64,000 nucleotides of DNA from Mesotoga infera (GTDB lineage: Bacteria > Thermotogota > Thermotogae > Petrotogales > Kosmotogaceae), in the NCBI RefSeq assembly GCF_900157305.1, contig NZ_LS974202.1:310001-374000 (forward strand), in the 5' to 3' direction. The notes below the pieces were generated by a model, which was not told the DNA's origin, searched no databases, and worked only from the letters and a program-made list of their open reading frames with translations. The position numbers were made by a program, and so were the translations under genes. This document shows, one piece after another, positions 1 to 64,000 of this stretch. How positions within the stretch are numbered: position 1 is the stretch's first letter; every line of letters starts with the position of its first letter.

Positions 1-220
1 TGGTTTCCTTTCCGGTTCCATGGGGAAGTGAAACAGTTCCGCGAACCTGCTGATCGGACTTTGCAGGATCTATTCCCAGCTTGAGGTGCATCTCTACGGT
101 TTCATTGAACTTGGCGGAAGGAAACTTCTTGAGAATATCTATACCCTCTTCCACCGAATAAGTCTTCATCCTATCCACAAGCTGTCTCGCCTGTGTGTAT
201 CTCTTCGATCTAACCGGCAT
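1..220 (-). CDS. rplA: 50S ribosomal protein L1, N-terminal part (runs off left edge)
   Basis: About the first 73 codons of L1 are present and the rest lies beyond the left edge. L1 binds 23S rRNA at the L1 stalk, helps release E-site tRNA, and in many bacteria represses its own L11-L1 operon by binding the mRNA. The start is ATG at 218-220. The encoded N-terminus (MPVRSKRYTQARQ, then a VEEGIDILKK segment) is characteristic of bacterial L1. A G-rich run just upstream serves as the ribosome binding site. The gene lies 12 bp after rplK, the usual L11-L1 pair. Confidence 0.95.
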   Translation of the reverse strand, partial: MPVRSKRYTQARQLVDRMKTYSVEEGIDILKKFPSAKFNETVEMHLKLGIDPAKSDQQVRGTVSLPHGTGKET

Positions 221-232
221 TCAGATCCCCCC

Positions 233-658
233 TCAACCTACTATTTCGATGCCCATGTTTCGCGCCGTTCCGGCGATTATCTTCGCTGCGGCATCTACTG
301 TTCTGGCGTTGAGATCGGGAAACTTCACTTTCGCAATCTCCTCCAGCTGTGCTCTGGTGATCCTTCCGACCTTTGTCCTGTTGGGTATCCCGGAACCTTT
401 CTGAATTCCGGCAGCCCTGAGAAGAAGGAAACTCGCGGGTGGAGTCTTCAGTTCAAACGTGAAGGATCTGTCGGCATAAACTGTGATGATTACAGGAAGT
501 ATCATACCGGCCCTGTCAGCGGTTTCTGCATTGAACTGCTTGCAAAAGCCCATAATATTCACACCGTGCTGACCCAGAGCTGGACCGACTGGTGGTGCTG
601 GGGTAGCTTTACCGGCTTCAAGCTGTAGTTTAACCTGAGCCAAAATCTTCTTTGCCAT
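233..658 (-). CDS. rplK: 50S ribosomal protein L11
   Basis: L11 (141 aa, the usual length) binds the GTPase-associated centre of 23S rRNA and is needed for elongation-factor GTPase activity and stringent-response sensing. The N-terminal domain shows the proline-rich [16 protein letters not shown] motif, and the C-terminal RNA-binding domain ends in the conserved [16 protein letters not shown] segment. It sits between nusG and rplA in the standard order and is probably co-transcribed from the promoter at 2429-2457. Confidence 0.98.
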
Positions 659-705
659 TGGAAAAACCTCCCTGTGGTCTATCGGGCCTGAGCCCTCCCA
701 CTACT

Positions 706-1770
706 TCAGACTATCTTCTCGACTTCGGAAAGCCCCAGTATCACGGGGGTCTCTCTTCCGAAGATACTAACTACGACCTTTAACTCCTGCCTTTCGGGGT
801 CAAGCTCGGTGATCTTGCCTACGAAGTCCTCGAAAGGACCGGAGTTTATCCTCACTATCTCGCCTATCTCAAATTCGACTTCTATCTTGATCGGTCCAAC
901 ATGCTCTTCGTACTCTTCTATGCCAACCAGCCTGAGAAGAGCCTTCACTTCCTTGCCCTTAAGTTCAACAGGCTGACCTCCAACGGAGACGAAGTTGACG
1001 ACGTTGGGCGTGTTTTTTACGAGGTTTTGTGTTTCTTCGTTCATTATCATTTCTATGAAAACATAGCCGGGATAAAGTCTCGTCCTGATTATTTTGAAGA
1101 TCTTTATCTCTTTTCTTCCAGGAAGCTCCGACAGCTCGACTCTGCCCTCGGTCTTGGAGGTAACCTTTCTGGAATTGCCGAGCACATCACCCCTCTTTAC
1201 AGTTGTACCACGTTTCACAAACCTCATATCGCAACTGTCGGGATGAATGAGATAAACATCTTCTTCGCCGTTCACACGTTCGATTACCACGCGTTTCATC
1301 TTCTGAGTGTAAACTATTTTACCGTCAAGCTCACAGAAGTACTCCCCACTCTTCGCAAGAGGCATACCCTGTCTGATCCTCGCGCCTGTCTTAACACCTG
1401 TCTCGATCTTGGCACTTTCGGGTATGTAGTAAGTTTTTGTGTAACGTCTGTCAACCGTTTCAATGAAGATGACTCTGTAATTTTTGACCTCGGTTATAGT
1501 TCCATCGTTCTTGACTTTTATCTCGAGTTCTTCCGCGACCGGTTCACCCTTGACAACATCCTGGTTCTCCTTCACGAGCAACCTGGCGTTGGCCGGAATT
1601 ATATGTTTCTCCGCTGCTACGTTGGCTCTGTCGAGTTTAGTTTCTTCCGGAACCAGTATTTTACCGAAGAGGTGCGAAAAACCGAAAGACTCTATCTTAG
1701 TCTGAATAGCTTCTCTGATAGAGTTTTCCAGACCGGAATAAGTTTGAATTATGAACCACTTCTTGCGCAC
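706..1770 (-). CDS. nusG: Transcription termination/antitermination factor NusG, long Thermotoga-type
   Basis: NusG binds the RNA polymerase clamp through its NGN domain and contacts Rho or ribosomal protein S10 through its KOW domain. The protein has 354 residues, nearly twice the E. coli form. The NGN domain begins with KKWFIIQTYSGLE and is interrupted near residue 45. It resumes near residue 225 at RTRLYPGYVFIEM, and the C-terminal KOW domain (SGPFEDFVGKI) follows. The insertion of about 175 residues is rich in beta-strand and Lys/Glu and matches the extra domain known from Thermotoga maritima NusG. The start is a GTG with GGTGAT upstream. It lies 25 bp after secE. Both NusG partners, Rho and S10, are also encoded in this window. 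Confidence 0.96.
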   Translation of the reverse strand: MRKKWFIIQTYSGLENSIREAIQTKIESFGFSHLFGKILVPEETKLDRANVAAEKHIIPANARLLVKENQDVVKGEPVAEELEIKVKNDGTITEVKNYRVIFIETVDRRYTKTYYIPESAKIETGVKTGARIRQGMPLAKSGEYFCELDGKIVYTQKMKRVVIERVNGEEDVYLIHPDSCDMRFVKRGTTVKRGDVLGNSRKVTSKTEGRVELSELPGRKEIKIFKIIRTRLYPGYVFIEMIMNEETQNLVKNTPNVVNFVSVGGQPVELKGKEVKALLRLVGIEEYEEHVGPIKIEVEFEIGEIVRINSGPFEDFVGKITELDPERQELKVVVSIFGRETPVILGLSEVEKIV

Positions 1771-1795
1771 TACATATCACCAGCACATGGGCGTA

Positions 1796-2002
1796 TCAAG
1801 CGCCACCGGTGAGAAAACTCAAAAGACTTCCTATAACGTTAGTGAAGAGCACATCGAGGAGTCCAAGGAATACTCCGCAGACGATTAGAATCACGATTAC
1901 GGCACCAGTCGACGAGACCATCTGCTGCCTGTTAGGCCATGTAACCTTCTTCACTTCACTTTTCACTTCGGAAAGAAATTTCCAGAATCTTGCCTTGGCC
2001 AT
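1796..2002 (-). CDS. secE: Preprotein translocase subunit SecE
   Basis: SecE (68 aa, the short one-TM form) clamps the two halves of the SecY channel. The cytoplasmic amphipathic helix carries the conserved FLSEVKSEVKKVTWPNRQQ motif at about residues 8-26. A single membrane span follows (about residues 36-60, rich in Val, Ile and Leu). It lies between rpmG and nusG in the standard bacterial order. Its partners SecY and SecA are encoded at 40812-42113 and 60951-63401. Confidence 0.96.
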   Translation of the reverse strand: MAKARFWKFLSEVKSEVKKVTWPNRQQMVSSTGAVIVILIVCGVFLGLLDVLFTNVIGSLLSFLTGGA

Positions 2003-2036
2003 GGGATTCCTCCTATTTCAACAGATAGTCCCGAAC

Positions 2037-2204
2037 CTACTTTGACTCTTTATGCTCAGTATGTTTTCTGCACTTCGGGCAGAATTTGTTCGAGTCAAGC
2101 TTGTACTTCTTCTGGCGATTTTTGAACCTGTAGTAATTTCTCGTTCCACAGACTGAACACTTCAAAGTCACCAGAACCTTGTTTCCCTTCGTCTTCTTTG
2201 CCAT
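2037..2204 (-). CDS. rpmG: 50S ribosomal protein L33 (zinc-binding form)
   Basis: This 55-codon gene was read by hand. The product begins MAKKTKGNKVLVTLKCSVCG and contains two CxxC pairs (CSVC near residue 16 and CPKC near residue 43), the zinc-binding C+ form of L33. An RNYYRFKNRQKKYKL segment lies between them. It stops with TAG 34 bp before secE. It follows two tRNA genes directly, so the tRNAs are probably cut from a common primary transcript. Confidence 0.95.
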   Translation of the reverse strand: MAKKTKGNKVLVTLKCSVCGTRNYYRFKNRQKKYKLDSNKFCPKCRKHTEHKESK

Positions 2205-2233
2205 TGCATGCACCTCAACAGTAGCAAAATTAA

Positions 2234-2320
2234 TGGTGGTAAGGGGTGGGTTTGAACCACCGAAGGCGTTCCGCCAGCGGATTTACAGTCCGCCCCCTTT
2301 GACCGCTCGGGCACCTTACC
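2234..2320 (-). tRNA. tRNA-Tyr (anticodon GTA)
   Basis: The minus strand folds into a class II tRNA with acceptor stem GGTAAGG/CCTTACC, discriminator A and an encoded CCA (2234-2236). The anticodon loop contains GTA, a long variable arm is present as expected for tRNA-Tyr, and the T-loop is TTCAAAC. The length is 87 nt including CCA. It lies 16 bp from tRNA-Thr. Confidence 0.95.
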
Positions 2321-2336
2321 ACCGATAGTTAACCTA

Positions 2337-2412
2337 TGGAGCCAACGAAGGGACTTGAACCCCCAACCTGCTGATTACAAATCAGCCGCTCTTCCGATTG
2401 AGCTACGTTGGC
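2337..2412 (-). tRNA. tRNA-Thr (anticodon TGT)
   Basis: The minus strand gives a 76-nt cloverleaf including an encoded CCA. The acceptor stem is GCCAACG/CGTTGGC with discriminator T. The D-arm contains AGCTCAATCGGAAGAGC, the anticodon arm CTGATTTGTAATCAG carries TGT, and the T-loop is TTCAAGT. It is the first gene of the tRNA-rpmG-secE-nusG operon, just after the promoter at 2429-2457. Confidence 0.96.
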
Positions 2413-2428
2413 CCGACGCACGATATTT

Positions 2429-2457
2429 ATTATAACCAATGACTGGAGCCCTGTCAA
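2429..2457 (-). promoter_or_regulatory. Consensus sigma-70 type promoter for the tRNA-Thr/tRNA-Tyr-rpmG-secE-nusG-rplKA operon
   Basis: On the minus strand TTGACA (2452-2457) and TATAAT (2429-2434) are separated by exactly 17 bp, a perfect consensus. Transcription would start near 2422, about 10 nt before the mature 5' end of tRNA-Thr. Confidence 0.93.
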
Positions 2458-2512
2458 CAAGGAGGAGAAAAATAAGATGACTACCCTTGCTGAACGTAGA
2501 TCTTCCGGGACT

Positions 2513-2746
2513 TTACTTGACTTTTGGAACGAGGATCATCAACATCTCCTCGTTCCTAATTCTTATATACCCCTCTTCCAGCTCCTTGAGTGCGACAGTA
2601 ATTTTGTCCCCGGCCGCTCTTACAGTTGCCGAATCGAGTTTAGGTCTGCCGAAGTCTTCGAGGTCTTCAGCCCTTTTGGCCGCTGCAACTGGAATTGCAT
2701 ACTTGTGTCTTATTCTCTTCAGTAGAGAATCGTAGTTAATTATCAT
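2513..2746 (-). CDS. rpoZ: RNA polymerase omega subunit
   Basis: Omega (77 aa) helps assemble and stabilise the beta-prime subunit of RNA polymerase. The conserved features are the N-terminal NYDSLLKRIRHKY, the YAIPVAAAKRAEDL segment (the omega AAxRARxL motif) and KITVALKELEEG. It overlaps the gmk stop by 4 bp (ATGA). The order remA-gmk-rpoZ is common in Firmicutes and Thermotogota. No clear U-tract terminator follows, and the next leftward promoter begins only about 55 bp downstream. Confidence 0.9.
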   Translation of the reverse strand: MIINYDSLLKRIRHKYAIPVAAAKRAEDLEDFGRPKLDSATVRAAGDKITVALKELEEGYIRIRNEEMLMILVPKVK

Positions 2747-3360
2747 TCAACTGACTCCTCAAAAAGAAATTTCTCGCCTTTAGCCCTGATGATTCTATCA
2801 ACCCGCAGCCTTTCAGCTGTTATTACCGCTTCAAATTGGCTTACCGACTGTTTTAAGTTATTGTTAATTACTATATATTCGAAGTGTTTGACCTGTTCCA
2901 GTTCCCATTTGGCATCTTCGAGACGAACTTTAAGAGATTCCGAATTCTCCGTCCCCCTTGAGGTGAGCCTTCTGACCAATTCTTTGTAAGAAGGAGGCGC
3001 GATGAAGATGTATATTGCGTCTTCCAGGCTCTTCATAATCGAAATGGCACCCTGTATATCTACATCCAGAAGAACATCACGACCACTATCTGTACAGCTG
3101 CCGACAAACTCTTTCGAAGTTCCGTAGTAGTTGCCATGGACTTTCGCCCACTCGAGCAGTTCTTTCCCCTCGATCAAAGATTTGAAGGTTTCTTCGGAGA
3201 CGAAGAAATAATCCTTTCCATCTATCTCTCCGGGTCTTATCTTTCTGGTGGTGTAAGAGACCGAAAACACCAGATTGTCGTTTCTAGCTAGAATTTCCTT
3301 CAGTATGGTTGTCTTTCCGGCCCCAGATGGACCGCTCATAACGAAGACTAGTCCCTTCAT
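2743..3360 (-). CDS. gmk: Guanylate kinase
   Basis: Guanylate kinase phosphorylates GMP to GDP with ATP in purine nucleotide synthesis. The protein has 205 residues, the normal length. It begins with the P-loop [11 protein letters not shown] (residues 8-18). The GMP-binding segment follows ([21 protein letters not shown], in part), then the DVDIQGA motif and the lid Arg-rich region RRLTSRGTE. It overlaps both neighbours by 4 bp (ATGA), which suggests translational coupling in the yicC-remA-gmk-rpoZ operon. Confidence 0.97.
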
Positions 3361-3656
3361 TCCTCAAAACTCTGTCCCGATTCCCGGATATCTTCGAGAA
3401 GCTTCTCGATATCACTGAAGGTCTGCATGAATCTGGAAGCTATCGTCTCTGGTTGAATCGCCGATAGTATGATGTGATTGCTGTCCGTAATAACGATCGC
3501 CCTGGTTTTTCTGCCGTATGTTGCATCGATAAGTTTCCCCTCGTCCTTCGCGACTTCCTTCAATCTCTTCAGTGGAGCAGATTCAGGGTTGACTATCGCG
3601 ATCACCCTGTCTCCAATAATGACATTTCCGAAACCCACGTTAATGAGTCCGTACAA
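3357..3656 (-). CDS. RemA-like DUF370 regulatory protein
   Basis: This is a 99-residue DUF370 protein with the family core [48 protein letters not shown] and [15 protein letters not shown]. RemA of Bacillus is a DNA-binding activator of matrix genes. The function here is unknown, but the family nearly always sits beside yicC and gmk, as it does here. I chose TTG at 3654-3656 because GGGAGG lies 8 nt before it. An in-frame GTG at 3663-3665 abuts that Shine-Dalgarno too closely. A C-terminal tail of about 15 residues is acidic. Confidence 0.85.
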
Positions 3657-3671
3657 GAAGAACACCTCCCA

Positions 3672-4544
3672 CTACTCTATGTTCTGTACTTGCTCCCTCA
3701 GCTTGTTCACCAGAGTCCTGCCCTCAACAGATAGAGCAGATATTTCGAGCTTCTTCGATTTCGAAGCCACCGTCGATAACTCCCTATGCAACTCCTGACA
3801 AATAAAGTCCAGCTGCACGCCGCAGTCGTCGTCGTTGGAGAGAATTTCCCTGAAAGAAGCGATATGAGAATCCAGTCTCACCAACTCTTCTGATATATCG
3901 GCCTTTTCAGCCAGAAGAACCACTTCCTGCTCAAGCCTGTTCTCTTCGAGCTCTCCATCGAAAAGCTTTTCGACTCTCTTTTTAAGAAACTCTCTGTAGT
4001 AACCCACCATACCGTCCGACATCTCTTTCAACTGCGATGAGATTTGTTGTAACTTATCGAGATAATCTTCCAGGGCCTTCAAGAGGTTGAGTCCTTCCCG
4101 TTCGCGATCGCGATTGAGTGATTCCAGAGCTTTTTCCAGAACTGGAACCACTGCGTTCCACACTCTTCTCGCCAGTTCTTCCGAGGGCCTACTCCTGAGT
4201 ATTTCCTTGAACCTCGTCATAGAATCTATCGAAACCTCTCCGTCGAGGCCAAGCCTTTCGGCTATCGCCTTCAGAGAGGTGTAGATCGATATTGCCGTGC
4301 CAAAATCCGGCTTCAAAAGACCGCTGTCTTCAATGAGCGAAATCTCCACTCTGGCTTTCACAGTACCCCTTTTGATTCGTTCCTTTATATACCTTGAAAC
4401 ATCGAGTTCCAGTTCGGCAAAGGTCTCCCCCGAGTTAACGTCGAGGTTCAGGTACTTCGAATTAACTGTCTTGAGTTCGACAAGAACGTTAATACCGTCA
4501 ACCACACTCTCGGCTCTTGAATAACCGGTCATACTTCTGATCAA
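3672..4544 (-). CDS. yicC: YicC-family endoribonuclease
   Basis: YicC proteins are endoribonucleases acting on small and messenger RNA. This one has 290 residues, the family length, with the N-terminal signature IRSMTGYSRAE and the C-terminal DUF1732 region DISEELVRLDSHIASF, then DFICQELHRELSTVASKS. I chose TTG at 4542-4544, with GAGGTG 7 nt upstream, giving the family-typical N-terminus. The ATG four codons later would cut into the motif. A promoter (4584-4612) lies just upstream, so yicC probably opens the operon yicC-remA-gmk-rpoZ. Confidence 0.93.
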   Translation of the reverse strand: MIRSMTGYSRAESVVDGINVLVELKTVNSKYLNLDVNSGETFAELELDVSRYIKERIKRGTVKARVEISLIEDSGLLKPDFGTAISIYTSLKAIAERLGLDGEVSIDSMTRFKEILRSRPSEELARRVWNAVVPVLEKALESLNRDREREGLNLLKALEDYLDKLQQISSQLKEMSDGMVGYYREFLKKRVEKLFDGELEENRLEQEVVLLAEKADISEELVRLDSHIASFREILSNDDDCGVQLDFICQELHRELSTVASKSKKLEISALSVEGRTLVNKLREQVQNIE

Positions 4545-4583
4545 AAGAATCACCTCAAAGACAGTTATGTCTAACTACAGTCA

Positions 4584-4612
4584 ATTATAACCGTTAAGAG
4601 CTAAAATTTCAA
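4584..4612 (-). promoter_or_regulatory. Promoter for yicC-remA-gmk-rpoZ
   Basis: On the minus strand TTGAAA (4607-4612) and TATAAT (4584-4589) are 17 bp apart. The -35 box overlaps the last codons of the upstream cysteine desulfurase gene. Transcription would start near 4577, about 30 nt before the yicC start. Confidence 0.85.
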
Positions 4613-5728
4613 AAGAGAGACCGATTTCTTCAGCCTTTCTACTAAAATCTCAAGTTCTTCAACCGTTGTGAATTTCGACATACTTATTCTCAAAGAGCTG
4701 GAAGCTATCGCGGCCTCCAGTCCCATGTTATCCAGCACGTACTGACCGCTGTCGTTTCTGGAAGAGCAGGCCGAAGATATTCCCACATAGACGCCATCGG
4801 TTGATAGCGCGTTGGCAAGGACTTCGGATTTCACACCAGGAAAAGAGACATTCAAAGTGTTGGCGACCGACCTCTCTGCAGTGTTCACCACCCCGCCGAT
4901 CCTTTCGACCTCCAGTTTCAACCTCTCCTTGAGTCCCTTGAGTTTCGCCGTTATAGCCTCCATCGAATCGACGGCCCTTTCCATTGCGATAGAAGAAACC
5001 ACAATTCCCGGAACGTTTTGAGTGCCAGATCGTAAGGCCTTCTCCTGTCCACCTCCGGTTACAACCGCGCGTATGGGTGCGCCACGTTTTACATAGGTAA
5101 TGCCTACTCCTTTCGGTCCATGGAACTTGTGGGCCGAAAAGGAGGCGAAGTCGCAGAAAGCTTCAGCCGGTGTGAAGGGACATTTCCCTATGGCCTGTAC
5201 GGCATCGACGTGGTACAGGACACCTCTACTCCTCAATGCTTTTCCCACCTCTTCGAAAGGCTGGATAGAGCCTGTTACATTGTTCACCGCCATGAGGGAG
5301 ACCAGAAATGTCTCTTCATCTACCATTTCGAGCATTTTTCCGCTATCGATTATCCCGTCACGACCCGGCTTAATCTCCACCACATCGATCTCGTGAGTGT
5401 TTTTCAGATCCTTCAGAGTATTCAAAACTGCCTTATGTTCTATCGCCGATGTGACCACCTTTTTCCTTTTACCCCTGAAGGAGATACACGAGCGTAACAC
5501 CCAGTTGATTGACTCGGTCGCACTTGAGGTGAAAAAGATCTCTCTGGGATCGGCCATGAGAATTCGGGCTACTCTCAGACGCGCTTCTTCAAGCATCTTG
5601 TTCGCCTTTATCCCCATAGAGTGAATGGAGTTAGGATTTCCATATTCCTCGGTGCAGAGACTCAGCATTTGCTCGGCCAGATCTTTATCCATGGCTGTGG
5701 TTGCGTTATTGTCGAAATAGCAGATCAA
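4601..5728 (-). CDS. Cysteine desulfurase (NifS/IscS family)
   Basis: This PLP enzyme removes sulfur from cysteine as a persulfide for Fe-S clusters and tRNA thiolation. The 375 residues begin with the family signature YFDNNATT. The PLP lysine lies in SFSAHKFHGPKG (Lys201). The PLP-contact His of SAIEHKA and Asp of HVDAVQA are present. The catalytic cysteine lies in the mobile loop SSACSSRND. The short loop next to that Cys cannot separate NifS from IscS roles, so I give no symbol. It overlaps ligA by 4 bp (ATGA). No scaffold gene (iscU, nifU or sufB) is nearby. Confidence 0.93.
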   Translation of the reverse strand: MICYFDNNATTAMDKDLAEQMLSLCTEEYGNPNSIHSMGIKANKMLEEARLRVARILMADPREIFFTSSATESINWVLRSCISFRGKRKKVVTSAIEHKAVLNTLKDLKNTHEIDVVEIKPGRDGIIDSGKMLEMVDEETFLVSLMAVNNVTGSIQPFEEVGKALRSRGVLYHVDAVQAIGKCPFTPAEAFCDFASFSAHKFHGPKGVGITYVKRGAPIRAVVTGGGQEKALRSGTQNVPGIVVSSIAMERAVDSMEAITAKLKGLKERLKLEVERIGGVVNTAERSVANTLNVSFPGVKSEVLANALSTDGVYVGISSACSSRNDSGQYVLDNMGLEAAIASSSLRISMSKFTTVEELEILVERLKKSVSLLKF

Positions 5729-7722
5729 AGATCGATCATCTCCTCGAACTCGCTCTCGGTAATCACCTTTATACCGAGCGATATGGCTTTTGCTTCTTTT
5801 GAGCCAGCCTTTTCTCCCGCTATAAGGTAATCGGTGTTCCTGGAAACCGAGGCTGCTACCTCTCCGCCAAGAGAAGTGATTAACTCGTGTATCTCGTTTC
5901 TAGAATAATTCTTGAGTGTTCCAGTTACGACAAATTTCAGCCCTTTAAGCGGCTTCCTGGCTCCAGACTCTTCCTCCAGTGTGTTCAACTGAGAGCGGAG
6001 AGCGTCGATCTCACGCTTCACGGCTTCTCTGGAGAAGAACTCCCTTATAGACTTCGCGAGCTCTTCTCCTATACCCGTAACGGATGTCAGTTCATCGATA
6101 GAAGCCGTCGCCAGAGCCTCAAGATTACCGAAGCGTTTTGCCAGATCCCTCGCCAGTTTCGTTCCGATCCCGGGAATGCCCAGGGCGGTGATTAGCCTGT
6201 GAAGAGGATTCTTTCTGCTCTTTTCGATCGACGATAGCAAGTTCTCGGCCATTTTGTCGCCCACACCTTCACCAAGTTTCAGTATATCTTTCTTCGTGAG
6301 TCTATACAGATCGGAAAAGTCACTCACAAGACCTGAATCAACCAATCTTTCCACGAGTCTCTCTCCCAGTCCCTCAATATCCATGGCGTCGCGAGAAGAG
6401 AAAAAGGTTATGCGTCTGATCAACTTCGCCGGACAGAGAGGGTTGAGACATTTCAACGCCACTTCGCCTTCCTTCTCCCGTCCAACATCGCCACCACATA
6501 CCGGACAGTTCGAGGGCATCTCGATCTCGATTTCTTTACCATCTCTCTTTTCCTGTATACTTTTTACGATCTGCGGAATTATCTCACCGGCCTTCTCGAC
6601 GATAACCGTATCGTTTATCCTTATGTCGCGATCCCTAATAAAATCGAAATTGTGCATGCTCGCTCTCTTGACAGTCGTTCCGGCCAGTTGAACCGGTACA
6701 AGCTCGGCGACCGGCGTTATATTTCCCAGCCTACCTACCTGAAAAGTTACTCCGGTGAGCACGGTGCTCACCTGTTCGGCCGGAAATTTAAAGGCCATCG
6801 ACCATCTGGGAGCCTTCGCCGTGTATCCCAGCTCCTGCTGTTGTAGATAGTCATCGACTTTGACAACCACACCGTCGATCGCATAGTTGAGACCACCCTT
6901 TCGGGCGGTCCACTTCTCCCAGTAAGCAACTATCTCCTCTGTACAGCTGGCAATCTCATGGTTGGGCTCAACCCTGAATCCCAACTCACGCATGAATTCG
7001 TAGAGCTCTTCCTGACTCCTAACGCCGTAATTCATCGGTTCTACCACCTGGTAAAAAAAGGCGCTTAACCTACGTTTCAAGACCTGCCCCGGATCTAGCT
7101 GTCTCAAAGTGCCGGCAGCGGCGTTTCTGGGATTGGCAAAGACGGGAAGCCCTTCTGAAATTCTCTCCCTGTTGAGCTCGTCGAAAACATCCTTCGGGAG
7201 GTAAACTTCACCTCGCACTTCGATGTCCAGACTTTTTCTGAGTCTCAACGGTATAGATTTAATGGCCCTTATGTTCGTGGTTACGTCCTCACCGACAAAA
7301 CCGTCTCCCCTGGTTGCTCCAAGTAAGAGAACACCCTTTTCGTACTTCAGTGAAATCGACAGCCCATCGATTTTCAGCTCGCAGGCATAACGAACCGATT
7401 CACTACCGAGAGCCTCTCTGACTCTCTCGTCGAACTTCGCCACTTCTTCTCTGGAATAGGTGTTGTCAAGTGAGTACAATCTGTGCGTATGTACAACCTG
7501 ACGGAAGGATTCGACGGGCTTCAAACCGACCCTGGCGCTTGGAGAATCTGGGGTGGCCAATTCCGGATAGCGTTTTTCTATATCTATAAGTTCTCTCATT
7601 AGTTCGTCGTATTCGCCGTCGGATATGACGGGATCGTCCAGAACAAAGTATCTGTAGGAATGATAATTGATCTCTTCTCTCAGCTTTCTCAATCTTTCTA
7701 TTGTTTTCTCGTCAGCTTGCAA
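5725..7722 (-). CDS. ligA: NAD-dependent DNA ligase LigA
   Basis: LigA seals nicks during replication and repair using NAD+. The 665 residues show the full domain set. The N-terminal Ia domain carries the NAD-binding YHSYRYFVLDDP, then the adenylation domain with catalytic Lys117 in CELKIDGLS, then the OB fold. The four-Cys zinc finger (CPVCGGD ... CLNPLCPAK) follows, then helix-hairpin-helix repeats (ITALGIPGIGTKLA, LTSVTGIGEELA) and a C-terminal BRCT domain (GLKFVVTGTL). It overlaps the downstream desulfurase by 4 bp and lies 11 bp after acpS. Confidence 0.98.
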   Translation of the reverse strand: MQADEKTIERLRKLREEINYHSYRYFVLDDPVISDGEYDELMRELIDIEKRYPELATPDSPSARVGLKPVESFRQVVHTHRLYSLDNTYSREEVAKFDERVREALGSESVRYACELKIDGLSISLKYEKGVLLLGATRGDGFVGEDVTTNIRAIKSIPLRLRKSLDIEVRGEVYLPKDVFDELNRERISEGLPVFANPRNAAAGTLRQLDPGQVLKRRLSAFFYQVVEPMNYGVRSQEELYEFMRELGFRVEPNHEIASCTEEIVAYWEKWTARKGGLNYAIDGVVVKVDDYLQQQELGYTAKAPRWSMAFKFPAEQVSTVLTGVTFQVGRLGNITPVAELVPVQLAGTTVKRASMHNFDFIRDRDIRINDTVIVEKAGEIIPQIVKSIQEKRDGKEIEIEMPSNCPVCGGDVGREKEGEVALKCLNPLCPAKLIRRITFFSSRDAMDIEGLGERLVERLVDSGLVSDFSDLYRLTKKDILKLGEGVGDKMAENLLSSIEKSRKNPLHRLITALGIPGIGTKLARDLAKRFGNLEALATASIDELTSVTGIGEELAKSIREFFSREAVKREIDALRSQLNTLEEESGARKPLKGLKFVVTGTLKNYSRNEIHELITSLGGEVAASVSRNTDYLIAGEKAGSKEAKAISLGIKVITESEFEEMIDL

Positions 7723-7733
7723 GATCTTCCCTC

Positions 7734-8063
7734 CTAAAAAAGGATGACCACGGCGATCGCGTACTCTTTTTCGTGAGATATACTCACAGTTACGGCCGAA
7801 CCAGCGATCTCAAGAAGGGTTACGGAAGGATCTGGAGAACCGTCTTCTTTTGAGAGGAATTCAATGGCAGAGAACGGTATATCCTGTCTGCCAGATGCTT
7901 TCACGAAGGCTTCCTTGGCCGCAAAACGCCCCGCCGCGAATTCCCGTTTCCTCGATGGATTGCCGAGGGAATCGTAGATCCTCTTCTCTTCTTCTCCAAG
8001 GATTCTCAGGGCTATCCTCTCCGTCATTCTGGATATTTTTATTATATCTATTCCCGCTTTCAT
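7734..8063 (-). CDS. acpS: Holo-[acyl-carrier-protein] synthase
   Basis: AcpS transfers phosphopantetheine from CoA to acyl carrier protein. The 109-residue protein starts MKAGIDIIKISRM, giving the conserved GxDI near residue 4. The second motif is FAAGRFAAKEAFVKA with the metal-binding Glu, and the C-terminal ISHEKEYAIAVVI is typical. An ORF open further upstream overlaps mutS2 in another frame. The ATG at 8061-8063 gives the normal family length. Confidence 0.94.
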   Translation of the reverse strand: MKAGIDIIKISRMTERIALRILGEEEKRIYDSLGNPSRKREFAAGRFAAKEAFVKASGRQDIPFSAIEFLSKEDGSPDPSVTLLEIAGSAVTVSISHEKEYAIAVVILF

Positions 8064-8074
8064 AAGCCGTTCCC

Positions 8075-10384
8075 TCAGACCTCCACCACGGTGACGCCGC
8101 TTCCACCTTCGCTGGTTGTTCCAATTCTGAAGTTTTTCACACCTTTTGCCTTGCGCAGATAGTTCCACACACTCTCTGCCAGTTTTCCCGTTCCCTTTCC
8201 ATGTATTATGTATCCCTGCTTCAAACCGTTTCTCCTAAGGGATTGAATGAAATCCGACACCAGGATCGGAACGTCTTCAGTGTAATTTCCGCGTATATCT
8301 ATCTCCGAACTTGTTATGGGAGACTGAATTTCGAAGGAGACCTCATCGACTGCTCTATTCACTTTCCCGATAACCCTTATTTTGGAGACCGGCACTTTGA
8401 TCGTTATCTTTCCTGAATCTACGATAACCCTGTCGCCGTCGATCGCCGAAACCTCTCCTTCTGTACCACCATCAAGAAGTCTGACTGTGTCCCCAACCTC
8501 TGGGATTTCTTCGTTCTTGTTGACGGCGAAGCTCCTGTTCTTTTCAATCTGGATTTTCAGATCTTGCAGTTTCTTGACCGCCGAAATTTTATCTCGCTCT
8601 CTTTCCGATCTGGAAAGGCTGATCGAGTTTTCTATCTCTTTGAGTATTCGACCCAGCTTTTCTTCCAGAGAAGCCATCTCTTCGCTGACTTCCCTGTATC
8701 TCTTCTCTTTGATAAGAGAAAGCTTCTCCTCGAACTCTCGGGTTCTGCTCTCCAGTTCTCTTTTTATGTTCTCCAGGGTTCTCCTCTCTTCCTCGAGAGT
8801 CGACCTCTCCTTGTGGAGTTTGCCTATCACGATTTCGAGGTCGCGTGCATCACTGTCCATGTATCTCTGTGCCTTGTCTATGATCTCCGATGGAAGACCG
8901 AGTCTTTTCGAGACTTCTATTGCGTTGGAGGAACCGGGAATTCCCATTAAAAGTCTGTAGGTAGGTCTGAGAGTGTTTACGTCGAACTCAACACTGGCGT
9001 TTTCCACATCTTCCCTTTCCATAGCGTACAACTTTATAGGGGTCAGGTGTGTCGTGAGTATTAACCGGCAGTCGGTCGATAGGAGTTTCTCTATAATCGC
9101 TATCGAAAGCGCCGCCCCTTCCACCGGATCGGTACCTGCTCCCAATTCGTCCAGCAGGACGAGGGAGTCGGCGTCCGTGCTTTTTATTATATCTATGATC
9201 CTTGAAATATGGGAAGAGAAGGTACTGAGGCTTTGTTCTATGGATTGCTCGTCTCCTATATCGGCGAATATGCTTTTGAAGTAGGGTATCGAGGAAGTTT
9301 GATCGGCCAGCACCGGCAACCCGCAAAGCATAAGCAATACGGAAAGTCCGATCGTCTTCATGGCAACCGTTTTTCCTCCGGTGTTCGGGCCGGTTATGAA
9401 GACACCGTTTATCCCATCTCTCATGTGAAAGGTTATGGGAACGACTTTATCGTCTTCTATGAGCGGATGACGTGCCTCTCTCAGCACGAAGTTCCTGTCG
9501 TTCGACGGTTCTATGAAGACACCCCTCCTCTTTCTGGCGTATCTGCATATTCCGTAGAGACTATCCAACACTCCCAGCGCTTCAAGAGAAGGTCCGAGCC
9601 TTTCAAAAGTACCCTGGAAAAGAAAAGTCAGCTCTCTGAGTATTTTTCTAATCTCCTCTTCTTCTCGCGATTGAAGAATCTTGAGGGTGTCGTTCAGCGA
9701 GATCAGCTCCTGCGGTTCGAAATAAACGGTCGCCCCACTGCTCGAAGAGCCATGTATTATACCCTGGTACTCGTTCTTTTTACCCGAGGAGAGGGGGAGC
9801 ACATACCTTCCATCCCTGCTCAGGACGAGAGTGTCGGTCAGGCCGTCTTTGTAGCGTGACATGATAGAGTCCAACCTGTTCCTAAGGTTTCTGGTAAGCC
9901 CTCGAAGCTCGTTTCTTATCTCTCTAAGTACCGGGGAAGCCTGGTCCTTCACGAGTCCCTCTTCGGAAATTTTCTTTCTAACCTCTGCAATAAAACCTCT
10001 CTCGCACGATAACAGCGAAGCCACCGCCACCACGTTTGGGCTGGAATCGGCCAGGGGTTCGAAGAACTCCTTTAGTCTGCAGGTGTTTTCCATGGTAGTT
10101 GCGCATCTGTTCAATTCCTCGCCTATGAGCGTATAGCCAAGGTTGACTTTTTCGATGTAAACATAAAGATCGTGGAAAACCGAAAAGGGCGGTTCACCTT
10201 GAATTCTCATGATATTTTCGAACTCGCTGGAACGCTTGTAAAGAAGAAGGGGATCCTCAAAAAAAGGTTTGAGCGACATCACCCTTTCCCTGCCGTACCT
10301 GGAAACTGTTTTAGACGCGATCTCCGAAAGTACGGCTTCGAACTCCAGAAGGCGAAGAGCCACACTATTGCGTGATGAATCCAT
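8075..10384 (-). CDS. mutS2: MutS2 family DNA/ribosome-associated ATPase with Smr nuclease domain
   Basis: MutS2 suppresses homologous recombination in some bacteria and in others rescues collided ribosomes. It does not take part in mismatch repair. The 769 residues comprise the MutS core and lever, then the ATPase with Walker A TGPNTGGKT (331-339) and Walker B LVLLDELGAGTDP. A long charged coiled coil follows (about residues 520-620), then a KOW-like strand region and a C-terminal Smr endonuclease domain with GNYTEDVPILVSDF and HGKGTG. It overlaps the upstream rseC-like gene by 20 bp. The start ATG has GGTGG 9 nt upstream. Confidence 0.97.
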   Translation of the reverse strand: MDSSRNSVALRLLEFEAVLSEIASKTVSRYGRERVMSLKPFFEDPLLLYKRSSEFENIMRIQGEPPFSVFHDLYVYIEKVNLGYTLIGEELNRCATTMENTCRLKEFFEPLADSSPNVVAVASLLSCERGFIAEVRKKISEEGLVKDQASPVLREIRNELRGLTRNLRNRLDSIMSRYKDGLTDTLVLSRDGRYVLPLSSGKKNEYQGIIHGSSSSGATVYFEPQELISLNDTLKILQSREEEEIRKILRELTFLFQGTFERLGPSLEALGVLDSLYGICRYARKRRGVFIEPSNDRNFVLREARHPLIEDDKVVPITFHMRDGINGVFITGPNTGGKTVAMKTIGLSVLLMLCGLPVLADQTSSIPYFKSIFADIGDEQSIEQSLSTFSSHISRIIDIIKSTDADSLVLLDELGAGTDPVEGAALSIAIIEKLLSTDCRLILTTHLTPIKLYAMEREDVENASVEFDVNTLRPTYRLLMGIPGSSNAIEVSKRLGLPSEIIDKAQRYMDSDARDLEIVIGKLHKERSTLEEERRTLENIKRELESRTREFEEKLSLIKEKRYREVSEEMASLEEKLGRILKEIENSISLSRSERERDKISAVKKLQDLKIQIEKNRSFAVNKNEEIPEVGDTVRLLDGGTEGEVSAIDGDRVIVDSGKITIKVPVSKIRVIGKVNRAVDEVSFEIQSPITSSEIDIRGNYTEDVPILVSDFIQSLRRNGLKQGYIIHGKGTGKLAESVWNYLRKAKGVKNFRIGTTSEGGSGVTVVEV

Positions 10385-10799
10385 CTGGCAGGACCACCTT
10401 TCTGACTATTCGGGGCATCAATTTCTGGCGGTTGCGCCTGTCGTATATCGATATGATGCCGTAAACCACTGCGATGGAAGCGAAGGCCAGCCCGACGGCC
10501 AATCCCTCGGATTTCAGGAATGTGTTAACAACTATCAGGACGGCGAGAAAAACGATTAGAGGAATACCGTACACTATCATGGCCACCCTGGTGGCGGAGA
10601 GCTTTCCGGTTTCTATCTCAACTGTATCGCCCGGTTCGACTTCGATGTCGTTTCTCAATGCCTGAATAGTGACTATTTTATCGCCCTGCGAAACACTGCA
10701 GCTGTTTTTGGAGCCGCAGCTCGCGCAGGCTTGAGTGCGAGCCTTTTCGAGGAGCACGGTATCCCTTTTCAGCTCCTTGACAATTGCCAACTCTCTCAT
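10365..10799 (-). CDS. RseC/MucC-like membrane protein
   Basis: This 144-residue protein resembles the SoxR-reducing RseC/MucC family. It has a short N-terminal beta domain with a cysteine cluster ACASCGSKNSC (Cys25, Cys28, Cys34), then GDTVEIETG. Two adjacent membrane spans follow (about residues 72-92 and 97-117), and then a basic tail. In proteobacteria RseC is tied to the sigma-E pathway or to the Rnf/Rsx redox complex. Neither is encoded nearby, so the role here is open. It has a good ribosome binding site (GGAGG) and overlaps mutS2 by 20 bp. Confidence 0.8.
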   Translation of the reverse strand: MRELAIVKELKRDTVLLEKARTQACASCGSKNSCSVSQGDKIVTIQALRNDIEVEPGDTVEIETGKLSATRVAMIVYGIPLIVFLAVLIVVNTFLKSEGLAVGLAFASIAVVYGIISIYDRRNRQKLMPRIVRKVVLPDGFITQ

Positions 10800-10812
10800 G
10801 CTTGATCCTCCG

Positions 10813-11322
10813 TTAGAACCGGTAAGTTATCTCTCCACCGGTTTGGAATACTGGAAGTGTCTTCTCCCCGAAGAATTGTTCGATCTCCAGTCCTACGCTT
10901 ATACCGAACGACAGGAAACCGACACGCACATAAAAAACGGGAGATATGGAGTAGAATAAACCGAACTTGCCGAAGTTCAAGACCAGAAAACCGGCCCTTG
11001 ACACGACTCTCAAACCGGCCGAAGATTCGCCGGTGAAATCATAGGCCTGACCAATAAAGATCTTCAGAACCGTATTGAAAAAATCGTTCTGGAAGTAATC
11101 CCTGGAAGAGACCGGTGAAACGAAAGAAACGCCCCCTCCGAGTTCCAGAGAATTCTTGCCACCGAAATCGAATAGGTAGGCCACACTTACACCATCGTAC
11201 ACGAACGATGGAGTTTCTTTGCCTACATTGGTGAAATGTCCGCCATCTATTATTATCGATGGAGCGCCCGTACAGAGAATCGATATCGTCAGAAGCACAG
11301 CCATCAGATACTTCTTTACCAT
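10813..11322 (-). CDS. Small exported beta-rich protein, possible outer-membrane barrel
   Basis: I do not recognise a family. The 169-residue product has a signal peptide (MVKKYLMAVLLTISILCTGAPS). After it come alternating Gly/aromatic strands (SVAYLFDFGG, SLELGGGVSFVSP, GLRVVSRAGFLVLNFG, RVGFLSFGISVGLEI), and the protein ends in Phe (EITYRF). A terminal aromatic residue on a final strand is the hallmark of outer-membrane beta-barrels. Its length would suit about eight strands. It has its own extended -10 promoter and lies downstream of the secretin and MEMO genes. An outer-membrane (toga) location is inference. Confidence 0.65.
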   Translation of the reverse strand: MVKKYLMAVLLTISILCTGAPSIIIDGGHFTNVGKETPSFVYDGVSVAYLFDFGGKNSLELGGGVSFVSPVSSRDYFQNDFFNTVLKIFIGQAYDFTGESSAGLRVVSRAGFLVLNFGKFGLFYSISPVFYVRVGFLSFGISVGLEIEQFFGEKTLPVFQTGGEITYRF

Positions 11323-11345
11323 CGATCACACCTCCAGCCCACAAA

Positions 11346-11354
11346 ATTATAGCA
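11346..11354 (-). promoter_or_regulatory. Extended -10 promoter before the exported beta-rich protein gene
   Basis: The minus strand reads TGCTATAAT, an extended -10 (TG-N-TATAAT), about 24 bp before the start codon. No good -35 hexamer lies 17 bp upstream, as is usual for extended -10 promoters. It falls in the 61-bp gap after the MEMO gene. Confidence 0.6.
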
Positions 11355-11383
11355 TGGTGGTTACTCAGTCGCGAGAAGAGGAA

Positions 11384-12211
11384 TTATCTGAGGATACTCG
11401 CCAGATAACCGACCGTACGGTATCTATCGCCTATAATTTCGCCGCTGGAAGTGTTTTTGAGAACTTTCATTTCCGTGAACATACTTCTTACCGCAACCAT
11501 TGGTCCCAATCCACAGGCACTTATACGTTCTTTTCCGGCCAGGCTGTACGCTTCTTCGTATTTCCCGTCTACCAGAAGCTGGACCAGTCTGGAATCCTTC
11601 TTCATCGTTGTTTCGTGAGGCTCGTAGTGGTTAAGGTCAGAGGAGGCTATTATCAACAAATCCTCTCTATCGCCTATAGAATTCTTTACTATATCGCCCA
11701 GAATCAGTGCTAGCTCAAGCCTCTGATCAGTCATCACGATCGGAACTATGCTTATTTGAGAATAGACGTACTGGAGGAAGGGAAGCTGCACTTCTATTGA
11801 ATGCTCGTAGAGATGCGCCGACGTATCTGCCTGAATCAGGCCCTTAGAGTTGTCTATCAGCTTTCTGCAGAGATCTTCATCGATACCCACTTCTCCAAAA
11901 GGAGTCGACCAGGCCCCATCAGTCCAGATAGACAGTCTGGTACCTAGTCCAGTATGATTTGGACCCACTATCAAGACAACAGCCGGTTGAACCAACAGAG
12001 AGGCTTCGTAGTATCCCCAGGCCGCCACGGGGCCGCTGGCCATATAGCCGGCATGGGGTACTATGAGACCGGACAATCCTCTCTTCTGCCCTCCGCCGGT
12101 CGGCAACATCCCCGGACCGGCCGGGTGCAAAAAGCAATTTTTTATCTGAATCTTTAGATCCTCGCTGTCGCCGGCGTAAAACTTTCCGCTGACAACGGGT
12201 TTTCTCGTCAA
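11384..12211 (-). CDS. MEMO1-family protein (AmmeMemoRadiSam system protein B)
   Basis: This 275-residue protein is of the MEMO1/AMMECR1-associated family, related in fold to class III extradiol dioxygenases. The conserved His and acidic motifs are present: VPHAGYMASGPVAAWGY (His53), VGPNHTGLG, EHSIEVQLPFLQY and IASSDLNHYEP. In many prokaryotes it occurs with AMMECR1 and a radical-SAM protein as the AmmeMemoRadiSam trio, but neither partner is next to it here. The enzymatic activity of prokaryotic members is not firmly known. The start codon overlaps the secretin stop by 4 bp (12208-12211), so the two are probably translated together. Confidence 0.9.
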   Translation of the reverse strand: MTRKPVVSGKFYAGDSEDLKIQIKNCFLHPAGPGMLPTGGGQKRGLSGLIVPHAGYMASGPVAAWGYYEASLLVQPAVVLIVGPNHTGLGTRLSIWTDGAWSTPFGEVGIDEDLCRKLIDNSKGLIQADTSAHLYEHSIEVQLPFLQYVYSQISIVPIVMTDQRLELALILGDIVKNSIGDREDLLIIASSDLNHYEPHETTMKKDSRLVQLLVDGKYEEAYSLAGKERISACGLGPMVAVRSMFTEMKVLKNTSSGEIIGDRYRTVGYLASILR

Positions 12212-15200
12212 GGCTGTACCACCTCCGCCGTGATGAAGATAACAAGCTCTCTCTTATCGGTGGTCTTGGTCTCGGTGGTGAAAAGCTTACCGATGAATGG
12301 CAGATCGCTCAAGAAAGGCATCTTGTTGACATTCACGGAGTCTTTGTTTGCTACCAGTCCACCGATTGTCAGTGTATTGCCATCACCAATCACAAGTTTG
12401 CTCTTGGCCTCTCTGGTCTTTTCACCGTAGAGCGTTCTGGTGCCATCGACATATTTCTCGGGTTCGCTGACCTTTATATAGAGGTCGAGAAGAATCTTCC
12501 CATCATCGTTGACCGTGGGAGTTATGCGTAACTCGACACCGGTGTTGAGATTCTCTATGGTCTCGATTTCCACCGGCCGACCATCGACGTACTCTATCTT
12601 TTTCACCAGATATGGTATGGTGTCTCCTATATGAATGGTCGCCTCTTCACCGCTCATCGAAACTATCGAGGGGCTGGATATAAGGTCGGAATCAGCGTCT
12701 CTATCCTTGAGATCGGCACTGATGTTGGCATTTGCAGTGTTCACTATGCTGTCCAGTATCTTCGAGATATCGAGGTTTTCGAAGATCTTGAAATTCAGAT
12801 CGATAGAACCGTTCTGGATTATTACATCGGGATTCGTGATTTCCAAGGACGTGGTGAAATCTCTCTGCATCTCATCCACTAACGACTTATCCACTAGTTT
12901 GGTCTCTATTCTGACCTGCTTCTTCGGTTTGGCCAGAGAACTGGCGATTTCGTCGAATATGCTGTCCACTTTGGACTTTGCGAGCCCTCTAACTACTATG
13001 TAACCGTTGACCGGGTCGGAAAGAACCTCTCCGCCGTAGAATTCGATCAGTTTCGTCACTTCTTCGACGTTGTGGTAAACGCGATATACGAGCTCTATGT
13101 CCGTCGCTTCCTGACCGGACTTCTGTTCCTTCTTAGTTACGGCGTATATATTGTCTATCCTGCTTATGGAGACGGGTTTCGTAGCGTTGATAACCTTAAC
13201 CAGACTTTCCCAATCGATCTCTTTGACGGACATGGTTATGTTTTCATCTATCACATCTATGAACAGCAAGGGAATATCGAGCTTTCCCGCTACGACTCTA
13301 AGCAACCTTTCGAGGTCCTGGTTAACCACATCTATGCCAATCTTTGACCCGCTGACTGTAACACCCTTCTCGACTGGATCCACGGCCTTCCTGGACTCTT
13401 GAACATTCTTTATCATCGCTTCGGCGTTGTCTAGAACCATTGAGCTCTTGGATTTAAGAAGTATCATCTGCAGGTTCTCGAAGGTCTGTACCGTCAGGCC
13501 ATCTATAGCTTCTCTGAGCAGAGAGGCGAGCTCCTGAGGATCTACCGTTAGATCAGTAACGTATCTGGATATCTCTCTGTCGGCCGCTGCTTCTTCAATC
13601 GTTTTTGTTAATTTCATCAGGGAATCCGGATCTCCTATGAGCAGCCATTGTTTATCCAGTTCCACGAACTCCGCCTTCAGGTTCAGTTTGCTTATCATTT
13701 CCGAGAGTTGAATCTGCGTCACCAGACCTTTGTCGATCCTAACGGATTCTCTGGCCGCCTTGTTGGCAATGAACAGGAGCGCTTCCTCGGCCATAGCCAG
13801 GTCGTTCTGAGCACCTATTCCAACTATCCTGCCTGCATATTCGATCACCGAACCCAACTTTATACCGGCGGCTTCAAGGTAGTTCTGAATATCCACCACA
13901 CTCCATCCACCAATCACCGGAAGCTCATAAAAAGTTTGTTTCCCGCTTCCATTCTCTTCCATGGAAGTGCGAAGTTTTTCTAGAAGGTTTGTGGAAGCTT
14001 CGATAGCGTTCGCCTTGCCTACAAATATCAATCTTCCGCTGAACTTTCCAATCGTTACCTTTATGCCTATCTCTTCGAGAATGTTCCGTAAAGCCTCCAG
14101 ATCAAGCTCCTTTTCAAGTGTAGGACTAAGGGCAACAATACTATAATCCAGGAGCTTTTCGCCGGCACCGGCCGCCTGGAAAATCACGGTTATCAGATTC
14201 TGTACATCCTCGGCGGCACCAACCAGCATATAGCGAGATGGACTCACCTGAATTATAGAAACGTCCAGTAAGAGATCTTCGGCCATTCTCTGTAGAATTT
14301 CGGGATCCAGGTTCTCGGGAAGGTCTACGTACTCGAAGTGTACACGCTGGTTGTCGTCTATGTAATTAACAGCCGCCTGTGCCAGATCGATCGATTCTGT
14401 ATCGCCTACCAAAAGATATCCACCGCTCACATCGTATATTCCTGCGAGTCCTATTCCCTTGGCGGTGAGATACATGTTTAGAGTAACTGAATCTATTCCA
14501 GTGATGGCTTTGATGAACCTGAACTGGTTTATCACACCAGTTTTCTCAACGACCAGTCCTTTAAGAATCTCCTCGAAACTCTTCAAGTCCTTTTCCGTTC
14601 CTATCATGAAGACTCTATCACCGACGATCTGGAACTTCAACTTCAATTCCATCAAGCCCGCGATCGTTTCGAGCTGGCCGATCTCAGTTCCGACCGGCAT
14701 TGCGAAGGTTACATACGATATCGATCCATCGGTCGATGTACCGCTCGCGTCGATGCCGATGCGGAGTGAAGATATCAACTGCTGTCCCTTGCTAAGGGAG
14801 TCTTTTGTACCTACCATGATGGCGTAATCGCCGGCTTCTATCAATCGAATAGGTATCTGTATGGACTCGAAGGCCGTCTGGAGCTGCCCGATAGTTAAAT
14901 TCTTGGGCAGTATCGTGATAGTATAGGATAGCGGCTCTTCGGTACCGCCAATGTCTTTGGACAGCGATTCGAAGACATCCAGCGCAGCTTTTACACCCCC
15001 TTCACTACCGGTGAAAACCATCCAGTCCTCGTTTTCCAGGATTTCAACAGATATCCCGATGAGCCTGAACAGCTGACCCAACAACTGCGTCGTTACTCCT
15101 TCCTTTATTTTCACGATTTCGTAGGTGTTTCTCTCACCGGTATCGCCGGTGGAAACCATTATCAATTTTTCAAGAAGCGACTCAGCTTCGTCCAGAGATT

Positions 15201-18200
15201 CGGTCTTTCCGGCGAGTAACAATACATTACCCACTTGCAAGAGTTCGAGTTCGATACCGGTCTTTCCCAGCGCCTTTTCCACATCGAATAACGTGAATCC
15301 CGACGGCAAAGAAAGTAGCCTGTATGCCTTCTCCACAGATTCGGCCGATTGTTCGGGTCTGAAGATCTCGACGAGTCTCCTGGTCTCTTCTATGTCCGCA
15401 ATACTTCCCGTTACGAGGAGTTTATTGCCGTTCCTGATGATAGTGCTGGGGATCTTCAAGGAATTTATAGCTTCGTTCACAACGTCGATATTCATATCAG
15501 CCGGTACGTCGATGACCTCATAAGCGAGCTTCATCACCTCGGGCCTGCTACTGGTGCCATGTAAATCGCTTATTACACTTACGACCTTCGGCAGAGATTG
15601 TGGATCTCCCACCAGAATTAGCACATTACCGACCTGCGTGAGATCGGCCTCAAGGCCTATCTTTTCGAGAATGCCAGAGAGAGATGCAAGATCGAAGCCT
15701 GTCGGCATCGAAATCGTCGTATACTCTCTGGTAACATACTGCACCGGAACTTCCTCTGGTCTGAACTCTGAAAGCAATTTCTCGGCCAGAGCGTTCTCTT
15801 CACTAGTTCCTACGAAGACTATAGAATCGGAAACCTGGACGATCCTGGATGATATCTTGAGCGAATCCAGCAGCGATTCGAACTCGGTCAGTCCTACACC
15901 GGACGGAAGCGAGGATATCTTGTAGGAGACCGTCTCTTTGCTTCCGCCTTCCAGAGCGCCCGATATATTAGTCATAAGACTCTTGAAGGAATCCACACTG
16001 CCCGTAGTTCCTATAACTACAATATTCCCGGCAACCGGGATCATCTCCACGTTCAATCCGAGCCTCTCGGCCAGGAGACCGGCTTCTTCCATTGTCAAAG
16101 TCTCTGGAAGTGCAACGACGGAGTAGATCTTCTCAATGTCTTCTAGGGCTTCCTCCGGTCTCAAATACTCAACGATATCACCCGCTTTTCTGAGATCGCT
16201 GTCAGGACCAATCAACATCAAGCGACTATCGATCTGAACTGTGGATATGCTCAGGCCCATATCGGTCATTATCTTCTGGAACTTTTCGAGGGTTAATTCC
16301 GCGGGCAGATCGATAAGAGTGTAGGAAAGGGCCTTCCCAAGTCCGCTCCTGATAATTTCGTCGAGCATAGCAATGGCCATTTTCACGTCTTCTTCAGGCC
16401 CCGAGATAGACATGCTCTGTCCGAGTCTCGTGTAGGAGAGGTTGAATCCAGAAGACAAAAGTGTATCGCGCAACTCTTCAAATTCCATACCTGAAGGAAT
16501 GGCGTAAAGCTCAGTTGCTTTCTTGATCTTTATATCCAGATCGTCAAGAAGAGCTTTCACCTTCTCAAGATCCTTTCGAACACCAATCAGAAGATAACCC
16601 CGACTACTCTCCTGGAAAACCAGAACATCCACATTCATGGCCTGCAGGAAATTGCCCAGGATTTCTCCAGTCCAACCTTCAAGCAAAGGATAGAAGGCAA
16701 CAGTGGTCTCAGTTGCAGTAGAAGTGGAATCGATCTTTTTCAAGAGATTCTTGAGGGAGTTCAGTTCCGACGGTTTGCCGACGGCGACTATGCTATCTCC
16801 TTCACCGTAAACTTTGATGTTTATCCCCATACTCGCCAAGATTTCTCTCAAATAATCCAGGTCAACTCCAACGTTCGTGAGCGTCTCTATCTGTGGAGCT
16901 TCTTCTGCCGGCTGTTTGACAGCAACCTCGTTCAATATGCTCCTCAGATTCGATATATCCTGTTCCTTACCGTATACTACGAAACTGTTTCTCATTTCAA
17001 ACACCGAAACATCGAGTTTCAGGGTCTCCTTGATACCGTTTAGCTCTTCGAGGGTGACCTCTCTGGGAACTATCGCGGTTATTCTGTGCTCATCGACGAT
17101 ATCGTTCCTGATAGTCAAGAATCTTTCCAGTTCACTCTGAGTGCCGATCATCACCAGCTTTCCAGCGACAGAAAGGGGATAAACGTTCAGGTTGAACGCT
17201 GAGATCACAGACTGAGCTGCTGCAAGATCGAACCCGTCTCTGATTTCTAGTGCGAGGTAGCTCTGCACCCCGGGAACTATTTGAGCCTCTCTTCTAGACA
17301 GAATAGAGGTTGCCGTTTCCCTGGCTCTATCTATCGCTCCTTGTACACCTACCACGATCGTACCCGTCGGGGTACCAAGGATGTCCACCGTAATGCCAAG
17401 TCTTTCGAAGATCGCTTTGAAATTCTCGATCTCCTCGGTTGGAATGTCTATGAACGTGAAGAGAATTTGATCCCCTGTCTGTGTGATCTCAACATCTTCT
17501 TTCAGTTCATCTAAGACCTTCAATGCCTGCAAAATGTCTCTCTCTGGACCTATAAGCATGGTCTTTCCATCTGTTATGACAACGGTGACCGAGAGTCCCA
17601 TTCTTTCGAAGAGAAGTTCCAAATTTTGAACTGAGGGAAGTGAATCCACAATTCTGTAATGAGGTTTCTCCAGTCCGGTCAGTCTCGAAAGCTCTTTCTG
17701 TATCCTGTCCAGTACTCCCGATGGACCTACAATCAGATAGCCCGATTGGATGGAAGTTATACTTATCTTTGCCCAATCCTTTTCTCCGAGATAGCTTCTG
17801 AGATAAGTGGTCAGTTTTCCTTCTTCCCAGCCGACTAAATTGTTGAACAATCTCGATTCCGTCGTCTCGTCTATTTCCAATTTGGAAAGTATTGATTGCA
17901 CTACTTCTAAAGCCTTGTCAGTCTCAAGCTCTTCACCAACAAGAATTACTCCCGAAGGCGAAGAAAGCAGTTTCACCGGGAGCTTCAGGTTATCGAGAAT
18001 ATTCGAGAATTCATCCATTTTGTCGATCGGTATTTCCGTAAAGACATACTTCAATTTTTCGTCGACGGCTATCACATCGGTTCGGTCGCTTATGGAACTT
18101 ATTATATCTACGGCCGAATCGATTGCCTCTCTGTAACCCACAATAATCATGTTGTTTCCATAACCGATAACGGTGACGGCTATTTTCATCTCTTCGAGTA

Positions 18201-21200
18201 CCTGCCTGACGATTTCCAGTACTTGAGAGCCGGCCTCCAGAATTGTGTACTCGTATTCACGCGAAGCGACAGGTGATTCAACATCTCTTCTTAGCATCTG
18301 GATCAGATCCACCGTTCTAGTAACGCTCTCCTTCTTCCCGACCACGAGGTATCTGTCCTCTATCGGGAGAATGGTGACTTTCAGGCCCAGTCTCTCCAGC
18401 AGTGTGCCAAGCTCTTCTATCGCAGGCAGCTTCTCTTCCACTATGTAGTACGGGTCTTCTATGCTCGTCAGTCTCGTCGCTTCCTTCTCCATCCTGTCGA
18501 GTACTTCCTGTGGTCCTATCACTATGTATCCGCCAGTGGACGGAGTTATGGATATCCTTCCGAAATCATCCTCCCCAAGGTAGTCCCTGAAGTAACCCGA
18601 ATACTTGTCGTCGCTCCAGCCCGGAACCACTGACAGCACGGTCGAGACTCTGACACTCTCCCCAACCTTGCTCTCTATCTCTTCCTCCCTCGCCAGTATC
18701 GCGTTGATTATCTCCACCGCGCTCTTGACAGCCTTCTCCTCTCCTATTACCAGCACTCCTGAGGGTGAAGAGAGAAGATCCACTTCGTACCCCAGTCTCT
18801 CGAGTATCCCGCCGTAGCTTTCTATCTGCGAGCTCTCGACTCCCACGAAAGAGTAGGTCACTTTCTTCTCCACAGGTGTCTCTTTCAATCTCTCTGCTAT
18901 CGGCGTAAGCAGTTCACGCCCCGCTTCCAGATCCTTGCTGGAGCCTATCATCACAACGTTGTTGCCTATCTGGATCAGCTGTACCTTCACCTTCAACTCT
19001 TCCAGTGTTCTCTCCAGTGAGTCTATGTACTGGGCTTCTATCTCCACGAATTCGAAGCCCTGCGGCTCTTCCACCGCAGGTTGCATCCCAGCCTTCAGCG
19101 TTGAGATGAATTGTGAGGCCTTCTCCACGCTCTCCTTCTTCCCGACCACGAGGTATCTGTCCTCTATCGGGAGAATGGTGACTTTCAGGCCCAGTCTCTC
19201 CAGCAGTGTGCCAAGCTCTTCTATCGCAGGCAGCTTCTCTTCCACTATGTAGTACGGGTCTTCTATGCTCGTCAGTCTCGTCGCTTCCTTCTCCATCCTG
19301 TCGAGTACTTCCTGTGGTCCTATCACTATGTATCCGCCAGTGGACGGAGTTATGGATATCCTTCCGAAATCATCCTCCCCAAGGTAGTCCCTGAAGTAAC
19401 CCGAATACTTGTCGTCGCTCCAGCCCGGAACCACTGACAGCACGGTCGAGACTCTCCTTGGCTGTTCTCCGGCCGAACTCATCTCTACTTCTTTTGCAAG
19501 AACCGCATTCACAGTTTTCAGAGCCTTTTCGACCTTTTCTCCCGTCCCCACGATCAGGACGCCCGAAGGCGATTGCATCAGTTCAACACCGGCTCCAATT
19601 TTATTCAATATGGCCTGGTAGCTTTGAATATCGGCCAATGGAATTTCTGTAAATGTATAAACTGGCTCCTCAACCTGAGGGCTGATCCTCTTACTCATTA
19701 TATCCGCGACTATACTGGAGGCCTTTTCTATTGTAGATCCAGTTCCTATGGCGACCACACCCGAAGGTGAAGATAGTAGTGATACATCTACTCCCAGTCT
19801 ATCCAGTATCTCCTGGAGACTCGCAGTGTCTTCATCTGGAATATCTAGAATCCTGTACTCCAGAGGTTCTTCCTCCACTGTCTCTACAATTAACGATCCC
19901 AGAAGTCTATTCAATATCTCTCCGGCCCTCTGAACCGCATCTGATGAACCGATTATTATCGCCGAACTGCCCATCGGAACGAGATCTACTACTACACCTA
20001 GCCTGGCCAGTAATCCCGTTAGATCCTCAACGGGCGGTAGTTTCTCCTTCACAACGAACTCGGGATCTTCAAATTTTCTAATTCTTTCTAGTTCGCTCTC
20101 TATAGGTTCTTTGAGATCTAGAGGCGTGAGAACTACATATCCACCGACCGATTCGAGAATCGATATCCTGGCGAAGTCATCGGCACCCAGGAAGAAACGC
20201 GCGTACTGTCCGAAATCTTCTGTGGTCCATCCTGGAATGTTTTTTATCTCTATCGATACTCTACTTTCACGATCTATCTCCTGTGCCTGAAGGCTCTTGT
20301 AGAGAGACTTGAACTTCACGAGATCTTCTTCGCGCCCGATAGCTATGAGTTTGTCGGAGATGCCAAGCAATGAAATATCGTATTCAAATGTCTTCAGTAA
20401 CGGCGTTAAAGCTTCTACACTGAGTCCCTGGGTCAGTGGTAGCAACAGGTAGCTCTCGTGTTTCTCTTTCTGTGGGATTTCGGGAACTTCTCTCGACATC
20501 AGCGAGTCGATTAGGCCGATGGCTCTCGAAAGCTCCTGTGGAGCCCCGATGGCGATGACGCCAGTTGGGGTTTCAAGAAACTCAACCTGTATTTCGAGTT
20601 TCTGCATGACCGGTAACAGTTGATCTATCAGAGGTGCTTCGATATCCACGAATCTGTAGTCAGGTTCGGGTTTTGAGTAGAGGCTCTCACGGTGTTTTAA
20701 AATTGATTCAATGACACCTGACGCCTCTTCCAGTCGATCGGCCTGACCTATAACTATCGCTCCCGAGGAAATTCCCACTATATCCACCGGAATGTCAAGT
20801 TTATTGATCACTGACGCGAGAACCGGTATATCTTCGGGTATTGTCTCGATCAGGGTGAAGCCAAGTTCTGCCGGAGGTTCTTCCTGGGTAGCACTGTCAG
20901 GATAGATAGTCTCGACTATCTGATGTAAAATATCAGAAGTGCTGATCACGTTTTCTTTTGTTCCAACGATCAAGTATCTGTCTTCCAGAACTATTATGTT
21001 GACTTTTATACCGAGCGTAGCTAATAACTGCTCGAACTTGTCAAGGGCGGGAATGCTCTTCTCTATGGTGAAGAAGGGGTGCTCTAGCTGGGCCAGTCTC
21101 GAAATCTCCGTTTCAAGTTTCTTCACTGTCTCCTCCGGACCGACTACGATGTAACCTCCAGCTGAAGGTGTGAGCGAGATCCTAGAGTACTCGTCTTCCC

Positions 21201-24200
21201 CGAGGAAGTCGCGGAAATAGTCGAAAGTCTTCTGTTGATCCCAGCCCGGAACCACCGACAGCACGGTCGAAACTCTGACACTCTCCCCAACCTTGCTCTC
21301 TATCTCTTCCTCCCTCGCCAGTATCGCGTTGATTATCTCCACCGCGCTCTTGACAGCCTTCTCCTCTCCTATTACCAGCACTCCTGAGGGTGAAGAGAGA
21401 AGATCCACTTCGTACCCCAGTCTCTCGAGTATCCCGCCGTAGCTTTCTATCTGCGAGCTCTCGACTCCCACGAAGGAATATCCGATTTTACCCTCCGCAG
21501 TATTGTCAACTATCTGTGCTGAAACATCGTCCAGGATCTCTTTTGCGGCATTTACTTCTTTCTCTAGACCGACGATCACCATGTTGTTTCCCGCTTCTAT
21601 CAGTCCAACTTCGATCTTCAGACTGGAGAGGATACTTTCTACAACGCCCTTAAACTGAGGATTGACATCGGAAAATCTGTAAACGTACTTCACATCACCT
21701 GTATCCAGATCTGTCTTGAGTGTGTCGATCAGCTCTCCGGTTTTAATTACATCGCTCTCGGTGCCGACGATAAGATTTTTCTCTCCTACCGGTAGGATGT
21801 TTACGTTCAACCCAAGTCTTTCCAAGAGTCTGCCTAGCTGATCAACCGGTGGCAGAGCATCCTTTACCAGATAGAAGGGGTCCTCTATCTCCGACAATCT
21901 GACGACTTCGGTCTGTATCTTCGTCAGAGTTCTCTCCGCTCCTATGACTATAAAGCCGCTAAAGGAAGGGGTTATGGAGATTCCGGCAAATTCGCCCTCT
22001 CCAAGGAGGCTTCTGAAGTAATCTGTGAATTTGTCCTCCGTCCAGCCCGGTATATTTTTTACGATCATCGATACTCTTTGACGTTCATCACTCTGGACAA
22101 TGGTTTTCGCTTCACGTTCCAGTATGGCCTCTATTATCGGTCTGGCTTTATCTATATCTTCTTCGGTTCCTATAAGAAGGACACCAGCTGGAGAGGAAAA
22201 GAGTTCGACATTCAAACCAAGTCGCTTCAGAATCTCGCCGTAAATGGCAACGCCATCTGAAGGTATATCGACAAACTCGTACACTATCGAAACTTCTTGC
22301 GAGGGTTTCCTTTCCAGAATATTGTTGGCTATTTCGAGCGCCTTGTTCACCTGGTCTTCCTTGCCTACGATCAATATTCCTGCAGGAGATTCAAGGAGCG
22401 CAACCTCTATATCTATACTATCGAAAATAGGCACGAAGTACTCCATATCTCCGGAAGTTATGGCGGATAATTTGAAAATCTGTGGTTTTGTCTGCTCTGG
22501 AACTCCCAGAGTGTCAACCAATTTAGTTATCAGCTCGCGCGCTTTGGCAACGTTCTCCGAAGAACCGACCACGACACTGTAGTCTTCTACCTTAAGTATA
22601 TCGACGATGATTCCCAGTCTCGCGAGGAGGTTGTCTATTTCCGTTATGTTTGGCATTCTCGTTTCTATGGAATAAGAGGGATTCTCGATCCTTGAAAGCC
22701 TTTCGAACTCTTCGCTAATTGCACCTGTCATCGATCCGGGAGCGTTCAATATATATCCTTTGGAAGTCTGGATCAGAGAGATCTCTTCTACCTTTTCGCC
22801 AAATACAACTCTTAGGTAAGCAGCGAGCCTGGTAGGATCCCAGCCGGGTATACCGGGTAGCTCTACGCTCACTCTGGCATCTTCAACACTTTCACTGGAG
22901 AGAATCTCTCCGTAAAGCGCGTTGAAGCTGTTTAAGTCGTATCTGTCTCCGACCGCAACGATCTTGTCGTACACTGGAGTGAAGGTAAGATCGTATCCGA
23001 AGACCTGCACAACTGATTTGAGCGAATCAATGCTGATGTCGCTTCTACCACGGAATATCATATACCCCGTTTCTTTATCGCCCTGAGTAGGGGTAACCGA
23101 CTCTTTTTTAAGAAGATCCTCTACCAGTTTTTTGACGATTCCCAGATGGACGTCGCTTCCAATACCAACGATTCCGGAAGGGGTATCAACGAAATCCACT
23201 TCGATCTTCAGTTTCTCGACAATCGTTTTGAGGCTTTCGAGAGAGCCGGGGTCCACATCCACGAGGCTGTAGCCAATAGGACCGGTTTCAAGAGGTTCAA
23301 GCCTTGAAAGTATTGATTCCACCACTTCCATGGCCTTCTTCAACCTTTCTTCAGGGGCGACTGCGGCAACTCCGGTTGGTGTATTCACGAACTCAACGGG
23401 TAAGTTCAATTTCTCGAGAAGCTCTGATAGACCAGCTACTTCTCCATAAGGGATGTTTACGAAAGCGTAGTTGTAAACGGTACCGGGAACTGTCACTTCT
23501 CCTCCGACCGGCAGGCCGCTGCCAAGCTGACTTATAAGTCGGGAGACCTCTTCCACGTTTTCCTGAGATCCGACAACCATGAACTGATTATCTACGGGAA
23601 TTATTGACACAGCGATGCCCAGTCTCTCGAGAAGCGACTCGAATTGACTCAAGGACGGTATCGACGACTCAAGTCTATAAAAAGGATTCTCAAGCATTCT
23701 GAGCTTTTCGGCCTCACCATCCACCGTGTTCAAAAGACTTTCCGGTCCTACTACTATAAATCCGTTTCCAGACCTTGTAACTGTGATAGTTGCAAATTCA
23801 TCCGGTCCGAGAAAGTCTCTTAGATATGTCTGGAATTTATCGAGGTCCCAGCCTGGTATCGAACCTATCTGAAGAGAAATTCTGGCTTCCTGTTCCGAAA
23901 GATTTTTCTCGATCATTTCGACTATCCTGGGGACTCTTGTCTCTATGATTTTCGCCAATTCCGAAAGTCTTTCCGGATAACCCCTCAGAACTATCAATCC
24001 TGCGGATCTGATGAATACCTTCGATTCCTCGGGATTCAAGAGTGTATCTATCAGCTCTCCCAAGCCCGAGTCATAGATCTCCGGAGCCACTTCGAGTATA
24101 AGATCTTCGGTTTTTCTGAATATCTGTTTCTCTCTGTTCTCCAGTTCCACCAGGGCTTCATCGAGTATATCCGAGGGAGCATAGATGTAAATGAGTTTTT

Positions 24201-25848
24201 CGGATATCTGCTCCAGAGAATACTCGTCAACAACCAGACCTCTTGAAGCGAAATAGGAGTCGAAAAAGCTCTTGACCTCGTTGAAAGTGTTTTCTGCTTT
24301 GAGCTCTATATAAGTGTTCCTGTAATCTTCAAATGTGATTCCTGTGAAAAGGCTCAAAACGTACTGAGCCGTTTCTATGGAAGCTTTCGAACCTTTGATT
24401 ATGTACCCTTTCTTCTCGCCTATGGTCTCGATTACGGCACCTGTGATTTTTTCGACTTGCGATATCGTTTCTTCAACAACGGGCATATGGTACTTTATCA
24501 CCGAGTAAGTAACCCCTTCGGATATCTTGCTAAACGATTCCATAGTCTTTTCGACGAACTCGACCAGGTATTTCGGCAGATCGAAGGTCACTTTTCCAAC
24601 CGGTTCGAACGTCCTGTCAACGGTTACACTATCTTTGGAATAGCTCTGGAGAAGGTTCAAAATCGTTCCAACTATCGTACCGTCGCCTGGTAAGCCTGAA
24701 CCGGAACTACTGCCAAGTCTCAGAACGTCTTCCACTAGAAAGAAGTTTTCCGGCAGAGTGTAGGTTATCCTGATCCTGCTCGAATCGAGTTTCTCGGACG
24801 TGAGATTCTTCCTGTAGAGCTCCAGGTATTCGAGAAGCTCATCGACGTATTTACTGTTGCCAGAAAGTATTATCCTGTTGAACTGCGGTATAGTACTTAT
24901 GGTGACGGAATCGGAGAAGAGAATGGAGTTTAGCTCTCTTGCAAGCGTTTCGTAAGCCGTCAGTGGCTCAACTCCGGTTGATGTTGCCTCAGAAGGCGCA
25001 GTAAACTCTTTCGTGACAATGTTGGTGGTAAGTAAAGATGAAAGCATGAAATGTGTCTGGAGATCTCCAAATACCATCAGCGAGGCTTCGTTTGGTAGAT
25101 ATTCTATGAAACTGTTTACGGGAAGCGTCTTTCTAAGTCTTTCCACCTGCTCCGAGACCGTTTCTCCATCGACATTGAACTCCACACCGATATAAGTTCT
25201 CCAGAAAGTGTTGACCAGTTCTCTCACTTCATCGGGAGTACCCAGATAAAAAGTACCGTCGCTCAAATATGCATATGCCACCTTGTCACCGAGCGAGGTT
25301 AGGATGTTTCGAAGTATCTCTTCTGGTAGAGCCAGGTTGAAGCCTACAAGTATCTTCTCGTCTCTCACGCTTGGTGAGAGTATGTAAGAAAGGTTCAATA
25401 TCTCCTCTGAAAAGAGATAGGTCATCGCGCTGGCGATGGTCATTCCGTAAGTTGTGAATTTATCTATATCCACCTCGGCACTCGACCGGAAAAACCTTAT
25501 GATCACAACGTTTTCCCTTACGATGATTTCCGGTTCGACTCTAGCGGGTGTGAGCAATGCGGTATTAACTGAGAGTCGTGACGGTTCCTGCCTGATCCAC
25601 AAACCTTCAACCGGTCCCATCCGAAGAGGAAGATTCATATCCTTCCCATTCACACCGTTCAGAGAAAGCGAGTATATCGTCTTCGACGGGTTTGACTGGA
25701 TGTTGTACGATTCGACGAACGGTTCGTTGAAGACCAGAGTAAGGGTAACGGATTCAACATCCATCGAAGGAATAACCGAACCCAGTTGATTCGAAAATGC
25801 TAAAGCGATGGCGCTCAGAACCACGAAGAGAACCGCGACTTTTCTCAC
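12208..25848 (-). CDS. Giant modular secretin (about 4,546 residues)
   Basis: This is a secretin, the outer-membrane channel of type II secretion and type IV pilus machines, roughly six times the usual length. I chose GTG at 25846-25848. GGGGTGA precedes it and it gives a clean signal peptide (MRKVAVLFVVLSAIALAFSN). An in-frame TTG at 25890 overlaps the upstream stop and would add 14 residues. After an AMIN-like beta domain (about 35-125) come about 59 tandem modules of roughly 70 residues. Each has a strand-helix-strand-strand-helix pattern such as LERLGYEVDLLSSPSGVLVIG, quoted in part. In the first 60% they recur as four-module blocks marked by PGW near the block start. The end is conventional: an N0/STN-like domain (about 4150-4230), an N1-like domain (VNGYIVVRG) and the secretin core with MPFLSDLPFIGKLF and ELVIFITAEVV. 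There is no lipobox. Confidence 0.93.
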   Translation of the reverse strand: MRKVAVLFVVLSAIALAFSNQLGSVIPSMDVESVTLTLVFNEPFVESYNIQSNPSKTIYSLSLNGVNGKDMNLPLRMGPVEGLWIRQEPSRLSVNTALLTPARVEPEIIVRENVVIIRFFRSSAEVDIDKFTTYGMTIASAMTYLFSEEILNLSYILSPSVRDEKILVGFNLALPEEILRNILTSLGDKVAYAYLSDGTFYLGTPDEVRELVNTFWRTYIGVEFNVDGETVSEQVERLRKTLPVNSFIEYLPNEASLMVFGDLQTHFMLSSLLTTNIVTKEFTAPSEATSTGVEPLTAYETLARELNSILFSDSVTISTIPQFNRIILSGNSKYVDELLEYLELYRKNLTSEKLDSSRIRITYTLPENFFLVEDVLRLGSSSGSGLPGDGTIVGTILNLLQSYSKDSVTVDRTFEPVGKVTFDLPKYLVEFVEKTMESFSKISEGVTYSVIKYHMPVVEETISQVEKITGAVIETIGEKKGYIIKGSKASIETAQYVLSLFTGITFEDYRNTYIELKAENTFNEVKSFFDSYFASRGLVVDEYSLEQISEKLIYIYAPSDILDEALVELENREKQIFRKTEDLILEVAPEIYDSGLGELIDTLLNPEESKVFIRSAGLIVLRGYPERLSELAKIIETRVPRIVEMIEKNLSEQEARISLQIGSIPGWDLDKFQTYLRDFLGPDEFATITVTRSGNGFIVVGPESLLNTVDGEAEKLRMLENPFYRLESSIPSLSQFESLLERLGIAVSIIPVDNQFMVVGSQENVEEVSRLISQLGSGLPVGGEVTVPGTVYNYAFVNIPYGEVAGLSELLEKLNLPVEFVNTPTGVAAVAPEERLKKAMEVVESILSRLEPLETGPIGYSLVDVDPGSLESLKTIVEKLKIEVDFVDTPSGIVGIGSDVHLGIVKKLVEDLLKKESVTPTQGDKETGYMIFRGRSDISIDSLKSVVQVFGYDLTFTPVYDKIVAVGDRYDLNSFNALYGEILSSESVEDARVSVELPGIPGWDPTRLAAYLRVVFGEKVEEISLIQTSKGYILNAPGSMTGAISEEFERLSRIENPSYSIETRMPNITEIDNLLARLGIIVDILKVEDYSVVVGSSENVAKARELITKLVDTLGVPEQTKPQIFKLSAITSGDMEYFVPIFDSIDIEVALLESPAGILIVGKEDQVNKALEIANNILERKPSQEVSIVYEFVDIPSDGVAIYGEILKRLGLNVELFSSPAGVLLIGTEEDIDKARPIIEAILEREAKTIVQSDERQRVSMIVKNIPGWTEDKFTDYFRSLLGEGEFAGISITPSFSGFIVIGAERTLTKIQTEVVRLSEIEDPFYLVKDALPPVDQLGRLLERLGLNVNILPVGEKNLIVGTESDVIKTGELIDTLKTDLDTGDVKYVYRFSDVNPQFKGVVESILSSLKIEVGLIEAGNNMVIVGLEKEVNAAKEILDDVSAQIVDNTAEGKIGYSFVGVESSQIESYGGILERLGYEVDLLSSPSGVLVIGEEKAVKSAVEIINAILAREEEIESKVGESVRVSTVLSVVPGWDQQKTFDYFRDFLGEDEYSRISLTPSAGGYIVVGPEETVKKLETEISRLAQLEHPFFTIEKSIPALDKFEQLLATLGIKVNIIVLEDRYLIVGTKENVISTSDILHQIVETIYPDSATQEEPPAELGFTLIETIPEDIPVLASVINKLDIPVDIVGISSGAIVIGQADRLEEASGVIESILKHRESLYSKPEPDYRFVDIEAPLIDQLLPVMQKLEIQVEFLETPTGVIAIGAPQELSRAIGLIDSLMSREVPEIPQKEKHESYLLLPLTQGLSVEALTPLLKTFEYDISLLGISDKLIAIGREEDLVKFKSLYKSLQAQEIDRESRVSIEIKNIPGWTTEDFGQYARFFLGADDFARISILESVGGYVVLTPLDLKEPIESELERIRKFEDPEFVVKEKLPPVEDLTGLLARLGVVVDLVPMGSSAIIIGSSDAVQRAGEILNRLLGSLIVETVEEEPLEYRILDIPDEDTASLQEILDRLGVDVSLLSSPSGVVAIGTGSTIEKASSIVADIMSKRISPQVEEPVYTFTEIPLADIQSYQAILNKIGAGVELMQSPSGVLIVGTGEKVEKALKTVNAVLAKEVEMSSAGEQPRRVSTVLSVVPGWSDDKYSGYFRDYLGEDDFGRISITPSTGGYIVIGPQEVLDRMEKEATRLTSIEDPYYIVEEKLPAIEELGTLLERLGLKVTILPIEDRYLVVGKKESVEKASQFISTLKAGMQPAVEEPQGFEFVEIEAQYIDSLERTLEELKVKVQLIQIGNNVVMIGSSKDLEAGRELLTPIAERLKETPVEKKVTYSFVGVESSQIESYGGILERLGYEVDLLSSPSGVLVIGEEKAVKSAVEIINAILAREEEIESKVGESVRVSTVLSVVPGWSDDKYSGYFRDYLGEDDFGRISITPSTGGYIVIGPQEVLDRMEKEATRLTSIEDPYYIVEEKLPAIEELGTLLERLGLKVTILPIEDRYLVVGKKESVTRTVDLIQMLRRDVESPVASREYEYTILEAGSQVLEIVRQVLEEMKIAVTVIGYGNNMIIVGYREAIDSAVDIISSISDRTDVIAVDEKLKYVFTEIPIDKMDEFSNILDNLKLPVKLLSSPSGVILVGEELETDKALEVVQSILSKLEIDETTESRLFNNLVGWEEGKLTTYLRSYLGEKDWAKISITSIQSGYLIVGPSGVLDRIQKELSRLTGLEKPHYRIVDSLPSVQNLELLFERMGLSVTVVITDGKTMLIGPERDILQALKVLDELKEDVEITQTGDQILFTFIDIPTEEIENFKAIFERLGITVDILGTPTGTIVVGVQGAIDRARETATSILSRREAQIVPGVQSYLALEIRDGFDLAAAQSVISAFNLNVYPLSVAGKLVMIGTQSELERFLTIRNDIVDEHRITAIVPREVTLEELNGIKETLKLDVSVFEMRNSFVVYGKEQDISNLRSILNEVAVKQPAEEAPQIETLTNVGVDLDYLREILASMGINIKVYGEGDSIVAVGKPSELNSLKNLLKKIDSTSTATETTVAFYPLLEGWTGEILGNFLQAMNVDVLVFQESSRGYLLIGVRKDLEKVKALLDDLDIKIKKATELYAIPSGMEFEELRDTLLSSGFNLSYTRLGQSMSISGPEEDVKMAIAMLDEIIRSGLGKALSYTLIDLPAELTLEKFQKIMTDMGLSISTVQIDSRLMLIGPDSDLRKAGDIVEYLRPEEALEDIEKIYSVVALPETLTMEEAGLLAERLGLNVEMIPVAGNIVVIGTTGSVDSFKSLMTNISGALEGGSKETVSYKISSLPSGVGLTEFESLLDSLKISSRIVQVSDSIVFVGTSEENALAEKLLSEFRPEEVPVQYVTREYTTISMPTGFDLASLSGILEKIGLEADLTQVGNVLILVGDPQSLPKVVSVISDLHGTSSRPEVMKLAYEVIDVPADMNIDVVNEAINSLKIPSTIIRNGNKLLVTGSIADIEETRRLVEIFRPEQSAESVEKAYRLLSLPSGFTLFDVEKALGKTGIELELLQVGNVLLLAGKTESLDEAESLLEKLIMVSTGDTGERNTYEIVKIKEGVTTQLLGQLFRLIGISVEILENEDWMVFTGSEGGVKAALDVFESLSKDIGGTEEPLSYTITILPKNLTIGQLQTAFESIQIPIRLIEAGDYAIMVGTKDSLSKGQQLISSLRIGIDASGTSTDGSISYVTFAMPVGTEIGQLETIAGLMELKLKFQIVGDRVFMIGTEKDLKSFEEILKGLVVEKTGVINQFRFIKAITGIDSVTLNMYLTAKGIGLAGIYDVSGGYLLVGDTESIDLAQAAVNYIDDNQRVHFEYVDLPENLDPEILQRMAEDLLLDVSIIQVSPSRYMLVGAAEDVQNLITVIFQAAGAGEKLLDYSIVALSPTLEKELDLEALRNILEEIGIKVTIGKFSGRLIFVGKANAIEASTNLLEKLRTSMEENGSGKQTFYELPVIGGWSVVDIQNYLEAAGIKLGSVIEYAGRIVGIGAQNDLAMAEEALLFIANKAARESVRIDKGLVTQIQLSEMISKLNLKAEFVELDKQWLLIGDPDSLMKLTKTIEEAAADREISRYVTDLTVDPQELASLLREAIDGLTVQTFENLQMILLKSKSSMVLDNAEAMIKNVQESRKAVDPVEKGVTVSGSKIGIDVVNQDLERLLRVVAGKLDIPLLFIDVIDENITMSVKEIDWESLVKVINATKPVSISRIDNIYAVTKKEQKSGQEATDIELVYRVYHNVEEVTKLIEFYGGEVLSDPVNGYIVVRGLAKSKVDSIFDEIASSLAKPKKQVRIETKLVDKSLVDEMQRDFTTSLEITNPDVIIQNGSIDLNFKIFENLDISKILDSIVNTANANISADLKDRDADSDLISSPSIVSMSGEEATIHIGDTIPYLVKKIEYVDGRPVEIETIENLNTGVELRITPTVNDDGKILLDLYIKVSEPEKYVDGTRTLYGEKTREAKSKLVIGDGNTLTIGGLVANKDSVNVNKMPFLSDLPFIGKLFTTETKTTDKRELVIFITAEVVQP
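18323..18651 (-). repeat. Exact 329-bp direct repeat, copy 1 (inside giant secretin)
   Basis: Compared base by base by eye, this segment is identical to 19127-19455 (offset 804 bp). It encodes about residues 2400-2509, two modules of types A and B. The identity stops abruptly at both ends: at 18322 versus 19126 and at 18652 versus 19456. Confidence 0.95.
18647..18849 (-). repeat. Exact 203-bp direct repeat, copy 1 (inside giant secretin)
   Basis: Identical to 21272-21474 (offset 2625 bp). It encodes about residues 2334-2401 and begins with SSQIESYGG. Its end at 18647-18651 overlaps the 329-bp repeat by only 5 bp, so 18323-18849 is a mosaic of two other copies. Confidence 0.95.
19127..19455 (-). 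repeat. Exact 329-bp direct repeat, copy 2 (inside giant secretin)
   Basis: Identical to 18323-18651. It encodes about residues 2132-2241. No synonymous difference is visible over 329 bp, so the duplication or conversion is recent. Confidence 0.95.
21272..21474 (-). repeat. Exact 203-bp direct repeat, copy 2 (inside giant secretin)
   Basis: Identical to 18647-18849. It encodes about residues 1459-1526. The flanks remain similar but carry scattered differences (for example gtcgaa here against gtcgag in the other copy). Confidence 0.95.
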
Positions 25849-25886
25849 AGAAATCACCCCATATTTACCCCTAGAGTCAGAGGAGT

Positions 25887-26327
25887 TCAAGACCTGAAAT
25901 ATTTCACAACCACAAAGCTGTTCGTGCTGGTATCGTTAAGCAAAACGGCAAATTCCGTTATTCCGTACACAATATACGAGGGATCTACGCGTTCGCCGAC
26001 CCTTACCGTGACCTGCGTTCCGGCCGTATCGAGAACGGCATAATCCACCCTGTTCAATCTGAAATACGCTACATAAGCTATGTTTTCCGCTTCCTGTCCT
26101 ACTTCGAGCATAGAGCTTATAACCTCGGACGGGCTGGCAAAAAGCGGTGTAAAGTGATCTTGCATCCTGACTGGTTCGGATAAGCTTGAAGTGTTGATCG
26201 GCTCAACCCTTATTCTATTGGCCGTGACTTCGGTTATTTCCACAGGTTGAAGAAGGAAAGCGAGCAGAACGCCACCCATTACTAAGGCGCAAATCAAAAC
26301 GACGATTATTACAACCAATTTCTCCAT
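25887..26327 (-). CDS. PilP/GspC-like inner-membrane protein
   Basis: The 146-residue protein has an N-terminal membrane anchor (about residues 4-26, LVVIIVVLICALVMGGVLLAF). After a linker comes a C-terminal beta-rich domain (about 75-146: AYFRLNRVDYAVLD, VTVRVGERVD, YGITEFAVLLND). This layout resembles the HR domain of GspC and the beta domain of PilP, which bind the secretin N0 domain. The position immediately before the secretin and after PilM/N/O-like genes supports that role. Sequence identity to named families cannot be judged by eye. Its stop overlaps the possible TTG start of the secretin. Confidence 0.6.
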   Translation of the reverse strand: MEKLVVIIVVLICALVMGGVLLAFLLQPVEITEVTANRIRVEPINTSSLSEPVRMQDHFTPLFASPSEVISSMLEVGQEAENIAYVAYFRLNRVDYAVLDTAGTQVTVRVGERVDPSYIVYGITEFAVLLNDTSTNSFVVVKYFRS

Positions 26328-26342
26328 ACCATCAATCCTATC

Positions 26343-26945
26343 CTAAAAACTTCCGGTGATAGAGACATCTGCTCTCAATTCTATCATAATGTTAGATGGC
26401 AGAGTTGACTCCGGTAGTATAGGGAAACCCAGATTTGATCTTAACTCCAGCTTATTTATTGTTATCCTGGGTTCATTCACTAGCATCTCCACAAGATCGA
26501 GAATATCCCTCGACCTGCCAGATATGGAAATTCCCTTGTAATCACCCGGTTTGTTAGAAATACCCAGAATTTTCTGGAGATCGCCGAGATAACTCCTCGT
26601 ACTCATTGAACCTATTGTTTCATTTCTAACCCTTGTGAGAAGCTGAAACTCGAGAAAAGCATTCTCGAGCTCGTTCACCTCCATCAGAAGAGTCGTCGTG
26701 TTTTTAAAGGCGTTGTACGAATAGACAACAACCAGAACGGAGAAACCAATCACAGCAATTAGTACCAGAGCTCCAAACAAGAGCTTTGCGTTGATACCTT
26801 TTCTGTCGAGAAAGGTCAGTTTCCTTTTAAGGTGTTTCTTGAAGTCCTTATGAATATAAAATTCACTGGACTCCAGGGTTCCGGTTTCGGATTGATCGGA
26901 AAATTCTATCACTTTGAAATCAAGATCGTCGTTCTCCTTTTTCAT
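26343..26945 (-). CDS. PilO-like assembly protein
   Basis: This 200-residue protein has a charged cytoplasmic N-terminus of about 50 residues, one membrane span (about 54-76, LLFGALVLIAVIGFSVLVVVY) and a short helix (TTLLMEVNELENAF). A small alpha/beta domain follows with SISGRSRDILDLVEMLV and then RITINKLELRS. That final domain pattern is characteristic of PilO/GspM ferredoxin-like folds. It lies 4 bp into the end of the PilN-like gene. In pilus systems PilN and PilO form a heterodimer linking PilM to PilP. Confidence 0.65.
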   Translation of the reverse strand: MKKENDDLDFKVIEFSDQSETGTLESSEFYIHKDFKKHLKRKLTFLDRKGINAKLLFGALVLIAVIGFSVLVVVYSYNAFKNTTTLLMEVNELENAFLEFQLLTRVRNETIGSMSTRSYLGDLQKILGISNKPGDYKGISISGRSRDILDLVEMLVNEPRITINKLELRSNLGFPILPESTLPSNIMIELRADVSITGSF

Positions 26946-27523
26946 TGTTTATCACCCACTTCAAGGTCAATAATCTGAAGGGTGTAAAGGTCCGCGAATT
27001 CTAGGTTACCTCGCACATTGGGAGTTGACAGCAAAACCGGAGTGCTCGATGGGGTAGGGAAGGAGACTTTGTTTCCATCGTATATCAGATAATAGAAGGC
27101 GTTACCTTTACCATTTTCGAAATTCACCCTGGTGAGAATGGTCTTGACTGCATTTTCATCATTCAGAAAGGTGTTTAAAGTTCTGAAGACATTCATTTCA
27201 AGAGATTTTCTCTGAACATGTGTTCTAAGATCCCTTACCTGCATTGAAAGTCTGTTTTTTGAGTTTATGTATTCCTGCTTTTTATCTCTTATCGTTTGAA
27301 TATCCTGCCTGAGATTACCCGTTAGGTATGTTCCGGTGTTATCGAAGAGAAAGCCTTTCAATCTCGAAATCTGCCTCAGTCTGAATTCGAAAGCCTGTGA
27401 GGCCAAAAAGCGCGCTCCTACGACCAGAACTACAATGAGCAATAGTATGATCAAAGCATTTCTAAGCCTGCAAACTCGTTTCTTCTTTGAATACAAGTTT
27501 ACGTCTACCAAGCTGCTCACCAC
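26942..27523 (-). CDS. PilN-like assembly protein
   Basis: The 193-residue protein starts with a short cytoplasmic segment containing VDVNLYSKKKR, resembling the INLLP motif by which PilN docks onto PilM. It is followed by a membrane span (about 24-44, ALIILLLIVVLVVGARFLA), a helical region and a small alpha/beta domain. The start is uncertain: GTG at 27521-27523, GTG at 27518-27520 or TTG at 27509-27511 all fit. It overlaps the end of the PilM-like gene by about 50-60 bp, which suggests tight coupling. It overlaps the PilO-like start by 4 bp. Confidence 0.65.
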   Translation of the reverse strand: MVSSLVDVNLYSKKKRVCRLRNALIILLLIVVLVVGARFLASQAFEFRLRQISRLKGFLFDNTGTYLTGNLRQDIQTIRDKKQEYINSKNRLSMQVRDLRTHVQRKSLEMNVFRTLNTFLNDENAVKTILTRVNFENGKGNAFYYLIYDGNKVSFPTPSSTPVLLSTPNVRGNLEFADLYTLQIIDLEVGDKQ

Positions 27524-28499
27524 CCCTCATGAGAAGTCCGGCCGTTGTGTAAGTAATTCCTATCGTTTCTTTTATCTTCAAAGGTAGGACAAGAACACCG
27601 GTATCCCCCCCGAGCATTCTCTGGAAAGCCCTGCCGTATACGGCAGTAGAAAGGCTTGATTGACCGACCACGAAAAACTTGCTGAAAGATGCCTCATCGG
27701 CAGCCGAAGTGTTTGGAGAACTCGATAGGGTATTGGTCAAATACATCCTCAACTGGTAAGATATCATACTCTCGAGCTGTTCCGACGCTTCCTCTATGAG
27801 TGAATCGTAATAAGCTTTTGATCCTGTGAGAAACTCCCTTTGAATATCCGTGTTCGGAGAGAGCGAATCATCTTCCCTGAATTTACCTGCCACATCAGAA
27901 AAACCGCCGTTTATGTAGTTCAGCCCCACTATTTCATCACCCTTGAGCATCACCAGAAGAGAGTAATCGCTGTCAACCATAAAGAGAACGTAATTGCCCT
28001 CTAGCGCGTCCATTTGAGCAATTTTGAAGATCTGAAAAGGCTTCACATCAACAACGTTGGGCTCTGGGAAGCCACTTTGTCTGAGATTGCTTATGAACTC
28101 ATCTAGTACCTTCCTGCGGGTAATGACAAAAGCCGGCACGATTCCGCTTTTAAGAGCGGTCAAGGAATTTAGGCATGCCACACTGACTTCGTCTGGCGGC
28201 AGAGAGAACTGGGAGGCCGCTTTGTAGCTGGCAACATTGAGAAGGTTCTTCATGGATTTGACCCTTGGAACTTCGAGATGCTGGAAAACGACGTTCTTTG
28301 GATGAAAGCTCGTTACAAAAATCTCGTCGGAGGGAAGAGAATTGTACTGCATGAAGATCCTGACAGCTTCATCCAAACTCTTTGGACCTGTTTTTAAAAC
28401 CGAAAAGACAGGCTTCAAGTAACGGCCTTCGACTACAGCCCTGGCTATTTCGGTATAACCGTCATCGATGTTCAGTGCCGTTATCATGGTCTGGAACAT
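27462..28499 (-). CDS. PilM-like actin-fold assembly protein
   Basis: This protein of about 345 residues has the layout of PilM: TALNIDDGYTEIARAVVEG at the N-terminus (first phosphate-loop strand region), a middle segment IFVTSFHPKNVVFQHLEVP, then EGNYVLFMVDSDYSLLVML with GDEIVGLNYINGG (second phosphate loop region) and a C-terminal GLLMRGG. PilM is a cytoplasmic ATP-binding protein that recruits PilN. The usual GxDIGSxxVK motif is degenerate here, so nucleotide binding is uncertain. I chose ATG at 28497-28499 with GGGGAG 8 nt upstream, rather than the GTG three codons earlier. Confidence 0.7.
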   Translation of the reverse strand: MFQTMITALNIDDGYTEIARAVVEGRYLKPVFSVLKTGPKSLDEAVRIFMQYNSLPSDEIFVTSFHPKNVVFQHLEVPRVKSMKNLLNVASYKAASQFSLPPDEVSVACLNSLTALKSGIVPAFVITRRKVLDEFISNLRQSGFPEPNVVDVKPFQIFKIAQMDALEGNYVLFMVDSDYSLLVMLKGDEIVGLNYINGGFSDVAGKFREDDSLSPNTDIQREFLTGSKAYYDSLIEEASEQLESMISYQLRMYLTNTLSSSPNTSAADEASFSKFFVVGQSSLSTAVYGRAFQRMLGGDTGVLVLPLKIKETIGITYTTAGLLMRGGEQLGRRKLVFKEETSLQA

Positions 28500-28523
28500 T
28501 CGCTTCACTCCCCGAATCGTTGC

Positions 28524-28904
28524 TCAGTATGTCACCTTACCCGTTACGGGTTGTATCGTAAGAACAGTATCATTCTCAAAGTATAGCGTTGTCGAACCAC
28601 TGAGTATCGCTATCGAACCTTCGCCATTGAAGATTATCCTGAAGTCCTCCAGATTTTTCCACAGACAGTTCTCTAGCAAATCCCCGGTGTTCGAGTAAAG
28701 CTTTCGCTGCCTGTAATTATATATTAACTCAACGGTCTTAGATCTTCTGACAGCCTTCAGTCTCTGGTTTTCGAGAAAGCAATCGAGTTCCACCTTACTC
28801 AACTCTATCGACAAATTGGAGATCGCTTCTCCCGAAAAAGCCATTATACAACCCATACATATGCCGACTATGGCCAGACAACATACAAGTTCCACTACAC
28901 TCAT
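28524..28904 (-). CDS. Pseudopilin-like protein without a leader peptide
   Basis: The 126-residue product begins MSVVELVCCLAIVGICMGCI. This resembles the mature N-terminus of type IV pilins and pseudopilins (FTLIELLVVIAIIG): a hydrophobic helix with Glu at position 5. Here the Glu is at residue 5 counted from the start Met, so no positively charged leader or Gly(-1) is encoded. The C-terminal part is a small beta-rich domain (SIAILSGSTTLYFENDTVLTI). It overlaps the GspF/PilC stop by 4 bp. I checked in-frame codons upstream and found no better start in the last dozen codons. Three Cys occur in the helix. Confidence 0.6.
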   Translation of the reverse strand: MSVVELVCCLAIVGICMGCIMAFSGEAISNLSIELSKVELDCFLENQRLKAVRRSKTVELIYNYRQRKLYSNTGDLLENCLWKNLEDFRIIFNGEGSIAILSGSTTLYFENDTVLTIQPVTGKVTY

Positions 28905-30100
28905 CCAATACTCTGCTCCATCGCGAATATCGTGTTGTACATGGTGTAAGCCAGAAACCCTATAAATCCTCCTATGAATATGATCATAATAGGCTCTACA
29001 AGGGAAACAAGTTTCTTAAGTGAGCTCTGAACCTGCGTGTGATAGAAGTCGGCCACCTTAAACATGACCTCGTCGAGCTTTCCTGTTTCCTCGCCCGTCG
29101 CGACCATACTAACCACAATCGCCGGAAAGACTTTCTGCTGGCCCAGAGCAACGTGGATGCTTTCACCGGCCTTGATCTGGGAAATCGAAATCTGTATGGC
29201 GTGCTCCAGAGAAGGACTCTGAGAGACCTGACCGGCAAGTTCTAGTACCGTCGGTAAATCGACACCACTGGCAACCAGAACCGCGGTCGTTCTGGTGAAC
29301 CTTTCCATGGCCGTCATGTTTCTCAACTTTCTTATAGGAGGTATGATTTTTCCAAAGATTTCTTTGACATAGTTGCCGTATTTACTTTTAAAGAAAAGCC
29401 ATCCACCGACTAAAATACCGACCAGTCCAAGCAGAATGAAAAGCCAGTGAGATTTAAGAATACCATTTATGCCCAGAAGAATCCCCATCACTCCCGTTGG
29501 CTTGAAATTACCTCCGAAAGCGCTGATCAGGTTGGGCAATATGAAAAAAGAAATTATTCCCACGATACCGACCGCGAAAACCATCATGAACAGTGGATAG
29601 GCCATTGCAGATTTTACTTCGTTCTGCAATTCGACCATGCCTTCGTAGAACTCTGAGACTCTCTGGAGCGATTCGTCCAGTACACCTCCGGTCTCCCCCG
29701 CTTTAACCAGGTTGGTGAAAAGAGGCTCGAAGACTCCAGATTTTTCCAGCGATTCGTTGAAACTCATACCGCTCTCTATATCCAGAATAACTCTGTTTAT
29801 AATTTTCCTGAACCTTCGGCTGAAGAGCACTTGAGTTGAAAGAACCTGAAGCGCATCCCTTATTCTGACCCCTGAAGAAACCATTGTCGATAGCTGCCTC
29901 GCGAATAGACTAACCTCTTTAGGAGAAAGAGGAAAGATCGAAGTACGCACATTGTTCTGAGATGCGATCGGCCTTATTGCGCTCACCGTGTAACCTCTGC
30001 CCGAAAGGATTTGAAGGGCATCGAGTTTGGAGTTGGCGGTCAGCTTTCCTTTTTCGGGTTTACCCTTACTGTTTATGACTTCGTATCTAAAGTCAGGCAT
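28901..30100 (-). CDS. Type II secretion/type IV pilus platform protein (GspF/PilC family)
   Basis: This 399-residue inner-membrane platform protein has two T2SSF domains. An N-terminal ARMAN-like region (YEVINSKGKPEKGKL) precedes domain 1 with FARQLSTMVSSGVRIRDAL and ESGMSFNESL. A membrane pair follows (about residues 170-235), then domain 2 with RFTRTTAVLVASGVDLPTVL and VATGEETGKLDEV. A final span (PIMIIFIGGFIGFLAYTMY) follows. In pilus and T2SS machines it couples the hexameric ATPase to pilin insertion. It overlaps ispF by 8 bp and the pseudopilin by 4 bp. No ATPase gene is present nearby. Confidence 0.93.
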   Translation of the reverse strand: MPDFRYEVINSKGKPEKGKLTANSKLDALQILSGRGYTVSAIRPIASQNNVRTSIFPLSPKEVSLFARQLSTMVSSGVRIRDALQVLSTQVLFSRRFRKIINRVILDIESGMSFNESLEKSGVFEPLFTNLVKAGETGGVLDESLQRVSEFYEGMVELQNEVKSAMAYPLFMMVFAVGIVGIISFFILPNLISAFGGNFKPTGVMGILLGINGILKSHWLFILLGLVGILVGGWLFFKSKYGNYVKEIFGKIIPPIRKLRNMTAMERFTRTTAVLVASGVDLPTVLELAGQVSQSPSLEHAIQISISQIKAGESIHVALGQQKVFPAIVVSMVATGEETGKLDEVMFKVADFYHTQVQSSLKKLVSLVEPIMIIFIGGFIGFLAYTMYNTIFAMEQSIG

Positions 30101-30569
30101 TGATATCTCCCACCCTTCTCAGAAGACAAATCGCCTGCGACTGTACGAATCCGGCACCGCTTCCATTTCCGGACTTAGGCTTTACGCTCATGATTTCACT
30201 TGAAACCTTCAGCGCCTGCGCGATGCTCTCTTCGATTTCCCCGACAAGTTCGGACAATCTCACCTCTTCTATAACCACTACCGAATCGATGTTTACTATC
30301 TCCCATGAATCCATCAATCCAGTTCGAACTTCGGCCAGAAATTCTATACTTCTCCTACCCTTGTTCCTTTCGTTTTCTGGAAACCAGAGTCCTATATTAC
30401 CGGCTTTGACCGCCCCGAGAATCGCATCGACAATCGCATGAGATAAAACATCACCATCTGAATGACCGTGAAGGTAAAATTCGTCGGATACCATCACACC
30501 ACCAAGAAAAAGCCCCTTGTTACCCCTCGCTATTGGATGAACGTCGTAGCCTATTCCAATCCGGTACAT
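30093..30569 (-). CDS. ispF: 2-C-methyl-D-erythritol 2,4-cyclodiphosphate synthase
   Basis: IspF makes MEcPP in the non-mevalonate isoprenoid pathway. At 158 residues it has the family length. The metal ligands appear in GIGYDVHPIA (Asp8, His10) and in the signature LHGHSDGDVLSHAIVDAILGA. The substrate loop FPEN and the C-terminal VKPKSGNGSGA are also present. The start ATG shares one base with the dnaN stop (TAATG). Its product has no known link to the downstream pilus-like genes. Confidence 0.97.
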   Translation of the reverse strand: MYRIGIGYDVHPIARGNKGLFLGGVMVSDEFYLHGHSDGDVLSHAIVDAILGAVKAGNIGLWFPENERNKGRRSIEFLAEVRTGLMDSWEIVNIDSVVVIEEVRLSELVGEIEESIAQALKVSSEIMSVKPKSGNGSGAGFVQSQAICLLRRVGDINA

Positions 30570-31672
30570 TATATTAACCTAATAGGCATTATAATATAAG
30601 TATAACCCTGAACATCTATGGGGTTGATCTGCAGCGGACTGTTGGAATCGACAAAATTCAACTCCACCTCTTCTGTATCGATTTTTCTCAAAGACTCCGA
30701 AAGAAACCTCGGATTGAATGCTATGACGAGGTTATCGCCTTCTTTCTTTCCTTCTATCTCCTCGATCGCTTCACCGTGGTCGGGGCTGCGCGCAATTATT
30801 CTTAGAAGCTCGTCCTTTATGTCGAGCTTGATGGAATCAGAACCCAGCCTGGCGGCGATCGAGGCTCTTCGAACGGCGTCGGAGAGATTTGAAGTGTACA
30901 ACCGGACTCTCGACTTGAAGGATTTTGGGAGAACTCTCTTGTAGTCGGGGAACTCGGCATCGACTACTTTGGAAACCATCTCCGTTCCATCGAAGTAAAA
31001 CCCCACCCTGCTGCCATCGTAAACAATCTTCATTTCATCAGACATTGCGCTTTTCATACTATTCTGAAGGTCTCTCATGCTCTTGAGTGTCAGAAGGAAG
31101 TGATCGTCAACGCTAACATCTATTCTCTCTTCTGCAAGCGCCATTCTGAAGCCATCGGCCGCCACGAGGCGTAGAAAACCTCCCTCGAATTCCCAGTAAA
31201 CACCGTTGAGGTTTCTCATAAACTCATCTCTTGCGGCGCAGAATATTACACGATCGATCATCAGTTCTATTGCGGAAACGGATACTACGAACTCGACACC
31301 ACCTGTAGTTGTTTCCACATCGGGAAACTCTTCGGGATCCATAGTGGGTAGCGTGAATCTGCTCTTACCGGCTCTTATGATTAGATTCGTCTCTTCAATC
31401 TCGAATATTATCTCTCCCTCGGGTAGGTTTCTGACTATCTCGAGAGCCACCTTCGCATCGACCACAAAACCATCCTGCCCATCGATATGTTTGGCCTTCA
31501 CTTCCGTCTTAATTGCCGTCTCGAGATCGGTGGCCGTAAGCTGAACGATGGACTCGCCTTTCACGGAGAAATTTATCCCCGAAAGTATTGGCTTGACCGT
31601 CTTTGAAGCGGCGGCACCTGAAACAGCTTCAAGTCGCGTGAGTATCTCGTTGCGTTCAACCACAAAGTTCAT
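30569..31672 (-). CDS. dnaN: DNA polymerase III beta sliding clamp
   Basis: The beta clamp (367 aa) encircles DNA and tethers polymerase III and repair enzymes. All three clamp domains are visible. It begins MNFVVERNEILTRLEAVSGAAASKTVKPILSG (in part), with the middle QLTATDLETAIKTEV and FTLPTMDPEEFPDVE. The C-terminal domain ends in YTYIIMPIRL, the conserved binding-groove end. No dnaA or gyrase gene is adjacent, so this is not a classical oriC neighbourhood. An extended -10 promoter lies 33 bp upstream. Confidence 0.98.
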   Translation of the reverse strand: MNFVVERNEILTRLEAVSGAAASKTVKPILSGINFSVKGESIVQLTATDLETAIKTEVKAKHIDGQDGFVVDAKVALEIVRNLPEGEIIFEIEETNLIIRAGKSRFTLPTMDPEEFPDVETTTGGVEFVVSVSAIELMIDRVIFCAARDEFMRNLNGVYWEFEGGFLRLVAADGFRMALAEERIDVSVDDHFLLTLKSMRDLQNSMKSAMSDEMKIVYDGSRVGFYFDGTEMVSKVVDAEFPDYKRVLPKSFKSRVRLYTSNLSDAVRRASIAARLGSDSIKLDIKDELLRIIARSPDHGEAIEEIEGKKEGDNLVIAFNPRFLSESLRKIDTEEVELNFVDSNSPLQINPIDVQGYTYIIMPIRLI

Positions 31673-31704
31673 CGGTACACCTCCACTTAATGGGCTTTTG
31701 ATAA

Positions 31705-31713
31705 ATTATAACA
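31705..31713 (-). promoter_or_regulatory. Extended -10 promoter before dnaN
   Basis: The minus strand reads TGTTATAAT, an extended -10, 32 bp before the dnaN start, without a clear -35. The region 31673-31781 is the only divergent promoter region in the window. Its AT-rich centre would also have to hold the plus-strand promoter of nfi, for which I see only weak matches. Confidence 0.65.
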
Positions 31714-31781
31714 TCTGTATGGCACAATAATTATCGATAATCCGCTCATCAGTGGTAGATGGCGGTTATAAGGAGGGATTA

Positions 31782-32459
31782 ATGAAAATAAAAGATCTTC
31801 ACTCCTGGAACGTGGGTAGAAGTGAAGCCATTGAAATACAGAGACTTCTGAGAGAGAACATCTTAATAAAGGAAAACCCTATCAGACCTTCTCTGGTTGC
31901 CGGGGTAGATCTTTCCTTCCCGGACAAAAATATAGGTCTGGCAGTTGTCACAGTCTTGAACTTCCCGGAACTTGAATTGATGCAATACTCGTACCATGTT
32001 GGAATTATCGAAAGACCTTATATCCCCGGTCTCTTGTCTTTCAGGGAAGGACCGGTGATAATAGAGGCCCTAAAAAACACCCCGGAAGTCGATCTCGTTT
32101 TTTTTGACGGCCACGGAACGGCTCACCCCAGAGGACTAGGTATCGCTTCTCATATAGGACTTTTTCTGGAAGTCCCCACGATAGGAGTGGCAAAAAAACT
32201 CCTATACGGGAAGTGCGACCTCCCTGGGAACTCCCGGGGCGACATTTCACCCATACTCTCGCCGGCCGGTGAGTTGATAGGCTATTCTTTGAGAACGAAA
32301 CCAAAAGTAAAACCGGTGTATGTCTCTCCCGGAAATGGACTTTCTATGAAGCAGGCACTTGAATTTTCTTTAAAAGCCACCGGTATCTACAGATTGCCAG
32401 AACCGACCAGACAGGCCCACATACTTAGTCAGAAGCTCAAAGGTCAACTCAATCTGTAG
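31782..32459 (+). CDS. nfi: Endonuclease V (deoxyinosine 3'-endonuclease)
   Basis: Endonuclease V nicks DNA one base 3' of deoxyinosine and starts alternative excision repair. The 225-residue product has the catalytic Asp in AGVDLSF and Glu in SFREGPVIIEAL. The Asp of FFDGHGTAHPRGLG and the IGVAKKLLYG motif are also present. ATG at 31782-31784 has GGAGG 5 nt upstream. The frame is open ten codons earlier, but that start has no ribosome binding site. It is the only plus-strand gene found. It is divergent from dnaN and its 3' end overlaps the convergent ROK kinase by 16 bp. Confidence 0.95.
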   Translation: MKIKDLHSWNVGRSEAIEIQRLLRENILIKENPIRPSLVAGVDLSFPDKNIGLAVVTVLNFPELELMQYSYHVGIIERPYIPGLLSFREGPVIIEALKNTPEVDLVFFDGHGTAHPRGLGIASHIGLFLEVPTIGVAKKLLYGKCDLPGNSRGDISPILSPAGELIGYSLRTKPKVKPVYVSPGNGLSMKQALEFSLKATGIYRLPEPTRQAHILSQKLKGQLNL

Positions 32460-33394
32460 AAGACTATCGAAGCTGCACCGGTTATACCGGCGTTTTCAAC
32501 CAGCTCGCTGAGGTTGACCTGGAATGTATCGCTGAAAGACGGCATTACGAATCGCGGTAGTTTTTTTCTGATTCCATCAATTAGGATACTTCCGGCTCTG
32601 CTCATACCCCCACCGATTACGATATGTTCGGGATTGAAAATGTGTACGAAATTACCGATCGCGGCGGCCAGCGCATCCGTAACTCTTTCAACTATCATAG
32701 AGGCTGCGAGGTCTCCCGCCTTGGCACAATCGAACACAACTCTGGCCGTAAGCTGTGGAGCCTGGTAGATGAGCGATTTCGAAAACCTCTTCGAATACTC
32801 TCGCGCCATATTTACAACCGCTGTTGCCGACGCTAGAGCTTCCAGACACCCATGCGAACCACAGCCACACAATGGACCTCCTATCTGGACTATGGTGTGG
32901 CCAAGTTCACCGCCGTAGCCATTCTTGCCGGTCATGAGAGTCCCGTGGGTTATCACCCCACCGCCCACACCCGTTCCCAGCGTCAAACCGATCATGTGTT
33001 TGCAACCTTTGAAGGCACCGAAGGCCCACTCCCCGAGAACAAAAGCGTTGGCGTCGTTCTCTACGAAAGTTCTTATACCGGTCAGCTTTTCAAGAATGAC
33101 GGTCAATTCGAAGCCAGACCAGTCGGGAAGGTTTGGGGAGAAAAGCACGGTACCGGTTTCGTGATCGATTGAACCTGGCGAACCAACGCCAATGCCGATA
33201 ATCTCACCAACAGAGCTCCCAGTCTCCATTATTAACTGCTTGATAGCTTCCGCAATACGTGTCACTACCGCTATTCTTCCTTCGAAAACCTTGGTGGGTA
33301 TTATACTCTTGGAAAGTATCCTTCCGTTCTCTTCCACAATGCCTATTTTGGTCTCGGTTCCACCAAGATCGACTCCGATTACCAGATTCGACAT
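32444..33394 (-). CDS. ROK-family sugar kinase (probable glucokinase)
   Basis: This 316-residue ROK kinase probably phosphorylates glucose at O-6 with ATP. It has the N-terminal phosphate loop [14 protein letters not shown] and the catalytic Asp in [17 protein letters not shown]. The ROK signature [11 protein letters not shown] and the zinc motif [14 protein letters not shown] are present, as is the adenosine motif [11 protein letters not shown]. It lacks an N-terminal helix-turn-helix, so it is a kinase rather than a ROK repressor. Sugar specificity cannot be told for certain. It lies 15 bp after rho. Confidence 0.93.
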
Positions 33395-33409
33395 TCAAAT
33401 CAACCTCGT

Positions 33410-34984
33410 TCAGTATTGTTTTTTCTCCATTTCGATAAGATCCAGGAACTCTTCGTTGCTGGCAGTCCCTCTCAATTTGTCCATGATCAATCTCAGCCCT
33501 TCTTCTTCAGACATGGCCGACAACATACGCCTCAACACCCACACTTTTCTCAGAATATCCTGCGGAAGAAGCAGTTCCTCTTTTCTAGTACCGGAGAGAG
33601 TCAGATTGATCGCGGGGAACATTCTCTTGTTGGCCAGTTGCCTGGAGAGAACGAGTTCCATGTTTCCGGTGCCTTTGAACTCCTCGAAAATCACTTCGTC
33701 CATCTTGCTTCCTGTTTCTACCAAGGCCGTTGCGATTATAGTGAGGCTTCCGCCCTCTTCTATGTTCCGGGCGGCACCGAAGAAATGCTTGGGCTTGTAC
33801 AACGCCGATGGATCCACTCCGCCCGAGAGAAGCTTTCCACTGGGGGGGACGTAAAGGTTGTAAGCCCTGGCGAGTCTGGTGATACTGTCCAGAAGGATCA
33901 CCACGTCGTAGTTGAACTCAACCAGCCTCTTCGCCATTTCCAGAGTCATTTCCGCAACTTTTATCTGTTTTTCGGGATGCATATCGAACGGAGCGGCAAG
34001 AACGTGCGCGCTGGTAGTTCTCTTGAGGTCCGTCACTTCCTCGGGTCTTTCATCGATCAGAAGTATTATTCTGATTGTGTCGGGATGGTTTTCGGCGATT
34101 CCATTTGCCAGTTCTTTCAGAAGCACCGTCTTTCCGGCTTTGGGAGGAGAAACTATGAGACCTCTCTGACCCTTCCCGATTGGAGAAAAGAGATCGAGCA
34201 TTCTTGTGCTTAGAACGTGCGAATCCGATTCCGATATTAACTGTTCTTCCGGAAATATGGGGGTCAGGTTCTGGAAAGTGATCCTTTCGGCAGCGAAGTT
34301 GATGGCCTTATGGTTGATCGCTTCGATTCGGAGAAGGGCAAAGTACTTTTCCCCTTCTTTCGGTGGTCTCACCTGACCGGCAACGGTGTCTCCACTGGTA
34401 AGGTTGAATCGTCTGATCTGCGATTGACTGACGTAGATATCGTTCGAACTCGGCAACAGATTGTTCTCAAGAGTTCTCAGAAAGCCGTAACCACCATCGG
34501 TGATTTCCAGGACTCCCTGATCGAAGAAGTATCCATAGGATTCTGTCTGAGCCTTGAGAACGGCGAAGATGAGATCCTTCTTGGCCATTTGCGTGTAATT
34601 GGCGACGTCGTATTTTCTGGCCAGTTTGTAGATCTCTCTTATTGGCATGTTCTGAAGCTGGGAGATATCGATTTCGACCTCCCTGATATTGTCTTTGTCT
34701 TTCTTTAACTCTTTCAGCTCTTCAGGGGCTTCTTGCCTGGGGCTCTCGCTGACCTTTTCAGGTTCTTCGGCCGTTTCTAGCGTCTCCTCTTCGGTTGCCT
34801 TTACGACTTCGAGCGGTTCCACTACGGGTTCAGCCTTCGAGACTTCGGAAAGAATCTCTTCTTTGGCTTCTACTTTTTCCTTTTCTTTGGATTTTGAAGT
34901 TGTTCTTCTTCTGGTTGGTTTCTTTTCTTCCTTTTCAATTTCTTCGATCGGGTTTTCTTCACTCTTCTTTTTTCTTGGACTCAA
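33410..34984 (-). CDS. rho: Transcription termination factor Rho
   Basis: Rho is a hexameric RNA-dependent ATPase that ends transcription. The protein has about 524 residues, longer than the E. coli form because of an N-terminal extension of about 100 Lys/Glu-rich residues ([18 protein letters not shown] in part). The Rho N-domain ([17 protein letters not shown]) follows, then the cold-shock RNA-binding domain ([11 protein letters not shown]). The RecA core has Walker A SPPKAGKT, Walker [17 protein letters not shown] and the Q/R-loop [20 protein letters not shown]. The start is uncertain. TTG at 34982-34984 is annotated, but the strong AGGAGG near 35031-35037 suggests an upstream CTG (35012-35014) or a regulatory use. 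Confidence 0.95.
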
Positions 34985-35252
34985 ATCAAACGGTACACTC
35001 GATCTACCATTCAGTAAGAATGTACCTACCCTCCTTCCGTGTAGTAGGGATTCAGTATCAGTTGGAGCTATTGAACAAAAGAAAGCAAAGGAGACCTACC
35101 TCCGGTAAATCACTCGCGACCGCGATACCGGTTTTGCCCGACATGTTTCGATCTGCTAAATAAAAAATCTTGTTCCATGATACCGCAGAGATCGCCACAG
35201 CGCCGTGTCAACGGTTTTCACAAATCAAATCAAATACTCTGAAGGTAGAGGA

Positions 35253-35296
35253 TCGGCAATTCCTCCCTTGGATCTGTCCAGGGCCTTCCTTGCCGA
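35253..35296 (-). other. Nested stem-loop in the rho leader
   Basis: On the minus strand the outer stem is TCGGCAA/TTGCCGA (7 perfect pairs). A purine-rich internal loop (GGAAGG opposite AGGAA) follows, then the inner stem CCCTGGA/TCCAAGGG with a one-base bulge, closed by a CAGA loop. ATACT upstream and AGTAT downstream could add an outer helix. No U-tract follows, so it is not an intrinsic terminator. I cannot match it to a riboswitch class that I know. Confidence 0.6.
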
Positions 35297-35331
35297 AATT
35301 ATCGCGAGAAACATCAGTATCCGTCAGCAAT

Positions 35332-35359
35332 AATATACCATTTAAGAAGCGGAAAACAA
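35332..35359 (-). promoter_or_regulatory. Candidate promoter for rho
   Basis: On the minus strand TTGTTT (35354-35359) and TATATT (35332-35337) are separated by 16 bp, immediately after the tal stop. Transcription would start near 35325, at the edge of the structured leader. Confidence 0.55.
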
Positions 35360-35362
35360 AGC

Positions 35363-36019
35363 TTACGAGCGTTGCTTTCTTTCGTATTCCTGCCAGTCGT
35401 TCTGGAATCTCCTCAACCCGTTGTCAGTCAACGGATGGTTGAAAAGTCTCAACAATACTTCATAAGGGATGGTTGCGATGTCCGCGCCGATCATAGCCGC
35501 TTGAAGAACATGTCTTGGATGTCTCACACTTGCAACTATTATCTCCGTCGCGAAACCGTAGTTACCGAAGATTTCATTCAGCTCGGCAACCAGTTGCATT
35601 CCGTCGTTTCCCACGTCGTCCAGCCTTCCAACGAAGGGGCTGACATAGGTTGCGCCGGCTTTGGCCGCCAGAAGTCCCTGTAACGAACTGAAAATAAGAG
35701 TGACGTTCGTCTTTATTCCTTCTTCGCTGAGAGCTTTCACGGCCCTTATCCCGTCGGGCGTCATCGGAATTTTTACTACGACATGTTCGTTGAGAGAGGC
35801 CAGCTCTCTTGCCTGAGATAGCATATTGTCGAAATCGGTCGCTATAACTTCGGCAGAAACGGGACCCTTTACGGCTTCACATATCTCCACGATGCGCTCT
35901 TCGAACTTCGCATTTTCTTTCGAAATCAGCGTTGGATTGGTAGTAACACCGTCCACAAGTCCTAATTTCATTCCATTTCTTATCTGTTCGATGTTCGCAG
36001 TATCGAGAAATATCTTCAT
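35363..36019 (-). CDS. tal: Transaldolase (short, MipB/TalC type)
   Basis: This enzyme transfers a dihydroxyacetone unit between sugar phosphates in the pentose phosphate pathway. At 218 residues it is the short type. It starts [14 protein letters not shown] with the conserved DTAN and [13 protein letters not shown] motif. The Schiff-base lysine lies in HVVVKIPMT, and later motifs are [29 protein letters not shown] (in part) and ATIPYEVL. Some members are fructose-6-phosphate aldolases and sequence alone does not settle this. Its ribosome binding site (GAGGTGG) begins only 5 bp after the T-run of the rplQ terminator, so it may be expressed by read-through. Confidence 0.93.
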
Positions 36020-36031
36020 GTACCACCTCGC

Positions 36032-36058
36032 AAAAAATGGCTACCTTTCGGTAGCCAT
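36032..36058 (-). terminator. Intrinsic terminator at the end of the ribosomal superoperon
   Basis: On the minus strand ATGGCTACC and GGTAGCCAT form a perfect 9-bp stem closed by a GAAA tetraloop, directly followed by six T (36032-36037, the last pairing with the stem base). The stem's 5' base is the last base of the rplQ stop codon. Confidence 0.95.
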
Positions 36059-36504
36059 CACTTCGTCTCTTTCTTCTCCTCGCTGTCCACAAGCTGGAGG
36101 ACGGCCATCTCGCTGGCGTCTCCCCTTCGCATGCCCAGTTTAACAATTCTGGTGTATCCACCGTTTCTGGTCAAGTATTTCACTGCAACTTCATCGCAGA
36201 TCTTCTTTACAAGCTTCCTGTCGTTGAAGTTCCTGTTTATCTCTCTTCGAAGGGCAAGATTTCTGGACTTGAGTTCCATGGCTTCTGGGCTTCCAGTACT
36301 CTTCGTACCCAGTTCCTGGGTTATCGTGGTAGCCTTCTTCGCCCTGGTAATTATAGATTCCACGAACGGTCTCAGCTCTTTGGCCTTGGTGACCGTAGTG
36401 ACAATGGTACCGTGTTCGAAAAGTTCTCTGGCCAGATTTTTCATCAGAGCCACTCGCTGGCTGTGGGGCATATTCAATCTGGATCCACTTACTCTATGAC
36501 GCAT
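36058..36504 (-). CDS. rplQ: 50S ribosomal protein L17
   Basis: L17 (148 aa) sits near the polypeptide exit on the large subunit. It begins MRHRVSGSRLNMPHSQRVALMKNLA, quoted in part, with the conserved LxRxxxHRxAL-like segment and TTVTKAKELRPFVESIIT. The C-terminal third is longer than the E. coli protein in the middle (KKATTITQELGTKSTGSPEAM, in part) and ends Lys/Glu-rich. It is the last gene of the superoperon, after rpoA, and the terminator starts at its stop codon. Confidence 0.96.
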   Translation of the reverse strand: MRHRVSGSRLNMPHSQRVALMKNLARELFEHGTIVTTVTKAKELRPFVESIITRAKKATTITQELGTKSTGSPEAMELKSRNLALRREINRNFNDRKLVKKICDEVAVKYLTRNGGYTRIVKLGMRRGDASEMAVLQLVDSEEKKETK

Positions 36505-36525
36505 GGCTAATTGACCTCCTCACCA

Positions 36526-37569
36526 TCATTCTTTCTTGAGTATGATGTTGAATTTGTCACGCAGTTTCTTGACAACCTCCAGCATCGATTTTTCGCCGAA
36601 GTTCCTGATCTTCAGCAAATCAGCTTCTGTTTTGTCTATCAGATCTCCGATAGTGTTTATCTTATCTCTCTTCAGACAGTTCAGGGATCTAACCGAGAGA
36701 TCAAGCTCTTCAACTCTTTTAGAGGTGAGCGGATTGGAATCGACCTCTTCAGTTTGCGGAGATTCGCTCGCCATCTGTGCTTCTTCCTGTATCAACTCTT
36801 CCTCTTCCGGTTCAACAGGGGTAACAGCCGAAACCTGATTCTGCTGACCCAGGCCGTTCGAGACAACTTCGAAATGTCTGGTAAGAATATCCGTCGCACG
36901 GAGCAAGGCCTCCGACGGTTTGATAGACTTCTTCGTCCAGACTTCGAGTACCAGCTTGTCGTAGTCCGTTCTCTTTCCCACACGAACGTTCTCTGTCTGA
37001 AAATTCACCTTCAGCACAGGACTGAAGATACCATCTATATAGATCATCTCAACATCGTGATCGATCTCCATCTCTGAAACCGGTACAAAGCCCTTACCGA
37101 TTTCCGCGAAGAGTTCGATATAAACTATCGAATCAGTATTGAGCGTTGCTATATACTGAGAAGGATTCACCACTTCCACACCGGTCGGCGTCTTGATGTC
37201 CCCGGCCGAAACAACTCCCGGTCCGACTTTTTCTAGAGTGAGTTTCACGGGGTCGGAGAACTCCAGAGCAGGTTTTAACTGGACTTTCTTCAGGTTGAGT
37301 ATTATCTCCAGGATATCCTCTTTCACACCCTCAATCACATCGTACTCATGGTACTTACCCGGAATCTTGAGTTTGGTTATAGCCATACTGGGTATCGATG
37401 AGAGAAGCACTCTCCTCAACGAATTACCGATGGTGATCGCGTAGCCCCTCTCCATTGGAGAGAGTACGAACCTTGTGTAGTAGCTATTTTGATCTTCCTT
37501 TTCCTCTTCGACTCGCAGGTTCTTGGGCATTATAGATGCTATCATAGTTCTCGCCCAGCTTTCGGGCAC
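36526..37569 (-). CDS. rpoA: RNA polymerase alpha subunit
   Basis: Alpha (about 339-347 aa) dimerises to start RNA polymerase assembly, and its C-terminal domain binds UP elements and activators. The N-terminal domain shows FVLSPMERGYAITIGNSLRRVLLSS (in part) and IPGKYHEYDVIEGVKEDI. An acidic linker (VEPEEEELIQEEAQ) leads to the C-terminal domain with LDLSVRSLNCLKRDKINTIGDL and the helix RNFGEKSMLEVV. The start is either GTG at 37567-37569, only 3 nt from AAAGGAGG, or ATG at 37543-37545, which better matches the family N-terminus. Confidence 0.97.
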   Translation of the reverse strand: MPESWARTMIASIMPKNLRVEEEKEDQNSYYTRFVLSPMERGYAITIGNSLRRVLLSSIPSMAITKLKIPGKYHEYDVIEGVKEDILEIILNLKKVQLKPALEFSDPVKLTLEKVGPGVVSAGDIKTPTGVEVVNPSQYIATLNTDSIVYIELFAEIGKGFVPVSEMEIDHDVEMIYIDGIFSPVLKVNFQTENVRVGKRTDYDKLVLEVWTKKSIKPSEALLRATDILTRHFEVVSNGLGQQNQVSAVTPVEPEEEELIQEEAQMASESPQTEEVDSNPLTSKRVEELDLSVRSLNCLKRDKINTIGDLIDKTEADLLKIRNFGEKSMLEVVKKLRDKFNIILKKE

Positions 37570-37599
37570 ACACCTCCTTTCAAGAAGGTTAGAATCGGT

Positions 37600-38226
37600 T
37601 TACTTGGAGTAGAGTTCGATAATGGACTGTAGATCAACAGGAATCTCCACTTCTTCTCTGGCCGGATACCTGAGATAAGTACCCTTGAAATCCTCGTAAT
37701 TGACTTCTAGCCATGGATATGCCGCTCTTTCTTTGGCAGCTTCTACTGCCTCCTTAACTGGCAGTACCACCCTGCTCTTTTCCTTAATTTCCACAACATC
37801 ACCGACTCTTAAGTTGAAGGAGGGCTTGTTCACTCTTCTACCGTTCACCATAACGTGTCCGTGGCTAACGAGTTGCCTCGCCTGTCTCCTGCTAGAGGCA
37901 AACCCCATTCTAAAAACGGTATTGTCGAGCCTCGACTCGAGTATCTTCAAGAGCGCGTTACCCGTTTCTTCCTGTTTTCTTACAGCCATTTCGAAGTATC
38001 TTCTGAACTGTCTTTCGAGGACTCCGTAAATCCTCTTGACAACCTGCTTCGACCTGAGCTGCATTCCGTACTGAGTCAGTTTGCGAGTAGAAGCTCCGTG
38101 CTGCCCCGGTGCCACCGGTCTCTTGATTTGGCCGCATCTTGGAGAAAAACATCTCTCACCTTTTAAATATAGTTTGAAACCTTCACGACGACAGAGTTTA
38201 CAAACAGGTCCTGTATATCTGGCCAT
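37600..38226 (-). CDS. rpsD: 30S ribosomal protein S4 (zinc form)
   Basis: S4 (208 aa) binds 16S rRNA early in 30S assembly and is a general antitermination factor in some bacteria. The N-terminus carries four cysteines (Cys9, Cys12, Cys26, Cys31: VCKLC and ERCFSPRC), the zinc-binding form. The S4 RNA-binding domain follows ([20 protein letters not shown], in part, and [18 protein letters not shown]). It lies between rpsK and rpoA as in the alpha operon. Confidence 0.98.
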
Positions 38227-38242
38227 TCAATTCCCTCCTCAA

Positions 38243-38629
38243 TTACACTCTTCTTCTTCTTCTTGGTCGGCAACCATTGTGGGGCAATGGTGTAATATCC
38301 TTCAGCGTCTCGATGGTCAAACCTGCCGCCTGTATCGTCCTTATGGCCGCCTCACGACCGGAGCCCGGTCCCTTAACTTCGATTCCAACCCTGGTGATAC
38401 CGAGTTTTATAGCTTCTTTAGCGATTTTATCGGCGCCAAGTTGAGCCGCATACGGAGTTGACTTCTTCGAGCCTGAATAACCCGCCGTCCCGCCGGACGT
38501 CCACATAAGTGTGTTTCCATCAGGATCGGTCAGGGTGATTATGGTGTTATTGAAAGAGGATTTTATATGTACAATCCCTTTGTCTGAAGTGAGTTTTCTT
38601 CTTTTCTTGGCTGCTGGTCTCTTTGCCAT
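38243..38629 (-). CDS. rpsK: 30S ribosomal protein S11
   Basis: S11 (128 aa) lines the mRNA exit cleft of the 30S platform. It shows [18 protein letters not shown], then [20 protein letters not shown]-like residues, and [18 protein letters not shown]. It ends with the conserved [18 protein letters not shown]. The order rpsM-rpsK-rpsD is standard. Confidence 0.98.
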
Positions 38630-38652
38630 TCGATATACCTCCCGCTGATTTT

Positions 38653-39021
38653 CTAGCTCTTCTTACGGATTTTGCTCGATCTGGAACCCTTTCTGGTTCT
38701 TCCATTTGAATGAGTCTTTTGACCCCTGACAGGCAAACCATTTCTGTGCCTGTAACCCCTGTAGCTGCCTATCTCGATCAGTCTCTTGATCGAGCGGTCA
38801 ACCTCCGTTCTCAATTCACCTTCGACCTTATAGTGTTCGTTTATGAACTTCGCTATTTTACTGACTTCTTCGTCGGTCAGATCCTTCGCCCTTTTGTCGC
38901 CGTCGATTTCCGTTCCGGCAAGAATCTCATTAGCTCTTGTGTACCCTATACCGTAAATATAGGTCAGGGCAACGAAAGTCTTTTTATTGTTAGGAAGTTC
39001 AACACCGAGAATACGTGCCAT
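38653..39021 (-). CDS. rpsM: 30S ribosomal protein S13
   Basis: S13 (122 aa) contacts the P-site tRNA and the central intersubunit bridge. It starts [20 protein letters not shown] and contains [13 protein letters not shown] with the H2TH motif, [14 protein letters not shown], and the conserved [18 protein letters not shown] before a basic tail. It lies 12 bp after rpmJ. Confidence 0.98.
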
Positions 39022-39033
39022 CTATTTTCCTCC

Positions 39034-39150
39034 TCAACCCTGACGTTGATTATGTTTGGGATTTTTCTCGCAGACTATTCTTATTCTCCCATTGCGCCTT
39101 ATGATCTTGCAGTGTTCACATCTCTTCTTTACCGAAGCGCGGACTTTCAA
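39034..39150 (-). CDS. rpmJ: 50S ribosomal protein L36 (zinc form)
   Basis: This 38-residue protein was found by reading the gap between infA and rpsM. The product starts with [20 protein letters not shown] and continues through [17 protein letters not shown]. It has the Cys-X2-Cys ... Cys ... His zinc knuckle of L36. The start is TTG at 39148-39150, preceded by AAAGGAGGAG. It overlaps the infA stop in a TTGA, so translation is probably coupled. Confidence 0.95.
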
Positions 39151-39392
39151 TTCGTTTCTCCTCCTTTGTCTATCCTTTTTCGATAAACAATTCTTCCTTT
39201 GGTTAGATCGTAGATCGAGACCTCTACTACGACCCTATCGCCGGGGATCAACCTGATGAAGTTCTTGCGCATTTTTCCGGAGATGTGAGCGAGAACGGTG
39301 TGTCCATTTTCCAGTTCGACCCTGAAGGTTGCGTTGGGCATAGATTCAAGCACCGTTCCATCCATCTTTATGATATCGCTTTTGTCCGACAT
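39147..39392 (-). CDS. infA: Translation initiation factor IF-1
   Basis: IF-1 (81 aa, about 10 longer than E. coli at the N-terminus) occupies the 30S A site during initiation. The S1/OB fold shows [20 protein letters not shown] and [20 protein letters not shown]. It ends with [22 protein letters not shown], quoted in part. It lies between map and rpmJ and overlaps the rpmJ start by 3 bp. Confidence 0.97.
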
Positions 39393-39404
39393 CAGTGATC
39401 CTCC

Positions 39405-40157
39405 TCACAGTCTCGAAAGAATTCTGGGACCGTCTTCCATTATGGCTATGTCGTGTTCGAAGTGTGCCGCACGCGAACCATCAGCCGTAACGGCTGTCCA
39501 TCCATCTTCCAGGAGTTCCACATCGTAATGGCCACTAGCAACCATCGGCTCGATCGCAAGTGTCATTCCGACCCTCAACAACATTCCGCTGCCCTTTCGA
39601 CCGTAATTTGCGACCTGTGGATCCTCATGAAGGCTTGTACCTACTCCATGCCCTACATAGTCCCTAATTACGGAAAAGCCAGCACTTTCAACACAGGTTT
39701 GAACGGCATTACCGATATCACCCAGACGGTTACCGGCCATCGCCATTCTTATTCCTTCATATAATGACTCCTCAGTTTTCAGGAGAAGTAATCTATCTTT
39801 CTCGTTCAAAAACTCACCCACAACGAAAGTCTTTGCGGCATCACCGTAGTAGCCATCCTTCACGACTCCGCAATCGATAGATACTATGTCGCCGGCCTCA
39901 AACACCTTCTCTTTCAGGGGAAATCCGTGAATAACTTCTTCGTTGACCGACACACACAGAGTGTACGGGTACCCGCCGTATCCCTTGAAAGCAGGCGTGC
40001 CGCCTTTTTTTGCAATCAACTCGGTCGCCACCCGCTCCATATCATAAGCGGTTGCTCCAACCGATGCGTATTCTGAAAGAGTGAAAAGGACTTCTGCAAC
40101 GATTTTGGCAGCAACTTCGATTTTACCTATTTCCTCTGGAGATTTCAACCTGACCAT
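39405..40157 (-). CDS. map: Methionine aminopeptidase, type I
   Basis: This enzyme removes the initiator Met from new proteins. The 250-residue product has the five metal ligands in the expected context: VSIDCGVVKDGYYGDAAKTF (two Asp, quoted in part), GHGVGTSLHEDP (His), TLAIEPMV (Glu) and AAHFEHDIAI (Glu). I chose ATG at 40155-40157 (MVRLKSPEEIGKIE). The frame stays open further into adk. An ATG three codons upstream is also possible. The start lies just past the adk stop, so the pair is nearly fused. Confidence 0.95.
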   Translation of the reverse strand: MVRLKSPEEIGKIEVAAKIVAEVLFTLSEYASVGATAYDMERVATELIAKKGGTPAFKGYGGYPYTLCVSVNEEVIHGFPLKEKVFEAGDIVSIDCGVVKDGYYGDAAKTFVVGEFLNEKDRLLLLKTEESLYEGIRMAMAGNRLGDIGNAVQTCVESAGFSVIRDYVGHGVGTSLHEDPQVANYGRKGSGMLLRVGMTLAIEPMVASGHYDVELLEDGWTAVTADGSRAAHFEHDIAIMEDGPRILSRL

Positions 40158-40158
40158 A

Positions 40159-40809
40159 TCAAACATTCCCCAGAAGCCCGAAAATCTCTTCGGCCACTTC
40201 ATCAATATTGCCTGAACCATCGATATCGAGAAAGAAGACTTCACTGTTGGAATAATAGTCGATCACGGGAGCTGTTTTTTCGGCATAAACGCGGTATCTA
40301 GACCTCACAGTCTCCGGAAGATCGTCATCTCTCTGTACCAGTTCCGAGCCGTCGACATCGCACAGCCCATCGATTTGTGGTTTGATAGTGAGTAAATTGT
40401 ATACCTTGCCACATTTCGGACAGACCCTTCTGCTGGAAATCCTGTTAACCACTACTTCTTCGCTGGAATTCACCAAAAGCACAACATCGATTTTCCTGTC
40501 GAGCTCTCCAAGCATCTTATCCAAAGCTTCGGCCTGTTCGACAGTCCTTGGAAACCCATCAAGTATGAATCCATTCTTCGCGTCCCCTCTTGATAATCTT
40601 TCCTTCACCAGACCAATCATAAGGGTATCAGGAACGAGCAGCCCTTTTTCCATAATCTCTTTGACCTTCAGCCCAAGGTCGTTGCCAGCAGCCACGGCTT
40701 CCCTCAACATATCTCCTGTGGATATGTGCGGAATATTGTATTTATGGGCTATTCGCTTTGCCTGTGTCCCCTTACCGGCACCGGGAGGACCCATCAGAAC
40801 GATATTCAT
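40159..40809 (-). CDS. adk: Adenylate kinase (zinc-lid form)
   Basis: Adenylate kinase interconverts ATP, ADP and AMP. The protein has 216 residues. P-loop GPPGAGKGTQ is at residues 7-16, and the AMP-binding segment is HISTGDMLREAV. DGFPRTVEQA is present. The LID carries CPKC and CDVDG, giving a Cys3-Asp zinc site typical of thermophile and Gram-positive enzymes. It lies between secY and map in the spc operon order. Confidence 0.98.
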   Translation of the reverse strand: MNIVLMGPPGAGKGTQAKRIAHKYNIPHISTGDMLREAVAAGNDLGLKVKEIMEKGLLVPDTLMIGLVKERLSRGDAKNGFILDGFPRTVEQAEALDKMLGELDRKIDVVLLVNSSEEVVVNRISSRRVCPKCGKVYNLLTIKPQIDGLCDVDGSELVQRDDDLPETVRSRYRVYAEKTAPVIDYYSNSEVFFLDIDGSGNIDEVAEEIFGLLGNV

Positions 40810-40811
40810 TC

Positions 40812-42113
40812 TTACCTCCTTCCACGGAGTTTGCCTTTCTTGACAAAACCCTCATAGTGTCTGACCATGAGGTGCGTTTCCATCTGCTGTAGTATGTCGA
40901 TGGCAACACCGACGGCGATCAATGTGGATGTTCCGCCTATCGCCAGACCTCTTATTCCAAAAACGCCGCCTATTACCAGAGGCAATAAGGCGATCACGAC
41001 CAGAAACACGGCTCCCATGAAAACGACGCGGTTCAGAACTCTTTGTATGTACTGCTGGGTAGAGAAACCCGGTCTTATTCCAGGGATATACCCTCCATAG
41101 TTCTTGATATTATCCGAGACTTCCCTGACATCGAAAACGAGCGAGCTGTAAAAAAAGGTGAAGAAGAACACCATTCCACCATAGAGGAGTATATAGAGTG
41201 GCGAGGTTTGAGCGAATAACGTTTCCATAATGCTTCTACCGCTGCTTCCGACCGGGAAAGCTGTGGCGATGAATTGCGGAAGCATCATTATGGCCGAACT
41301 GAAAATGATCGGGATGACTCCACCCTGATTGACCTTTATCGGGATATGTGTGGAGACTCCACCGTACACTCTTCTGCCCGTCACTCTTCTGGCATACTGA
41401 ACCTCGATCCTTCTCTCACCCATCTGGACGTAGATTACCGCCACCACTGTGAAAAGAGCGATCGCCAGAAGTATTGCCCACTGCAAGGGTGACAGTGATA
41501 CAACGATCTCTGCTATGGAGGCCGGGTATCTCGCAACTATTCCACCGAAGATCAATACCGAGATACCGTTTCCAATACCCTTCTCAGTTATTCTTTCACC
41601 CAACCACAGAAGGAACATCGTACCTCCGATCAGGGTGGTGGTGGCCAGAATTACAAACAGAAATCTGCTAGGTAGTGCCATAATCGCTCCGTTAGAGGAA
41701 AGACCGAAAGATATCAGGAATCCTTGAAGACCCGCAAGTCCAATTGTTAGATATCTGGTATAGCGAGCGTACTTTTTCTTACCTTCTTCTCCTTCTTTGA
41801 GCATCTCCTTAAGACTGGGGACCACGGCAGTCAGAAGCTGCAGCATGATCTGGGCGTTTATGTAAGGGGTAACGCTCATAAGGAATATAGAAAACTGTTC
41901 CACAGCACCGCCGGTAAAGACATCGAAAAAGCCTATGAATCCACCGGCTCCTCCCTGTGAAAGAGTACCGAAATACGTGGCCCAGGCCTGAATATTGATG
42001 CCCGGTATCGGTATATAGACTCCAAGTCTAAAGACTGCCAATGCCAAGAAGGTGAAGAGAATTCTATCTCTGAGCTCTGGTATCTTGAACGCGTTCTTCA
42101 GGGCATTCCACAT
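40812..42113 (-). CDS. secY: Protein translocase channel subunit SecY
   Basis: SecY (433 aa) is the ten-span protein-conducting channel. The N-terminus is MWNALKNAFKIPELRDRILF. Conserved elements include the plug region after span 1 (GGAGGFIGFFDVFTGGA), the cytoplasmic loop GERRIEVQYARRVTGRRVYGG (in part) that binds ribosome and SecA, IPIKVNQGGVIPIIFSSA, and the C-terminal YEGFVKKGKLRGRR. Only 2 bp separate it from rplO and from adk. Confidence 0.98.
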   Translation of the reverse strand: MWNALKNAFKIPELRDRILFTFLALAVFRLGVYIPIPGINIQAWATYFGTLSQGGAGGFIGFFDVFTGGAVEQFSIFLMSVTPYINAQIMLQLLTAVVPSLKEMLKEGEEGKKKYARYTRYLTIGLAGLQGFLISFGLSSNGAIMALPSRFLFVILATTTLIGGTMFLLWLGERITEKGIGNGISVLIFGGIVARYPASIAEIVVSLSPLQWAILLAIALFTVVAVIYVQMGERRIEVQYARRVTGRRVYGGVSTHIPIKVNQGGVIPIIFSSAIMMLPQFIATAFPVGSSGRSIMETLFAQTSPLYILLYGGMVFFFTFFYSSLVFDVREVSDNIKNYGGYIPGIRPGFSTQQYIQRVLNRVVFMGAVFLVVIALLPLVIGGVFGIRGLAIGGTSTLIAVGVAIDILQQMETHLMVRHYEGFVKKGKLRGRR

Positions 42114-42115
42114 TT

Positions 42116-42562
42116 TCAGATCACCTCTGCCTTTCCACCGGCAGATTCAATCTTCTCTTTCGCAGAAGCGCTGAAAGCGTTGGCCTTTATATTCAGGGAT
42201 TTCGTTATCTCCCCTCTGGCCAGAATTTTCACTCCGTCCTTGAGGTTCTTCAAAATCCTCATCTTCAAGAGTATTTCTGGCGTAACTTCGCTTCCACTCT
42301 CGAATCTCTCTTCCAGTATCGAAAGGTTGACAGTCGCATATTCAACGGCGTCTCTATTCTTGAATCCTTTAACAGGTATCCGCCTGAAAAGAGGTGTCTG
42401 TCCGCCTTCGAAGCGAGCGGAGACCTTTCCTGTTGCCCTGCCCTGGCCTTTGTGACCTCTAGTAGCAGTTTTACCCATACCCGAACCGGTACCGCGCCCT
42501 ATTCTCTTGCTTCTTTTTCTCGAGCCGGGAGTCGGTTTTAAATCGTCAATGTTAAAAGCCAT
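42116..42562 (-). CDS. rplO: 50S ribosomal protein L15
   Basis: L15 (148 aa) is a late-assembling 23S-binding protein. It begins with the extended Gly/Arg-rich tail ([20 protein letters not shown] in part), then [10 protein letters not shown] and [17 protein letters not shown]. The C-terminus has [19 protein letters not shown], the L15 C-terminal signature. It lies between rpmD and secY. Confidence 0.97.
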
Positions 42563-42575
42563 CTTCTTACCCCCT

Positions 42576-42764
42576 TCAGTCCGCTAACTCTTCAACAGCC
42601 AGGAGATGCCGAACAGCGTTTATCATGCCTCTGATCTGGGGCGTATCTTGATGAACCATCTCGCTGTCCAGCTTTCCGAGCCCCAGGGCTTTGACCGTCT
42701 TGAGCTGTCTTCTGTTATAGCCTATGGGACTTTTCACCAGTTTGACTCTTATACTCTTTGCCAT
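42576..42764 (-). CDS. rpmD: 50S ribosomal protein L30
   Basis: L30 (62 aa from the ATG) shows [20 protein letters not shown], then [20 protein letters not shown] and [15 protein letters not shown], the normal L30 pattern. ATG at 42762-42764 overlaps the rpsE stop as TGATG. An in-frame GTG directly before it (42765-42767) is equally well placed for the ribosome binding site. Confidence 0.96.
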
Positions 42765-43369
42765 CACTGACCATCCTCCTCACCAAGGCCATGGAAAACG
42801 GCTTTGAGAGAGATATCTCTCAGCTTTGCAAATTCCTGAGGGGCCCTCAAGCTTATAAGACCATTCAATGCAGCTCTGGCCATATTCAGAGTGTTAGAAG
42901 ATCCGAGAGACTTCGTCAGAATGTTTTTCACTCCGGCAAGCTCTACCACTGCACGAACGGGAGAGTTCGCTATAATACCGGTACCGGGACCGGCCGGTTT
43001 CAGCATTATTCTGGCCGAATCCTGTTTTCCCACGGTTTCATGAGGTACGGTTTCGTTTCTGATAGAAACTTCGACTATGTTCTTCTTCGCCTCAAGAACG
43101 GCTTTTCTTATTGCTGTAGGGACTTCCCTTGCACTTCCAATACCGAGACCGACCTTGCCCTCACGGTTACCGACGATCGCAACGACTCTAAAGGAAAGGT
43201 TCTTTCCTCCGGCCACGACCTTCGTAACTCTTCTTATCTCAATTATTCTTTCTTCAAATTCGTTATCTTCCACCTGTTTTTCGACGGGAGCGTTCCTGGA
43301 TGTTCTCGGATTTCTCCTGCCTTCACGGGAGGGTCTAGAACCACGGTCGTTCATCATTTCTTCAGACAT
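42764..43369 (-). CDS. rpsE: 30S ribosomal protein S5
   Basis: S5 (201 aa) acts in decoding fidelity and mRNA unwinding. An Arg/Glu-rich extension of about 40 residues precedes the double-stranded RNA-binding domain ([20 protein letters not shown], in part). The C-terminal domain shows [29 protein letters not shown] and [18 protein letters not shown]. It lies between rplR and rpmD as in the spc operon. Confidence 0.98.
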
Positions 43370-43385
43370 TTAACAACTCACCTCC

Positions 43386-43754
43386 TCAGAACTTCAGTCC
43401 GCCTTCGCGGGCACCATCAGCAAGTGATTTGACTCTTCCGTGGAAATTGAACCCACCACGATCGAAGACTACACTTGAAATCCCCTTCTCCAGGGCTTTC
43501 TTTGCAAGAAGCTTTCCAACCTGGCTCGCCGCTTCAACGTTCCACGGTTTCCCCGTGGAGTCTCTCATTTCCCTGTCGACGGTAGAGGCAGAAACCAAAG
43601 TTATCCCTTTTGTGTCATCTATGAGCTGGGCATAAATATGCTTTTCGCTTCTATAAACTGCCAGCCTTGGCCTTTCGGCCGTACCGGAAAGCTTCGCCCT
43701 AACACGAAGATGTCTCTTTTGTCTATGTTCTTTTTTATCTTTATGCTTAAACAT
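43386..43754 (-). CDS. rplR: 50S ribosomal protein L18
   Basis: L18 (122 aa) binds 5S rRNA with L5 and L25. It has the basic start [20 protein letters not shown]. The core continues [30 protein letters not shown] and [20 protein letters not shown], and ends with [17 protein letters not shown]. Confidence 0.98.
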
Positions 43755-43771
43755 TCCAGCAGCCTCCTCGA

Positions 43772-44326
43772 TCAGACCTTCTTACCGACTTTTGTCCTGA
43801 CGGTCTCACCCTTGTAGCGTATTCCCTTGCCGGAGTAAACTATCGGTATTCTCCAGCGTTTGATATTAGCTGCAACCTGTCCCACGAGATACTTATCGAA
43901 TCCCCTTATCACCACCGATTGGGGGTTAGGTACTTCAAAAGTAATCCCCTGCGGAGGATCTATCTCGACAGGGTGGGCGTAACCGAGGTTCATCAACAGT
44001 TTCTTTCCCTGGAGCTGGACACGGTAGCCTACTCCAACTATCTCCAGTTCCTTGACGAAACCCTTGGTAACACCGAGCACCATGTTGTTTATGAGAGACC
44101 AGAAAGTACCCGCGTATTTGGCAAGCCTCTTATGATCGCTCTTTCTAATGATTAGATCTTCGTTTGTCTTGACCCAGATCTCTTTTTCGTTGCCTTCGAT
44201 CTTGACAAGAGGAAGGATCTCCTGCTTCAACTCTCCCTTAGGGCCTTTGACGGTGATCACGTTGTCTTTTATGCTATGAGTAACACCCGCAGGAAGTTTG
44301 ATTGAATGCTTCAGAAGTCTTGACAT
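43772..44326 (-). CDS. rplF: 50S ribosomal protein L6
   Basis: L6 (184 aa) lies near the sarcin-ricin loop and helps bind elongation factors. It has two related domains: [20 protein letters not shown] with the loop [20 protein letters not shown], then [20 protein letters not shown]. It ends with the signature [20 protein letters not shown] and [18 protein letters not shown]. Confidence 0.98.
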
Positions 44327-44338
44327 CTAAATCCCTCC

Positions 44339-44743
44339 TTACCAGACATAGCAGATGACTTCGCCACCGACACCCATAATGCGTGCCTGCTTGTCGGTCA
44401 TCACACCGCTGGAAGTACTGACGATTGCTATTCCCATTCCTGATTTCACCTTGGGCAGTTTGTCTCTGTTCACGTAGATTCGTCTGCCAGGCTTGGATAT
44501 TCTTACTATCCCGGTGATAACGTTGACCTTGTTCCTGCGGTCTCCCTTATACTTGAGAAAAACTTTCAGAACACCCTGCTTGCCATCTTCGATATATTTG
44601 TAGTCATCTATATAACCTTCAGCCTTAAGAATGTCCAGTAGTTTCTTCTTCAGGTTCGAAGCTGGTATGTCCACACTCTCTTTGAAGGCCGCATTTGCGT
44701 TTCTGATTCTTGTGAGCATGTCGGCTATGGGATCACTCCACAT
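44339..44743 (-). CDS. rpsH: 30S ribosomal protein S8
   Basis: S8 (134 aa) binds 16S helix 21 and, in E. coli, represses the spc operon. It starts [19 protein letters not shown] at ATG 44741-44743, with GAGGG 7 nt upstream. The frame is open 40 codons further but there overlaps rpsN. The C-terminus shows the [20 protein letters not shown] signature and ends CYVW. Confidence 0.97.
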
Positions 44744-44756
44744 TACATTTCCCTCC

Positions 44757-44942
44757 TCACCAGCTTGCTTTCTTGACACCGGGGAGTTTTCCCTCGGAAG
44801 CCAGCTGTCTAAAGCAGACTCTGCACAGCCCAAACTCTCTGTAAACAGATCTGGGCCTACCACAAATGCTGCATCTATTGTACTTTCTTACCTTGAACTT
44901 GGGTTCGCGTTTCCACTTCTCGATAATAGATTTCTTAGCCAT
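44757..44942 (-). CDS. rpsZ: 30S ribosomal protein S14, zinc type (S14Z)
   Basis: This 61-residue S14 has two CxxC pairs (CSIC and CRVC) within [20 protein letters not shown]. It is the short zinc-binding type, not the long E. coli type. It starts [20 protein letters not shown]. The ending [19 protein letters not shown] is the S14 C-terminal motif. It lies between rplE and rpsH. Confidence 0.97.
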
Positions 44943-44953
44943 GCCTTACCTCC

Positions 44954-45517
44954 TTATACCATGGCCCTTTTGAAAGGAACACCCAGAAGAGCCAAGAGCC
45001 TTCTGGCCTCTTCATCGGTTCTGGCCGTGGTCACCACTATTATGTCCATTCCCTGTACCCTCTTCACCTGATCGGGCACGATCTCGGGAAAGACTAGCTG
45101 TTCAGGAAGTCCCAGAGCGTAGTTTCCTCTCCCATCAAAGGAATCTGGATCGACACCTCTGAAGTCTCTTAACTTTGGAAGGACGATGTTTATCAGCTTG
45201 TACAGGAAGTTGTACATTCTCGGGCCTCTCAAAGTGACCTTCAATCCTACTGGCATTCCATCACGGAGCTTGAAATTCGCAATGCTCTTCTTCGCTCTGG
45301 TGATGACGGGTTTCTGGCCCACTATGTTGGTCAGCTCTTTTCCGTGAATCTCGAGCAGATCTGCGTTCCTAGAACCTTCGCCGATACCCATATTTACAAC
45401 GACTTTATAAACTCTGGGAACCTCGAGCTTGTTTTTGTAACCAAACTCTTTGGTCATGGCGGGGATCACTTCGTTTTCGTATCGCTCTTTCAATGGGATA
45501 TATTCGTATGCCATCAA
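44954..45517 (-). CDS. rplE: 50S ribosomal protein L5
   Basis: L5 (187 aa) binds 5S rRNA and the P-site tRNA. The signature is [17 protein letters not shown] near residue 40, followed by [20 protein letters not shown] and [20 protein letters not shown]. The end is [20 protein letters not shown]. It lies between rplX and rpsZ. Confidence 0.98.
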
Positions 45518-45530
45518 CTACTCCTCCCCA

Positions 45531-45851
45531 TCAAACCTTGTCGATTATCTCGCCGCATTTTTTACACGCTCTTACCTTTTCTCCATTTTCGAGTATCTTA
45601 TGGGCGATTCTCGTAGGCTTATCACAGTTGGGGCAGACAACCATCACTTTAGAAACATAGATCGGGGACTCCCTCTCTATTATTCCACCTTCTCGATACT
45701 GGTTTGTCGGTCTCTGATGCTTTTTTGTGAAATTGACTCCTTCGACAATCACTTTCTTTTCGGAAGGATATGTCTTCAGTACTTTTCCCTTTTTGCCTCT
45801 GTCTTTTCCAGATATGACCATGACCAGATCGTCTTTCTTCACTCTACTCAT
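45531..45851 (-). CDS. rplX: 50S ribosomal protein L24 with zinc ribbon
   Basis: L24 (106 aa) starts 50S assembly near the exit tunnel. The N-terminal KOW domain reads [20 protein letters not shown] and ends near [12 protein letters not shown]. The C-terminal part carries two CxxC pairs, [12 protein letters not shown] and RACKKCGEI, a zinc ribbon that E. coli L24 lacks. Confidence 0.97.
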
Positions 45852-45863
45852 TCAGATCACTCC

Positions 45864-46232
45864 TCACCAGACTTCCTGGGCCAGAGAAGCGATTTTGGAA
45901 AAACCTTTATCTCTGATCTCTCTGGCAACAGGTCCAAAGACACGTGTCCCTCTGGGCTGGTTTTGTTTATCGATGATCACCGCGGCGTTATCGTCGAAGC
46001 GGATATAAGTGCCGTCCGGTCTGCGTATCTCCTTGGCTGTTCTCACCAGAACCGCTCTAACTATATCGCCTTTCTTGAAGTCCGTGTGAGGTGCCGCATC
46101 TCTGACGGCCGCAACAACAATGTCACCGATCGTTCCCGATCTCTTTCTGTATCCTCCGGTAACCTGGATCACTTTTATGACCCTGGCGCCCGAATTGTCG
46201 GCGACTTTGAGGTAAGATTCCAGCTGAACCAT
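45864..46232 (-). CDS. rplN: 50S ribosomal protein L14
   Basis: L14 (122 aa) forms an intersubunit bridge and contacts the silencing factor RsfS in other bacteria. Signature segments are [40 protein letters not shown] and [20 protein letters not shown]. It ends [12 protein letters not shown]. Its start overlaps the rpsQ stop by 1 bp. Confidence 0.98.
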
Positions 46233-46537
46233 TATTTCTCACCTCCGAAAGCGCCTTCAACGTCCTCGGGAGTTTCAGGAATATCTCCGGTGTAGATATC
46301 TTTCTTTAGAACACGTATCAACTTGAATCTCTTCATCTTGCTGAGAGGTTTGCATTCTTCGATCTCAACAGTGTCACCCATTCCTGCCAGACCTTCAGGA
46401 TCGTCTGCGTGGTACTTTTTCGTCGTCTTTATAGTCTTTCCGTAAAATGGATGAACGTGCGTTCTCGTAACGCTCACCACTATGGTCTTTTCCATCTTGT
46501 TGCTCACTACAGTTCCTATCAGTGTTTTCCTTGGCAT
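46232..46537 (-). CDS. rpsQ: 30S ribosomal protein S17
   Basis: S17 (101 aa) binds 16S rRNA early in assembly. The OB-fold shows [40 protein letters not shown] and [20 protein letters not shown]. It has an acidic C-terminal tail of about 18 residues ([16 protein letters not shown]) beyond the E. coli length. Confidence 0.98.
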
Positions 46538-46544
46538 GGCGGAC

Positions 46545-46745
46545 TTACCTCCTTATCCCCAGTTCACGACCACGCAGGATAGTCTTTATCCTCGCTATAT
46601 CGCGCTTGACCGAAGTAATCTGGGAATGGTTCTTCAACCTGTTCATCTCTAGCTGGAACCTGAGGTCCATCAGCTTTCTTTTCGAGTCTTCGAGCATCTG
46701 AAGTAGTTCCTCGTCTGTGAACTTTTGCAGTTCAACCGGCTTCAT
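46545..46745 (-). CDS. rpmC: 50S ribosomal protein L29
   Basis: L29 (66 aa) is a two-helix protein at the exit tunnel that helps bind trigger factor and SRP. It shows FTDEELLQMLEDSKRKLMDL, RFQLEMNRLKNHSQITSVKR and DIARIKTILRGRE. It shares one base with rplP. Confidence 0.97.
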   Translation of the reverse strand: MKPVELQKFTDEELLQMLEDSKRKLMDLRFQLEMNRLKNHSQITSVKRDIARIKTILRGRELGIRR

Positions 46746-47170
46746 CAGAGCTCACCTCCTATTTGATACCTGGGGACTATCTTTGTTCTTATGGGTAACT
46801 TCGAAGCCGCCTTTGCCAGAGCTTCCTTGGCAAGCTGATCGGAAACTCCACCGATCTCGAACATTATCTTACCCGGCTTTACCACGGCAACCCAGCCTTC
46901 GACGTCTCCCTTTCCCTTTCCCATTCTCACACCGATTCCTTTGGAAGTTATGGGCTTGTCGGGAAAAACACGGATCCAGAGGTTTCCGCTTCTTTTTAGA
47001 GTCCTGGTTATCGCAATTCGGCATGCTTCGAGTTGCTGAGCAGTTATCCAGTGAGGCTCCAGAGCCTTTATGCCCCATTCGCCAAAGTGAACAAGCGTTC
47101 CACCCTTAGCATTCCCATTCATCTTACCTCTCTGCTGTTTCCTGTATTTTACCCTTTTGGGCATTAACAT
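46745..47170 (-). CDS. rplP: 50S ribosomal protein L16
   Basis: L16 (141 aa) lies at the A site of the 50S subunit. It shows [37 protein letters not shown], RKxPxTxKP-like [20 protein letters not shown] and [23 protein letters not shown] at 47168-47170 has GGAGG 9 nt upstream. A second ATG two codons later is possible. Confidence 0.98.
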
Positions 47171-47194
47171 TATGAACTACCTCCCCTCTTGCAA

Positions 47195-47824
47195 TTACAC
47201 CTGCACGTCGCCTTTGTAGATCCATACTTTTACTCCAATGATGCCCATCTTCGTAAAAGCAGTGGTGTAACCGTAGTCCAGATCAGCTCTGAGGGTCTGG
47301 AGAGGAAGTCTTCCTTCCAGGTACCACTCTGTCCTGGCGATATCGGCCCCGTTCAATCTACCGGAGACCATGATCTTTATTCCTTTTGCCCCTTTACGCA
47401 TGGCCGTGAATATGGCTCTCTTCATGGCTCTTTTGTAAGAAGCTCTCTTCTCTATTCTCGATGCAATGTCCTCAGCGACGAGTATCGCATCGGTTTCGGG
47501 TGTTTTCACTTCTTCGATATTCAGCTGAAACTGCCTGGTTATAAGCTTTTCCAGCTTCTGTCTGAGAAGCTTGACCTCGCTACCCTTCTTTCCTATCATC
47601 ACACCGGGTCTTGCGCACCTGATAGTGATTACCACTTTGCCCGGTTCCGGCCTCTCTATGTATATCTCCGACACACCTGCGGCCATATAGTTCTTCTTGA
47701 GAAAGCCCCTGATCTTGAGATCTTCGAGGAGATATTCCTTGTAATTCTTCTCGTTTATCCAGCGTGCTTTCCAATCTTTACTGACACCAAGCCTGAATCC
47801 ATAAGGATGTACCTTCTGACCCAC
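47195..47824 (-). CDS. rpsC: 30S ribosomal protein S3
   Basis: S3 (209 aa) lines the mRNA entry tunnel. The N-terminus is [20 protein letters not shown]. The KH domain follows ([20 protein letters not shown]). The C-terminal domain shows [20 protein letters not shown] and [20 protein letters not shown]. It lies between rplV and rplP. Confidence 0.98.
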
Positions 47825-47834
47825 TTATGTCACC

Positions 47835-48269
47835 TCACTCCTGAGGATTGCTAGTTTCTTCTCTGTTGGCTACAACAACTGTTATATGGCTAAAACGCTT
47901 CTGCTGTATATCTGCTCTTCCTCTGCCGCGAGGCCAGAGCCTCTTCATTCTCGGGCCATCGTCAACGACGGCGCTTACGACGTAGAGGTTATCCACGTTC
48001 AGCCCGAAATTGTTCTCTGCATTTGCGACTGCGGAACGGAGAACTTTATACACGAGTCTGGACGCTTTCTTTGGAGAGAACTCAAGTATCTGGAAAGCAT
48101 CCCCCACGTTTTTGTTTCTTATGGCATTTACCACAGATCTTGCCTTTCTAGGAGAGATCCTGGAGTATCTGGCCACAGCTTTCGCGCTGGTAACAGGTGT
48201 CGCCGCTTCTGCTTCTTTTCTGGCTTTATGAAAGGCAGAACGCTTCTTTCTCTGTTCTGCTTGAGGCAT
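47835..48269 (-). CDS. rplV: 50S ribosomal protein L22
   Basis: L22 (144 aa) has a beta-hairpin in the exit tunnel. An Ala/Lys/Arg-rich extension of about 35 residues precedes the core [40 protein letters not shown] and [21 protein letters not shown] chose ATG at 48267-48269 with GGAGG 9 nt upstream. The ATG six codons earlier overlaps the rpsS stop and forms part of that ribosome binding site. Confidence 0.96.
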
Positions 48270-48283
48270 ATCGGCATCCCTCC

Positions 48284-48568
48284 TCATTTGACTTCACCCT
48301 TCTTGCTCTTCTTGTCTGCGTGACCACCGAACCGTCTTGTGGGAGAGAATTCGCCCAGTCTGTGTCCGATCATATTCTCTGAGATATAAACTGGTATATG
48401 CTTCATACCGTTATAAACGGCGATAGTGTGTCCGATCATCTCCGGGAGAATCATAGAGGCTCTGCTCCATGTTTTGATTGGTTTTTTCTCTCCTTTTTCA
48501 TTCAGCTCTTTTATCTTTTTCAAGAGGCTCGGGTGTACGAATGGTCCCTTTTTCTTAGATCTCGACAT
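48284..48568 (-). CDS. rpsS: 30S ribosomal protein S19
   Basis: S19 (94 aa from ATG 48566-48568) contacts S13 in the 30S head. It shows [60 protein letters not shown] and a basic end. A TTG two codons upstream (48572-48574) is closer to the G-rich ribosome binding site and may be the true start. Confidence 0.96.
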
Positions 48569-48587
48569 CTTCAACTACACCCCCTGA

Positions 48588-49415
48588 TTAATTCTGATTC
48601 CTGCGCTTCACTATGAGGTTATCGGAAGCCTTTTTATGCTTTCTTGTCTTATAACCTCTGGCCGGTTGACCCCAGGGGCTCTGTGGCAGATGACCTTTGG
48701 AACGACCTTCTCCTCCACCCATCGGGTGGTCGACCGGGTTCATCGTCATACCTCTGACCGCAGGTCTGACTCCCAGCCATCTCTTTCTTCCGGCCTTTCC
48801 GTGTATTTCGTTGGAATGCTCTTCATTGCCAACCATGCCGATGGTCGCCATGCACTTCACCACGACTCTTCGTAGTTCGCCCGACGGCATCCTCAGCAGA
48901 GCGTGTCTGCCTTCTTTTGCCATGAGTTGTGCGAAGGTGCCCGCTGCACGGGCAATCTGTCCGCCCTTTCCAGGAAGGAATTCGATATTGTGAACTATCG
49001 TGCCTACAGGAATTCTCTCCAGAGGCATAGAATTTCCTACAGAGATCTCTGCGTTCTCTCCATTGAGGATTCTGTCACCGACTTTTAGACCCTTGGGAGC
49101 CAGCATGTATCTCTTCTCGCCGTCCACGTACTGAAGAAGAGCTATTCTGGCCGTTCGATTCGGGTCGTACTCAATAGAAACAACTCTAGCAGGAATGCCG
49201 AGCTTATCTCTCTTGAAGTCAATTATCCTGTACAGTCTCTTATTGCCGCTACCCTGATGTCTGACCGTGATTCTTCCGTGATGGTTTCTTCCGGCCTTGC
49301 TCTTGTTTGGTTCGACCAGAGACTTCTCGGGATCAGATCTCGTTATCTCTTTATAATCTGGGAGAAGCATGAACCTTCTGCCATGGGTGACGGGATTGAA
49401 CTTTCTCAATGCCAT
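48588..49415 (-). CDS. rplB: 50S ribosomal protein L2
   Basis: L2 (275 aa) is essential for subunit association and peptidyl-transferase assembly. It shows [20 protein letters not shown], the core [20 protein letters not shown] and [20 protein letters not shown]. The catalytic-centre region is [20 protein letters not shown], followed by [11 protein letters not shown]. Confidence 0.98.
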
Positions 49416-49431
49416 ATCATCTCACCTCACC

Positions 49432-49731
49432 TTAATGCTGGCCTTCGAGTTCTTTTATCCTGTAACCGACCACCAGAGTAACAACGGCCTTCTTCCAGGA
49501 TCTCGTTTTACCAACAAAGACTCCGCGTTTTTTCGGCTTCGCCTTAATATTCATAATGTTTACCCGATCCACTTTCACATTGAAAAGCTTCTCCACGGCG
49601 TCCTTAACTATGTACTTATTGGCATCTTTATGTACTTCAAAAATGTACTTGTTCAATTCACTCGCTGCAACTGTTTTTTCCGTTACCAGCGGTCTGAGGA
49701 GAACATCTCCGTAGTACTTTTTATCAGCCAT
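49432..49731 (-). CDS. rplW: 50S ribosomal protein L23
   Basis: L23 (99 aa) is the docking site for trigger factor and SRP at the tunnel exit. It shows DVLLRPLVTEKTVAASELNK, YIFEVHKDANKYIVKDAVEK and LFNVKVDRVNIMNIKAKPKK. Its start overlaps the rplD stop by 1 bp. Confidence 0.97.
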   Translation of the reverse strand: MADKKYYGDVLLRPLVTEKTVAASELNKYIFEVHKDANKYIVKDAVEKLFNVKVDRVNIMNIKAKPKKRGVFVGKTRSWKKAVVTLVVGYRIKELEGQH

Positions 49732-50432
49732 TACCCCAGCACCTCCTCGATCTTGCGCACAAGATCAGTGGTGATGACCAGTTTTTCATGGTTCACGATG
49801 TCATAAACGTTCAGACCGTCTATGTTGGTCTTGTTGCCGTTGGCCGAGTTTCCAGGGTTGTCGGCTATTATGACTTTTACGCCATAAATGTTTTTTCCTG
49901 AAAGTCTAACGTTCTGATACTCGTCCTTCTGCCAGGGCAGAATGAAAAGGGTTTTCTGAGTCTTATCGAGTCCGAGATTACCCATAACGTTTCTCAGTTC
50001 TCTGGTTTTCGGTCTGTCAAACTTAAGATCGTCGAGAATAATGAGATTACCTTCCTTAAGTCTGAGGCTGAGAGCCGACCTCAGTGCAACCTTTTTCATT
50101 TTCTTGGTCATCTTTATGGACCAATCTTTGGGTTTTGGTCCGTGAATTACGCCACCATGCCTCCATAGAGGGCTTCTGGTGGATCCGACTCTTGCTCTTC
50201 CTGTGTGTTTCTGGGCCCAGGGTTTTCTACCCCCGCCACTCACTTCCGATCTGGTCTTGACAGCTGCCAACCCGGCACGTCTTCCGGCCAGCTGCATGTT
50301 GACATATCTGAACATAACGTCCAGATTGGGCTCAACATTGAATATCGTTTCATTCAGCTCAACCGTACCAACTTTCTGTCCGGCCATGTTCACAACGTCG
50401 GCTTGAGCCATGTTGCGTCCTCCTTCCAACAC
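49731..50432 (-). CDS. rplD: 50S ribosomal protein L4
   Basis: L4 (233 aa, or about 227 from the internal Met) reaches into the exit tunnel and, in gamma-proteobacteria, represses the S10 operon. It shows [20 protein letters not shown] and the tunnel loop [20 protein letters not shown], followed by [20 protein letters not shown]. The MLEGGRN start lies 10 bp after rplC. A second Met at residue 8 (MAQADVVN), preceded by GGAGG, is a likely true start near 50411. Confidence 0.96.
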
Positions 50433-50442
50433 ATTTTCGGGG

Positions 50443-51075
50443 CTATCTAGTTGCGCTCTTAATCACTAAGAGGCCGCCCCTCGCTCCTGGAACTGCGCCA
50501 TAAATGGCTATGAGTCCGTTCTCTGCATCGACTTTTACTACAGTCAGGTTCTTGATTGTCTTCTTCTCGTTACCGTACTGCCCGGGCATCTTCTTGCCTT
50601 TCCAGATTTTCGCCGGTTCGGTGTGGTTACCAACTGAGCCGAGTTCTCTGTGGAATTTCGCTCCGTGAGAAGCCTCCCCACCCCTGAAGTTCCATCTCTT
50701 CATGGCACCAGAGAAACCCCTTCCTTTCGAATAACCGGTTACATCAACCTTTTCGCCTTCTGAAAAGACACCGACTTCTATGATATCACCAACGGTGTAG
50801 TCGTTGATGTTACCAACTTTGAACTCCTTGAGAACTCTGTGTGGCTTAACCTTGGCAGCCTCAAATTTCTTCACCAGCGGTTTGGTCAATATCTTCTTGG
50901 CTCTCTCTGGAGTGAGTTCTTCAAATCCAACCTGTATGGCATCGTACTCACCGCCTTCCAGGGTCTTCTTCTGCACAACTGTACATGGACCGGCTTTCAC
51001 TACGGTAACTCCGAAGGCTTTTCCGTCTTTGTATAGAGTTGTCATACCGAGCTTTCTACCCAATATACCTTTCAT
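50443..51075 (-). CDS. rplC: 50S ribosomal protein L3
   Basis: L3 (210 aa) helps form the peptidyl-transferase centre. It starts [20 protein letters not shown] and shows [20 protein letters not shown]. The conserved finger [20 protein letters not shown] and [20 protein letters not shown] follow. It lies between rpsJ and rplD. Confidence 0.98.
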
Positions 51076-51097
51076 TCAGCACACCTCCGAAGTCTGC

Positions 51098-51406
51098 TTA
51101 CAATTTGATCTCCACATCAACACCCGCGGGGAGGTCCACCTTCATAAGAGAATCTATCGTTTTCGGCGTTGGATCGAGTATTTCTATTAATCTCTTATGT
51201 ACAAGCTTCTCGAACTGCTCTCTTGCATCTTTGAATTTGTGGGGCGATGTCAGAACAGTGTAGAGCGTCCTCTCCGTTGGCAATGGCACCGGACCTGATA
51301 CTTTGGCATTGGTGAGCTTTACGGCCTCGACGATCTTCTTGGCGGACAAGTCAAGTAGTTTATGATCGTAAGCCTTCAAGCGAATCCTGATTTTTTGCTT
51401 GGCCAT
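51098..51406 (-). CDS. rpsJ: 30S ribosomal protein S10
   Basis: S10 (102 aa) is part of the 30S head and, as NusE, binds NusB and the KOW domain of NusG. It shows [40 protein letters not shown] and [20 protein letters not shown]. It starts the S10 section of the superoperon after tuf. A hairpin lies in the tuf-rpsJ gap. Confidence 0.98.
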
Positions 51407-51437
51407 GCCTTAATGTTCCCTCCTTCTGTAAACAGGG

Positions 51438-51457
51438 AAGGGAGAGAAACCTCCCTT
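51438..51457 (-). other. Hairpin between tuf and rpsJ
   Basis: On the minus strand AAGGGAG and CTCCCTT form a 7-bp stem with a six-base loop. No U-tract follows, so it is not an intrinsic terminator. It could be an RNA processing or stabilising element between the str and S10 sections. Confidence 0.5.
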
Positions 51458-51477
51458 CTCCTGGAAAGACCCTTAAA

Positions 51478-52674
51478 TCACTCGATTATGGAGCTGACGA
51501 CTCCGGCGCCCACAGTTCTGCCACCCTCTCGGATAGCGAATCTCATACCCTTTTCGATGGCGACCGGGTAGATCAGTTGAATCGTCATTTCGATGTTGTC
51601 GCCGGGAATAACCATCTCTACACCCTCTGGAAGATCTGCGATCTCTCCGGTAACGTCGGCTGTCTTAATGAAGAATTGGGGCCTGTAACCCTTCGTGAAT
51701 GGAGAATGGCGCCCTCCTTCCTCCTTCTTCAAGACGTAAACGTTGGCGGTGAATTTTCTGTGGGGCGTTATAGACCCGGGCTTGGCAAGGACCTGACCCC
51801 TCTTGACTTCTTCCTTTGCAATACCTCTGAGAAGAGCCCCGATATTGTCGCCGGCCTGTCCTTCGTCGAGCAGCTTTCTGAACATTTCCACTCCGGTACA
51901 GACTGTTTTCTTGGTTTCGTAGGAGAGTCCGACGATTTCGACTTCGTCTCCGACATGGACCGCACCGCGCTCGATTCTACCAGTAACGACCGTTCCTCTT
52001 CCGGTGATGGTGAAGATATCTTCAACGGGCATCAGGAATGGCTTGTCGGTTTCTCTAACTGGATCCGGGAAGTAATCATCGCAAGCCTTCATCAGTTCGT
52101 ATATCTTTTCCGTCCACTCATTCGGGGTTTCTGTTTCCAGAGCGAGAAGTGCAGAACCCCTGATGACAGGAAGTTCATCGCCCGGGAATTCGTAAGACGA
52201 GAGAAGTTCTCTGACTTCTTCTTCTACGAGTTCTACGAGCTCTTCATCATCGACAGCGTCGACTTTGTTTATGAATACAACCATTGCGGGAACGTTGACC
52301 TGTCTGGCGAGAAGAACGTGTTCCCTGGTCTGGGGCATAACACCGTCAGTAGCGGCGACAACGAGAATGGCTCCGTCCATCTGGGCCGCGCCCGTGATCA
52401 TGTTCTTTATGTAGTCAGCGTGTCCGGGGCAGTCGATATGTGCGTAATGCCTCTTCTCGGTCGAATATTCGATGTGCGAAACGTTGATCGTGATTCCTCT
52501 TGCTTTTTCTTCGGGTGCCTTATCGATAGCATCGAACGGCGAGAAGTCTGCGAGGCCTTTGAACGAAAGGCTCTTCGTTATTGCCGCGGTAAGCGTCGTC
52601 TTGCCGTGGTCGATATGCCCGATGGTACCGATGTTAAGATGGGGTTTGGTACGTTCGAATTTTTCCTTAGCCAT
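51478..52674 (-). CDS. tuf: Elongation factor Tu
   Basis: EF-Tu (398 aa) brings aminoacyl-tRNA to the ribosome. G1 is GHIDHGKTT (near residues 18-26). The switch-I region [14 protein letters not shown]3 [12 protein letters not shown] and G4 [10 protein letters not shown] are all present. Domains 2 and 3 follow with [20 protein letters not shown] and [16 protein letters not shown]. It is the only tuf copy in this window, between fusA and rpsJ. Confidence 0.99.
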
Positions 52675-52705
52675 GGTTTCCCTCCTCCAAAACTTTTTGG
52701 GATCT

Positions 52706-54778
52706 TTATTTTCCTAGTATTTTCTCGGCTATTTTCTCCGGTACTTCAGCGTAATGCGAGAACTGGATTACATGGATGGCCCTTCCCTGCGAAAGAGATC
52801 TACTGACCGTCGCATAGCCGAATAGTTCCGACATGGGTACGTGAGACTTGATAATCTTCAGACCGCCTCTAGCTTCAAAACCTTCTATCTTGGCGCGTCT
52901 CGAGTTCAGGTCGGCTATGAGATCACCCATATATTCTTCGGGGGTGTTTATTTCTAAGGCCATTATGGGCTCTAGCAGAACAGGGCTGGCCTTTCTGGCG
53001 GCTTCCTTAAAGGCCATTGAACCGGCTATGCTGAAAGCGATCTCGGAAGAATCCACTTCGTGATAAGAGCCGTCAAGCAAAGTGACTTTTACATTAACCA
53101 TTGGATAGCCGGCAAGATATCCAGTATCCATAGCCTCTCTCACACCGCGCTCTATAGGTTTTATGAACTCTTTGGGTATTGTTCCGCCCACAGTCTTGTC
53201 TTCGAAAAGGAAGTTCGAGCTGTTGTCTTTTATCGGTTCGACTCTGAGAATTACGTGACCGTATTGGCCCTTACCGCCGGTTTGTCGTATGTACTTAGCT
53301 TCACCCACAGCAGAGGACCTTATCGTTTCCCGGTAGGCCACCTGGGGGTTTCCAACACGAAGGGAAACGTTGAACTCTCTCTTTATCCTCTCGACTATGA
53401 CTTCCAGGTGCAGCTCGCCCATACCCGAAAGTATCGTTTCTCCAGTTTCGCTATCAACAAAACTCTTCAACGAAGGATCTTCCTCCACCAGTGCAACCAG
53501 CGCTTTGGTCAATCTCGCCGCGTCGTCCTTCGTCTGGGGTTCAATGGCGATAGATATGACCGGTTCGGGGAACTCGATCTTTTCCAGTACAACTCGCGGT
53601 TCATCGACAACTACCGTCTCTCCGGTCATGGTGTTTCTCAAGCCGATCACAGCCACTATATCTCCAGCCCTTATATAATCGACTTCTTCTCTTTTGTCGG
53701 CATGCATGAACAGAAGTCTGGAAATTCTCTCTTTTTGATTCTTGTTCGTATTGTAAACATACGACCCTTTTTCAAGAGAACCGGAATAAACTCTCAAAAA
53801 AGTGAGTTTTCCCACGAATGGATCGACCATTATCTTGAAAGCCATGGCCACAAAGGGATCCTCCTCGTTGGGAAAGATTTCTATCTCCTCGTCGCGGTCA
53901 AGTACATGCCCGATAACAGGCGGCAGATCCTTCGGCGAAGGTAGATAATCTACAACGGCGTCAAGTAGTGGCTGGATACCCCTGTTCCTGAAAGCCGTCC
54001 CGCAAAGAACCGGTGTCATTTTACCATCGAGAGTTCCCTTTCTTATGGCAGCCTTCAATCTGTCAACAGGTATCTCGTCCCCTTCAAGATAAATCTCGAT
54101 AAGTTCTTCGTCGTACTCGGCCACGTGCATAATCAGATCTTCACGGGCCTCTTCCGCTTCGTCTTGAAGAGATTCCGGTATATCTTCGTAGCCATATTCC
54201 GTGCCTTCATGGTTGTACCACTTTACGGCTTTCATTTTTACCAGATCAACTATTCCGTCAAAGCTGGACTCCGAACCTATTGGAAGCTGAATCGCGATGG
54301 GATTAGCCTTCAATTTTTCCACCATGGTTCTCATCGCGGCTTTGAAATCGGCTCCGATTTTATCCATTTTGTTCATGAAGGCTATGCGGGGCACGCGGTA
54401 CTTATCGGCCTGCCTCCAGACCGTCTCCGATTGAGGCTCCACTCCTGCCTGAGCATCGAAAACGGCAATAGCTCCATCCAACACTCTTAGCGATCTCTCG
54501 ACTTCTATTGTAAAGTCAACGTGTCCGGGTGTATCGATGATGTTAATCCTGTGGTCCTTCCAGAATGCTGTAGTAGCGGCGGAAGTGATAGTGATTCCTC
54601 TTTCCTTCTCCTGGTCCATCCAGTCCATAGTCGCGGTACCTTCATCCACGCTTCCGAGCTTGTAATTCTTTCCGGTATAGAAAAGAATCCGCTCGGTAGT
54701 CGTAGTTTTACCGGCGTCTATATGAGCCATTATGCCAATATTTCGGGTTTTTTCTAAAGTAGTAATTCTCTCTTTCAC
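52706..54778 (-). CDS. fusA: Elongation factor G
   Basis: EF-G (690 aa) drives ribosomal translocation. It has the G domain with [53 protein letters not shown] and [10 protein letters not shown], then domains II-V. The domain IV tip region ([19 protein letters not shown]) and the domain V motif [14 protein letters not shown] are present. The length is normal. It lies between rpsG and tuf, the classic str operon order. Confidence 0.99.
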
Positions 54779-54803
54779 TATCTACCCTCCCGCGGAAGGA
54801 CGC

Positions 54804-55271
54804 TTACCATCTGAAGTGAGCGTATGCCTTTCCAGCCTCCGCCATTTTATGGACATCTTCTCTCTTCTTAACGGCGTTTCCCTGGCCGTTATAGGCGTCT
54901 ATTAACTCGAGAGCTAGCTTGTCCCTGAGAGGCTTACCTGATTTAGAACGTGCGGAGGAAACTATCCATCTTATCGCAAGAGAAACCGCTCTTCTTTCCG
55001 GTACTTCGAATGGAATCTGATAGGTCGCACCGCCAACTCTTCGCGGTCTAACCTCCAGAAGAGGCTTGACGTTTCCTATAGCCTTTTTGAAAGCTTCCAT
55101 CGGCGGTTGCTTGGTTTTTTCCGAAAGGGTTTCGAGCGCCTTGTAAACGGTCATCTCCGCTTTACTTTTCTTTCCACCTATCATTATTTTGTTTATCAGC
55201 CTCGTGACCACTGCATCGTTGTATATTGGATCCAGTACTACTTCACGCTTTTCGGACTGTCGTCTTCTCAT
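54804..55271 (-). CDS. rpsG: 30S ribosomal protein S7
   Basis: S7 (155 aa) nucleates assembly of the 30S head and lies at the E site. It shows [60 protein letters not shown] and [20 protein letters not shown]. It ends [12 protein letters not shown]. Confidence 0.98.
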
Positions 55272-55285
55272 CTAGACTTGCCTCC

Positions 55286-55660
55286 TCATTTCTTGGGTCT
55301 CTTTGCTCCGTAGCGGCTCCTGGCCTGCTTCCTGTTGGCAACTCCTTCGGCATCGAGAGTACCTCTGATTATCTTGTAGCGAACACCGGGAAGGTCCTTG
55401 ACTCTACCGCCTCTAACCAGTACAACGGAGTGCTCCTGAAGGTTGTGTCCTTCTCCTGGAATGTAAGCCGTCACTTCGGTTCCGTTCGAAAGTCTAACCC
55501 TCGCTATCTTTCTCAAAGCAGAGTTTGGCTTCTTGGGAGTCATAGTCGAGACCCTTACACAAACACCACGCTTCTGAGGATTGTTTTCTAGAGCTGGTGA
55601 AGCAGATTTCTGTTTCAGCTGTTTTCTTCCGTGTCTTATCAATTGATTTATCGTGGGCAT
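55286..55660 (-). CDS. rpsL: 30S ribosomal protein S12
   Basis: S12 (124 aa) acts in decoding and is the streptomycin-resistance protein of other bacteria. It shows [60 protein letters not shown] and [20 protein letters not shown]. The wild-type-like Lys in the TPKKPNS loop is present. It is first in the superoperon, with a strong GGAGG ribosome binding site and the promoter 43-71 bp upstream. Confidence 0.99.
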
Positions 55661-55702
55661 CTGCTTTCGATTCGCCTCCTTCTAAACATTTAGCCGAAAG
55701 CA

Positions 55703-55731
55703 ATTGTACAATGGACTTTTGGAACTGTCAA
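55703..55731 (-). promoter_or_regulatory. Promoter of the str-S10-spc-alpha superoperon
   Basis: On the minus strand TTGACA (55726-55731) and TACAAT (55703-55708) are 17 bp apart. Transcription would start near 55696, leaving a leader of about 36 nt before rpsL. No other equally good promoter was seen in the gaps down to rplQ. Confidence 0.9.
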
Positions 55732-55784
55732 ACTAGAACAGCGTCCTTATGATATTGAAAAAAAGAAATTTACAGACATTTTAC

Positions 55785-56711
55785 TTACACTTGCAAAGAA
55801 GACTTTATGAGAGCGAAGTAGGCGATCTCCTGGTTTATATCGCCCCTCTTGAATTCCTCGTCGAGATCTTGGAGGCACAGCAGGAGAAAAGCGATCTTTC
55901 TCCGATCCAGCGAAGCGGTTATATCTATATTCTGCTCACCGCTGCCGGAGAAGTTGAATCCCACAATCTTCGAGATCCTAGATGCCGAGATGCCGGTCGC
56001 TTCGGAGAGTGATTTGACTTCTTTCCACGAGAGTGTACCCCCTGCGGTTTTATGTTCAAGCACCGTGCCGATCTCGATCAGGATCTTCGAGAGTACAGAG
56101 GAGAAAAGTGGAAAGGGCAATTGCCTATGGTCAAAATCGTACAGGAACTCCGGGCCACAGCTCAAAAAAGTGAAGACCAGAGCCTCGACTTCGACCTCAA
56201 TATCCTTCACCACGTATTTGTCGACCATCGCGGCGGTTATATTTCGGTCAACGACCTTGAGCTTTTCGAGTTCGCTCAGTATCCTTAGCTCATCTTTGCC
56301 GACTTTTTCGATCATTCTCTTGATCGAATCGCGAGTAGCCTTCATCTGAAGCTGTGAGGCGATGTTGATACCATGTTCAACCCACCGCTCCTCTTCCCAC
56401 GGTTTTGGCAGTTCGAAAGATACCTTTATCTTTTCGATACCCGGATCTATGGAACCATCGATAAAGATATCGAGAGATGGATCTATGTATTTGAGAAGTC
56501 TCTCTATCGACTTTTTTTCTTCCTTTTTCCATTTGGAGAAACCGTCGAGTCTGACGGCCGTTTCGCCGAACATATTCGAAGAGGAGATAACCGTTCTGAA
56601 TTTGTATTCTTTTTCGTCGTGATCGGAGGATATCCTCCGGCAGTTCGGGGCTCGGGCCGATATGAAAAACTCTTTCAGTACCAGACTTTCGCCGGTTATC
56701 TCAAATACCAT
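55785..56711 (-). CDS. Probable DNA polymerase III delta subunit (HolA-like, divergent)
   Basis: The 308-residue protein is not obvious. The C-terminal two thirds follow the HolA clamp-loader pattern: DELRILSELEKLKV, NITAAMVDKYVVKDIEVEVE, ALVFTFLSCG, LSKILIEIGTVLEHKTAGGT, SWKEVKSLSEATGISASRIS and the end FLLLCLQDLDEEFKRGDINQ. The N-terminal part shows FEITGESLVLKEFF, comparable to the HolA GxxxxLxxEx start, but lacks a Walker A motif, as expected for delta. I chose ATG at 56709-56711, inside the ftsI end. An in-frame TTG at 56723 is an alternative. Confidence 0.55.
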   Translation of the reverse strand: MVFEITGESLVLKEFFISARAPNCRRISSDHDEKEYKFRTVISSSNMFGETAVRLDGFSKWKKEEKKSIERLLKYIDPSLDIFIDGSIDPGIEKIKVSFELPKPWEEERWVEHGINIASQLQMKATRDSIKRMIEKVGKDELRILSELEKLKVVDRNITAAMVDKYVVKDIEVEVEALVFTFLSCGPEFLYDFDHRQLPFPLFSSVLSKILIEIGTVLEHKTAGGTLSWKEVKSLSEATGISASRISKIVGFNFSGSGEQNIDITASLDRRKIAFLLLCLQDLDEEFKRGDINQEIAYFALIKSSLQV

Positions 56712-58533
56712 CGGCCTCTCCAACTCCCAGCCACACTTCTATTCTGTCTTCCAGAGGGTGCCCGGCCTCGGGGAATTGTTTCATAACCTTCCCTGCCCCG
56801 TGAACGATGAGCTTGTCGATTCCGTAGATTTTCCTTACTTCGCTCACATCAATCAGTGTATAGCCAGTAAGATCCGGCATTTTCCAGTTGTATATTCCTT
56901 CGTATTTCTCTTCTTCAATATCTATTTTGTATATTTTTTTGACTATCGAAGCGAACATCGGGGCAGCCACATAGCCACCGTAATAGACACCGGCCTTCGG
57001 CGTATCGATCATGATGTAAAGCGTGTAGACTGGATTTTCCACAGGGAAGAAACCATAGAAGAGTGCGTAGTAAGTTTCGTCGTTGTACCCTCCAGGTCCG
57101 GCTTTTTGAGCCGTCCCGGTCTTACCGGCTATTCTAATCCCATCGACCTGCGCGAGTGTTCCCGTACCGTTCAGGACGACACTCTCAAGAACGGGGATCA
57201 TCTCTGCCACCAATTCTGGGGAGAAGAGAATTCCATCGACCTTCTTCGGAACGTTGACGAATCCATCTTCATTCCTAATAGCTTTCAAAAAAGTGGGAAC
57301 GATGAACTGACCACCCGCGGGGAAGACATTTAGAGCCTTAACCATTTGAAAAATGTTCACGCCCAGACCCTGACCGATCGGAAACTGGTAAGGCGATATG
57401 AGCGACCAGACCGAAGCTTTTGGGAAAATTCCCGGCGTCTCACCGGGAAGATCCACTCCCGATAACCTTCCAAATCCCATATTTTCAAGTGCGGCATACA
57501 TTTCATTCTTTCCAAGAGTGTTGAAAATCTTTCCACCGACCTGCACGGTCGCCACGTTACAGGAGTTTATAATCGCCTCCCTGAAGGTCTGGACACCGTG
57601 TCTTTCACCCTCGACGTCGCGTATAATTATGTTCAGTCCGGGGACCGGCTGTATCCTCCCGTCGCAATTGAAAGTCATCTCTTCGTTGATGGCCCCTACT
57701 GTGAGAGCAAGCGAATAGATCAGCGGCTTAATAGTAGATCCCGGTTCGAATATTCCCTTCAAGCCGAGATCCCAGTTGTATGTGCCGGCGTAAGAGAGTA
57801 CTTTGCCGGTCTTACTATCGAGAAGTATGGCAAGCCCTCCATCGGCCATATTTTTTTCGACGGTTTTTTGTAGCTCTTCGTAAACCATTCTTTGGAGATC
57901 TATATCTATAGAGAGATAGATGTCGCTCCCGTTTATCGGTTCTTCTCTCTTGGCACCAGTTAAAGTCCGCCTGATCAATCCGTCTTTCTTTCCGGAAAGG
58001 ATCTCGTCGTACTGCAACTCTAGCCCGTTCAGAGGTACCCCACCTTTGTCCAGCGAGCCTATTATTCTGTCTAGTCCGTACTCTTTGAAGGTCAATCTCT
58101 CCCTCTGCATCTCCAGAGATATATACCTCTTGGTAAGGGGGGTGATTTTTCTCATCATTTCCTCGTTAGTCGGGGAGGTTCCAAGAAGCATGAAACTTTT
58201 AGTGCCGCGAAGGTTCTCTTCAAGAGTTTTGTATGATATTCCGAAAGCGATTTCTATGTTTCGTAAAACCTTTTCTATCTGTTCAGCAGAAGTCGATAGC
58301 CTGAGATAACCCAGATCCAACCAGGCTTCATAAATGATCGAATCACTTGCAAGCAACTTTCCGTCGGAATCATAAATCGATCCCCTTAGAGATGGGATGC
58401 GGTTTATGCCAACAACAACCGGTATATCCGGCTCGGTGAAGAGCGAAAAATAACCGGCTCTTACAGCGAATACAGCCACGCAGAGCACAAGAATTATGTA
58501 CAAAAGAAAAACTCTGTTAGTGAGATTTCGAAT
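56701..58533 (-). CDS. ftsI: Penicillin-binding protein, FtsI/PBP2-like transpeptidase
   Basis: This is a division transpeptidase that cross-links septal peptidoglycan. After one N-terminal membrane span comes the PBP dimerisation domain (PSLRGSIYDSDGKLLASDS). The transpeptidase domain has the active-site serine in EPGSTIKP, SxN as NSCN, and KTGT in IAGKTGTAQKAG. A single PASTA-like domain ends the protein (MPDLTGYTLIDVSEVRKIYG). The first ATG/GTG/TTG start in frame (TTG at 58501-58503) lacks a ribosome binding site and removes the basic residues before the span. An in-frame ATT at 58531-58533 follows AGGTGG by 7 nt and gives MRNLTNRVFLLYIILVL, so I extend the gene to it. Confidence 0.9.
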   Translation of the reverse strand: MRNLTNRVFLLYIILVLCVAVFAVRAGYFSLFTEPDIPVVVGINRIPSLRGSIYDSDGKLLASDSIIYEAWLDLGYLRLSTSAEQIEKVLRNIEIAFGISYKTLEENLRGTKSFMLLGTSPTNEEMMRKITPLTKRYISLEMQRERLTFKEYGLDRIIGSLDKGGVPLNGLELQYDEILSGKKDGLIRRTLTGAKREEPINGSDIYLSIDIDLQRMVYEELQKTVEKNMADGGLAILLDSKTGKVLSYAGTYNWDLGLKGIFEPGSTIKPLIYSLALTVGAINEEMTFNCDGRIQPVPGLNIIIRDVEGERHGVQTFREAIINSCNVATVQVGGKIFNTLGKNEMYAALENMGFGRLSGVDLPGETPGIFPKASVWSLISPYQFPIGQGLGVNIFQMVKALNVFPAGGQFIVPTFLKAIRNEDGFVNVPKKVDGILFSPELVAEMIPVLESVVLNGTGTLAQVDGIRIAGKTGTAQKAGPGGYNDETYYALFYGFFPVENPVYTLYIMIDTPKAGVYYGGYVAAPMFASIVKKIYKIDIEEEKYEGIYNWKMPDLTGYTLIDVSEVRKIYGIDKLIVHGAGKVMKQFPEAGHPLEDRIEVWLGVGEADGI

Positions 58534-58555
58534 TTAAGATCCACCTCACAGAAAA

Positions 58556-58843
58556 CTACTTTTCAGCCCTTATCCCTACGACAGTCTCCAAATAAGAAAT
58601 TTCTCGCACTACGTTCTCCAGGCGAGATTCCATGACCGTAAGGTTCTGTTCTTTTTGTCTTACCAACTCAGAGATCTTATCGGCCTCATTGCCGAAATAG
58701 AATGGAAGAGTGACTGAAACTGCCAGGGAAAGAAAGATAATCAGAACCTGTAAAAAACCAAACAAACCCTTTGCGTCACTGCTAACCAAGGCCTGTCCGT
58801 CTTCATGTACCAGTGGCTTCCGCTTCGCTGTAATAGATTGCAC
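58556..58843 (-). CDS. FtsL-like division protein
   Basis: The 95-residue protein has a short basic cytoplasmic part, one membrane span (about residues 32-50, VLIIFLSLAVSVTLPFYF) and a short extracytoplasmic coiled coil (ADKISELVRQKEQNLTVMES and on). This is the architecture of FtsL/DivIC. The position between rsmH and ftsI is the classic ftsL position in the division cluster. The assignment rests on layout and context, since FtsL sequences are poorly conserved. Confidence 0.7.
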   Translation of the reverse strand: MQSITAKRKPLVHEDGQALVSSDAKGLFGFLQVLIIFLSLAVSVTLPFYFGNEADKISELVRQKEQNLTVMESRLENVVREISYLETVVGIRAEK

Positions 58844-58858
58844 GAGATGTTCCTCCCT

Positions 58859-59758
58859 TCAAATCCGCTCCGCTGCCCTCAATCTTGCGCTTCTTGCCCG
58901 TAGATTGAGATCAATCTCATCTTTAGACGGCAATAGGGGTTTCTTCGTAAGTATCTTCAACTCAATGTCCATCTTTTCTCTAAACACCCTTTTAGCTATA
59001 CCATCTTCCAGAGAATGAAAAGAAATAATTACAACACGACCGCCTGGATTAAGATAACAGGGAATTGCCCTCAGTGCCTTCTCGATGTTTTCCAGCTCAT
59101 CGTTCACTTCAATCCGAATAGCCTGAAAAGTGCGAGTTGCGAAATGACTCTTTCTTTTGTACCTCTCGGCCGGTGGTATCGCCTTCTTGATAGCCTCTAC
59201 GAGATCTTTAGTGGAATACAACGGTCTTCTTGAGATGATGCTTCGTGCGATCTTCCTCGCAAACCTCTGTTCCTCACCGTACTCGAAAATTATCCTCGCG
59301 AGGTCCTTCTCACTGTAGCCGTTCACGACTCGCTCAGCTGTAAGTTCTCTTGAAAGATCCATACGCATATCCAGCGGTTCGTCGATATCGTAGGAAAAAC
59401 CCCTTCCCAGAGACTTCAACTGAAAGGTAGAGACTCCCACATCCAGTAAAAAACCATCAACCTTGGTAACACCGAGCTGTCGCAACACAATTTCAAAATT
59501 AGCATAAGATAGATTGAAGAGCTGGAAGCATCCCTGATAATCTTTCAGGTTCCGCTCCGCTAACTCCAGAACCTCCCGATCTACATCGAGCCCTACGACT
59601 CTAGATAGACCTTTGGTGGCCTCAAGAATAGCTCTCATATGGCCACCTTCTCCAGCGGTACAATCAAAATAAAGACCGCCCTCTTGCTTAGAAAGCAAAT
59701 AATGGAGCGCTTCGTGAATCATTACGCTCCTATGGTGTTCGTCATATTGCCTTGACAA
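58859..59758 (-). CDS. rsmH: 16S rRNA m4C1402 methyltransferase RsmH
   Basis: RsmH (MraW) N4-methylates C1402 of 16S rRNA with SAM. The 299-residue protein has HHRSVMIHEALHYLLSK, the SAM motif YFDCTAGEGGHMRAILEA, FLLDVGVSTFQL and PAERYKRKSHFATRTFQAIR. It ends with GRVVIISFHSLEDGIAKRVF. The start is TTG at 59756-59758, with GGAGTG about 6 nt upstream. It leads the small rsmH-ftsL-ftsI cluster and has its own promoter. mraZ is not next to it. Confidence 0.95.
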   Translation of the reverse strand: MSRQYDEHHRSVMIHEALHYLLSKQEGGLYFDCTAGEGGHMRAILEATKGLSRVVGLDVDREVLELAERNLKDYQGCFQLFNLSYANFEIVLRQLGVTKVDGFLLDVGVSTFQLKSLGRGFSYDIDEPLDMRMDLSRELTAERVVNGYSEKDLARIIFEYGEEQRFARKIARSIISRRPLYSTKDLVEAIKKAIPPAERYKRKSHFATRTFQAIRIEVNDELENIEKALRAIPCYLNPGGRVVIISFHSLEDGIAKRVFREKMDIELKILTKKPLLPSKDEIDLNLRARSARLRAAERI

Positions 59759-59780
59759 CTAATTCACTCCGCTTGAAGAA

Positions 59781-59810
59781 ATCATACCACTTTTTGGTGG
59801 GCAATGTCAA
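59781..59810 (-). promoter_or_regulatory. Promoter for the rsmH-ftsL-ftsI cluster
   Basis: On the minus strand TTGACA (59805-59810) and TATGAT (59781-59786) are separated by 18 bp. Transcription would start near 59774, about 16 nt before the rsmH TTG. A short CCAC/GTGG inverted repeat lies in the spacer. Confidence 0.85.
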
Positions 59811-59823
59811 ACATTTGGAAAAT

Positions 59824-60936
59824 TTATTCAAGAGATTTCTCTATCGCCGAGAAGAAAAGCAATTCTTTTTCGATGAATTCTTCTATGTCGCCATCCATAA
59901 CCGATTGAATATCCCCAGTCTCTGTTTCCGTTCTGTGATCTTTCACCATCGTGTAAGGCTGGAATACGTAAGATCTTATCTGGTTGCCCCAGGAGATATC
60001 TTTCTGGTCACCCATGAGCTTGAGCTTTTCGTTCCTCTTTTTCTCGAGCTCGATTTCGAAAAGCTTGGCGTAAAGCATTTTCATGGCGTTTGCCTTGTTC
60101 TGGTGTTGAGACCTCTCTGTCTGGCAGGCAACTACTATACCCGTCGGTAGGTGAGTTATTCGAACGGCAGAATCGGTTTTGTTAACATGTTGGCCGCCAG
60201 CACCGCCTGACCGGTAAGTGTCTATTTTCAGATCTTCTGGTCTTATCTCGATCTCCGGGACTTCTTCCATTTCTGGAAAGACGCTGACGGACGCAAAAGA
60301 AGTATGCCTCCTGTGGTTGGCGTCGAACGGGGAGATCCTGACCAGTCTGTGAACTCCCGCTTCGAACTTCAACTTTCCATAGGCGTAAGGTCCGGCAAAG
60401 TTCAGAGTCACGCTTTTTATTCCGGCTTCGTCTCCGGGTAGTTCATCGACGATCGTGACTTTGTATCTGTTCGCTTCGGCCCATCTCGTGTACATGCGCA
60501 TCAACATCGAAGCCCAATCCTGAGACTCGGTTCCACCAGCTCCAGGATGGATCGATACAAAACAGTTGTTGTCGTCGTACTTACCGTTGAGGAGAATGGT
60601 TAGTTCAAATTCTCTAACTTTTCTCGACGCTAGGGCGACAAGTTCCTCCACGTGGTGGATGTAGCTCTCATCTTCCGAGGCCAGTTCGACGGCGATATCG
60701 ATATTTTCGAATTCGCCCTCCACGTCTTTCAACAATTCAAGAGTGTTTCTGAAAGACTGAGCTTCCTTTCCAAGCTGGGAGGCCTGCCTTTTATCGCTCC
60801 ATATTGATGGATCGCTCATTTTGTTCTCGATTTCCCTCAGCTTTTCCTTCATTCTCTCCAGATCAAGCGTTCCCTTTATCGAGTCGAACTTGTCTCTCAA
60901 TTCCTGAATCTTTGAGTTGATTTCGTAACTGATCAA
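59824..60936 (-). CDS. prfB: Peptide chain release factor 2
   Basis: RF2 (370 aa) releases peptides at UGA and UAA. The SPF recognition tripeptide lies in RISPFDANHRRHTSFAS and the GGQ catalytic motif in YRSGGAGGQHVNKTDSAV. The N-terminal helical domain is complete. The reading frame is continuous, without the in-frame UGA and +1 programmed frameshift that many bacteria use to autoregulate RF2. It lies 14 bp after secA. Confidence 0.97.
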   Translation of the reverse strand: MISYEINSKIQELRDKFDSIKGTLDLERMKEKLREIENKMSDPSIWSDKRQASQLGKEAQSFRNTLELLKDVEGEFENIDIAVELASEDESYIHHVEELVALASRKVREFELTILLNGKYDDNNCFVSIHPGAGGTESQDWASMLMRMYTRWAEANRYKVTIVDELPGDEAGIKSVTLNFAGPYAYGKLKFEAGVHRLVRISPFDANHRRHTSFASVSVFPEMEEVPEIEIRPEDLKIDTYRSGGAGGQHVNKTDSAVRITHLPTGIVVACQTERSQHQNKANAMKMLYAKLFEIELEKKRNEKLKLMGDQKDISWGNQIRSYVFQPYTMVKDHRTETETGDIQSVMDGDIEEFIEKELLFFSAIEKSLE

Positions 60937-60950
60937 ACCACACCTCCGTA

Positions 60951-63401
60951 CTAGCGCTTAACCTTGAATCTTTTGGTGCTCTTCTTTTTTCCTGAAGAAT
61001 CGGATTTCTTTTCGGCGGTACCGAACTCCGAGTGTACGGCCTGAAGATTTTTGAATTCTTTATCGGCTTTTTGCTGGGCCTTGTCGCTATCGACCTTTAC
61101 TATTCTAACAATGGCGCTCGCTATATCGTCGTAAAGAGAATCCGTTAGTTGCTGGAAAAGTTCGTAAGATTCCTTTTTAAATTCTATCACGGGATCTTTC
61201 TGGCCGTAAGCTCTCAATCCAACGGAATCCTTAAGGTGATCGACGGATTCCAGATGTCTGCGCCATCTTTCGTCTATCATCCTCAGCATTATGTATTTCA
61301 TGACTTGAGGGAACTCCTTGCCGAAGGACTTCTTCTTCTCCTGGTATGTATCTTCAAGCAGTTTTATGGCAGACTCTTTCAGTTCCTCAATAGTTTTCGA
61401 CTCGCTCAGGCGATTCAGAGAATCGGGCGATAGAAAAGCGAAGGAACTTCTAATCTCCTCTCTGGATGGCATCGCCTGTAAGCCGTCAACTCTTCTTTCA
61501 ACCACGTCATGAATTATCTCGGAGATATTTGAATCCAGTTCTTCACCCTTCAGAACCCAGTCCCTGTGGGCGTAAATCGCGCTCCTCTGTTGGTCCATGA
61601 CTGAGTCGAGCTCAAATAACCTTTTTCTTATCTCGAAGTGTATCCCTTCGATCTTCTTCTGCGAAGAGGATATAATTCTGCTGAGGAGCGGATGCTCTAT
61701 TGGCTGTCCCCTTTCGATTTTCAGGGTCGTCATTATCGATTGCATTCTTTCGCCGCCGAACAACCTTAGCAGATCGTCTTCTGTCGAAAGATAGAACCTG
61801 GATTCTCCGGGGTCTCCCTGTCTACCCGACCTGCCCACGAGTTGGTTGTCTATCCTCCTGCTCTCATGGCGTTCAGTTCCTAACACGAAGAGACCTCCGA
61901 GATCTACGACTCCTTCGCCAAGCTTGATATCGGTTCCTCTACCGGCCATGTTCGTGGCTATGGTTACGGTTTTTGCCTGCCCGGCTTTGGCCACAATTTC
62001 GGCTTCGCGCTCGTGATACTTTGCGTTAAGAACTTCATGGGGCACGCCTTTCTTCTTAAGTAAATTGCTCAGCTGTTCACTCTTCTCTATGGAGGTTGTT
62101 CCTACCAGCACTGGCTGGCCCTTTTCGTATCTCCTGACGATCTCCTCAATTATCGCTTCGTTCTTTTCTTCGCGAGATTTGTAAATCAGATCTTCCTTGT
62201 CCACTCTTACAACTTCGCGGTTGGTGGGAATGACTGCTACCGGTGTGTTGTACATGGATATGAATTCGGCCTCTTCCGTTGCGGCTGTCCCGGTCATACC
62301 GGAGACCTTCTCGTACAACTTGAAGTAATTCTGGAAAGTGATAGTAGCGAAAGTGACCGATTCCTGTCTTATCTGAACGTTTTCCTTTGCTTCTATTGCC
62401 TGGTGGAGACCTTCCGAGTATCTTCTACCCTGAAGAAGTCTCCCAGTGAACTCATCCACTATCACGACTTCACCCTCTTGACTCACGAGATAATCGACCT
62501 CTTTTCTGTAAAGAGTCATGGCTTTAAGCGCGTTGAGCAGGTGGAAGAGGTAGTCATAGTTGCTCGGATCGTATAGATTGTCTATCTGCAGCAATTTCTC
62601 TGCCTTTGCTATACCTTCGTCGGTAAGGGTGACAGTCCTGTCTTTCTCGTCAACCAGAAAGTCCTTTTCCTGCTGAAACCTCTTGGCGAAGAAGGCGAAC
62701 TGCCGATAGAGACTGGACGAATCCTCGGCCGGTCCGGAGATTATTAACGGCGTTCTCGCCTCGTCTATCAGTATGGAGTCGGCCTCATCCACGATAACGA
62801 AGTTGTGGCCACGTTGAACTTTGTTTTCGAGCGAATAGACCAGGTTGTCCCTGAGATAATCGAAACCGAACTCGTTAGCCGTACCGTAAGTAATGTCGCA
62901 GTTGTAGGCTTCTTTCCGGTTGACCGGGTCCATGCTGGCCTGTATGAAGCCTGCCTTCATCCCGAGATATTCGTACACGGGTCCCATCCAGCCCGCATCT
63001 CTCTTAGCCAGGTAATCGTTAACGGTTGCGAGATGGCAGCCCTTTCCGGTAAGAGCGTTAAGATACAGTGGCATGGTCGCGACAAGGGTCTTTCCCTCGC
63101 CGGTTTTCATTTCGGCTATCTTTCCTTCGTTCAGGGCCATTGCTCCCATAAGCTGCACGTCGAAAGCCCTCATTCCTGTGGTCCTCTTCGCGGCTTCCCT
63201 TACCAGCGCGAAGGCCTCGGGTATCAAGTCTTCCAGAGGGCTGCTTTCGGCCGCTTTCTTCAGCTCCTCGGTTTTTTTCAAAAATTCTTCTTGAGTAAGT
63301 TTACTAATTGAGGGCTCTAAGGAGTTAATTTTCTCGACTACTTTTGAGTACTTTTTGAGAAGCATTTTGTTTTTGTCGAAAATCTTGTCGAAAATGGACA
63401 T
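60951..63401 (-). CDS. secA: Preprotein translocase ATPase SecA
   Basis: SecA (816 aa) drives export through SecYEG. Walker A is MKTGEGKTL (98-106) and the DEAD motif lies in [20 protein letters not shown]. The preprotein cross-linking domain and the NBD2 motif [19 protein letters not shown] with [17 protein letters not shown] are present. The helical scaffold follows. The usual C-terminal SEC-C zinc motif is absent and is replaced by a short Lys-rich end ([12 protein letters not shown]), as in several other lineages. It lies 9 bp after the unrecognised partial gene. Confidence 0.98.
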
Positions 63402-63410
63402 ACAATCACC

Positions 63411-64000
63411 TCAGTAAAACCGGAGCGCGTGTACCATTTTACCGTTCTCCAGAAAAGTTTGCTGATAGAAGATCGCACTGTCCAGCGAAATCCCTATCAG
63501 CGATTTGAAGATCTTCTTCACATCGACGAAGGCCTCGACGATGTCTTTCTCCATTCCCAGTTCTCTCACAAACTCATAACTGACGTTGTCCCGAAGCGTT
63601 CCCGACGATGAAGCGGCCGAGTAATACTCTTCGGGAGTGAGTGTCGTGAGCACCGTGGTCGAGGGTGAGAAAATGAAATATATCGTATCGAAATCATTCT
63701 CCAGTTCATATACCCGGTTTCCCCTGTAAAGCGAAGTCTTAGCACCCCACTCTTTGAGAGGGTTTTCGAGGAAAGAGGTATCGCCGTTCTTGTTTTTGAA
63801 AACAGCCGAGACTTTTGGAACCTCCGAAACCAGTTCTCCGTATATCCGGGCATTTCCGGTACTTTCTCTAGACAGGAGTACTATGTAATCGGCCAGTTCC
63901 CTGTAAGGTTCGAGATCAAGCTCGAACCAGTGGGTCAATTCATTTCTAAGAGTTTCCACGGAAGAGGAGGGGAAGAAGACCGTATAGTCGCCATAAGTCT
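63411..64000 (-). CDS. Unrecognised protein, C-terminal part (runs off right edge)
   Basis: I do not recognise this protein. A GTG at 63957-63959 would give 182 residues, but the frame stays open to the edge (TYGDYTVFFPSSS immediately upstream reads like coding sequence), so the gene probably continues beyond the window. Visible segments include YRELADYIVLLSRESTGNAR, DFDTIYFIFSPSTTVLTTLT and VKKIFKSLIGISLDSAIFYQ. No membrane span is seen in this part. It lies 9 bp before secA, presumably in the same operon. Confidence 0.7.
   Translation of the reverse strand, partial: TYGDYTVFFPSSSVETLRNELTHWFELDLEPYRELADYIVLLSRESTGNARIYGELVSEVPKVSAVFKNKNGDTSFLENPLKEWGAKTSLYRGNRVYELENDFDTIYFIFSPSTTVLTTLTPEEYYSAASSSGTLRDNVSYEFVRELGMEKDIVEAFVDVKKIFKSLIGISLDSAIFYQQTFLENGKMVHALRFY

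Follow-up and report, generated by a model that had tools for sequence, protein, structure and literature searches.

A giant PilQ-type secretin with 59 N1-like modules in Mesotoga infera, a candidate spacer between cell wall and toga

Why would a bacterium place dozens of repeated modules ahead of the pore of a secretin? The question is raised by one gene in a stretch of 64,000 nucleotides of the Mesotoga infera genome (contig NZ_LS974202.1, positions 310,001 to 374,000), which is called the window here and whose numbering is used for all positions unless another is named. A first-pass annotation, made from the letters of the window, had read this gene as a giant secretion channel whose modules keep a pore in the toga connected to an inner-membrane machine. 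We searched the literature for giant secretins and for Mesotoga ultrastructure, and no description of this secretin was found.

Results

Gene and reading frame

The gene lies on the minus strand, where one uninterrupted open reading frame runs from 25890 to 12208 and encodes 4560 amino acids counted from the first TTG; domain residue numbers follow this count. We prefer the GTG at 25848 as start codon, as GGGGTGA stands a few bases upstream and the orthologues have the start of their signal peptide at this point. From this GTG the protein has 4546 amino acids and a computed mass of 501 kDa. The first-pass annotation was thus exact in its coordinates, its single frame of about 4,546 codons, its signal peptide and its half megadalton per subunit, and had left the strand unstated. 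No cysteine occurs anywhere in the 4546 residues. The protein is the sole secretin of its genome, which is a single closed contig of 2,965,660 bp, 99.96% complete.

The first-pass annotation had itself raised the concern that so long a frame might be an assembly artefact, and an exact internal repeat of 329 nt (18323-18651, within the 268-aa insertion of Table 1, is identical to 19127-19455) could be taken as a sign of one. The same frame is, however, open in four other Mesotoga-clade genomes, the length differences among them are in frame, and dN/dS for the two closest of those orthologues was 0.096 over the full length and 0.026 within the core, so that purifying selection is strong. As the frame is open in the four relatives, neither chance nor assembly explains it, and we give an artefact or a pseudogene practically no credence. 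The module count of this species could still shift by one four-module block.

Domain architecture

The order of domains was confirmed as signal peptide, AMIN domain, N0-like domain, 59 N1-like modules, second N0 domain, N1 domain and a complete PilQ-type secretin core (Table 1). For the core, Pfam Secretin PF00263 matched residues 4398-4559 with 135 bits (E 2.4e-39, cut-off 27.5), and the top Foldseek matches of the C-terminal AF2 model were all secretins (E to 8e-22). Residues 4181-4558 covered positions 1-427 of the 428 in the NCBIfam PilQ profile TIGR02515, scoring 129.6 bits against a full-protein cut-off of 284, and the GspD model scored about the same (131.6 bits). Because the PilQ score was below its cut-off and the GspD model performed similarly, the assignment to PilQ rests also on the AMIN domain, the operon and the pilus genes. 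All the parts of a PilQ were found on one chain, AMIN by fold and N0, N1 and secretin by both sequence and fold. The second N0 domain was placed by VIA-align on the N0 domains of PilQ and InvG (Z 8.8-10), and the domain first described as AMIN-like was borne out by its fold, which matched the AmiC AMIN domain (Z 12.8, rmsd 2.2 over 100 residues) and PilQ B2 (Z 11.7).

Unit 1 of the repeat array is N0-like, judging from its collinearity with the Thermotoga orthologue: the two N-termini aligned by hhalign with E 5.6e-43, and Pfam STN matched the Thermotoga protein with E 8.7e-10. AF2 confidence was low at unit 1, and direct hhalign comparison of unit 1 with the C-terminal N0 gave no match. The domain order of the first-pass annotation needed correction: the canonical N0-N1 pair belongs to the outer-membrane end, and another N0-like domain stands at the end towards the wall. 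In hhalign unit 60 seemed to match N0 as well, a match that we set aside as spill-over of the alignment.

Table 1. Features of the secretin gene and its operon, in window coordinates
Feature	Position	Strand	Basis or remarks
Giant PilQ-type secretin gene	12208..25848	-	GTG start at 25848, 4546 codons; frame open up to 25890
Signal peptide	25795..25848	-	Residues 15-32; VRKVAVLFVVLSAIALAFS; aligned with orthologue starts
AMIN domain	25480..25794	-	Residues 33-137; all-beta in AF2; AmiC AMIN and PilQ B2 fold matches
N-terminal N0-like domain (unit 1)	25225..25479	-	Residues 138-222; collinear with Thermotoga N-terminus
Diverged modules 2-7	23890..25200	-	Residues 231-667; GspD/XcpQ N1-N2 matches, Z about 9
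Modules 8-38	17665..23889	-	Mostly super-repeats of four, with long PGW type-A modules
Modules 39-60	13387..17664	-	Residues 2743-4168; single type
Second N0 domain	13111..13353	-	Residues ~4180-4260; PilQ and InvG N0 folds; sequence match to PilQ N0 4ar0
C-terminal N1 domain	12865..13095	-	Residues ~4266-4342; PilQ profile, AF2, fold match
Secretin core	12211..12862	-	Pfam 2.4e-39; PilQ structures E 2.8e-58; secretin folds Z 13.6
Four-module insertion, 267 aa	21223..22023	-	Relative to four other Mesotoga-clade orthologues
Four-module insertion, 268 aa	18313..19116	-	Relative to four other Mesotoga-clade orthologues
Two-module insertion, 133 aa	15211..15609	-	Relative to four other Mesotoga-clade orthologues
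PilP/GspC-like protein, 146 aa	25887..26327	-	Position, one TM, HR-like C-terminus; without family match
PilO-like protein, 200 aa	26343..26945	-	Position and one TM
PilN-like protein, 193 aa	26942..27523	-	Position and one TM
PilM-like protein, 348 aa	27462..28508	-	Weak match to PilM TIGR01175 (E 0.0017); position
Prepilin-like protein, 126 aa	28524..28904	-	N-terminus MSVVELVCCLAIVGI
PilC/GspF platform protein	28901..30100	-	T2SSF E 7.9e-59

Number and fold of the modules

Tandem Repeats Finder detected no repeats at the DNA level, where the modules are too diverged, and they were therefore counted with protein HMMs. Iterated HMM tiling gave 59 contiguous units over residues 140-4100 with a median period of 67, in good agreement with the 59 or so repeats of roughly 70 residues counted in the first-pass annotation. 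One further N1-like unit was seen at residues 4107-4168 in the AF2 model; with unit 1 taken as N0-like, 59 N1-like modules thus lie between the two N0 domains. The longer PGW modules of type A occur at units 8, 13, 17, 21, 26, 30, 34 and 38, each opening one of the super-repeats of four.

Sequence comparison of module profiles with the PDB gave weak matches alone (KH domains, GspD and PilQ), and the module fold was therefore taken from AF2. The model of the C-terminal 711 residues (pLDDT 74.6, pTM 0.31) consists of repeated beta-alpha-beta-beta-alpha modules followed by N0, N1 and the secretin domain, and that of the N-terminal 898 residues (pLDDT 64.7, pTM 0.35) has a clear AMIN domain; at pLDDT 75 and 65, confidence in both is moderate. 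Together with fold searches, the models make the module a secretin N1-like or KH-like unit, as the first reading of its strands and helices had supposed, and not an unrelated fold. Pfam Secretin_N PF03958 scored 35.0 bits over the whole protein (cut-off 28.2), and single modules reached E<1 in 2 of 46 cases.

KH-domain structures were also among the fold matches of the modules. The repeats might accordingly bind DNA and offer an uptake surface in natural transformation, a role for which Neisseria PilQ, reportedly a DNA-binding protein, would be the precedent. We consider this very improbable: N1 and KH domains have a common fold but not a common function, and the protein is acid-rich (E 10.2% and D 5.7% versus K 5.4% and R 4.0%).

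Operon and genome context

The secretin gene is the last of a PilC-(prepilin)-PilM-N-O-P-like operon and is followed by a Memo gene. Its operon partners are of normal size, and the PilM-N-O-P proteins differ little in length from their Thermotoga counterparts. At other loci the genome encodes PilB- and PilT-like ATPases, and nine matches to the prepilin motif also lie elsewhere. Kosmotoga orthologues are flanked by the same gene order, which holds as well for as much of the Thermotoga locus as was examined. The machine is a type IV pilus; by its AMIN domain, its operon partners and these pilus genes, the protein is a pilus PilQ and not the generic secretion channel first proposed. The proposed link to an inner-membrane machine was upheld, as the operon ties the secretin to inner-membrane pilus genes. 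The PilB-like ATPase gene adjoins an FtsZ-like gene (genome positions 2391500-2395500).

Orthologues and module number

Orthologues were sought, as the first-pass annotation had suggested, in 103 Thermotogota genomes, and a secretin was present in 96. The core was delimited by length from the C-terminus; four Kosmotogaceae genomes (G020, G022, G032 and G033), whose secretin lies at or near contig ends, were left unsized. By protein length, most orthologues have roughly 2-16 modules and that of K. olearia about 31, counts which are estimates in distant species because the HMMs detect fewer units there. HMM detection gave 49 modules in four other Mesotoga-clade species and 59 here.

Among the four proteins with 49 modules, identity is 77-94% and every gap is shorter than 20. 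The giant secretin shares 58% identity with them and is set apart only by three in-frame insertions, of 267, 268 and 133 residues, equal to 4, 4 and 2 whole modules. Outside these insertions the modules pair one-to-one by position with those of the orthologues, except at units ~48-51 near the third insertion, where pairing was weak. Conservation was best at both ends of the protein and lower in the middle.

Several side observations were made in the survey. Many Thermotogota possess a second, short secretin (~360-430 aa), and none is present in the genome of the window. In one member of the same family (G018, 91% complete) SLH proteins were present and a secretin was not detectable. Frame changes between 11193 and 11997 interrupt the K. 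pacifica orthologue (L072:7069-14930, spanning ~2620 aa); they may reflect a true lesion or an error in sequencing.

Secretin length and toga depth

OmpA of T. maritima is an SLH coiled-coil spacer of the toga whose stalk has 316 residues for ~50 nm (PMC3387000), and its length served as a second ruler of toga depth. The homologue here, at 592 aa, is longer than that of the other Mesotoga-clade genomes (567 aa) or of Thermotoga (405-410 aa); its stalk of ~490 residues predicts a stand-off of ~70 nm. Secretin length rose with OmpA length across 23 genera (Spearman 0.88), and part of this correlation could stem from the choice of OmpA gene per genome, since the rule used (best SLH match below 800 aa) was set with the data in view. 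Independent contrasts on a core-domain tree gave r 0.58 (p 0.0035), with the same sign in just 14 of 22 contrasts; without Kosmotogaceae, r was 0.71 and the slope 0.81.

Genome size also correlated with secretin length in the whole set (rho 0.67). Outside Kosmotogaceae this fell to 0.24 (p 0.36) versus 0.73 for OmpA, so that genome size does not explain the length correlation there. Within Kosmotogaceae the secretin grew 2-3.5 fold against at most ~1.4 fold for OmpA, a point against the spacer reading discussed below. The wide periplasm supposed at the outset is in keeping with the parallel between secretin length and an independent ruler across the phylum. A further SLH protein of this genome (688 aa, genome positions 66000-70500) is fused to an apparent 5'-nucleotidase/metallophosphatase and is possibly a wall-anchored enzyme.

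Discussion

The modules as a spacer

As both ends of the protein are conserved, its middle is elastic by whole modules and its length tracks that of the toga spacer, we read the modules as probably a spacer that connects the two ends of the type IV pilus machine, one at the cell wall and one at the toga. Duplications, each of whole N1-like modules, would have lengthened the periplasmic part of PilQ. Its N-terminal AMIN and N0 domains would lie at the cell wall and the inner-membrane platform and its C-terminal N0, N1 and secretin domains would form a gated pore in the toga, with the 59 modules between them linking the two across a deep periplasm and guiding the pilus. The subunits are expected to oligomerise, the AMIN domain to bind polar peptidoglycan and the pilus to pass through, and, close to the pore at least, the modules may well form stacked rings. 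In M. xanthus, AMIN domains of PilQ bring the machine to the poles (PMC10653833), and it is at the poles that the toga balloons (PMC3387000), which makes a deep polar gap plausible.

Two forms of this spacer can be envisaged, and they divide its likelihood between them without adding to it. In the first, every module would belong to one of about 60 stacked rings, giving a rigid column of 6-7.5 MDa and well over 100 nm, placed at the poles where the toga balloons; its length would be set by module copy number and would evolve by two or four modules at a time, in parallel with toga depth. The fold is ring-forming, Thermus offers a six-ring precedent, and the four-module super-repeats with their type-A modules might act as gates or braces at regular intervals. 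At an assumed ~3 nm per ring, however, the full stack would measure 150-190 nm, compared with the ~70 nm predicted from OmpA. We hold this form only tentatively, as an overshoot of roughly twofold makes the stacking of all modules uncertain and a flexible leash a serious rival.

In such a leash, only N0, N1, the secretin domain and a few nearby modules would form rings, and the remaining modules would hang as 12-15 beaded strands, a slack tether from pore to wall that leaves the loose toga free to move. The array is about twice as long as the OmpA stand-off, the gaps of ~13 residues between modules are rich in P/G/S/T and charge, and the toga is loose and able to hold several cells (PMC5217533). 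A slack tether fits poorly with the fixation of 49 modules in four species and the position-by-position conservation of modules. The helix-to-next-strand linkers in the C-terminal AF2 model, mostly 4-8 residues, also speak against it, as does the superposition of three successive modules on the N-domains of XcpQ 4e9j (162 residues, rmsd 4.9, Z 7.6), a value within the range common by chance and thus supporting rather than decisive. On this evidence we regard the leash as somewhat unlikely.

For the spacer reading as a whole, the natural variants (~2-16, 31, 49 and 59 modules) and the OmpA ruler in the same cells make adaptation to envelope depth testable. A column of ~60 rings, if real, would be a ruler of periplasm width that could be read from the gene by counting modules, and the giant secretin points to the pilus as a link between the cell body and the toga.

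Comparison with known secretins

Within the phylum, the TM0088-type secretin of Thermotoga relatives, listed as pilQ (PMC5637354), is the orthologue: PilN-O-P-like genes lie upstream and a Memo-like gene downstream, and the order is likewise AMIN, N0, modules and secretin. With ~1285 aa and ~11 modules by length, however, it is not a giant. Neisseria, Vibrio and Pseudomonas PilQ (4av2, 6w6m, 6ve2) share the secretin core, N0, N1 and AMIN (B2) but lack a module array between AMIN and N0. The N1-N2-N3 domains of GspD/XcpQ in type II secretion share the module fold, but there are three of them, AMIN is absent and the operon is another. The nearest design is PilQ of Thermus thermophilus (757 aa, rings N0-N5), which also combines extra beta-alpha-beta-beta-alpha domains with a wide periplasm, its six rings measuring ~35 nm in a periplasm of 70 nm (PMC5745081, PMC4463427). 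In Thermus N0 is the terminal ring, whereas the giant secretin has a canonical N0-N1 pair beside the pore; and against the six rings of Thermus stand 59 modules plus N0 and N1, which, if they form rings, would raise the ring number of the known secretin design about tenfold.

Follow-up and report, generated by a model that had tools for sequence, protein, structure and literature searches.

How does a single gene come to hold a 527-bp stretch that is a patchwork of two other places in the same gene, each matched without a single difference, and how recently was it put together? The gene lies in the window, i.e., the whole stretch of 64,000 nucleotides of the Mesotoga infera genome analysed here (positions 310,001-374,000 of its contig), and it encodes a giant secretin; the genes and domains that the question concerns are as follows:

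12208-25890, minus strand: gene for the giant secretin, a single open frame of 4,560 codons counted from TTG
12214-12699, minus strand: C-terminal secretin (outer-membrane channel) domain, PF00263
27462-28508, minus strand: possible PilM-like protein, with a weak match to TIGR01175 (E 0.0017, below cut-off)
28901-30100, minus strand: PilC/GspF-type inner-membrane platform protein, PF00482 (E 7.9e-59)

The secretin domain (aa 4398-4559) matches PF00263 with an E-value of 2.4e-39 and 135.1 bits, above the curated cut-off of 27.5, and PilQ and GspD are the best PDB matches of the protein by sequence. Since the protein scores below the curated cut-offs of the PilQ model TIGR02515 (129.6 bits versus 284.35), of the type II secretion (T2SS) GspD model TIGR02517 (131.6 bits versus 351.35) and likewise of the other specific secretin models, we assign it, by these sequence matches, to the PilQ/T2SS-type secretins and to no narrower class. 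Judged by the C-terminus, its closest relatives are Mesotoga and Kosmotogaceae/Thermotogales records. The likely true start is a GTG at 25848, just before a signal-peptide-like stretch, and the start that had earlier been placed there is therefore plausible. The platform protein is encoded upstream in the same direction and matches the GspF/PilC models below their cut-offs, while the small proteins between the PilM-like protein and the secretin hold the PilN/PilO/PilP positions by position only, with no convincing match to these families.

Most of the secretin consists of an array of short modules, the first part of which is organised in larger units:

13570-23865, minus strand: array of about 50 modules of ~67 aa each (aa 676-4107)
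first part of this array: superunits U1-U8, each of the form A-B-C-D(-E), recognised by spacing and A-B anchors

An iterated module HMM yielded 49-51 matches in the gene. Superunits were counted by their A-B anchors, the A module being marked by PGW (VGW in U8), and successive anchors are spaced by 336, 266, 267, 338, 269, 268 and 263 aa; the superunits in the first half measure about 268 aa when built as A-B-C-D and about 337 aa when built as A-B-C-D-E. An AlphaFold2 model of superunit U6 contains four beta-alpha-beta-beta-alpha domains (mean pLDDT 82.6), and a PDB fold search with this model returned secretin 8co1 as its top match (3.0e-6) and secretin 5zdh at 1.2e-5. As several other top matches were unrelated proteins with a similar local fold, the fold alone is not specific, and PF03958 passes by sequence for only two stretches of the protein. 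The modelled U6 modules are predicted to have the ring-building fold of secretin N-domains, and a structure predicted from a single sequence for the C-terminal 310 aa was of too low a quality to be used (pLDDT 43.9).

Within this array, the exact repeats and their partners are located at:

18323-18849, minus strand: patchwork recipient, consisting of module D6 (18647-18849) and then modules A7-B7 (18323-18651)
19127-19455, minus strand: putative donor of tract 1, modules A6-B6, 329 bp, identical to 18323-18651
21272-21474, minus strand: putative donor of tract 2, module D3, 203 bp, identical to 18647-18849

Both tracts lie inside the secretin frame, and both proved exact at the coordinates that the earlier note had given. 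That note had taken any mismatch inside them to be fatal to its reading; we looked for mismatches and found none (329/329 and 203/203 bp), and neither repeat can be extended by even one base. The recipient's two tracts abut with a 5-bp overlap at 18647-18651, so that the description of this stretch as a mosaic of two other places in one gene is correct. They are the sole exact direct repeats of at least 25 bp within the window, in which no inverted 25-mers were found either; a search of the entire genome, a single contig of 2,965,660 bp, placed the repeats at these three places only and found no copy of the 527-bp stretch outside the secretin gene. In an in-register comparison, the bins inside the tracts were fully identical, and identity fell to background on either side. 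The remaining modules have indeed diverged strongly, with a DNA identity of about 49-61% between other same-class pairs, and chance is excluded for the exact tracts because of their length and this low identity elsewhere.

The point at which the two tracts meet coincides with the edge of a short conserved linker block:

18616-18651, minus strand: 36-bp block AGAGTCTCGACCGTGCTGTCAGTGGTTCCGGGCTGG at the template switch
21241-21276, minus strand: the same block at the D3/A4 linker, with 2 mismatches
19420-19455, minus strand: the same block at the D5/A6 linker

Read on the coding strand, superunit U7 matches D3 as far as base 18647 and A6 from base 18651, and the switch point sits at the edge of the block that both donor regions have in common. 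The A4 and A6 copies of this block are identical at 34/36 positions, and the neighbouring bins match at 9-22/30. The comparison of synonymous sites among modules, which had been proposed earlier as a check, found 0 changes over 77.3 + 47.3 tract sites (about 125), which bounds the synonymous divergence of the tracts at 3/124.6 = 0.024 by the rule of three. At the other same-class modules of the secretin, synonymous sites are saturated or nearly so (pS 0.66-0.89). As the nearest species (genome G004) differs from M. infera by a dS of 0.38 in the N-terminal part of the secretin to 0.49 in its C-terminal part, the absence of any synonymous change within the tracts indicates that the copying was very recent; if rates have been even, it would fall within about the most recent 6% of the period that has passed since the two species split.

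We therefore regard it as very probable that 18323-18849 arose by a very recent gene conversion from two templates inside the repeat array, overwriting one superunit. While superunit 6/7 was being repaired or replicated, one side would have been copied from D3, 2.6 kb away, after which the template would have switched within the 5-bp window at the edge of the near-identical 36-bp linker block, and the other side would have been copied from A6-B6, 0.8 kb away, in register and with the frame left intact. We infer the direction of copying (from D3 and A6-B6 to the recipient), the laying down of both tracts in a single event, and the repair route. An arrangement of one recipient and two donors is parsimonious because the ends of both tracts fall within one 5-bp window; the opposite direction is disfavoured because two unrelated events would have to stop at the same spot. 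Two marks of gene conversion were found, namely flanks that contrast with the tracts across abrupt in-register borders, and synonymous sites that are identical while the paralogous modules have diverged, and the frame is open throughout the converted region. The best-supported route is homologous recombination in which superunits pair in register and the template switches in the conserved linker. The recent gene conversion that the earlier note had proposed is thus well supported by in-register exact tracts, two donors, zero synonymous change, a homologous switch block and an open frame.

The same note had held that the number of modules is being reshuffled, and here a comparison of the genus, with one genome per species, gave a divided answer. 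There are 6 superunits in G002, G005, G006 and G007, whose complete secretin genes are open frames of 3,900-3,921 codons, 7 in G001, and 8 in the M. infera genome, so that module number does differ between species; arrays of about 40-50 modules occur in every congener with a complete gene. Spacing and trees identify two extra superunits in M. infera:

18259-19065, minus strand: extra superunit C6-D6-A7-B7, missing from the four complete congener genes
21271-22077, minus strand: extra superunit U3 (A3-B3-C3-D3)

U3 is common to G003 and, as far as the contig reaches, to G004, and is missing from the other congeners; the secretin of G004 has 95% amino acid identity at the C-terminus, and the middle of its gene is absent from the assembly. 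In the trees, C6-D6 pairs with C3-D3 at 99%, next to U3 of G003, and A7-B7 pairs with A6-B6, pairings to which the exact tracts themselves contribute; a tree of C modules only places C6 next to C3 of G003 with weak support (71%). By these sequence relationships, the second extra superunit, C6-D6-A7-B7, is itself a patchwork.

Alternatively, the exact tracts and C6-D6-A7-B7 might have arrived together, in a single recent event that inserted an entire superunit and took the count from 7 to 8. The tracts cover D6-A7-B7, most of the superunit that the congeners are without, and the 804-bp offset between the copies is exactly one superunit. We nevertheless consider such an insertion unlikely, as the B6 tail and C6 have no close copy in the genome or the genus, C6 shares 30% of its amino acids with C3 at a DNA identity near background, and a foreign donor would be needed for C6. 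A simple tandem duplication of a superunit predicts identity over the full 804 bp, not 329, and was rejected on this count and because C6 and C7 do not group together. The divergence between C6 and C3 is too great for C6 to have come in with the exact D6 tract, and as C6 is far from any other C module, the extra unit likely existed before the exact tracts covered D6-A7-B7. Hence, the extra superunit probably predates the overwriting, and the claim of reshuffled module number, which stands between species, does not extend to the 329- and 203-bp tracts, which need not have changed the number at all.

A further possibility is that the assembly itself created the identity, by collapsing or misjoining reads from similar modules into false identical copies. 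Short reads do not easily resolve exact repeats that exceed them in length, the contig of G004 ends 18 nt inside the D3/D6 repeat, and in G030 (Kosmotoga pacifica), a single-contig genome, there is an exact 245-bp repeat together with an inverted segment and a broken frame, an irregularity of the array that is possibly an assembly error. A real repeat would, however, itself cause the break in G004 at that spot. The M. infera genome is a single contig (99.96% complete), the frame is open through all 4,560 codons, and the joins at C6/D6, at D6/A7 and at the B7 tail are all unique, in register and sensible in the protein; moreover, a collapse would not yield sharp borders to flanks of background identity. 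An artefact is, in our view, quite improbable. That the copies owe their identity to strong purifying selection and not to recombination is next to impossible, since, for all the protein constraint on the gene (dN 0.04 versus dS 0.38 to G004), the synonymous sites of the tracts are identical too while those of same-class modules are saturated or nearly so, a comparison that refutes selection acting alone.

Gene conversion from two templates would then be the latest step in the history of an array whose superunits have repeatedly been duplicated, exchanged and homogenised by homologous recombination, a process that would act within and probably between Mesotoga species and would leave them with different module numbers. 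The secretin of G001 is native-like (about 90% to G005/G007) until about aa 1710, and G006-like (84-94%) from there to about aa 2055, after which native-like sequence resumes at a point 335 aa further back. One 5-module unit is thereby gained overall, and the crossover lies close to an LLSSPSG motif common to C and D modules. The seventh superunit of G001 apparently came from a separate, interspecific recombination, although the assembly has 420 contigs and its mosaic could be partly chimeric. G002 and G005/G007, whose assemblies are better than that of G001, have in common a tract of about 150 bp at about 92% identity, versus a mean of 73%, and this tract ends at the D4/A5 linker, a site comparable to that of the switch in M. 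infera. A 197-bp internal repeat at 87% is found in the secretin of the Kosmotoga olearia-like G028. Taken across genomes, these sequence comparisons support recurrent exchange and not one accident. Contig breaks inside the array in G003, G008 and G009 were dropped as a sign of similar repeats, as those assemblies are fragmented in many places in any case.

The copying of one repeat onto another by gene conversion is well known, and what is remarkable here is the size of the secretin and the difference in superunit number between species. A sample of 464 kb of the genome, made up of the window and 20 stretches of 20 kb each, contained two other places with exact nearby repeats of at least 200 bp, namely a gene for an InlB-B-repeat protein and a group II intron maturase present in duplicate, so the process is not special to the secretin. 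Repeat-protein antigens of bacteria are described as undergoing intragenic gene conversion and changes in repeat number (PMC4534519); the array resembles such genes in its in-frame copying between similar repeats, its variation in number and its mosaic copies, but it differs from them in that no silent cassettes were found, there is no immune context, and the repeats are putative periplasmic scaffold modules of a secretion channel. An antigenic cassette system was rejected, as the genome holds no silent donor copies of the 527-bp stretch elsewhere. A search for a plasmid source gave no match. Natural competence is known in Thermotoga (PMC4029938), and DNA from relatives is therefore a possible donor.

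Among known systems, one of the closest is PilQ of Thermus thermophilus, which has six rings, N0-N5, in a complex 350 Å long and is described in the excerpted text as among the largest such systems, with an unusual number of rings (PMC5745081). In both proteins a C-terminal secretin domain follows stacked beta-alpha-beta-beta-alpha N-modules, which in Thermus span a wide periplasm, but Thermus PilQ has six N-rings in 757 aa, whereas the M. infera protein has about 50 modules in 4,560 aa. A single protein with some 40-50 modules lies far beyond the range of the six-ring PilQ, and it is the secretin itself that comes as the surprise. Neither superunits nor recent internal copies, both present in the M. 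infera secretin, are mentioned in that excerpt, and a literature search for Mesotoga with secretin found nothing relevant. By analogy with known secretins, the modules would be periplasmic, which makes the earlier suggestion that reshuffling varies an exposed surface unlikely; its other suggestion, the tuning of channel length, may hold, as more modules would give a longer periplasmic part of the channel. If the stacking resembled that of Thermus PilQ, a tube of about 50 modules could be well over 100 nm long. The toga of Thermotogales balloons away from the cell (PMC3387000), which makes a long tube plausible. One speculative reading, to which we give little weight, is that the array forms a length-adjustable periplasmic tube for cells with a distant outer membrane, its superunit number changing quickly by recombination, even between strains, while selection keeps a length suited to the envelope. 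From the exact tracts it can be seen how an array of this kind is assembled and maintained, through in-frame copying and exchange of superunits, and the array makes it directly testable whether the length of a secretin tube matches the width of the periplasm in Thermotogota.

Among 103 Thermotogota genomes, this genus was the only one in which arrays of about 40-50 modules were seen, and secretin frames outside it are mostly 900-1,600 aa long, some of the shorter ones being cut by contig ends or a broken frame. The secretin of G028, which we take to be Kosmotoga olearia, belongs to the same family and reaches 2,635 aa with about 23 modules, about half as long as the secretin here and with no exact tract. 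The secretin of G090, presumably T. maritima, has about 1,290 aa and about four detectable modules, versus about 50 in M. infera. In Thermotoga, TM0088 is curated as pilQ and is found among the competence genes together with the pilC gene TM_0094 (PMC5637354, Table 6, as excerpted). By size and similarity, TM0088 is probably the T. maritima frame aligned here, and the frames corresponding to it in Thermotoga-like genomes align with the giant secretin over its C-terminal 463 aa at 35-38% identity.

In the secretin gene of the Mesotoga congener G001 (L067), we found a mosaic structure, with a segment at aa 1710-2110 that resembles the gene of another species, G006, and a remainder that is G005/G007-like. 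One superunit, a group of four to five modules, was net gained at the G006-like segment. Upon comparing congener secretins (L014-L017), we observed 40-67% DNA identity between G005 and G007 on one side and G006 and G002 on the other at aa about 3201-3310, an unusually low value far under that in other parts of the gene. The assembly of the nearest species, G004, lacks the middle of the secretin gene, and its contig C76 ends (L066:1-150) 18 nt into the D3/D6 repeat, the exact 203-bp tract of the M. infera gene.

The secretin array of Kosmotoga pacifica (L158 and L149, contig positions about 1896280-1897751) contains an exact 245-bp direct repeat, the two copies of which enclose an inverted segment of ~1 kb. 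The frame of this array is broken, and the genome is a single contig; this arrangement represents either a true inversion or an assembly error.

Elsewhere in M. infera, sequences of 784, 164, and 154 bp recur without a mismatch inside the gene for a 1,694-aa InlB-B-repeat/fn3 protein (L172:163-5247), and a neighbouring gene, for a 1,142-aa repeat protein, has an exact repeat of its own (90 bp). A group II intron maturase gene is present twice, with 2,131 bp between the copies (L178:5024-9090), which are identical over stretches of 1,203, 478, and 214 bp.
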